Source: Myxococcales bacterium (lineage in GTDB: Bacteria; Myxococcota_A; UBA9042). Taken from it: a stretch of DNA of 36,491 nt. The stretch lies in NCBI GenBank assembly GCA_002726535.1, contig PBTG01000078.1, positions 1 through 36,491 of the forward strand, in the 5' to 3' direction. Below are positions 1 through 36,491 of the stretch, one piece after another. Position numbers and translations under genes: made by a program. The notes under the pieces were generated by a model that made no database searches, was not told the DNA's origin, and saw nothing but the letters and a program-made list of their open reading frames with translations. Positions within the stretch are counted from its first letter, which is position 1. Each line of letters begins with the position of its first letter.

Positions 1-606
1 AACCAAAACGATGCCACCGACCAAAAGCGCGGTAAAAGCCAAGGTCAGCCACTCGAGGTGCTTGTCGATGAATCGACGCATGGGCGGCCCAAAGAAGTAG
101 AGCAGCCCGGCGACCAAGAAAAATCGTGCGCCGCGACCTACGACTGAGGCGCTGAGCAATGTGGTGATATCGACTAGGTCGCTGTAAACGCCTGCGCTGA
201 TGGTGAACACCTTAAAAGGGATTGGTGTGAACGCGGCCGTGAAGATCGCCAAAAAAGCGTTGTCTGCGTAGCGCGTGCCGACCTCCAAGAAGTGGTGACA
301 CTTAAAAAGCGCGGGGATAAAGAAACCCTCAGCGACCTGCCAAAACGTACTGCCAATCACATAGCCGACTGCTGCACCCGCCACGGATGCCACCGTGCAA
401 GCCGCTGCGAACTTCCAAGCTTTTTTTCGGTTTCCAAGCACCAAAGCCATCAGCAGAGGGTCAGGCGGAATTGGAAAACACGATGAATCGCCAAAGCTCA
501 CAAGCAACATGGCCAGCAGGCCATATGGGGTCTCTGCCCATCCAAGCACCCATTGGTACAGGCGACGGATCGGGTTGCCCTTTGTTTTGGTGGCGGCGTC
601 GGTCAT
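1..606 (-). CDS. YqaA/DedA-like VTT-domain membrane protein (C-terminus off the left edge)
   Basis: Manual reverse-strand translation from CAT at 604-606: MTDAATKTKGNPIRRLYQWVLGWAETPYGLLAMLLVSFGDSSCFPIPPDPLLMALVLGNRKKAWKFAAACTVASVAGAAVGYVIGSTFWQ..FTPIPFKVFTISAGVYSDLVDITTLLSASVVGRGARFFLVAGLLYFFG, open to base 1. 'F.PIPPD..L' and 'FTPIPFKVFTI.AG' are typical of VTT/SNARE-associated YqaA proteins. Absent from the ORF track because it is edge-truncated. Confidence 0.85.
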   Translation of the reverse strand, partial: MTDAATKTKGNPIRRLYQWVLGWAETPYGLLAMLLVSFGDSSCFPIPPDPLLMALVLGNRKKAWKFAAACTVASVAGAAVGYVIGSTFWQVAEGFFIPALFKCHHFLEVGTRYADNAFLAIFTAAFTPIPFKVFTISAGVYSDLVDITTLLSASVVGRGARFFLVAGLLYFFGPPMRRFIDKHLEWLTLAFTALLVGGIVLV

Positions 607-666
607 GGACTGCTCCAGATAGAGTCTAAGCGCAGGGTTCTGCCAGTAAGAGCGGCACTGTGCAAG

Positions 667-1659
667 TCATCCTTGTTTGAGCCAGCGAGCAGCTTGCCGC
701 GCGTAATAGGTCAAGATCGCATCCGCACCTGCGCGTCGAATCGCCAGCAACGACTCCAAGGCGACGGAGCGCTCATCGAGCCAACCCTTGGCGCTCGCAG
801 CCTTTAACATGGCGTACTCACCGCTGACTTGGTACGCAGCAACCGGCAGCTGCGTGGCTTGCCGTACCTGAGCGATGACATCTAGGTAAGGCCCGGCCGG
901 CTTGACCATAACCATATCAGCGCCCTCAAGCTCATCGAGCTCAAGCTCGCGGAGAGCCTCTCGACTGTTGGCCGGGTCCATTTGATAGGTCTTTTTGTCG
1001 CCGGATTTCGGCGCCGAGTCCAATGCGTCTCGAAAGGGACCATAAAATGCGGAGGCGTACTTGGCCGTGTAGCTCAAAATAGACACGTCCGTGAAGCCAT
1101 GAGCATCCAAGGCCGAACGAATTGCGCCCACCCGACCGTCCATCATGTCAGAGGGCGCGATGATATCGGCGCCAGCCTCAGCCTGGCTAAGCGCCTGTTT
1201 GCATAAAATCGCTACGGTCTCGTCATTGAGAATGCGGCCGTCTGGCGCCACCAATCCATCATGTCCTGCCGATGAGTAGGGATCGAGCGCGACATCGGTG
1301 ATCGTCATGAGTTCGGGAAATTCGACCTTCAATCGTCGCAGAGCCCGCTGAACCAAACCCTGCGGATTGTAGGCTTCTTCAGCGCCGAGAGTCTTGAGCG
1401 ACTCTGGCGTCGCTGGAAAGAGCACGATAGCACCGACGCCGTCTTCGAGCGCCCCCTGCGCCTCACGCATCAAGCCATCCATATCCAATCGCGCACATCC
1501 CGGCATCGAAGCGATGGGAATGTCTCCGGTGCCGTCGTGGATAAAAAGTGGATAGATGAAATGCTGTGAGGTGAGCCACGACTCTTGAGCAAAGCCCCGA
1601 ATGACGGGGTTTCGACGGTTGCGCCGTGGGCGATGAGGTAGATCGAGTTGGTCGGTCAC
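667..1659 (-). CDS. hemB: Delta-aminolevulinic acid dehydratase (porphobilinogen synthase)
   Basis: Full-length HemB features: RNPVIRGFAQES, FPLFIHDG-like start, DVALDPYSSAGHDG, APSDMMDGRVGAIR, YTAKYASAFYGPFRDA, MVKPAGPYLD. GTG start with AGGAG six nt upstream. Confidence 0.95.
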   Translation of the reverse strand: MTDQLDLPHRPRRNRRNPVIRGFAQESWLTSQHFIYPLFIHDGTGDIPIASMPGCARLDMDGLMREAQGALEDGVGAIVLFPATPESLKTLGAEEAYNPQGLVQRALRRLKVEFPELMTITDVALDPYSSAGHDGLVAPDGRILNDETVAILCKQALSQAEAGADIIAPSDMMDGRVGAIRSALDAHGFTDVSILSYTAKYASAFYGPFRDALDSAPKSGDKKTYQMDPANSREALRELELDELEGADMVMVKPAGPYLDVIAQVRQATQLPVAAYQVSGEYAMLKAASAKGWLDERSVALESLLAIRRAGADAILTYYARQAARWLKQG

Positions 1660-3017
1660 AATGAACTCCTAACGTAATGACAGCGGCGCCCAATGAGCAG
1701 CAAAGACGCAAACAAAACAAGCCACATTGTGTCTGCCGGATTGCCGATCGGTTGAGCTTGGCAGCCATCTCTTTTCGCGACAACGACTCCACCGCCTTGG
1801 CCTGCATCGAAGGTCGCATAGGCGCCATCGCTAGCACTGACATCAGCAGAGCCCTGACCATCGCTGACATCCATATCCTGAGATGGCGGCGACAAACAGG
1901 TCGGGTCGCTGGCGAGACTATGGGTCTGACGTGTCTGCTCCCACTGCGGGACACAGAGCGTAGCGCACGTCGATACCTTGGCCACCGAACCAAAACAAAG
2001 TGCAGCAGACCAAGACTTGCCCTTGTCAGTCGAACTCATCAATGCCGCGCCGTTGATGAACTCATCTGAACAGCCATACACCTCAGCGCCGAATCGACGT
2101 AGGCAGCCCACTCTGGGAGCATCTGGCACGAGTGAGAACTGCTGTCCTCCATCTGTGCTCCGCCAAATGCCAGCGGACATACTGCCGACCAACAAGGTCC
2201 CAGAGGCTTCATCTGCGAGCCACACCGCCTCGGCGATATCCTGACCTGGTTTGGGGGCAAACGCGGCCTGCCACGAGGCCCCTGCGTCCACACTCATCCA
2301 AAGCTGATCCAACCCCATCGCAGCACGGACACGGAGCACCAACCACGTCGCTTGCTTGGGGTGACGGGCTAAGGCGGTAAATTTCGCATCAGGGATCCCG
2401 GTCTTCGGGAGCGCGTTGACCGTCCATGAATCGCCGCCATCACTGGACAGTAGACTGATGGGCTTGTCTGCCTCGCCCGTGACCCACAAATCTTGTAGAC
2501 CAGGACCAGCACGGAGCGAGCTCAGCGCCTGATTGGCTGGACTCTTCAACTCTACCCAGCCCGCTGCTTCGCGGCGAAGCAGCGCTGCGGGCTCTTCGGT
2601 CCGCACCCAGAGTGCAGCATCGGTCGAGACCAACTCAACCACTTTACCAACCTCTGCAGGCAGGGTCTCCTTCGTCCATGTGCAGCCCTCATCACTAGAC
2701 CGAGTCAATAGACCGTCATCGAGAATAAAGAGTCCTTGGGCATGAGCGATGACCACCCTATCTAACGCTTGTCCATTGGAGCCAAATGAATCGGGACAAA
2801 TCCACTCAGCGCTCAACTGACTGTTGGGTTGGCGAATCAGACCAAAAGACATGGTCACATAGCGGTTGCCTTTGGGACCCACTGAGACGCTATGAGCGGA
2901 GGTCACTAGGCTGTGAGCCGATACTTCGGCGCTGTGATGGACGGACAAAACCACCACCAAGAGTCCAACGATACGAAGCACTTGCATCAAACCTGATTTG
3001 GGCTCTCTGAACATCAT
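1656..3017 (-). CDS. Secreted BNR/sialidase-like beta-propeller protein with C-terminal hydrophobic sorting-like tail
   Basis: N-terminal signal-peptide-like segment; repeated Asp-box-like motifs (TRSSDEGCTW, SSDGGDSW, SVDAGASW, STDGGQQF, STDKGKSW); C-terminus DGCQAQPIGNPADTMWLVLFASLLLIGRRCHYVRSSL (Cys, TM, Arg pair). Confidence 0.7.
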   Translation of the reverse strand: MMFREPKSGLMQVLRIVGLLVVVLSVHHSAEVSAHSLVTSAHSVSVGPKGNRYVTMSFGLIRQPNSQLSAEWICPDSFGSNGQALDRVVIAHAQGLFILDDGLLTRSSDEGCTWTKETLPAEVGKVVELVSTDAALWVRTEEPAALLRREAAGWVELKSPANQALSSLRAGPGLQDLWVTGEADKPISLLSSDGGDSWTVNALPKTGIPDAKFTALARHPKQATWLVLRVRAAMGLDQLWMSVDAGASWQAAFAPKPGQDIAEAVWLADEASGTLLVGSMSAGIWRSTDGGQQFSLVPDAPRVGCLRRFGAEVYGCSDEFINGAALMSSTDKGKSWSAALCFGSVAKVSTCATLCVPQWEQTRQTHSLASDPTCLSPPSQDMDVSDGQGSADVSASDGAYATFDAGQGGGVVVAKRDGCQAQPIGNPADTMWLVLFASLLLIGRRCHYVRSSL

Positions 3018-3064
3018 AGGACAGGACGCTACGAGCTAGCGACTCATTGAGCAAGCGTAAGCGC

Positions 3065-3991
3065 TCATGCTCCGGGTTCAGTCATACATTTGGGAGCCTC
3101 TGCCAACGTGGGTCTGCCCGCCCAGAGACCGCGCCCCAACCCCGCTTGGATACCCACACGAACATAGGTAGGCAAAGCAAAACAAGCCCTAAGTACGTCG
3201 CGATTGAGGTATCGAAGACAGGGCTCTACACCCGCTACCCGATCGATATCGACCCTCACCGAAGGCAAGCTAGGGCCTTGTGTGGCCGCACAATACGACC
3301 ATGTCCCGCTTGGATAGGCGGCGACCTGTCCCAGATAGAGGTCAACCGACGCGAACACCTGGCTCAACTTGCTGTGCACTGCCCGAACGCGATCGATATA
3401 AAAGGTCGGTGAGTCACTCTGAGCGACGAGCACCCCCTGAGCACCGAGTAGTTGAGCACAGTCGCGATAAAATGCCTCGCTGAAAAGCTCAACAGCGGCA
3501 TCAACCGGGTCGGTAGAGTCGATCAAAACCACATCAAAGACAGCTCCTTGAGCTGCGCTCCGCCGAACATAATCAACGCCGTCCCCGACAATCACTTGAG
3601 CCCTTGGATCGTCAAAGGCGCGCGCTAGGTCTGGAAAATAGGTCTTTGCGCACCGGATCACCTGCGGATCAATGTCCACCAATACCGCTTCTTCCACCTC
3701 TGGGTGTCGCAACACCTCCGTTAAGGTGCCGCCGTCACCACCACCGATGATCAGCACCCGACGAGGATTGGGGTGACTCAGCAGGGGCACGTGAGCGATC
3801 ATCTCATGGTAAGCCGACTCATCTCGATCTGTGACGTTCGTCACACCCCCCAAGCACAACACTGTGCCCCAGTCTTTCGCCTCAAAAACGTCGATCTGCT
3901 GAAATTCACTGCGAAAGCTCTCATGCATATGCACCACCTCGTAGACCAAAGTGGTGTTGGGCGTCCATGGATCGCGGTACTGGGAACTCAT
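3065..3991 (-). CDS. speE: Spermidine synthase (polyamine aminopropyltransferase)
   Basis: Motifs VFEAKDWGTVLCLGGVTNVTDRDESAYHEMIAHVPLLSHPNPRRVLIIGGGDGGTLTEVLRHPEVEEAVLVDID; AGAGG upstream of the ATG. Confidence 0.93.
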   Translation of the reverse strand: MSSQYRDPWTPNTTLVYEVVHMHESFRSEFQQIDVFEAKDWGTVLCLGGVTNVTDRDESAYHEMIAHVPLLSHPNPRRVLIIGGGDGGTLTEVLRHPEVEEAVLVDIDPQVIRCAKTYFPDLARAFDDPRAQVIVGDGVDYVRRSAAQGAVFDVVLIDSTDPVDAAVELFSEAFYRDCAQLLGAQGVLVAQSDSPTFYIDRVRAVHSKLSQVFASVDLYLGQVAAYPSGTWSYCAATQGPSLPSVRVDIDRVAGVEPCLRYLNRDVLRACFALPTYVRVGIQAGLGRGLWAGRPTLAEAPKCMTEPGA

Positions 3992-4050
3992 CGTGATGCC
4001 TCTTTCGATATTGTCGTCGGAGCCTAAAGTAATTGTGCTCTAGTTTGGCT

Positions 4051-4093
4051 CCAAAAACACAAGAGCCAGAGACATAGGTCTCTGGCCCTTGTG
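4051..4093 (-). terminator. Intrinsic terminator of the giant lipoprotein gene
   Basis: CACAAGAGCCAGAGAC (4058-4073), loop ATAG, GTCTCTGGCCCTTGTG (4078-4093): 16-bp stem with one mismatch. On the minus strand it is followed by TTTTTGG (4057-4051), about 20 nt past the stop codon. Confidence 0.9.
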
Positions 4094-4112
4094 TGGTCCA
4101 CGTTGTGCGCCC

Positions 4113-7100
4113 TTATTGACAAGTCTGGCACGTCGACCCAGAGCAAGCATTCGCTTTGGCTCCGGTCGCTGAGCAGCAGTCACCGTAATTCTTGCACAGG
4201 TTGTCACACCAACAACTAAAGGTTGTGTTCTGACCACCACAAGAGCCGTCACAAGGGTGGGGCTTCTTACAGTCCTTTTCGCAGTTGGCCAGAGTCTCAG
4301 TCGGATCACAGGTGCCGTTACCGCACACAGGCTTGCAATCTTTGATGCACGTAGAAGGCGTCTCAAGGCCTTCACATTTGCCATCACCACACACCGTCGG
4401 GATCGGCTGCAGGACCTTGACCAAGGTGCTCTGCGTCGCGATTGTCTTGTTATCGCCGTTGCCGCCGTAGGTCCCGTACCCTGTGCACCAGACGTCGCCT
4501 TTGTTGGTCAGAACGCAACCTCCTCTGTAGCGAGTCGTGACCTGAATCACGTTGGTTCCATTGGTGATCTTGACCGGTGCGAGACTCGTAGTCGTGGTGC
4601 CGTTTCCGAGTCCACCGCTTTGGTTGTATCCCAGCGCGTAAGCTTGGCTGTCAGACTTGAGGAAGTACGTGAGGTAATAGCCCAAATCGTATTGCCAGAG
4701 ACCAGAACCGAGAGGTTTCATCTGTACGGCTTTGATCTCTTTACCGTACGTCCCGCCGGCCGAAAGCTTGCCCAGACCGAGTGCTCCGTGAGGATTGTAG
4801 CCTTTCGCCCAGGCATTGCCCTTGTCATCGAGAGCGCCCAAAGCGTACGAACCGGCTGTAATCATCGAAACAGGAGGGAAATCAGTGATTTTCACTGCAT
4901 TGATGACATCAGCCGTGTTCGAGCTCAAAAGATTGTTGTAGTAGTTGTAGCCCCAACACATCACTGAGCCAGATTTGGTCCGACCACAAGAGAAACTCTT
5001 ACCTAAGCTAACTTGAACGATGTTCGAAACGTTCTTGGTCTGCGTCGGCACCTTGAGGTCCACACTAGACGCAACACCATTGCCTACTTGGCCATCGGTG
5101 TTGCGGCCCCAGCACCAGACTGTACCGTCGGTTTTAACCGCGCAGGTATGGTAGTCGCCGCAATCGACAGAATCGACCCCTTTTAAGACCAATGCTGGTT
5201 GTAAGGCAGTGGCAGTTGCATTGTTGCCAACCTGTCCATCGGAGTTGTAGCCCCAACAGTAAAGAGCCCCATCCTCTGCAACGGCACAAGAGTGATAGTA
5301 CCCGCCGCTGACTTGCTTGATTCCAGCCAGCCCAGCGACCTGGACAGGGACCTTCTCTGAGGTCGACGTCGAGCCTTTACCGGTCTGGCCATAGTTATTT
5401 CGGCCCCAACAGAACACTTTCTTACCTGTAGTGACCGCGCAGGTGTGATAGCCGTAGTTGTGTGAATCCACCTGCTTGGCCCATCCGCTGGTCAAGGGGC
5501 CGCAAGCCCCAGCCTTACACACCGAACTCAGACCGCATGCGGCGCCGTCATTGCCGGCGATCTGCTTGCACTCACCGAGCGCAAGATCACACGTGTCCTT
5601 CGTGCAAGGCTTGCCGTCATCACACTCTGTATCTTGCTTGCAGGTCCATTTGCAGTTGGCAATCGGAGTCGAGGAGCAGCCGCCAGTCTTGCTGTCACAT
5701 AGATCGACTGTGCACGGGTTCTTGTCATCGCAGCTGACTTTTCCGAGTTGTTTACACTGGCCCGCTTCGCAGACTGGATCGAAGGTACATCCATTGCCAT
5801 CATCGCAATCTTTGGGTTTCGCAACACAAACGCCAGCCTGGGAGCATGCGTCTCCCGTGGTGCACGGATCTCCGTCATCGCAGAGCTTGCCGACGGTCGG
5901 AATGATGTTGCATTGGGCGGTGACGATGTCACACGTGTTCGCGTAACAGCCCTGGCCCATGTTGCACTCGGCGTTGGACGAACATGCGCCATCAGCCACA
6001 CGGGTCCAAACCTGAGCGTTCGCAGTTTTGCCATTTCCAAGTGCGCCATAGAGGTTATAGCCAACGCACCACACAGAGCCCGTTTTGTGCAGAGCGCATG
6101 TGGAGCGATATCCAGCACTAACCTGGATGCTGTCCTTCGGAGCCACCAAAGGAGCTGGCGTGGTTTGGTCGATAGCAGAGCTGGCACTTTTCGTGCCGTT
6201 GCCGAGTTGACCGTAGTAATTGTCACCCCAGGTGCTGATTGTCGCACTGGTACTCAAGGTTACTGCGTGATCTAAACCACCGCTGAACATCGCGACATCT
6301 TTAACTTTCGCCACGTACACATCGGCAGCTGAATCTGTCGGTGTCTTCGAACCGATACCCAACTGTCCGTTATTGTTCTGGCCAATACAGTGCAGTTCCC
6401 CTTTGAGGGACACCACACAGGTATTCTGGTTGCCCACGCCAAGCGAGACCGCTTTGGGGAACTTGGTCACTTTGGTCACGGCGATGTCTGCGGTGGAAGC
6501 AGTCGTCATCGCATTTGAATATAGATTGTAGCCCCAGCAGTAGGTCTCACCCAACTTGCTCAAAGCACAGTAGTGACCGTTACCGCCATCGATGGCGACC
6601 ACATCTGCCACGTTCGCGTCGACCGGCAAGGATGACGAACTCGAGGTCAATGACTTCGAACCCAACTCTTTGTCAGAGTTGCGCCCCCAACACTTGACCC
6701 CGCCTTGGAGATTGACTGCGCACGTGCTGTAGTTCGTCATCGCGAGGGTGACCGCTCCGCTTAGTCCTTTGACCTCTACAGGTGAGGTCGAGTCGGTCGT
6801 CGAGCCATTTCCAAGCTGGCCATACAAGTTGTCACCCCAACACATCACCTTGCCGCCGGTGACGATTGCACAACTGTGCAAGTAGCCGACAGCCACGGCG
6901 GTCGCGTTTGTGACCTTTTGCACAGCAACAGGCACGGAGCTGCTGGTCTTTAGACCATTGCCCAACTGACCGTTGTTGTTGTAGCCCCAGCAACTCACCG
7001 TTCCCTTTGGTCGGAGTACACACGCGTGACGTGCGTTGGGATGCTGAGCGATCTGCGTCGCGAAGCCTGTAATCTGCAGCGACTTGCAAGCGCCGGCGGT

Positions 7101-10100
7101 GCACACCTTGCTTAGCCCGCAGATCGCGCCTTCATTGCCGGGAGTCCACTGGCACAGCCCGTTGACACATTTGTCAGCGGTGCACACTTGGTTGTCGCTA
7201 CATCCAGCATCATCGGTACATTTGACCACACAGGGCGCGACCTTGCTGTGCGTGCAGTTGCCGTTCTTGGTGTCGCAAGCGTCTGTGGTGCAAGGATTGC
7301 CATCGTCACAGTTGGCGTTCTTTACGACGAAGCATTTTCCGCCTTCACAAGCCTCTTCGATGGTGCATGGGTTGCCGTCATCGCAGACTTTCGCTGTCTC
7401 TTGGCAGATGCCGTCTTTGTCACATTTTCCGTTCGACGTGCACTTGTCGCCATCATCGCAGAACACGTTCGTGTTAACGGTCATTGAGCAGAGCCCTGTG
7501 GAAAGACTGCACTGCTGCTTTGTACAAGTATTGTCGTCTTTACAGAACGCGTCGGTTTGACAAGCGCCGTCAGCGACGTGCGTCAGTCGGGTCTTTTGGC
7601 CCGTTGTGCTTGTGGAGCCCCCACCCAGGGATCCGTAAAGGTTGGAACCTGTACACCACACCGAACCATCTGCTCTAAGCACGCAAGTGCGGTAGTACGA
7701 AGCGCTGACTTGCACGATATTGCTCACCCAATCCATGGGGCTTGGGATGCTTTTGGAGACTTTGGTGCCGTCGCCCAACTGTCCATATTGGTTTCGGCCA
7801 ACCGAGTAGGCCACTCCATCGTTCGAGAGCCAAACGCCATGGCTGAGACCGCCGCTGTATCCGATTACAGAAGGCAAGCCCTTCGGGTTGACGTATCCGG
7901 GTGTTGGAGAGCTTGTATTGACCCCAAGCTGATTGTACCCGTTGTTGCCGATGCACTCAGCGACGCCCTTGAAGGTGATGCCGCAGATGGTGCGGTTGCC
8001 GACGAAAGCCGAGGACCACTTCGAAGTTCGGCTGTCACGAACTGGACTCGAAAAGCTAAATGTTTCCGGAGCTTTGGCGATCAAATTGTCGTTACGTCCC
8101 CAACACCACTTGCTGCCATCGGAGCGAATGGCACACGACAGGTTGAGGGCCGTGAAAATGCTCACCACATTCGACATCCCTTCGATCTTGGCAATCGTAC
8201 CGCTATCGCTACCTCCGGACTGTCCATCGCTGTTATTGCCCCAACAGACCACCGTCTTGTCTTTGCGCAACGCACAGGTGTGGTTGTATCCAGCACTGAC
8301 TGCGATCGCGTCGGTGATCCCTTTGGCGGCGGTCACAGGCACTTTTGAACTGGTCGTCGTGCCCTCGCCCAGTTGGTAAGAGCTGTTGTAACCCCAGCAA
8401 TAGATTTTGCCTTGCTGATCGACCGCGCACGCGTGTTGATAGCCCGCCGAGATGTCGATGATGTTTTTCAAATCTTTAACCGCGACTGGCTTGCCGCTGG
8501 TAAGATTGGTCCCATCGCCGAGCTGCCCATAGTTATTGCGGCCCCAGCAAGCCACGCTCTTGTTCTTGAGCAGGGCACAGTGGAAGTTACCGTTGCTGTA
8601 GGCGCTGAGTTTGACTGCCCAACCATCAACCGGGTTAACGGGTGCGCACCCTCCTTTAAGGCAGGTAGATCCGACACCACAGACGGTCCCATCTTTGGCT
8701 GGTGCAATGTTACAGGATCCAGTTTTCACATCGCAGGTGTTCGCAGTGCAAAGGTCTGTGTCTGCGCAATCGGAGTCACTCTTGCAGGTAATCTTGCAAC
8801 CTTGAATCACATTATGAGTACAGAGTCCTGATTTGGTGTCGCAGAGATCAGCGGTGCAAGCGTTGCCGTCGTCACAATTGGTTTTGTCACCAGCGAAGCA
8901 GATGCCGTCTTTGCATTTGTCCCCTAGCGAACATGCGTTGCCGTCGCTGCAGAGATCTGTGTTGGTCGCAAACTTACAAAACCCATTTACGGGGTCACAC
9001 GAATCATTGGTGCAAGCGTTGCCGTCGTCGCATTTCGTGACGCCCGCACATTGAGCTTTTTCATCACAAACATCACTGCTTGTACAGGCGTCTTCGTCGT
9101 CGCAGGCCTTGCCTTTGGCCGGAGCTCCAACGCACTTCGCAGAGAGATCGCACTTATCTGGCCCAGTGCAAACCTGTCCATCGTCGCAACTTTTGCCCCC
9201 AGAGACGCTGCCTTGGCACTTGGCGTCTTTGTCACAGGCGTCTTTCATGGTGCATTCGTTGCCGTCGTCACAGGTGGCTCCAAGCAATGGAGTACCAACG
9301 CAGGCGCCCTTATCGTCGCAAGAATCTTTGGTGCATTCGTTGCCGTCGTCACAGGCCTTACCAACCCAAGGAGTGCCAGCACACTTGCCATCCTTGTCGC
9401 AAAAGGAGTTGCTACACGGGTTGCCATCATCACAGGGCGCACCAAGATTTGGTGAGTTGGTGCATTTGCCGGTCTGCACATCGCAGACACCTTTGGTGCA
9501 CGCATCGCCATCATCACAGCCCGCAAAGGAACAGTGCACATCGCTGACCGACAACGCATCGATGAAGGGACCGATACCGTCATTTTGAACGCAATCTGTG
9601 GTCTTGAAGGTAAAGCGAATCTGAATCGTTTTGCCGATGAAGGCCTTGAGATCGTAGCTCATCGGTTTCCAGGTCGCGCTCCCATTTAAGGTAGCCAACT
9701 GGGTCGCCTGCTTGGACACGACGTCGACGACCTCAACGACCAGATCGTCATAGGTGTTGGACTCCCAATCACCCGCGTAGTTGAAGGTAAGCGCGGGTGA
9801 TAGCGCCCCAACGATGGCGATCTCAGGTGACGTGGCTGTGCCCTCTACCTTGGCGCCGCCAGGCTGGCAGTTAAAATCAGTGCCATTGTTAAAGTTCAGA
9901 CTGCAGTCGAACACTTCGGATTGAGGTTTGGCCGGTGTTTTATCAACCGCCCAGACAGGACCGAGTGCGCCCTTGGACAAGGTCCACGCCTGCGAGGCTT
10001 CGCTGCCGCATTTGAAACCGACCTGGTATGGAAATTTCACCTTGTTCTGATTGCAAGGGCTGACTGCCTTAGGCAGACCACAACCAACCTTCGGGTCACA

Positions 10101-11825
10101 AAGCTCGGGCTCGGTCGTACAAATGTTGTCATCATCGCATCCGACCTCGACTGCATCGCAGCCTGTGCCCGCTACGCAGACATCCAGCGTACAGGGGTTG
10201 CCGTCATCGCAGGTCTTGTCTTTGCCCTTGCAGGAGCCCTTATCGCAGGCGTCGTTTAGGGTGCAATCGTTGCCATCGTCACACTTTTCACCGTCTTTGA
10301 CTGCAGTGTTCGAGCACGTGCCCGTCTTCTTGTCGCAAGAGTCAGTAGTGCATGCATTGTTGTCATCACAGTTTTTCGGATTGCTTAGGCTGCATTGACC
10401 ATCTTTGCAGGTGTCGTCGCTAGTGCAGGCGTCGCCATCGGTACAAGGCAACGCATTTTTGAGAAACTGACAGCCTTTGGATTTCTCACAAAATTCAGTA
10501 GTGCAAATGTTGCCATCGTCACAGTTTTTGGCCGTCGAGATGCATTTGGTGTCTTTGCATGTGTCTATGGTGCACGCGTCGCCATCGGTGCAAGTGACCG
10601 TATTGGGTAGATTGGCGCAGCCTTTGGCGGGATCACAGCTGTCGTCTGTACAGATGTTGTTGTCATCGCAGCCAACCTTGCTACCAACACAAGACCCGCC
10701 GGAGCACATCTCGTTTTCCGTACAAGCGTCCGCATCATCGCAGGTCACCTTGTTGGCCAAGTTCACACAGCCCTTGGCTTTGTCACAGCTATCGTCAGTG
10801 CATACGTTGTTGTCGTCGCACTGCACCGCAGGGCCAACACACGCACCGGACTCACATTTGTCATCTTTGGTGCACGCATCGCCGTCATCACAATTGGCGC
10901 TGTCATCATTGGTTACCGTACAGCCAGCTGGACCGCCGCAGGCATCTTGAGTACATGGGTTGCCGTCATCGCAGAGCGAGCCATTGTCAGCGGTGCCGTC
11001 GCAATCTTGGTCTACACCGTCGCAGGTCTCAGCCTGGGGAGTTGCCGGCTCGCATGCGCTCAACCCTTTGTCTTCGCAGCTTCGGGTTGCTTCGCAGCCA
11101 GGAAGCCCATCAGCGTAACAACTGGTCGTCAGCGCTTTGAGCTTAGCCCAGCCGTTGCAGGTACACTCAGCGTCTTGGTTTGGCAGGCAACGCTTGGCCT
11201 CTTTGCCAGCGACGTCCTTGCTGTCAACGCAGGCGTACCCTTCAGCACAATCCCCATCAACCGCGCATGCCGTCGAGCAAAAACTTCCGGTAGCGCCGCG
11301 ATCAACACAAGCACCATCGGTAGCGCCAGGCACGTCGCAGTGCGCGTTGGTCAGGCAGGGTGAACAGGTCGCTACAAATGGGTCGACGCAGAATTTCGCG
11401 CTCGCCAAGTCGGTGCAAACCCCGTTTTCACAGGTGTCTTTGTCATCACAAGGGACCGCACAACTCGATTTGCCATCCGCGCCGAGCACACAAGGTCCAG
11501 ATGAGCATTCACTATCTTCTTTACATTCACAGCCAGGCGCTCCAGGGCAGGTAGGAGCAGCGTCAGGGCTCGAGGCGTCCTGCTCGGTGCTGCTGTCTGA
11601 GGCGGTGGTGTCGAAGTTAGAGCTATCAGCCGATGTGGTGTCCTGGCCGGTCGAGGTGTCATCGACAACCGATGTGTCCTCTGATCCAGAGGTTTCCCCT
11701 TGCGACACGGTATCGCTCGATTGCTCATCATCAACGGGAGCCTCTCCACAACCTGCAAATAATAGCGTTGAAGTGGTGAAAGAGACGACCAGTAGCGATG
11801 AAAAATAACGAGACATTGCCCTCAT
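4113..11825 (-). CDS. Giant modular lipoprotein (~2570 aa): CTDC-like Cys repeats, MopE-like motif, three RCC1-like propellers, CGNGxC repeats, somatomedin-B-like C-terminus
   Basis: Single uninterrupted frame. Preferred start is M35 of the track ORF, because AGGAGG lies 5 nt upstream of the ATG at 11825-11823. Lipobox in MRAMSRYFSSLLVVSFTTSTLLFAGCGEAP. Repeats are directly visible in the translation. Confidence 0.93.
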   Translation of the reverse strand: MRAMSRYFSSLLVVSFTTSTLLFAGCGEAPVDDEQSSDTVSQGETSGSEDTSVVDDTSTGQDTTSADSSNFDTTASDSSTEQDASSPDAAPTCPGAPGCECKEDSECSSGPCVLGADGKSSCAVPCDDKDTCENGVCTDLASAKFCVDPFVATCSPCLTNAHCDVPGATDGACVDRGATGSFCSTACAVDGDCAEGYACVDSKDVAGKEAKRCLPNQDAECTCNGWAKLKALTTSCYADGLPGCEATRSCEDKGLSACEPATPQAETCDGVDQDCDGTADNGSLCDDGNPCTQDACGGPAGCTVTNDDSANCDDGDACTKDDKCESGACVGPAVQCDDNNVCTDDSCDKAKGCVNLANKVTCDDADACTENEMCSGGSCVGSKVGCDDNNICTDDSCDPAKGCANLPNTVTCTDGDACTIDTCKDTKCISTAKNCDDGNICTTEFCEKSKGCQFLKNALPCTDGDACTSDDTCKDGQCSLSNPKNCDDNNACTTDSCDKKTGTCSNTAVKDGEKCDDGNDCTLNDACDKGSCKGKDKTCDDGNPCTLDVCVAGTGCDAVEVGCDDDNICTTEPELCDPKVGCGLPKAVSPCNQNKVKFPYQVGFKCGSEASQAWTLSKGALGPVWAVDKTPAKPQSEVFDCSLNFNNGTDFNCQPGGAKVEGTATSPEIAIVGALSPALTFNYAGDWESNTYDDLVVEVVDVVSKQATQLATLNGSATWKPMSYDLKAFIGKTIQIRFTFKTTDCVQNDGIGPFIDALSVSDVHCSFAGCDDGDACTKGVCDVQTGKCTNSPNLGAPCDDGNPCSNSFCDKDGKCAGTPWVGKACDDGNECTKDSCDDKGACVGTPLLGATCDDGNECTMKDACDKDAKCQGSVSGGKSCDDGQVCTGPDKCDLSAKCVGAPAKGKACDDEDACTSSDVCDEKAQCAGVTKCDDGNACTNDSCDPVNGFCKFATNTDLCSDGNACSLGDKCKDGICFAGDKTNCDDGNACTADLCDTKSGLCTHNVIQGCKITCKSDSDCADTDLCTANTCDVKTGSCNIAPAKDGTVCGVGSTCLKGGCAPVNPVDGWAVKLSAYSNGNFHCALLKNKSVACWGRNNYGQLGDGTNLTSGKPVAVKDLKNIIDISAGYQHACAVDQQGKIYCWGYNSSYQLGEGTTTSSKVPVTAAKGITDAIAVSAGYNHTCALRKDKTVVCWGNNSDGQSGGSDSGTIAKIEGMSNVVSIFTALNLSCAIRSDGSKWCWGRNDNLIAKAPETFSFSSPVRDSRTSKWSSAFVGNRTICGITFKGVAECIGNNGYNQLGVNTSSPTPGYVNPKGLPSVIGYSGGLSHGVWLSNDGVAYSVGRNQYGQLGDGTKVSKSIPSPMDWVSNIVQVSASYYRTCVLRADGSVWCTGSNLYGSLGGGSTSTTGQKTRLTHVADGACQTDAFCKDDNTCTKQQCSLSTGLCSMTVNTNVFCDDGDKCTSNGKCDKDGICQETAKVCDDGNPCTIEEACEGGKCFVVKNANCDDGNPCTTDACDTKNGNCTHSKVAPCVVKCTDDAGCSDNQVCTADKCVNGLCQWTPGNEGAICGLSKVCTAGACKSLQITGFATQIAQHPNARHACVLRPKGTVSCWGYNNNGQLGNGLKTSSSVPVAVQKVTNATAVAVGYLHSCAIVTGGKVMCWGDNLYGQLGNGSTTDSTSPVEVKGLSGAVTLAMTNYSTCAVNLQGGVKCWGRNSDKELGSKSLTSSSSSLPVDANVADVVAIDGGNGHYCALSKLGETYCWGYNLYSNAMTTASTADIAVTKVTKFPKAVSLGVGNQNTCVVSLKGELHCIGQNNNGQLGIGSKTPTDSAADVYVAKVKDVAMFSGGLDHAVTLSTSATISTWGDNYYGQLGNGTKSASSAIDQTTPAPLVAPKDSIQVSAGYRSTCALHKTGSVWCVGYNLYGALGNGKTANAQVWTRVADGACSSNAECNMGQGCYANTCDIVTAQCNIIPTVGKLCDDGDPCTTGDACSQAGVCVAKPKDCDDGNGCTFDPVCEAGQCKQLGKVSCDDKNPCTVDLCDSKTGGCSSTPIANCKWTCKQDTECDDGKPCTKDTCDLALGECKQIAGNDGAACGLSSVCKAGACGPLTSGWAKQVDSHNYGYHTCAVTTGKKVFCWGRNNYGQTGKGSTSTSEKVPVQVAGLAGIKQVSGGYYHSCAVAEDGALYCWGYNSDGQVGNNATATALQPALVLKGVDSVDCGDYHTCAVKTDGTVWCWGRNTDGQVGNGVASSVDLKVPTQTKNVSNIVQVSLGKSFSCGRTKSGSVMCWGYNYYNNLLSSNTADVINAVKITDFPPVSMITAGSYALGALDDKGNAWAKGYNPHGALGLGKLSAGGTYGKEIKAVQMKPLGSGLWQYDLGYYLTYFLKSDSQAYALGYNQSGGLGNGTTTTSLAPVKITNGTNVIQVTTRYRGGCVLTNKGDVWCTGYGTYGGNGDNKTIATQSTLVKVLQPIPTVCGDGKCEGLETPSTCIKDCKPVCGNGTCDPTETLANCEKDCKKPHPCDGSCGGQNTTFSCWCDNLCKNYGDCCSATGAKANACSGSTCQTCQ
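4405..5492 (-). repeat. RCC1-like propeller block 3 (seven repeats, within the giant gene)
   Basis: CWGRNNYGQTG, CWGYNSDGQVG, CWGRNTDGQVG, CWGYNYYNNLL, AKGYNPHGALG, ALGYNQSGGLG, CTGYGTYGGNG. Boundaries approximate. Confidence 0.85.
6005..7078 (-). repeat. RCC1-like propeller block 2 (seven repeats, within the giant gene)
   Basis: CWGYNNNGQLG, CWGDNLYGQLG, CWGRNSDKELG, CWGYNLYSNAM, CIGQNNNGQLG, TWGDNYYGQLG, CVGYNLYGALG. Boundaries approximate. Confidence 0.85.
7590..8632 (-). repeat. RCC1-like propeller block 1 (seven repeats, within the giant gene)
   Basis: CWGRNNYGQLG, CWGYNSSYQLG, CWGNNSDGQSG, CWGRNDNLIAK, CIGNNGYNQLG, SVGRNQYGQLG, CTGSNLYGSLG. Boundaries approximate. Confidence 0.85.
10060..11010 (-). 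repeat. Dense CTDC-like Cys repeat region (CDDGNxCTxDxC), within the giant gene
   Basis: Consecutive units such as CDDGNPCTQDAC, CDDGDACTKDDKC, CDDNNVCTDDSC, CDDNNICTDDSC; further units at about 8690-9530, 7090-7570 and 5500-5990. Boundaries approximate. Confidence 0.85.
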
Positions 11826-11967
11826 AGCATCCTCCTGCCAGCGGATTTTAGGCCCTTCAACGGACAAAAACCGCGACGTTACAGGTATCAGTGCAATATT
11901 CTGAGGCTTTTTGCAACTCGAGCACACAGTTTTTCAATAACAAATAAAAAATAAAAACACAATAATA

Positions 11968-13125
11968 TTAAATATTTAGTGGGTTTTTACTCTCACCTTT
12001 TGGGCTTTTAAAAGCGACCTGGACCCAAAACGCGGCGACGACGGCGACGCCTGCAGCCAACAAAAAGAGGCCGCGGAGCGCACCGGTCCCCTCTAAGGTC
12101 GTTGCACTCAAGAGCATCACCAAAGGGCCAAGCCCGGCCGCAGAGGCCATCAAAGCAGACTGGGCAGAATTTCGAGCCTGCTCTGGCACGTTATCGCTGA
12201 GCCAAGCGATAGCTCCCATCCAAAAGGCGCCAAAGGTCACGCCATGGGTGAACTGCACGGCCGTAATCAGCAGAGGGTCCTCAACAGCACCTGTTATCAA
12301 AAAGCGTGGAATGCAAACCCAAATGGCCAAGCGCATCATGCCCACTGCTCCAATACGCCGGAGCAACCAGCCAGACAGACCCATCACCGTCACCTCAACG
12401 GTCAACCCGCCGATGAAAGCCGCTGTAGCATACGATGTGGGAGCGCCAAGCTCGGCCATGTACAGCGAAAACAAGAAATCGTAGGCAGCGTGCATCGTGC
12501 CCAGAAGGCCGCCCAAACCGATTACTGCGGCGACTTTTTTGTCCTTAAATACAGATCGTAATTCACTAAACCCAGCCAATCGAGCCTGGAACTTGGCTTG
12601 AGGCAACGACCACGTCCACAGGGCGCACAAACTCAGCAATAAGGCGTTAATCAATAGCGGCGTGTCGACGACCTGGTCGATCTGAGTGCCAACGCCAAAC
12701 ACCATTGCCGCAAAACAAACCGAGCCCCACATCCTGACGCGACCATACTCAGCGGCTCCTTGGTCAAGGGCCGCGACGGTCAGAGCGTCAACCAAAGGGA
12801 TCATCGGCGCCCGACTGAGCGCGAGCAGCGCAAAACTCACCACCACAATGACCCAATTGTCCGTCATCGCAGCAACAATCGATGACAAGGCCGCCAAGCA
12901 TGCCGCGCCTCTCAGCCAGCGTTCAGGTCTTTCGCTCCGGTCGGTCAGATAGCCCCAAAGCAACCCTGCACTCAAAAAACCGAGCGGGAATAGGGTCAAG
13001 ATCGCCGCTGTCTCGGAGGCGGATGCTCCACGCTGCGCTAGAGTGCGGGCCAAAAAAGGATGCAAGGCGCCGAGGCTGCCAATGGCCATCGTGTACCAAA
13101 GAGCGAGCCGAAAACTCGGTGACAT
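11968..13125 (-). CDS. MFS transporter (MFS_1-like / nucleoside or phenylpropionate permease-like)
   Basis: About 12 hydrophobic segments; WYTMAIGSLGALHPFLARTLAQRGASASETAAILTLFPL, GLLWGYLTDRSERPERWLRG, EYGRVRMWGSVCFAAMVFGVG. Confidence 0.85.
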   Translation of the reverse strand: MSPSFRLALWYTMAIGSLGALHPFLARTLAQRGASASETAAILTLFPLGFLSAGLLWGYLTDRSERPERWLRGAACLAALSSIVAAMTDNWVIVVVSFALLALSRAPMIPLVDALTVAALDQGAAEYGRVRMWGSVCFAAMVFGVGTQIDQVVDTPLLINALLLSLCALWTWSLPQAKFQARLAGFSELRSVFKDKKVAAVIGLGGLLGTMHAAYDFLFSLYMAELGAPTSYATAAFIGGLTVEVTVMGLSGWLLRRIGAVGMMRLAIWVCIPRFLITGAVEDPLLITAVQFTHGVTFGAFWMGAIAWLSDNVPEQARNSAQSALMASAAGLGPLVMLLSATTLEGTGALRGLFLLAAGVAVVAAFWVQVAFKSPKGESKNPLNI

Positions 13126-13136
13126 ACGTGAGAAAT

Positions 13137-14525
13137 TCAGAGTTGAGCCTCAGTGCTTACGCCAGCACCCCACCAGGGTGCTTTCGAACCACTAAAACCT
13201 TGCAGGCTTTTGCCTTTTCCTGATTTTTCGTCGATCTCCCAAACGTTCGTGTTGCTACTAAAGCCATAAAACACGCCGCCCCACCAAGCCAGACCCCACA
13301 AGTTGTTGGCACCGATGACTCCAAGATCACTGATGACCTTGCCGGTCTTTGGGTTGACTTTGACGAGCACATCTTCAGAGACGCCCGACTTTTTCACCGT
13401 CGCGTAGGTGCCGACGCCCAAGACGCTAAAGGCGTCACCACTGGAGCTGTAACCGCTGCCATAGCTACCGAGCTTAATGACTTTGTTATTGATCAGATCG
13501 ATGTGCCACCACCCACCATTGTTGGCGATCCCGATCAAAGCATCTTGGCTGGGATAGACCGTCCCTTTGTGTACAAAAGTCAGTCCATTGAACTGAGTAG
13601 GTAACTTCATCACCCAGCTGCATGAAGCGGTTTGTGTCTTGCATTTGAAGAGATCAGTGAAAGTCACCGCATACATGATGTTGCTGCGATCCAAGGCAAT
13701 GTCAGTCACCAACCCCTTAGACTTGTTGAAAGTGAAGGTCCCAACCAATGAGAAGCTCTTGGTCTTGAGGTCCAGTTTGTACAGCGCGCTGCTGGTATGT
13801 GCGAACAACGTCCCGACACTGACGCATACGCCCGCCTCGCAGGTCTTTGTTTGCCCGCAGGGCGTTTGATCAACAGCCTGACTGGAGACGCAGCCTTTGA
13901 CGGGATCGCAAGAATCATCGGTACACAAGTTGCCATCATCACAATTGGGGGCTGTTCCTTTGCAGAAACCATCGCTGCATACGTCATTTTCGGTGCACAT
14001 CGAATCATCATCACAGGATCCCGTCTTTGCGACGAAGGAACACCCTTTACTCGGATCGCAAGAAGCGATGACGCAGGGATTGGCCGAGGAACAATCCAAA
14101 GGGGTTGAGCCGACGCATTTCGAAGCGCTGCACTGATCCTCCGTGGTGCAAGCATCGCCATCATCACAGCTGAGTGATTCTGCGACGGGTTGATGCTGAC
14201 ATTGGCCCGCTGCGCAGGTGTCCGTCGTGCATGGGTTGTCGTCGTCACATTGGCAGTTGCCTACATCTGCGCCAGTTGAGTCTGCTGCGTCTGAGGTGAC
14301 AGAGTCTTCGGATACACCGCCGTCAGAGACAGCTGCATCACTGCTCTCGCTTGCGTCGGCGACATCGACAGCGCCACTGTCGACGTTAACAATCGCGATA
14401 CCATCGTCTTGCTGAGTATCTAGAGACGATTCAGTGCCACAGGCGAAAACAAGCATACACAGCAACAAGGACGACGAAGTCTTAAGATATCTGTTGATCC
14501 GTGAAAGAGCGTATGCAAAGCGCAT
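13137..14525 (-). CDS. Lipoprotein with CTDC-like Cys repeats and a C-terminal propeller-like domain
   Basis: Start at M28 of the track ORF: AAGGA upstream of the ATG at 14525; lipobox SSSLLLCMLVFACGTES; CDDDNPCTTDTC, CDDGDACTTEDQC, CDDDSMCTENDVC, CDDGNLCTDDSC; then LYKLDLKTKSFSLVGTF..TDIALDRSNIMYAVTF repeats. Confidence 0.85.
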   Translation of the reverse strand: MRFAYALSRINRYLKTSSSLLLCMLVFACGTESSLDTQQDDGIAIVNVDSGAVDVADASESSDAAVSDGGVSEDSVTSDAADSTGADVGNCQCDDDNPCTTDTCAAGQCQHQPVAESLSCDDGDACTTEDQCSASKCVGSTPLDCSSANPCVIASCDPSKGCSFVAKTGSCDDDSMCTENDVCSDGFCKGTAPNCDDGNLCTDDSCDPVKGCVSSQAVDQTPCGQTKTCEAGVCVSVGTLFAHTSSALYKLDLKTKSFSLVGTFTFNKSKGLVTDIALDRSNIMYAVTFTDLFKCKTQTASCSWVMKLPTQFNGLTFVHKGTVYPSQDALIGIANNGGWWHIDLINNKVIKLGSYGSGYSSSGDAFSVLGVGTYATVKKSGVSEDVLVKVNPKTGKVISDLGVIGANNLWGLAWWGGVFYGFSSNTNVWEIDEKSGKGKSLQGFSGSKAPWWGAGVSTEAQL

Positions 14526-14594
14526 TGTATTCCTTTCCAACGTTGCGTTCCCGCAAAGGTTAGCCCATGGTTCAGTCACTGGATAGGAGAAGCT

Positions 14595-15539
14595 ATGAGC
14601 GGACACTTTTTTGATCAGACGACCATCCCCGTCATCGCCGCACCCATGTTTTTGGTCTCACAACCCAAACTGGTCGTCGCCTCGTGTAGAGCTGGGATTA
14701 TCGGCACTTTTCCTGCACTCAACCACAGAACCACCGAGGGCTTTGATCAGTGGCTGACGGATATTGAGTCAGCCCTAGAGCAGAGCCGTAGAGACGATCC
14801 AGACGCGATCATCTCGCCTTACGGCGTCAATTTGATCGTCCACCGGACCAATCCCCGGGTGAAGGCGGATCTGGAGGTGATCGTCAAACACAAAACACCT
14901 CTGGTGATCACTTCGCTTGGTGCTGTGAAAGAGGTCGTCGACGCAGTGCACAGCTACGGCGGTAAAGTATTCCACGACGTGACCAACGTTCGGCATGCAA
15001 AAAAAGCGATCGGCGCTGGAGTCGACGGATTGATTCTGGTGACCGCTGGAGCAGGTGGTCACGCAGGCACCCTGTCGCCCTTCGCACTCCTGCCAGAAAT
15101 TCGAAAGATTTTCGACGGCACCATCTGTTTAGCAGGTTGCATCTCCGACGGAGCAGCAGTCGCATCGGCCAGAGCCCTTGGCGCTGACTTTGCCTACATG
15201 GGAACTCGCTTCATCGCCGTTGAAGAAGCCAACGCGCCTGACAACTACAAGCAGATGATTTTGGAGACTTCAGCCAAAGATATCATTTACACAGCAGCCA
15301 TCTCAGGCATACCAGCCAGCTTCCTTGCGCCAAGTTTGGTCGCCGCTGGCATCCGCCTAGAGGATCTCCCTGCACACAAAGAGATCAACCTAGGTGAAGA
15401 GCTCGACACCGAATCCAAGGCCTGGAAGGACATTTGGTCGGCAGGACAGGGCGTCGGCACCATCGACGATGTGCCGACGGTGGCGGAGTTGGTCTCCCGA
15501 TTCAAAGCACAATACCTACAAGCCAAGGCCCGGGTGTGA
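14595..15539 (+). CDS. Nitronate monooxygenase / 2-nitropropane dioxygenase family
   Basis: PVIAAPMFLVSQPKLVVASCRAGIIGTFPALN, GVDGLILVTAGAGGHAGTLSPFALLPEIR, ALGADFAYMGTRFIAVEEA; GGATAGGAG upstream of the ATG. Confidence 0.92.
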   Translation: MSGHFFDQTTIPVIAAPMFLVSQPKLVVASCRAGIIGTFPALNHRTTEGFDQWLTDIESALEQSRRDDPDAIISPYGVNLIVHRTNPRVKADLEVIVKHKTPLVITSLGAVKEVVDAVHSYGGKVFHDVTNVRHAKKAIGAGVDGLILVTAGAGGHAGTLSPFALLPEIRKIFDGTICLAGCISDGAAVASARALGADFAYMGTRFIAVEEANAPDNYKQMILETSAKDIIYTAAISGIPASFLAPSLVAAGIRLEDLPAHKEINLGEELDTESKAWKDIWSAGQGVGTIDDVPTVAELVSRFKAQYLQAKARV

Positions 15540-15568
15540 TCAAAGCGCAGGGCTTGCAGATACACAGG

Positions 15569-17215
15569 ATGTCTACCCTGGCTCTATTTGGCAGCAGACT
15601 CACCGTGATGGCGGCGCTCAGTGCGATTGCCAGCGTCGTTGTCGCCAGCCCACCTCGACATGACCGACTGCCAACTGGGCCTCTACGACTCAGCCCGTCA
15701 CGACCAGCAGATCGACTTCCTTCACATGTAGAGACCGCCTCTGGCCGACTCAAGCGCCCGGCAGATCGAGGTGTCTTTCAGATTTCAACGCCCACACACA
15801 ATCAACAGCGTTTCGACGACCGAACCGAGCGAGAGGGACGTCTAGAATATGGTGTCGTCTTCGAACCCACCATTGCCCCTTTCAAGAGAAGCTATTGTTT
15901 TGAACGTGTCGATGCCAATGGACAGCTACGCCGGGCGCTCAATGCGGTACCAATCGAAGCTCGAGGGGGTCCAGATCGACTCCATCATGAGTTATTTTGG
16001 GGAGCCATCCGGGTGCAATTGGAGCCAAATCAAAGGGTCACGCTGCCCTCGGTATCGCCCTCGTCGAGACTGATCGCGTGGGTCAGTGAACCCAAAGTCA
16101 AGCTACAGATGTTTCGAGACGCCAACGGCATCTGGTCGGTATCGTCACCTCAAGAGCACAAAGCGGTCAGCCTTCGGTATCTGATGGATGCGCCTTCTCG
16201 ATATTTCGGGAGCCCTTTGGGCTCAGGAGTGACTCATTTAGACCCTTGGAAACCGAAGCTGGCCCAATCCTTTCAAACCAAAGTCGAGGCCTTGTGGCCT
16301 ACCCTGGGGCTGTCGACGCAGCTCGATCGCAAAGAGCGTATCGAGGCGCTGACACGTTGGTTTCGATCCTTTGAACCCGGAGGGACATCGAGCGGTCGAG
16401 ATCTCCTACAAGTGATCGCGCAACGTCAGGGAGTCTGCCGACACAGAACACATGGCTTTGTTGTGGTCGCCCACAGCCTCGGCATCTCAGCCCGTTACGT
16501 AGGTAATGAAGCCCATGCTTTTGTAGAAGTGTGGGTACGTTTCGCCGACGCACGCGAAGGTTGGCTGAGGATCGATTTAGGCGGTGGCGCCGAGCAACTC
16601 CACCTTCGCGCGACAGGACGGCGAAATCTGCATCGCCCACTGCAGTCTGATGCGTTGCCTAAGCCGATTGCATTTCGAAGTCACATCGGCCGAGTTGCTG
16701 GTGCATTGTCCATGGCTGGTGCAAGCAAAGTGACGATTGATCATCCTGTTCAAATGAATACAACCCCAAAAGGCCACCTCGTCGGTACGCCGACCCAACC
16801 TCGCATTTTGTCGTGGATCGAACATCGGGCACGGAGGCTTGCCGGACAAAAGATCCGTGAGTTGAGTGACCCACGTTCGGTCAGTACCTTAACGATTCAA
16901 GGGCCTGAAAAGGCTTGGAGAAGAGGGGGGTTGAAGGTCCGTGGACAACTCAATGGCCCGGCTCAATCACTGCCAAAGCAACGAATTGAGCTGTGGCTAA
17001 TTTCTCCCGTCGAGCCCACCAAGGCGATCCATGTAGGATCGATGAAAACGGGCGCACAAGGTCATTTTCAAGGTCAAGTGAGACTGGATAGGCGCGTCGG
17101 TCTTGGCCCATGGGATCTCGTTGCATATTTCGCAGGTTCTCCTCAGCTTGCAGCCTGTTATTCTCAAAGCCCAAAGCACTCAAAATCCAGCGGTGATGAG
17201 GCGGCTCGTAAGTGA
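15569..17215 (+). CDS. Exported transglutaminase-like domain protein
   Basis: Transglutaminase-core Cys/His/Asp pattern: RQGVCRHRTHGFVVVAHSLGISARYVGNEAHAFVEVWVRFADAREGWLRIDLGG; signal-peptide-like N-terminus MSTLALFGSRLTVMAALSAIASVVVASPP. The track ORF start at 15434 overlaps the upstream gene, so an internal start is preferred. Confidence 0.82.
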   Translation: MSTLALFGSRLTVMAALSAIASVVVASPPRHDRLPTGPLRLSPSRPADRLPSHVETASGRLKRPADRGVFQISTPTHNQQRFDDRTEREGRLEYGVVFEPTIAPFKRSYCFERVDANGQLRRALNAVPIEARGGPDRLHHELFWGAIRVQLEPNQRVTLPSVSPSSRLIAWVSEPKVKLQMFRDANGIWSVSSPQEHKAVSLRYLMDAPSRYFGSPLGSGVTHLDPWKPKLAQSFQTKVEALWPTLGLSTQLDRKERIEALTRWFRSFEPGGTSSGRDLLQVIAQRQGVCRHRTHGFVVVAHSLGISARYVGNEAHAFVEVWVRFADAREGWLRIDLGGGAEQLHLRATGRRNLHRPLQSDALPKPIAFRSHIGRVAGALSMAGASKVTIDHPVQMNTTPKGHLVGTPTQPRILSWIEHRARRLAGQKIRELSDPRSVSTLTIQGPEKAWRRGGLKVRGQLNGPAQSLPKQRIELWLISPVEPTKAIHVGSMKTGAQGHFQGQVRLDRRVGLGPWDLVAYFAGSPQLAACYSQSPKHSKSSGDEAARK

Positions 17216-17231
17216 TAACAGGAGCACAACG

Positions 17232-18443
17232 ATGACATCTCCTCATGACCAGGTAGAGCCGACGCCCCTGACTTGGGTGGAGATCTCCGAACGAGCGTTG
17301 ATGGCCAACGCTCGTCTGCTACAAAAGGTCGCCGCAGGCTCAAAGCGCTCGCCGATTACCTGCGTCATGGTCAAAGGTAACGGCTATGGCCATGGGCTGA
17401 TTGAAGCCAGCCGCTGCTTCGTGAAAGCCGGTATCGATTGGCTCGGAGTCGCTGATATTCGTGAAGCGCAGAGTTTACGCAGCGCCGGCGTCCAAGCGCC
17501 TTTGTACGCTGTGTGCCATGTCGCCCCAAATCAAGTACATGCGGCTGTGAAACTGGGTCTCAAACTTACCGTCTATGACGCCCAAACTGTTCAAGCAGCC
17601 TCCCGAGCAGTTCACGACCTCGGGCGTCCCTGTCATCTTCATCTGAAGCTCGAGACCGGTACCAACCGGCAAGGTCTTCGGCACGACCAAGCGCTTCAAT
17701 TGGCTCAAGAGATCCTCGACACCCCAGGGCTCGTCTTAGAGGGTCTCAGCACACATTTTGCTGACATCGAAGACACAACCGATCACGGGTTCGCCAAACA
17801 ACAATTGGCGCGCTTTCAAGCTGGGCTCAATGCCCTGCGAGACTTGATGAGCAGCAAAGGCGAAGATCCAAACCAACTGATGGCTCACGCATCGAACAGC
17901 GCCGCCGTGATGTTGTGGCCTGAGGTCTCGCTAGACATGGTCCGTTTTGGCATCGCTGCCTATGGGATGTGGCCAAGCAAAGAGACCTTCTTGAGCGCGC
18001 AACAGCTCGGCAGGCGCCCCCTAGATCTGCAGCCTGCGATGACATGGAAGACAGTCGTCGCTCAGGTCCGCGAGGTCCCAAGCGGTGAATGGGTCGGCTA
18101 CGGCCGAACCTTTCAAGCGCTGCGGGACAGTAAGATCGCCATCTTACCGATTGGCTATTACGACGGATACGATCGACGCTTTTCCAGTCGCTCTCAGGTC
18201 CTCATCGGTGGTCACAAAGCTCCCATAGCCGGTCGAGTTGCGATGAACATGGTGGCCGTCGATGTCACCGACAACCCCACTGTCACCCAAGGTGATGAGG
18301 TTGTGTTACTGGGCTCTCAACAGGCGCCAGATGGCAGCGTCTCCGCGCTCCACGCCGAACAATTGGCCCGTTGGATCGGCACCATTAACTACGAAGTCGT
18401 CACCCGCATCAACGATCGCATCGATCGTGTTTTGAAGGATTAA
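17232..18443 (+). CDS. alr: Alanine racemase
   Basis: VEISERALMANARLLQKV, CVMVKGNGYGHG (PLP lysine motif), HLKLETGTNRQGL, HASNSAAVML, VRFGIAAYGMWP, GYGRTF, LPIGYYDGYDR, VAMNMVAVDVTD. Start at 17232 has AGGAG upstream. Confidence 0.94.
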   Translation: MTSPHDQVEPTPLTWVEISERALMANARLLQKVAAGSKRSPITCVMVKGNGYGHGLIEASRCFVKAGIDWLGVADIREAQSLRSAGVQAPLYAVCHVAPNQVHAAVKLGLKLTVYDAQTVQAASRAVHDLGRPCHLHLKLETGTNRQGLRHDQALQLAQEILDTPGLVLEGLSTHFADIEDTTDHGFAKQQLARFQAGLNALRDLMSSKGEDPNQLMAHASNSAAVMLWPEVSLDMVRFGIAAYGMWPSKETFLSAQQLGRRPLDLQPAMTWKTVVAQVREVPSGEWVGYGRTFQALRDSKIAILPIGYYDGYDRRFSSRSQVLIGGHKAPIAGRVAMNMVAVDVTDNPTVTQGDEVVLLGSQQAPDGSVSALHAEQLARWIGTINYEVVTRINDRIDRVLKD

Positions 18444-18530
18444 ATCGACGACCAACGTGTTATGACCATGCGGATGCTGTCGCGCTCGAGTGAACATCGT
18501 CTTTATCGGTGAGACTGAGGAGAACACCTG

Positions 18531-19391
18531 TTGCCCCACAAAAGACCCACCTTCGGTATGGGAGCCTTTGTCCTGGCGCGTTTTGAACTCGCTAGACAAC
18601 TCCGCGTGCCCTATTCGTGGCTGTCTTTGGTCATGGTGGGGTTGATCTCAGCTCTGATTGGAAAATGGCTCGGAAAACAATCTCAAACTGCCCACGACTG
18701 GGTGGTTTCAGCAGACAGTGCCAAAATCGCGGACCTTGAATTCTGGGGCAGCGCCTCTGTGACAGTCGAAGCGATGATGGAGTTGTTGAGAGTGCATCCA
18801 CCCCTGTTGTTAGGGCTCTTCGCCGGTTCTTTGATGATGGTCCCTGGCCTAGCTTTGACCTTTGGATACGACCAAATCGCCTCAGATATCCAAACGCGGC
18901 ACGCTCGGTTCTTATTGGTCCGACTTAGCCGAGTGGAAATGTATTTGGGCAAAACACTCGCGGCGTTCGGGCTCTTGGTCATCGCAGTTACCGTAGCGCT
19001 TGGACTCGCCGGCGGAGTCTACCTGGCCACGGCAACGACCGACACCGGCAGCGATGCGCTGCTCTATTTGCTGCGAATCTGGGCCACCACTGTGGTCGCG
19101 ACAATTCCTTACGTGACCTTTTTGGGACTGCTCAACGCGCTCTGTGGTCGCGGTTGGTTGAGCTTAATGCTGTGCTTTGTGTTGTGGTCTGGGTTGTGGA
19201 TCCTTGGCGGTATTTCTAGCGCGATGGATTGGCCCCTCGACATCAGCTCGTGGCTCTTTCCGAGCTATGCTCGCCACTTGTTGGCCAGCGATGACTGGAG
19301 TGACCAACTCAACACATGGGTCCATGGCATTACCTTTAGCATTGTGAGCCTGAGTGCTGGCCTGTGGTGGTTTCGGAGGCGCGACTTATGA
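18531..19391 (+). CDS. ABC-2-type transporter permease
   Basis: About 6 TM segments; TTG start preceded by GAGGAG; followed directly by an ABC ATPase with an ATGA overlap. Confidence 0.82.
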   Translation: MPHKRPTFGMGAFVLARFELARQLRVPYSWLSLVMVGLISALIGKWLGKQSQTAHDWVVSADSAKIADLEFWGSASVTVEAMMELLRVHPPLLLGLFAGSLMMVPGLALTFGYDQIASDIQTRHARFLLVRLSRVEMYLGKTLAAFGLLVIAVTVALGLAGGVYLATATTDTGSDALLYLLRIWATTVVATIPYVTFLGLLNALCGRGWLSLMLCFVLWSGLWILGGISSAMDWPLDISSWLFPSYARHLLASDDWSDQLNTWVHGITFSIVSLSAGLWWFRRRDL

Positions 19392-20326
19392 GCTTCGCGT
19401 TGTCCTTGAACGCCGTATCAAAGAGCTTCGGTGCCCTCCATGTGCTCCGTGGAGTGGATTTGCGTGTGCCGACGGGCACTGTCTTTGGTCTTGTGGGACC
19501 CAATGGTGCCGGAAAAACCACGCTCTTTTCCATCATCAGTGGATACCTACGAGCCGATCAGGGCAGCATCGAGATGTTCGGTCAGGTCATCGAAAAGGGA
19601 CGTCCACCTTCGTGGGGACGCTTTGGAATTTTACCCCAAGACGCCGCATTGTTGCCGCGATCGACAATCGCTGAGCAGTTGACGTTATACGCGATGTTAC
19701 AAGGGCTCACGGAAGACCAAGCGAAACAAGATTGCGACCGTGTACTAAGCGCCGTTCAGCTGGCTGAAGTGGCTCCTCGGAAGCCAACGACCTTGTCTCA
19801 CGGCATGCACAAACGCGTCGGTATCGCGCAAGCCTTTCTCGGCTCACCGGAGTTGGTGATTTTGGACGAGCCCACTGCGGGTCTCGATCCCAACGCCGCG
19901 CGATCGATTCGAAATTGGATCCGTGTACTGAGCGAGTCATGCACAGTGATCGTCTCGAGCCACAACCTCTCAGAGATCGAAGACCTCTGTGATGAAGTAG
20001 CGATTTTGCACCAAGGGACGATCGTTCAGCAGCACACGGTAAGCGGCGTCGTCGCCGGCGCCGCATCTTTGCTGATCCGACCTGAGCGCGAACCGACTGC
20101 CAAAGGACTGGCTGCGATCGACGCGATGCCCTTTGTCATCGGTGTCCAATGGTCATCAGAAGGCGGTCGAATCGCGGTTGAATTTAACCGCGATATGGCG
20201 GCTCCTTCCGTCGCCGCTCGAGAGTTGATCTCGTTGATGATCGAACTCGATCTGCCCTTTGTAGAGCTACAAATTGGAAAGAGCCTCGAAGAGCGCTTTA
20301 TTGAGCAAACCAATACACCCGGCTGA
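19388..20326 (+). CDS. ABC transporter ATP-binding protein
   Basis: Walker A GPNGAGKTT, signature LSHGMHKRVGIAQAFLGSPELVILDEPTAGLDP, H-loop SSHNLSEIE. ATG at 19388 overlaps the permease stop (ATGA). Confidence 0.94.
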   Translation: MSFALSLNAVSKSFGALHVLRGVDLRVPTGTVFGLVGPNGAGKTTLFSIISGYLRADQGSIEMFGQVIEKGRPPSWGRFGILPQDAALLPRSTIAEQLTLYAMLQGLTEDQAKQDCDRVLSAVQLAEVAPRKPTTLSHGMHKRVGIAQAFLGSPELVILDEPTAGLDPNAARSIRNWIRVLSESCTVIVSSHNLSEIEDLCDEVAILHQGTIVQQHTVSGVVAGAASLLIRPEREPTAKGLAAIDAMPFVIGVQWSSEGGRIAVEFNRDMAAPSVAARELISLMIELDLPFVELQIGKSLEERFIEQTNTPG

Positions 20327-20386
20327 GCGCACCTAGAGTCCCTCAAACCTGTACTCTGATGCAGCCAAATGACTAGGGACAGAGGA

Positions 20387-22987
20387 TCAACTGGCCAACT
20401 CTAAGGCCAATTCGTCACCTTCTGCCACCGCGACGATCTGACTGCCACTGGGGAAGTCACCATTGAGAATCGCCTGAGCCAATGGATTCTCTAATCGTTG
20501 TTGAATCGCCCTTTTCAGCGGTCGTGCCCCATAGATGGGATCGTATCCTTGCCGCGCTAGCACTCGTTTGGCCTGATCATCGAGATGCAAGGAGAGCTTT
20601 TTCGCTCTCAGCCGCTGAGTCAGACTCTCGAGCTGTAGATCCACGATCAGCAGCATATCTTGCTCTCGCAGGGCTTGAAAGACGACAACTTCATCGATGC
20701 GGTTGATAAATTCCGGTCGAAAATGTCCACGCAGAGCGCTTTGAACCCGCTCCTCGATCTCAGCAGCACTGGCTTTGCCTCCTTGAAGCGCCTCGGTAAT
20801 CACGTGCGCGCCGACGTTGCTCGTCATCAGGACAATGGTGTTCCGAAAATCAACTTCTCTACCTTGGGCATCCGTTAAGCGACCCTCATCGAGGACTTGA
20901 AGCAAGACATTGAGCACGTCTGGATGGGCCTTCTCTAGTTCATCGAAGAGCACCACAGAATACGGTCTACGGCGTACGGCCTCAGTGAGTTGGCCTCCCT
21001 CTTCATGGCCAACGTATCCAGGAGGAGCCCCAATGAGGCGAGCAACCGAGTGCTTTTCCATGTACTCACTCATATCAATGCGAACCATGGCGCGCTCGTC
21101 ATCGAAGATGAACTCGGTGAGCGCCTTGACCAACTCGGTCTTACCGACACCGGTCGGCCCCAAGAATATAAAGGACCCCATCGGTCGATCGGGATCTTGT
21201 AATCCCGATCGCGAGCGACGAATGGCGTTCGCCACAGCACTAACGGCCGGCTGTTGATGAATCACTCGAGCGTTGAGGTGTTCCTCGATTCGCAAGAGCT
21301 TTTGCATTTCCGCCTCTAGCATCTTGGTCACAGGAATTCCCGTCCAAGCGGCGACAACCTCGGCGATCTCTTGTTCGCCGACCTCTTCTTGCAACATCCT
21401 CAGCTCTGACTGGTGATCGGCCAGTTGCCCCTGGAGCAGTACAATCTGGCCCTCGTGCTCTGGAATTACGCCGTAGAGCAACCGAGCAGACTCTTCATGA
21501 TCATGATTTCGCTGTGCGACCTCCAACAATCCGTTGGCCTCATCGATATGCTCTTTACGCTCTCGGATCTCATCAATGAGCTGTTTTTCCCGCTGCCAAT
21601 GAGCTTTGGCGCCAGCGGCCTCTTCTTGTAACTCGGCCACTTCGGATTCCAGAGCTTGCAGACGCTCCAAAGAGGTCTGATCGGTCTCCATTGCCAAGGC
21701 AGCGCGCTCAATCTCGAGTTGTTGAATACGGCGTTCTAGTTGATCGATCTCAGTGGGTAGGCTGTCGATCTCAATGCGCAAGCGACTCGCGGCTTCATCG
21801 ATCAAATCGATCGCTTTGTCTGGCAAAAACCGATCTGAAATGTAGCGATCGCTCAAATTTGCTGCGCTGATCAGTGCAGCGTCTTGAATGCGAACGCCAT
21901 GATGAACCTCATATTTATCCTTAAGACCTCGCAAGATACTGATCGTGTCGACGATCGATGGCTCTGTAACCAAAACCGGTTGGAAACGTCGTTCGAGCGC
22001 CGGATCTTTTTCGATGTACTGACGATATTCATCCAGTGTTGTCGCGCCCACACAACGCAACTCACCGCGTGCGAGAGCTGGCTTTAGCATGTTCGATGCA
22101 TCCATGGCGCCGTCGCCTTTGCCAGCGCCGACCAAGGTGTGCAACTCGTCGATAAACAAAATCAACTCGCCTTGGCTGTTGTTGAGTTCTTTGAGCACTG
22201 ACTTGAGGCGCTCTTCAAACTCGCCTCTGTATTTGGCGCCAGCAACCATCGAGGCGAGGTCCAATGCCAAAACTCGCTTATTTTTTAGTGTTGAGGGCAC
22301 ATCTCCACTGACGATCCGCTGCGCCAGCCCCTCTGCCATCGCCGTTTTACCCACTCCAGGCTCGCCGATGAGTACAGGATTGTTCTTGCGACGTCGTGAC
22401 AAGACCTGCATGACGCGGCGAATCTCATCATCTCTACCGATGACCGGGTCAAGTTGACCCTTGCGAGCGACAGCGGTTAAGTCGCGAGCGTAGCGCTCTA
22501 AAGATTGATAGGTCGACTCCGGCTCTTGGCTGGTGATTCGCTCGCTACCGCGTAACGTCTTCAACGTCGCCAAAAGCGGCTGTTTCCGTACGCCGGCCTC
22601 GTCCAAAATCCGTCCAGCGTCTGCACGACCTTCATCAGCGAGGGCAAGCAGCAGATGCTCGGTAGAGGTGTAGTCGTCGTTGAACAGTCCTCGATGCCGA
22701 TCGGCTTGGGCCAGAAATTCGCGAAAGCGAGCACTGGGTAGCAAATTGGACACCCCATGAACTTGCGGCAAACGTACCAATGAGCGCTCAACTGCCTCAC
22801 GTAAAGGCTCCAATGAGACTTCTAGCTTAGCGAGCAATGGACGCACGACGCCATCGACTTCGTCACTAAGTAAAGCCCCAAAGACATGCTCTGGTTCTAA
22901 GTGCTGATGATTGCGTTGCCTAGCTTGCTGCGCCGCGACAGACAGCGCTTGCTGAGCGTTGGTGGTGTATCCATCCATTTGCATCAT
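20387..22987 (-). CDS. clpB: ATP-dependent chaperone ClpB
   Basis: N domain ([33 protein letters not shown]), two AAA modules ([32 protein letters not shown]), coiled-coil middle domain, [10 protein letters not shown]. Confidence 0.97.
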
Positions 22988-23000
22988 TGTCTCCCACTGA

Positions 23001-23044
23001 ACTCACGAAGCGCCGTGAGTCGCGAGACTTCGCCTCAACGAAGT
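23001..23044 (-). promoter_or_regulatory. Two adjacent inverted repeats in the clpB leader
   Basis: ACTCACG-N6-CGTGAGT (23001-23020) and ACTTCG-CCTCAA-CGAAGT (23027-23044), just upstream of the clpB start. A TTGACA -35-like hexamer is on the minus strand at 23084-23089; no convincing -10 was seen. Confidence 0.4.
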
Positions 23045-23105
23045 GCTCGCATGTGTGAGATACGCAAGGATGGATTGGGACTCTGTCAAGCAGACGAGCC
23101 CTCAT

Positions 23106-23708
23106 CTACCAGCCGTCATTGTCTTCGAATTGCCGCCGGTCACCGCCGCCACGACCGCCACGACCGCCGCGACCGTCCCGACCACCACGACCGCCACGAC
23201 CGCCACGGCCACCACGGTCAGCATAGTCGTCATGACGCTGATCTCGCTCTTTGCCTCGCCGGCGTTCGCGACGACGACGATCGTCTCGTTCAAACATCGA
23301 AGGCTCTGGGGGGGGCTGTCCATAACTGGAAGGACCACGTCCAGGGCCTCCGCGGCCTCCTTGAGATTCGCCACGGCCGGAAAAGTTCGGCCGAGAGCGT
23401 CCAGCACCCCCACGAAAATCATCTGAGCCGCTATGGCGTGGCCGTTGCTCACGACCTCCAGCTCTTTCCCGAGCGAGATCGACCTTCAAACGGCGCCCAT
23501 CGACTTCTTTGCCATCCATGGCTGATTGCGCGGATGCGGCCTCTTCGATCGTCTCGAAAGTCACGAAGCCAAAACCTCTCGACCGTCCTGTTTCGCGATC
23601 GGTCATTACTTTTGCGTCCGTTACGACACCAAACTCACTGAAGGCTTGTCGCAGTCCGTCATCGGAAGTCGACCAACTGATTCCTCCAACAAAAAGTCTC
23701 TTACTCAT
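23106..23708 (-). CDS. RRM-type RNA-binding protein with C-terminal RGG tract
   Basis: RNP motifs KRLFVGGISW and RSRGFGFVTFE; C-terminal DRGGRGGRGGRGGRDGRGGRGGRGGGDRRQFEDNDGW. Confidence 0.93.
   Translation of the reverse strand: MSKRLFVGGISWSTSDDGLRQAFSEFGVVTDAKVMTDRETGRSRGFGFVTFETIEEAASAQSAMDGKEVDGRRLKVDLARERAGGREQRPRHSGSDDFRGGAGRSRPNFSGRGESQGGRGGPGRGPSSYGQPPPEPSMFERDDRRRRERRRGKERDQRHDDYADRGGRGGRGGRGGRDGRGGRGGRGGGDRRQFEDNDGW
23131..23220 (-). repeat. 9-bp tandem repeats encoding the RGG box
   Basis: Plus-strand CGACCGCCA-type units repeated about eight times, e.g. CGACCGCCACGACCGCCGCGACCGTCC, encoding (G/D)GR. Confidence 0.85.
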
Positions 23709-23900
23709 CTCCTACCCAGACGGGGCCTCGCTAATGGACCTCTCCAAAGGGGTGACAACGCATCACCCAAGTTTCGGCTTTCATCGGCTGGAGTTGATTC
23801 GTCGCGTGCGTCGCGCGGCGCCCTCCACCTCTACTTGATTGTCTCGCAATTTACTCAGATGTCTATGGTCGATTGTACCGAAACCAACATAAAATACGCA

Positions 23901-23939
23901 CAAAAAAGACGAGGGCCCCTGCCGAAGCAGAGGCCCTCG
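23901..23939 (-). terminator. Intrinsic terminator downstream of pilA
   Basis: CGAGGGCCCCTGC (23910-23922), CGAA loop, GCAGAGGCCCTCG (23927-23939): 13-bp stem with one mismatch, followed on the minus strand by TCTTTTTTG. Confidence 0.9.
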
Positions 23940-23970
23940 CGTACTTTACGAACCGTAGGTTCGAGACCGA

Positions 23971-24540
23971 TTACTCAGTCTCGTTCTCACGGTAGATGGC
24001 CGGTGAGCCAACAGCGTTGCACTCGGCGTTAGTAGCGGCCGGGTCGCCACCACCAACAAGCTGGAAGGTCGAGAAGACGCTGTCACAGTCGAGGTCAGCG
24101 TTGGCCTCGGCAGTGTACATAGCGGCTTTTTTCGTACCAGCAGATGCGTAGCTGTACTGGAAGTAGTGCTGATCAGTGATCGAGAACTTCAGGGCCGACC
24201 AGGTGCTGTTGTTCCACGAGCTGAGCGACGGATCGCAACGGTCATCGCCGTCCGTGTCAGCGTTGCAGCAACCGGTACCTGTTGGAGTACTGTTAGCTGC
24301 TGCCGGGAACTGGCAGGGAACGCGGGACATGGTGCCTTTAGCAGTACGCGGCGTCGTGTAGTACGTCGTCGAGCCCTTTTTGATCATGTCCAACATTTCG
24401 TTGGCCTCAGCCGTTTTGGCTGCACGCATGTACTTGGTGAACTGTGGAACTGCGACCACCGCGAGAATAGCGATGATGGCAACAACAATCATGAGCTCGA
24501 TAAGGGTAAATCCTTTCGACTCGCGAAGATTCTTAAACAT
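23971..24540 (-). CDS. pilA: Type IV pilin
   Basis: Class III signal/N-terminal helix MFKNLRESKGFTLIELMIVVAIIAILAVVAVPQFTKYMRAAKTAEA; AGGAGG 7 nt upstream of the ATG at 24540. Confidence 0.95.
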   Translation of the reverse strand: MFKNLRESKGFTLIELMIVVAIIAILAVVAVPQFTKYMRAAKTAEANEMLDMIKKGSTTYYTTPRTAKGTMSRVPCQFPAAANSTPTGTGCCNADTDGDDRCDPSLSSWNNSTWSALKFSITDQHYFQYSYASAGTKKAAMYTAEANADLDCDSVFSTFQLVGGGDPAATNAECNAVGSPAIYRENETE

Positions 24541-24632
24541 GGTTTTTCCTCCTAACACGCCAAGTTGGTTATCGGCGAATCCTTAACTAAGTTTGGACGC
24601 CGATTGGTGACGTGCCTCGGGTCAGCAATAGT

Positions 24633-24648
24633 GCACAGGCGATGCCAA
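24633..24648 (-). promoter_or_regulatory. Candidate sigma54 (-24/-12) promoter of pilA
   Basis: Minus strand TTGGCATCGCCTGTGC: GG-N10-GC spacing with a TTGGCA -24 box; ~90 nt upstream of the pilA ATG, in the gap between pilR and pilA. Confidence 0.65.
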
Positions 24649-24826
24649 CCTTGATTTAATTTTTATAACTTTATGAAAATAATGATGATTAATATTTTCA
24701 TCTTCTGTGCCGATCTTTCAACAAGTGACCATTTACGTCGATCTTGTCAATCTTGGGTGACAAAGATCGTCACTTGCGACGGAAAATGTCAGCGACAAGG
24801 GCGCAGTCGATCGAATCGACCCCAGA

Positions 24827-26269
24827 TTACTCATTCAACTTACTCAATTTATAACGGAACTGGCGAAAACTTAGGCCGACACGAGCGGCTGCGTCGGTTT
24901 TGTTTTGCGAGGTGTGATCGAGAGCGCTTTGCAACACTGCGCGCTCCACATCCGACAATAAGGTTTCAAGCTCAACGTTGTGACCGGCTTGGGAAAGCCA
25001 GTGATCAATCCCTTGAGCAAATTGTTCGGTGAGAGACTCTGGCGACAACTCACTCGTAGCGAGGCCAGTGCTCTCAACTGTCACGGGCTGAAAAACCCCC
25101 GAGGACCCTGGGTCAGGTAAATAAGTCGCCGTGACGATAGACTCAGTCTCAAGCGCGACCGCCCTTTCGATGATGTTCTCTAGCTCACGGACGTTGCCGG
25201 CATAGCTCAATTGCTTGAGAACGCGCACAGCCTGATCATCAAATCCTTGCAGCTGTCTGCCCATACGTCGATTCATGCGTTCGAGAAAGTGCTCGGCTAA
25301 TGGGGCGATGTCTTCTTTGCGGTCTCGAAGAGCTGGCAGACGAATCTCGATGACGTTTAAGCGGTAATACAAATCCGCGCGGAAAGTCCCGGACTGGATG
25401 GCTTTACGCAAATCTTTGTGAGTCGCGGCGACGACGCGCACATCGATCTCAACCTCATCGGTGCTCCCGACAGGGGTGATCACCCTTTCCTGAAGGACAC
25501 GCAGCAGTTTGACCTGGAGGTTGAGCGACAGTTCGCCGATCTCATCGAGAAACAACGTACCGCCATGAGCCGCCTCAAAGAGACCTTTCTTGTCTTTCGA
25601 AGCGCCTGTGAAGGCGCCTTTGACGTGACCGAATAGCTCACTTTCCATCAGTTGGTCTGGAATCGCTCCGCAGTTGATGGCCACGAAGGGTTTGGGCGCT
25701 CGTTCACTTTGATGATGCAGCATCCGAGCCACAACCTCTTTACCAGTTCCACTCTCTCCGAGTAGCAAGACGTTGGAGGGCGTAGGGGCGACCCGAGCGA
25801 TCATCCCCTCAACCTCAGCCATCGCGCTGCTGCAATAGGTCAACGAGACGGTCTGTTTACCGCTTGATTTGAGCGCTTCTCGCAGTTGAGCATTCTCACG
25901 AACGAGCGAGCCCTTTTCCATGCACTTGTCGATGACCACCCTGACAGCGTCGAGCTGGAAAGGCTTGATCACGTAATCATAGGCGCCGCGCCGCATGGCC
26001 TCTAAGGCTGTTTCAGTTGAGGAATACGCGGTCATGACAATGACTTGGGTCTCAATCCCTCGCTCTTTGATCTCGCTGAGTAAGTCCAATCCATCCATCC
26101 GTGGCATACGAATGTCAGTCAACACCACTTCAAACGAAGTCTTTTCGAGGACCTCAAGGGCTCGCAGACCGTTGCTGGCGACTTCAACGTCGTGGCCTTC
26201 CTTACGGAGAAATATGGTCAGAAATTGTCGTAGAGACAAATCGTCATCCACAATCAAAAGCTTTGCCAT
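24827..26269 (-). CDS. pilR: Sigma54-dependent response regulator, PilR-like
   Basis: Receiver (LLIVDDD, VVLTDIRMPRMDG), AAA+ domain with GESGTGKEVVARMLH and GAFTGA, C-terminal Fis-type HTH (NKTDAAARVGLSFRQFRYKLSKL); next to pilA and pilS. Confidence 0.92.
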   Translation of the reverse strand: MAKLLIVDDDLSLRQFLTIFLRKEGHDVEVASNGLRALEVLEKTSFEVVLTDIRMPRMDGLDLLSEIKERGIETQVIVMTAYSSTETALEAMRRGAYDYVIKPFQLDAVRVVIDKCMEKGSLVRENAQLREALKSSGKQTVSLTYCSSAMAEVEGMIARVAPTPSNVLLLGESGTGKEVVARMLHHQSERAPKPFVAINCGAIPDQLMESELFGHVKGAFTGASKDKKGLFEAAHGGTLFLDEIGELSLNLQVKLLRVLQERVITPVGSTDEVEIDVRVVAATHKDLRKAIQSGTFRADLYYRLNVIEIRLPALRDRKEDIAPLAEHFLERMNRRMGRQLQGFDDQAVRVLKQLSYAGNVRELENIIERAVALETESIVTATYLPDPGSSGVFQPVTVESTGLATSELSPESLTEQFAQGIDHWLSQAGHNVELETLLSDVERAVLQSALDHTSQNKTDAAARVGLSFRQFRYKLSKLNE

Positions 26270-26341
26270 TTGACCTATCTCCTGTGCCTATCTCCTCAAC
26301 CATATGTTGCCCAGTAGGCAGGGCACAAGCTCCGTACCAGA

Positions 26342-28090
26342 CTAAGATGCTGAACGATGTGCAGAACCTTCTTTACGTCGATTGCGAGGGATTTTCACAG
26401 TAAATACCGCCCCTCCCAGGGCCGCTTCACCCACATCAACAGTCCCTTTGTGAGCCTGAACGACACGAGCGACCGTGGCCAACCCGAGTCCCGTCCCTTT
26501 GACGCGTGTTGTGTAAAAGGGCTCGAAAAGATGTTCGCGCTCTTGTGGATCGATGCCTCGGCCGCTATCGGCGACCACAATGCAAAGCTCATCTGGCTCT
26601 GCGGTGACGTGAACTTCAACGATGCGACGGTCCACCTCAAGCACGGCATCGGTCGCGTTGCGTAGTAGGTTCCAAACCAAAGCGGAGAGCGCTTTGCGAT
26701 CGCCGCGAATCCCACCATCTTCACAGTTAATACGAATCCGTAGATCAACGTTTGCGTCGGTCACGAGTGGATCTTTTTCCATCGCAGCCAAGGTGTCCTG
26801 AATCAACTCAAGCATGTCAAAGGACTCCATCGTCACGCTTCCAGGCTTGGCATAATCGAGGAACTCACCAATCCAGGCTGAGAGATTCTCTGTCTCTCGG
26901 ATGGCGATGTCCATGAGGCGGCGGTCTTCATCATCGGCGTTATCGTCGACATTGAGCATCTGAATGGAGCCGCTGATAGAGGCCAGTGGATTGCGAATCT
27001 CATGAGCGATCGCCATGGCCATTGCACCGACGGTAGCGAGCCGTTCACGGTTGAGGTGCTCACGCTCACGCTGCCGAATTTTGGTCACATCACGAATCAA
27101 CAAGAGCGACTCCCCCGTCGGGCGGCCATCAGCATCTCGCAAAATTTCTCCACGCATGGCGATGATCTGCTCATCGCCCGCGATATCATCGCGCGACAAC
27201 TCTTCGGTCTGACTGCTGCGTGGAATCTCGACGGTCTGAACCGGCATGATCGGATCCCAGTCAAGCTCTGGCAATAAGGTTTTGAGAGATTGATCGACCA
27301 CCTGCTGAGTCTCCAATCCCAAAATTCTCAAAAAAGCCGGGTTCGCTGTTCGAACTTGTCCATCCCGAGCGATGGTCGCGAGACCATCAGGTAAAGACGA
27401 CCAGACGTCCTCGTACCGGACTCGCAAGGCAGCCAGTTCTCGGCGTTCAGTGACAGCTCGCTGTCGAGCCCGATTGAGTTCGATCACGAGCTGAGAACTC
27501 AATAGAGCTGTACCCAAGAGCGCTGCCATCAGCACCGCGGCCTGGACGACGATCTCAAAGCCCGTCTTGGGTAACTCGCGGATACCCAACTCTCGCAGCC
27601 AAGCAACGGTCCATGGCTCTAGATCGAAGGTTAAAATTCCAGCATCTAGCAGGCTAATAACCACCACAAATGCAGAGCACAGCCCCGCTGCAATCAGCGC
27701 TCCTGGCCGCTCCAAAAGAGCGGCTCCACCGAGGACCGCTAAGGGCAAGCCAAACAAAAAGACGCTCTCAGTCGCGTGAGAGATTGTCACCAAAGACACA
27801 GCGAAGAGCACATCCAAGCCAACAGAGGCCCATGCGAGCGCATAGTGAATCTTTTGGGGCAGCAAATAGGTGGCTAGAAGCACAATAAATGTGAAGCAAA
27901 AGAAGGCCGTAATGAGCTTATACAGAACGACTTCCGGAACTTGAGTGATGGGCAGAGGGCCTAAACCCAAATCCATCGCAATGCCAAAAGCCAACAGAGC
28001 CGACAGAGCGATGACCCGGGCGAAGGTCTCCCACTTGATCCGCTCAGCGAAGCGATTTCGGCTCTCGATGCCTGGCGTGTACTCGCTCAG
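26342..28090 (-). CDS. pilS: Sensor histidine kinase, PilS-like (likely non-ATG start)
   Basis: N-terminal TM helices, PAS-like region, HEIRNPLASISGSIQML (H box), NLLRNATDA, VVADSGRGID, GTGLGLATV. The track ORF starts at a TTG (27994), but the frame is open to CTG 28090-28088, which overlaps the pilC stop. Confidence 0.85.
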   Translation of the reverse strand: MSEYTPGIESRNRFAERIKWETFARVIALSALLAFGIAMDLGLGPLPITQVPEVVLYKLITAFFCFTFIVLLATYLLPQKIHYALAWASVGLDVLFAVSLVTISHATESVFLFGLPLAVLGGAALLERPGALIAAGLCSAFVVVISLLDAGILTFDLEPWTVAWLRELGIRELPKTGFEIVVQAAVLMAALLGTALLSSQLVIELNRARQRAVTERRELAALRVRYEDVWSSLPDGLATIARDGQVRTANPAFLRILGLETQQVVDQSLKTLLPELDWDPIMPVQTVEIPRSSQTEELSRDDIAGDEQIIAMRGEILRDADGRPTGESLLLIRDVTKIRQREREHLNRERLATVGAMAMAIAHEIRNPLASISGSIQMLNVDDNADDEDRRLMDIAIRETENLSAWIGEFLDYAKPGSVTMESFDMLELIQDTLAAMEKDPLVTDANVDLRIRINCEDGGIRGDRKALSALVWNLLRNATDAVLEVDRRIVEVHVTAEPDELCIVVADSGRGIDPQEREHLFEPFYTTRVKGTGLGLATVARVVQAHKGTVDVGEAALGGAVFTVKIPRNRRKEGSAHRSAS

Positions 28091-29292
28091 TGATCTGCCA
28101 TGGTGAAGATGGGCATATACATACCCAACATGATGGTACCGATGATCCCACCGAGAACCACCATGATGAGCGGCTCCATCACAGCACTCATACCGTCTAC
28201 AGCATCATCGACCTCGTCGTCGTAAAAGTCGGCGATCTTCGCCAACATGACGTCCATCGCACCGGTTGCCTCTCCCACCGCGATCATTTGAACAACCATT
28301 CGCGGAAATACCTGTGTTTCCATCAAAGGTCCTGTGACGTTCTTACCTTCTTGGATTCGTCCGCGCGTGTATTCGATCGCACGTTCGATCACTTGGTTGC
28401 CGGCGGTCTTACTGACGACTTGCAAGGCATCGAGAATGGGCACACCAGCACTAATCAAGGTCCCCAAGGTTCGGGTAAAGCGAGCCACAGCTCCTTTTCG
28501 GAGTACCGGGCCGACCACAGGCGAGCGATAGAGTGCCAAATCACGGTAATAGGTCATATTCGGGACCTTCATCAGCAACTTCCAGCCAATAATCGTCCCA
28601 ATCAGAGCAGCGAACATGTGAGGCATATACGACACAAAGTTGTCCGAAATGGCCACCAACATCTCGGTGATCGCAGGTAACGAACTTTTTCCCATCGATT
28701 TAAATGTACCAGCAAAGGTTGGCACCACCTTCCAAAGCAGGCCGGCGGTAATCGAAAGCGCTGCAATCAGAACCGTCACCGGATACTTCATCGCACCTTT
28801 GATCTTCGCTCGCGTCGCAGCAGCCTTTTCGATGTACTCCGCCAAGCGATTCATAATCGTGTCGATAATGCCGCCCAGTTCACCAGCTCTAATCAAGTTG
28901 ACGTAGAGTTCCTCGAACACTTTGGGGTGCCTGGCCAGTGCATCTGAAAAAGATGAGCCGCCCTCTACGCTAGCTTTAACCGCCAAAAGGGTCTTTTTCA
29001 GTTGTGGATTCGGCTCTTGATTCCCGAGCAAATCTAAAGCCTTAATTAGCGGTAGACCAGCATCGATCATGGTCGCCATCTGACGCGTGAACACGACCAT
29101 CGACTTAAGCGGCACCTTGTCGGTGATGCCCGGAATGACAATCTCGAAATCATTTCGTTGTTTTTTGAGTTGAAAGGGCTTGATGCCGATCGAACTCAGC
29201 TTGGTCTTGGCTTCTTCTTTGGACTCAGCCTCGATTTCACCCTGACGAAACTCGCCTTCGGTACTGTTTCCTTCATATTCCCAAATCGCCAT
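28087..29292 (-). CDS. pilC: Type IV pilus inner-membrane platform protein (GspF family)
   Basis: VFTRQMATMIDAGLPLIKALDLLGNQEPNPQLK, NLIRAGELGGIIDTIMNRLAEYIEK, FTRTLGTLISAGVPILDALQVV, PRMVVQMIAVGEATGAMDVMLAKIADFYDDEVDDAV. Confidence 0.95.
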   Translation of the reverse strand: MAIWEYEGNSTEGEFRQGEIEAESKEEAKTKLSSIGIKPFQLKKQRNDFEIVIPGITDKVPLKSMVVFTRQMATMIDAGLPLIKALDLLGNQEPNPQLKKTLLAVKASVEGGSSFSDALARHPKVFEELYVNLIRAGELGGIIDTIMNRLAEYIEKAAATRAKIKGAMKYPVTVLIAALSITAGLLWKVVPTFAGTFKSMGKSSLPAITEMLVAISDNFVSYMPHMFAALIGTIIGWKLLMKVPNMTYYRDLALYRSPVVGPVLRKGAVARFTRTLGTLISAGVPILDALQVVSKTAGNQVIERAIEYTRGRIQEGKNVTGPLMETQVFPRMVVQMIAVGEATGAMDVMLAKIADFYDDEVDDAVDGMSAVMEPLIMVVLGGIIGTIMLGMYMPIFTMADH

Positions 29293-29369
29293 CTCGCCCC
29301 CTCAGACCGCCCTCAGCAAATTCGTTGCTCTAGATCATACCGAGGCTTGGGGCTGACGTCACGGGTTCA

Positions 29370-30884
29370 TCATTTCTCCGGGCTACGAGATCCGCGCCGA
29401 GAGGGTTTGCGACGACTGCCGTGACGTTCGACAACTCGCTGGGCTTCGCGTCTCACCTCTTCACGTCTCTTTACGGCGTAGTAGCGTTTTTTCGCCATCT
29501 GAGTGGCTGTCTTGTGATCAACGAGCGGCAGAGGATACTGGTGTTCAAGCTTGATGCCCGCCAATTTCAGTTCCAGTGCAGAGGCTTGCCATGGTGCTGC
29601 GATGAGTGCCGTTGGTAACTCCGCGAGTTCGGGTACCCACTGTCGGATAAATGAGCCTGTTGCGTCATGATCTCGAGCTTGCTTTACCGGCGAGTAAATT
29701 CGAGTCGCATTGATTCCAGTTGTGCCTGCCTGCATCTGGCATTGGCTGTAGTGAATGCCGGGCTCATAGTCCAAAAACAGCGGTGCCAGCCACAACGCGA
29801 CCGGACGCCAGTGGAGCCATAGGTCCCAACAAGCAAAAGAGATCAACATCGCGCGCATTCGGAAGTTCAACCATCCTGTCGCAGTCAGACTTCGCACGCA
29901 TGCATCGACCATCGGATAGCCCGTTCGGCCTTCGATGAGCGCCTCAAAGGCAACAGGATCGTGGTCCCCTTCGCGTAGCCCATCATAACCACGGTGGATG
30001 TTGTGGTGTTCTATTTCAGGCTCAGACTCAAATTTTTGAATAAAATGGCAGTGCCATCGCAACCGAGACTGAAAGCTGCTCAAGGACGCTACCCAGCGCG
30101 GATCGGACAAGGCCCCAGCGGCTCGCTGCGCCTTGACCTGGCGTTGGCGTTCGGAGGTGAGTTGATGGACTTGTCGAACACTGAGATTGCCCCAAGCGAG
30201 ATAAGGACTGATGCGGGAGCACCCCTTGGAGCCAGTCAATGGACTCGACATGTCCTTTCGATAATTGGCTCCCCGCTGATGGAGAAAGCTCTCAAGCGTC
30301 TGTAACGCGCTATCTTCTCCTCCTTGTTGGGAGGATCCCAGCCTTTGTTTTGATAGGCCAAGGGTTGAAGCAGTCGGTGGGTGTTCGGGAGGTAGCGGAG
30401 AGTCAAGACCAACGGGAGCTTGGACGATTTTACGCTTCATCCGTTTTTGCCAGATACCACTCCAACCATCTCTGGATGCCAGTCTGCGAACGACCCCGTT
30501 ATTCGGCTCTTCATGCCATTGCACACCTTTTTCTCGACACCAACGAGCCACGGTTCGATCACGCTCAAAGGTCCATTGGACACCGGTTTCCTCATGACTC
30601 CACAAGTCTGTAAATCGCAGTGAGTCATAGAGCGAATCTAAGACCTCAAGAGCGGTGCCTACCCGAACGATTAAGGCTCCGCCCCGTTGCTCCAGTGAAC
30701 TGGCTAATGAAAGCAGAGACTGACGAGCGAAATCGAAATGAGCTCGGTCAAAATCAGGTGACAACAGCCACTGTGGCTCGATGATGAAAAGACCAACAAC
30801 GGGGCCACGCGCTGCAGCGCTACGTAAGGGTGTGTGGTCTCGCACACGCAAATCTTTCTTGAACCACACGACCTGTACGGTCAT
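29370..30884 (-). CDS. Cryptochrome/photolyase family protein (probable deoxyribodipyrimidine photolyase)
   Basis: [123 protein letters not shown]. Confidence 0.92.
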
Positions 30885-31069
30885 GCCTCCCTCCTTGCGG
30901 AGTTCTGCGTTGGTTTGCTACGCCCACGACGTCGGCAGCGCTCGGAGCACCACTTGACCTCATTCCAGCAACGCGACCACTTTTTTCGCCAAGAGAAGGG
31001 ACGGCCACAGGCAGGGCAGTTCTTGTGGGGACGGTGGTGCGGTCGGCGGCTCACCTCCACCTGATGCAA
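30881..31069 (-). CDS. DUF2256-like small zinc-ribbon-type protein
   Basis: [34 protein letters not shown] matches the DUF2256 pattern; stop overlaps the photolyase ATG (ATGA). The TTG start in the track is uncertain; an in-frame GTG lies a few codons in. Confidence 0.85.
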
Positions 31070-31097
31070 AAAAACTGCCTGAGATGCTCACAACGGC

Positions 31098-33497
31098 TTA
31101 GGGCTGTGCGGTCCAAACCTGCGCGCTACGCGCTGCGATCTCAAAGGGCAACTTGCCTTGATTAACAACCATCTTTTTCCCAGAGAACCACTCGACTAAA
31201 GCGGTTCCGTCAGCGACTGCGGGTACCGACAAGGTCCCTTTTTTCAGCTGAGCGTCGCCACGGTGGATCAGGACAATCACCAAGTCTTTATCGAGACTAC
31301 GGGACCAAGCGAGAAAGTCGGCCTCTTTCCAAAGCGGCGGACTCCAGGCCCCCGCTCGCAGCGCCGGGTGTTTCGCGCGCAATTGGCCGAGTTGCTTCAT
31401 CCACTCGAGCGTCTGCGACTCGAACGTTGACAAGGCTCCGTCGAATCGCATCATCCGACGATTGTCGGGGTCGCCGGCCCCTGGCAGACCAAACTCATCA
31501 CCGTAGTAAATCAAAGGGATGCCCGGCGTTGTGTACAGGTAAGCGAAGGCGAGCTTGAGTTGTTCATAAGCCTGTACAGAACTCGGTTGTTTGGGCGGTT
31601 TCTTCCAGCCTGCAGCTTGGTTGCTGATGATGTCCCAAATCCCACAGTCGAGACTACCTGAGGCGTGACTGATAAAGCGCGCCATGTCGTGATTGCCGAT
31701 AAAGGTCGACATCCAAGCGCCTTGATCATCATAAATTGCGCGAACCCCACGAATCACCGCGTCCATGGTGTCTAAACCGATTTGCTTCTTGGCGAATCCT
31801 TTGAGCAACTGCATGTTTGCCGGAAAGTCGAACTGAGCGTGAATTTTATCCTCGCCGACGAAGGCCTGGATGCTCTGGGCGTCGCCGGTAAAAGTCTCTC
31901 CAACAATGTAAAAATCTACGCCAGTAAGCTCCATCTCTTTGTTGGCGCGCACCCTGAGTGCTTTGACGAAAGCCATCTCAATATGTTTGACAGCGTCGAG
32001 TCGAAACCCGTCTGCGCCGACCTGCTTCGCCCACCAAAAAGCAGAACTCAAGGAGGCCTCAATGACCTGAGGATTGTCGTAATCAAGATCTGCCAGGTAG
32101 GAGGTAAACCAACAGGTCACAGGCTTGTTGTCCCAACCGACGTCTTGGCAGACCTCGGCGGGCATGTGAAACCAGCCTTTTTTACTATGTTCAATGAACC
32201 ATGGGCTCGCACTGTGTACATGATTGGCGGTGTAATCGAGTAGCACGCGAATGCCCTTGCTGTGAGCGGCGTTGACCAGATTCTTGAGCTCTTGCAGGGT
32301 GCCAAACCGCGGCTCAGTTTGGGTCGTATCCACAGGCCAATAGCCGTGGTAGCCGGTGTATTTCATCGGCGAGTATTTGGTCGTCTGTGTCCCGAGATTG
32401 CAGCCGGTGCTGTCAGGGAATAAGCCTTCTTCAGCTCCTTTGGGTTGCTCAACTGGCCAAGACAACCACAACGCCCCGACTCCCAGCGAAGTGAAATAGC
32501 CGCTATTGATTTTATCCGTGATGCCCTTGAAGTCGCCACCAGCGAAGTTCGTCGCTGGATCGACGCCAGCCACCGGATCATCGTTTTTTTGATCCCCGTT
32601 GACGAAGCGGTCGGTCATGACAAAATAAATCGTTGAGTCCCGCCAATCGGTGCTGACGCCCACATAGACCTTCAGCAACCATAGGTCTTGTCCCTGAACT
32701 CCATCGTAATGAATCCGGATATCGTGAATCCCATCGGCCAGATTGTCGATCGAGATCTTCAGCAAGCCATCTTTCCAAGATAGAGCCATTGAGGGCTTGT
32801 GATCGACGGTCATCGAGACCTCTTTGGGAGCAACCTTCCAAGCTGGGGTAGTGAAAGTCGCGACCAACGAGCTGCCTTGAATCGTGTAGCTCTGTAGCGT
32901 CAATGCCCGAGGACAAGGTTCAATGCTCAACACCGAGTTGTAACCGCCAAAGCCGTCATCGATCTTTTCGGGATTATTGGGGTCTTCGATCCAGTTGCCA
33001 TCGACGATGAACTTATACTGCCAGCTGCCTGGGGTGAGTTGCTGGGTGACCTGCCAGACTCCATCGCCATCGTCGTCGCTCAGGACAGCCGCTGTCGCTG
33101 AGTCAGAGGCCCAGCCGTTAAAGCTCCCTGAGAGCAAAACCTGTTTCGGTGACGATGTCGGTTGGTAACTAAAGACTATTTGACCGCATGGCACCACGTC
33201 GCTTTGCCCCGATCCATCCATCTCGCCGGCATCATGAGTGCAACCATCCGCTGCAAGACCCTCGCTATCCTTAGCGTCCTCAACAGTCGCATCGTCTGTT
33301 GAGGCGTTCGAGTCGTCCTGGCTCGTATCGATCATCAGGGTGTCCGTCGAGGCAATGTCTGCCATCGAAGTGTCGACAAGCACATCGGTCACGGCCTCAA
33401 CGTCGCTGTCTGGCTCCGCAGCCGTTACCTGCTGATCAGGGCTCGAGCAAGTCAAGAACATCAAAACAATGAGATATGGGGCAACTGAATGGTTCAT
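31098..33497 (-). CDS. GH13 alpha-amylase-family lipoprotein with CBM48-like N-terminal domain
   Basis: Lipobox LIVLMFLTCSSP; CBM48-like VLLSGSFNGWASDS..GSWQYKFIVDGNWIEDP; GH13 motifs LDYTANHVH, DGFRLDAVKHIE, IVGETF, FIGNHDMARF. ATG at 33497 has GGAGG upstream (11-nt spacing). Confidence 0.9.
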   Translation of the reverse strand: MNHSVAPYLIVLMFLTCSSPDQQVTAAEPDSDVEAVTDVLVDTSMADIASTDTLMIDTSQDDSNASTDDATVEDAKDSEGLAADGCTHDAGEMDGSGQSDVVPCGQIVFSYQPTSSPKQVLLSGSFNGWASDSATAAVLSDDDGDGVWQVTQQLTPGSWQYKFIVDGNWIEDPNNPEKIDDGFGGYNSVLSIEPCPRALTLQSYTIQGSSLVATFTTPAWKVAPKEVSMTVDHKPSMALSWKDGLLKISIDNLADGIHDIRIHYDGVQGQDLWLLKVYVGVSTDWRDSTIYFVMTDRFVNGDQKNDDPVAGVDPATNFAGGDFKGITDKINSGYFTSLGVGALWLSWPVEQPKGAEEGLFPDSTGCNLGTQTTKYSPMKYTGYHGYWPVDTTQTEPRFGTLQELKNLVNAAHSKGIRVLLDYTANHVHSASPWFIEHSKKGWFHMPAEVCQDVGWDNKPVTCWFTSYLADLDYDNPQVIEASLSSAFWWAKQVGADGFRLDAVKHIEMAFVKALRVRANKEMELTGVDFYIVGETFTGDAQSIQAFVGEDKIHAQFDFPANMQLLKGFAKKQIGLDTMDAVIRGVRAIYDDQGAWMSTFIGNHDMARFISHASGSLDCGIWDIISNQAAGWKKPPKQPSSVQAYEQLKLAFAYLYTTPGIPLIYYGDEFGLPGAGDPDNRRMMRFDGALSTFESQTLEWMKQLGQLRAKHPALRAGAWSPPLWKEADFLAWSRSLDKDLVIVLIHRGDAQLKKGTLSVPAVADGTALVEWFSGKKMVVNQGKLPFEIAARSAQVWTAQP

Positions 33498-33622
33498 AGC
33501 GAGCAAAACCTCCGAGTCGCGGTGCGTTAGCATAATCTTGTGGAATCTCGCAACCAAAGTTCTCCTAATCGACCTGCTCTGCACACGATCTAAGGGCCTT
33601 GGCGAATCTCCGACCATGCTCC

Positions 33623-35194
33623 ATGCTCAAGCTCGTGAATTTCTTTGAGCGCGCAGCCTCGATCAGCCTAATCACCACCGTCGCTTTGGCCTGTTTTGAG
33701 TCTACGGCGGCGTTGTTCGATCTCTTTGGCCAGCGTTGGACACCCATTGAAGTGGCGATGATTGTCGCTTGTGCGACTGCGCTACCTTTGTGTTGGCGCC
33801 ATCGCCGAGCACATTGGCGAGATCTTCGAGACGTTGGTTTGTTCTGTATCTGTGTGCTGATCAGCACCGTGATAAATGACCTTGGCTGGTCAGCCTCATT
33901 GCGGCTGATACTCTACGGGGGGCTGTGTATCGCGAGTGCGGTCGTTCACAGAGTTCTGCCCTCACTGCGAAACTCACTGCTTAGCGCGGCGGCCTGCGCG
34001 GCCACATGCAGCGCCCTAATCGGTCTGTGTGAACTGTCATGGCCCCAATGGCAAAGCCTTGAGTCTGTGCTGTCGATGTTCCGTGACAAAGCCACCATGG
34101 TCGACGGAGCGCGAAGGCTGACAGGGACATTTGCACACGCCAATTTGGCTGGTTTGAGTTTCGCGATGGTCCTGCCTGTGGTGGTAACCAGAGAGCGAAA
34201 ATTCTGGGTGATGATCACGTTGGTGGTGAGCACTGCGTTGATGGCAACCGGTAGCCGTGGAGCTTGGTTCGCTGCAGCAATTGGACTGACAATCTGTCAC
34301 CGCAGTCGATGGTCACCCACGATTGACCGGCTCAACTGGGCGGCGATTGCTGCCGCGGTCGTAATCGCTTTGTCGCTATGGCCGATGACTCGCCAACGGC
34401 TCGGTTGGCACATCTCCAAACCCCAATATGCCGCTGAACTTCATGGATCCAAAGTTGGAGACGGGCTGGTGGTTCGACTCACCAATAGTGGATGGCTGAA
34501 GTGGAGACATGCCGGGACGGATCCGGTGGTGGTCGAACTCATCGCGCTCGACGCAAAGGGCAATAATTCATCTACGAACCAAGTCACTTTGCTCCGGTCT
34601 GTGCCCAGCGACGAGACTTTACAGATGGTCGTCTCAGCCACCGATCTGCCCGCAGGCGCTCGCTATGTATCCATGCAGATGATGCAACGTGGTCTGCGCA
34701 ATTTCGGGCCGCGCGTCGTAGTGTCAACGAGCGAGTCCGGCACGGCACCGGCGGCGGCTCCGAAAGCTGCACCCACTCAAAGTACTCCCAAAGCAGCCAG
34801 TCGCGCTCGGTTGTGGCCGCTTGCCCTGCAACTGTGGTGGGAAAACCCGCTGTGGGGATTGGGCGCGGACCAATTCCGCAAACATTGGTCCCAACGAGCG
34901 CCTGATCTACACCCTGATGACCGCATGCACGCCAATCAATTGATCTTAGAGATGGCGGTAGACCTCGGGTTGATGGGCGTATTGGCTCTGATGTGGCTGA
35001 TCTATGGCGGCTTCAAAGGCGGACGAGATGGCGTCGTCTTGTCGATTCTGTGTGTCTGGCTGGCATTCGGTCTGTTGGACTGCCCTGTGTATTTTCACCA
35101 AGGTAGTGTCGCGCTTTGGATTTGGCTCGGGCTGCTTCGCGGCCGTTGTCCGCGAAAACAGACTCGTACCCAGGTCAATGTGACTGGGACATAA
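33623..35194 (+). CDS. O-antigen ligase/polymerase (Wzy_C)-like membrane protein
   Basis: Multi-TM; GTFAHANLAGLSFAMVLP, LMATGSRGAWFAAAIGL, ENPLWGLGADQFRKHW..MHANQLILEMAVDLGLMGVLALMWL. The track starts at TTG 33599; the ATG at 33623 is an alternative. Confidence 0.83.
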   Translation: MLKLVNFFERAASISLITTVALACFESTAALFDLFGQRWTPIEVAMIVACATALPLCWRHRRAHWRDLRDVGLFCICVLISTVINDLGWSASLRLILYGGLCIASAVVHRVLPSLRNSLLSAAACAATCSALIGLCELSWPQWQSLESVLSMFRDKATMVDGARRLTGTFAHANLAGLSFAMVLPVVVTRERKFWVMITLVVSTALMATGSRGAWFAAAIGLTICHRSRWSPTIDRLNWAAIAAAVVIALSLWPMTRQRLGWHISKPQYAAELHGSKVGDGLVVRLTNSGWLKWRHAGTDPVVVELIALDAKGNNSSTNQVTLLRSVPSDETLQMVVSATDLPAGARYVSMQMMQRGLRNFGPRVVVSTSESGTAPAAAPKAAPTQSTPKAASRARLWPLALQLWWENPLWGLGADQFRKHWSQRAPDLHPDDRMHANQLILEMAVDLGLMGVLALMWLIYGGFKGGRDGVVLSILCVWLAFGLLDCPVYFHQGSVALWIWLGLLRGRCPRKQTRTQVNVTGT

Positions 35195-35279
35195 CAGGTC
35201 GCCTGCACAGCCTTCGCTCAGTGCCAACCGGCTCGTTACAGAGGCTGCGATCCGAACAAGTTCAACAACCCGGTCAAGT

Positions 35280-36050
35280 TCACTGCTCGACTTTGTCGCC
35301 AGTCGACACACCGATTTCGGGGATTGGAAACTCCTCTTCGACGCCTAAGGCCGGCACACTTTGCACTTCAACCGCCGGAGCGATCCCCATCTTTGCCTTC
35401 AAAGCGGCTAGAGCATCATTGGTGCCGCTGTCGCTTTCCAGCGCCGCGAACTTGCCCTCGAGGTCTTCGCCGGTCATTTCAGCTGCCAAATCTGTTGCAG
35501 CCTCGGCTTCGGCCTCAATCTGCTCGACTTTTTCAGTCATCTCTCCAAAAGCGTCGAATGCGCTGTTGTCATTGAGCCCACCCATGGTCTGCTGGATGGA
35601 TTTTTGCGCTTCAGCTCGTTTGGCTCGAGCGATCAAGAGATCTTTTTTCCGTTTGGCCTCACCAATTTTCTGATTGAGCTTGTGCAAACTCTGACGTAGC
35701 TGTTCAGTCGCCTGCTTCTGGATTGTCCATTGCTTCTGCCACTGCGTTGCAAGTCCATCTTGCTCGGTCTTTCTTTCAAGTGCTTCGCGAGCCAAATCCT
35801 CTTTGCTGCTTTGCAAGGCCAGCATGGCTTTCTTTTCCCAATCTGCTGACGACTTTTGGGCCTGTATCATCTTCGCGTACAGGCGCTTTTCGTCGGCTAT
35901 CGCTACAGCCACCTGTTTTTTCGCGGTGATGAATTGCTCTCGCATGTCAATCAACAGTTGATTGAGAATCTTTTCCGGATCTTCCGCAGCCGAAACCATC
36001 GAGTTGATATTGGAGCGCAGCAAGCGTCCGATTCGCTGAAAAATACTCAT
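35280..36050 (-). CDS. PspA/IM30 family protein
   Basis: MSIFQRIGRLLRSNINSMVSAAEDPEKILNQLLIDMREQFITAKKQVAVAIADEKRL followed by a long coiled coil; AAGGA upstream of the ATG at 36050. Confidence 0.93.
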   Translation of the reverse strand: MSIFQRIGRLLRSNINSMVSAAEDPEKILNQLLIDMREQFITAKKQVAVAIADEKRLYAKMIQAQKSSADWEKKAMLALQSSKEDLAREALERKTEQDGLATQWQKQWTIQKQATEQLRQSLHKLNQKIGEAKRKKDLLIARAKRAEAQKSIQQTMGGLNDNSAFDAFGEMTEKVEQIEAEAEAATDLAAEMTGEDLEGKFAALESDSGTNDALAALKAKMGIAPAVEVQSVPALGVEEEFPIPEIGVSTGDKVEQ

Positions 36051-36127
36051 TGAATATCCTTTGTCATGATTCGCTCCTTCGATAGAGCGCACAGGGTCAT
36101 TGTTGGGTATGTTCCGTTTGGGTGCAC

Positions 36128-36491
36128 TTAACTCAACAGTTCAGAGAGCACATCGTGATGCTCAACGATGGCCAAAGTCAGGGAGTCGACTGCTGCCAAG
36201 AACTCATTTTCATCGAGGTTCTCCGATTGCAGAACTTCCACAACGACGACAGCTGAGTCTTCGAGCGCATACGCGCCTTGGACCATATCCGAGCCGTTGA
36301 GTTGGAGCATTTTGCGAAAGAGCGCCGCCTCGTTGCTCGCCTCAAGATCGGGGAGGTCAAAGAGTTTGCAGCGAAATACGACCAGCGGATCGGTGTGTTG
36401 CACGACAATCTGAGCTCCGCCCCATGAGGAGTCATGGAGCACCCAGGTGCCTGGGGCAACCTCGCTCATGGGAATTTCACTACGGACGATA
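36128..36491 (-). CDS. YjfI/DUF2170-like (CesT-chaperone-like) protein, start possibly off the right edge
   Basis: LFDLPDLEASNEAALFRKMLQLNGSDMVQGAYALEDSAVVVVEVLQSENLDENEFLAAVDSLTLAIVEHHDVL resembles remembered E. coli YjfI. The frame stays open upstream of ATG 36469 (IVRSEIP-M) with no visible SD, so the true start may lie beyond the window. Confidence 0.6.
   Translation of the reverse strand, partial: IVRSEIPMSEVAPGTWVLHDSSWGGAQIVVQHTDPLVVFRCKLFDLPDLEASNEAALFRKMLQLNGSDMVQGAYALEDSAVVVVEVLQSENLDENEFLAAVDSLTLAIVEHHDVLSELLS

Follow-up and report, generated by a model that had tools for sequence, protein, structure and literature searches.

The minus-strand gene at 4113..11825 encodes a 2570-aa lipoprotein in which CTDC repeat arrays are interspersed with four globular modules, namely a jelly roll and three RCC1-like propellers, before the chain closes with a small Cys-rich end. 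On balance we favor the reading, drawn from its sequence and from structural models, that this giant protein is a surface-exposed outer-membrane lipoprotein acting as a multivalent binding protein. Every module is of a known family, and the arrangement of anchor, CTDC stalk, jelly roll, and three propellers is conserved, with fixed four-unit CTDC linkers, across two genera. We found this arrangement undescribed in the open literature searched: among reports on CTDC and RCC1 in bacteria, no paper describes the architecture of the giant protein. Positions are those of the window (the whole 36,491-nt stretch of DNA analyzed), and all features of the gene lie on the minus strand.

Gene structure and domain architecture

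The frame runs from an ATG at 11825 to a stop at 4113-4115 with no internal stop in its 2570 codons, and the gene call is backed by this intact frame, by Pfam, and by orthologues. A plus-strand reading of the same interval was rejected, with its many stops. An earlier note on this DNA, which gave the coordinates correctly without stating the strand, had proposed an uninterrupted frame of ~2570 codons with its own ribosome-binding site and terminator; both proposals hold. An AGGAGG (11831..11836) precedes the ATG by 5 nt, and a Rho-independent terminator hairpin of 17 bp followed by a U-run was identified by folding at 4057..4094 (71-nt stretch, -34.3 kcal/mol, z -4.9 vs. shuffles). A simple sigma-70/terminator pattern scan of 3900-4200 gave no match, yet folding shows the hairpin clearly. 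Rfam has no match anywhere in the window, and NCBIfam likewise gave nothing. A broken frame or an assembly artefact, which the earlier note had considered, can be set aside: the frame is unbroken, and because four full-length orthologues keep the same domain order, both an artefact and a fusion of genes are ruled out.

The protein begins with a signal peptide and lipobox LLFAGC (residues 1-26; 11748..11825), called by inspection and a simple pattern and also present in the orthologues, with the lipid Cys at residue 26. The Ser/Thr/Asp-rich tether that follows (residues 27-92; 11550..11747) was recognized by its composition: residues 25-92 contain 26 Ser/Thr and 17 Asp/Glu and not a single Lys or Arg. 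In the orthologues the tether has low identity and the same composition. Next comes a Cys-rich domain without a Pfam family (residues 93-262; 11040..11549), which is 48-59% identical in orthologues. The MopE-like motif ETCDGVDQDCDGTADNG noted earlier is present (residues 263-284; 10974..11039), but it scores below the Pfam cut-off for the Cu-binding MopE motif (PF11617; 23.5 vs. 27 bits). Once mature, the protein contains 232 cysteines, and its net charge is about -99.

Four stretches of CTDC repeats, delimited by Pfam and motif counts, make up the presumed stalk. Array I has 12 units (residues 285-603; 10017..10973) and array II has 10 (residues 769-1065; 8631..9521); linkers III (residues 1431-1587; 7065..7535) and IV (residues 1941-2113; 5487..6005) have four units each. 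The number of units in array II varies across orthologues (4-9 in the others, thus 4 to 10 overall), whereas both linkers are constant at four units in every orthologue. Dicty_CTDC (PF00526) matches the protein over 13 stretches with 192.3 bits against a cut-off of 27 (E 7.8e-58). By one pattern we count 29 CTDC motifs and by a looser one 30, in line with the approximately 30 units first claimed; the strict motif occurs 24 times, whereas 500 shuffled sequences gave 0.002 on average. A regular unit has ~24 residues, with four Cys at +1, +7, +12/13, and +18/19. In array I (9980-10973, residues 285-562 and following) the spacing of the third Cys largely alternates between 12 and 13, a pattern that suggests a possible two-unit super-repeat of about 50 residues. 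AlphaFold models the array upstream of the jelly roll with moderate confidence (pLDDT about 50-77), and for this reason a rigid-rod shape remains only a proposal.

The insert between arrays I and II (residues 604-768; 9522..10016) is a jelly roll of the MAM/CBM type: profiles, AlphaFold, and Foldseek all support what had been described as a probable jelly roll. Its core is modeled at pLDDT about 83-96, and its Foldseek matches are CBM4, CBM61, and the MAM domains of meprin and neuropilin (E about 3e-7 to 9e-6). A PDB-profile search matched immune inhibitor A (E 1.6e-5), and InhA-like MAM (PF20773) scores 26.8 bits against a cut-off of 26.9, with the fold in agreement. The insert shares its fold with the jelly rolls of immune inhibitor A MAM, CBM4, and CBM61, at about 14-17% identity.

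The three RCC1-like blocks reported from the sequence are well supported. Pfam finds WD40_RLD (E 8.1e-176), RCC1_2 (E 6.1e-123), and RCC1 (E 4e-100), the RCC1 repeats exceeding the Pfam cut-off, so that the RCC1 and CTDC assignments of the earlier note both have family support. Propeller C (residues 2114-2460; 4446..5486), modeled from an alignment of 33 modules, has seven four-stranded blades with pLDDT mostly 90-98. Its best Foldseek match is UVR8 (TMt 0.89, rmsd 2.0), followed by RPGR, HERC2, and RCC1; the propeller sequence profile likewise reaches UVR8 (E 4e-62), as well as ACR4 and BLIP-II. From their sequences and Pfam matches, block A (residues 1066-1430; 7536..8630) and block B (residues 1588-1940; 6006..7064) are predicted to be propellers of the same kind. 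In each propeller, five or six blades carry Cys pairs on adjacent strands, and the blade or blades preceding the last one lack such a pair. These paired cysteines, together with the total of 232, suit an oxidizing, extracytoplasmic location.

Beyond propeller C lie two CGNG/CGDG Cys repeats (residues 2461-2524; 4254..4445), evident in the sequence and matching the CGNGxC repeats reported earlier, and a somatomedin-B-like end with eight Cys (residues about 2525-2562; 4140..4253). The latter assignment, also made in the earlier note, is clear in the orthologue from the other genus, L037 (PF01033; 40.1 bits, E 4.6e-10), and weak in the window copy, which scores 18.7 bits against a cut-off of 23.1; when the tail was shuffled 20,000 times, the eight-Cys pattern turned up in 11 cases. 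The model of the tail has pLDDT below 50. Among the five full-length copies, only the window copy and L037 have the CGNG/SMB tail. Since it is absent from three of the four orthologues, the SMB end is not essential. The proteins of the three congeners end after propeller C, and their downstream frames hold no remnant of the tail, which rules out its loss by frameshift. Further somatomedin-B-pattern segments were seen in L053 (two in tandem), L055, and L037.

Orthologues, gene neighborhood, and the CTDC repertoire

Searching the jelly-roll insert across 36 related genomes led to four full-length orthologues, three in congeners (L034, L035, and L036; 49%, 51%, and 47% identical) and one in another genus (L037; 41%). 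All four have the identical domain order, so the comparison with related genomes that the earlier note proposed comes out in its favor. The stalk is more alike than the heads: in the three congeners linker IV is 56-59% identical and propeller A 36-46%, and conserved Cys and Asp account for part of the higher stalk identity. In a tree of 15 propellers, all C propellers form one clade (99/98), the A and B propellers of the genus each form their own group, and A and B of L037 pair with each other. The C clade and the separate A and B groups indicate that the propeller triplication predates the genus.

Comparison with relatives shows two conserved neighbors upstream, both on the minus strand: an MFS_1_like transporter gene (11968..13125) and, 11 bp from it, a gene for a small CTDC lipoprotein of 462 aa (13137..14525). 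The small lipoprotein comprises four CTDC units, and its C-terminal domain, which we would guess to be a propeller, weakly resembles DUF6923/DUF4394. The protein is 58-66% identical in G002 and G014, where the order small lipoprotein, MFS, giant gene recurs; in G002 the divergent NMO gene is kept with it as well. In G001 the giant gene is immediately preceded by the MFS gene, and in G003 the contigs end between the two, consistent with adjacency. The conserved cassette suggests joint expression. Among 35 relatives the MFS gene (E <= 1e-20) is found only in the three congeners, G009, and G014; it adjoins the giant gene in the window genome (G000), G001, G002, and G014, but in G009 no CTDC frame lies beside it, which weakens its standing as a constant companion.

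Two other genes of the window may be recorded here. A minus-strand gene at 1656-3017 encodes a 453-aa protein with weak BNR/sortilin-like repeats, whose C-terminal Cys, hydrophobic stretch, and Arg pair resemble by eye a MYXO-CTERM tail. A plus-strand gene at 15434-17215 encodes a transglutaminase-core protein with a 37% homologue near the L037 orthologue.

The giant protein is one of many CTDC proteins in its genome. In the assembly (2.72 Mb, 67.5% complete) the 150 CTDC matches with the best scores account for at least 38 CTDC frames, the longest of 3011 codons; stop-to-stop, these frames comprise 43,402 codons, or about 4.8% of the assembly. The window and 20 further contigs (L044-L063) contain 26 frames with three or more CTDC units, and by eye nearly all of these that have a readable start show a lipobox and a D/S/T-rich tether. 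In three of the contigs (L046, L052, and L055) CTDC frames contain NHL-like repeats, another propeller type, again judged by eye; SMB ends also occur in some of the CTDC frames. Only one RCC1 gene was found in this genome, compared with 34-55 RCC1-like matches in the congeners, a difference that genome incompleteness may explain in part.

The modules are also widespread beyond this genome. CTDC matches occur in all 36 sampled genomes of the class, 35 of which have at least 42 (first-look candidates number up to 2400 per genome), and in 118 of 189 genomes of the phylum; outside the class, 82 of 153 genomes have matches, mostly few. Of the 36 relatives, 32 have RCC1-like propellers and 35 have sequences matching the CGNG/SMB-type tail. 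The label "eukaryote-like modules" under which these parts were originally described is thus misleading: since the modules are widespread in a bacterial class, it refers to the names of the families and not to the origin of the protein. One possible picture, which we put forward tentatively, is a proteome-wide system in this class, in which CTDC-stalk lipoproteins bear interchangeable heads (RCC1, NHL-type or other propellers, jelly rolls, and SMB ends); it would be a modular repertoire for surface recognition exceeding the CTDC matrix families of social amoebae, and within it the giant protein and its cassette would be one specialized receptor.

Proposed function and alternatives

In the reading we favor, the lipid would fix the protein to the outer membrane, with the tether extending it beyond the layer at the cell surface. 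The CTDC arrays would act as disulfide-locked stalks and spacers, and the propellers and jelly roll would be binding heads for polysaccharide, protein, or neighboring cells. A surface binding protein is the most likely interpretation because a lipid anchor, a disulfide-type stalk, and known binding folds are combined in one chain. A role as surface adhesin or scaffold, as the earlier note suggested, appears plausible from the sequence, and two findings strengthen it: nearly all CTDC proteins of the genome bear a lipobox, and the heads diverge more than the stalk. The lipobox would be compatible with a periplasmic or inner-membrane location as well as with the surface. An inward-facing periplasmic lipoprotein serving as an envelope scaffold would fit, since the side of the membrane cannot be read from a lipobox alone; a chain of such length, with a jelly roll of the CBM/MAM type and an extreme number of cysteines, seems better suited to an exposed position, and we consider the inward orientation very improbable.

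The main rival is a matrix or vesicle component, released on vesicles or by cleavage of the tether, that cross-links the matrix between cells. The CTDC proteins of Dictyostelium and other amoebae are matrix proteins (PMC4931340), an RCC1 repeat protein has been found in outer membrane vesicles of Myxococcus (PMC4158809), and there are many CTDC proteins in a single genome; but the lipobox on nearly all CTDC proteins with a readable start argues for anchoring to the cell, and we regard release as unlikely. The heads might instead capture polysaccharide or another substrate whose product the MFS transporter of the cassette imports. The resemblance of the jelly roll to carbohydrate-binding modules and the restricted distribution of the MFS gene beside the giant gene are in keeping with such nutrient capture; it is nevertheless rather improbable, given that hydrolase domains are absent both from the Pfam matches of the giant protein and from the annotated neighbors, that the cassette is without an outer-membrane porin, and that the MFS gene of G009 has no CTDC frame beside it. 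The data point to a surface repertoire in these bacteria that is large, so far unstudied, and might control how they attach or recognize.

Comparison with known systems

The seven-bladed fold of propeller C is shared with the RCC1-like superfamily, which includes UVR8, HERC2, RCC1, bacterial BLIP-II, and plant ACR4. In contrast to these, the giant protein is predicted to be lipid-anchored and extracytoplasmic and has Cys pairs in most blades; Ran guanine exchange is not expected outside the cytoplasm. RCC1-like repeats are also present in myxobacteria, which are presumed to share the phylum of this genome: in proteins of Haliangium, for which 15 RCC1-repeat genes have been noted (PMC3035250), of Plesiocystis, and in MXAN_0889 of Myxococcus, but the papers that we found on these proteins describe neither a linkage to CTDC repeats nor the three-propeller order.

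The nearest functional analogy is TraA of Myxococcus, whose Cys-rich repeats have been proposed to serve as a stalk that presents a recognition domain at the cell surface (PMC6372800). This is an analogy and not a relationship, the repeats being likened by description: TraA has a PA14-like variable domain, a MYXO-CTERM motif, and no RCC1 repeats, whereas the giant protein has RCC1 propellers, no PA14 match in Pfam, and an SMB-like instead of a MYXO-CTERM C-terminal end.

In the repeats themselves the closest counterparts are EcmA, EcmB, and the other Dicty_CTDC (PF00526) matrix proteins of Dictyostelium, which likewise carry a signal peptide followed by Cys-rich CTDC repeats in tandem; both the amoebal and the bacterial proteins constitute a lineage-specific family of secreted proteins, although the amoebal ones are without the bacterial lipobox. 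To our knowledge, none of them has a three-propeller arrangement. Dictyostelids and Physarum have 7-17 CTDC proteins per genome (PMC4931340, Table 4), compared with at least 38 frames in the partial genome studied here. A repeat named after Dictyostelium is therefore very abundant in a bacterial class, which makes it a testable question where the matrix repeats of the amoebae came from.
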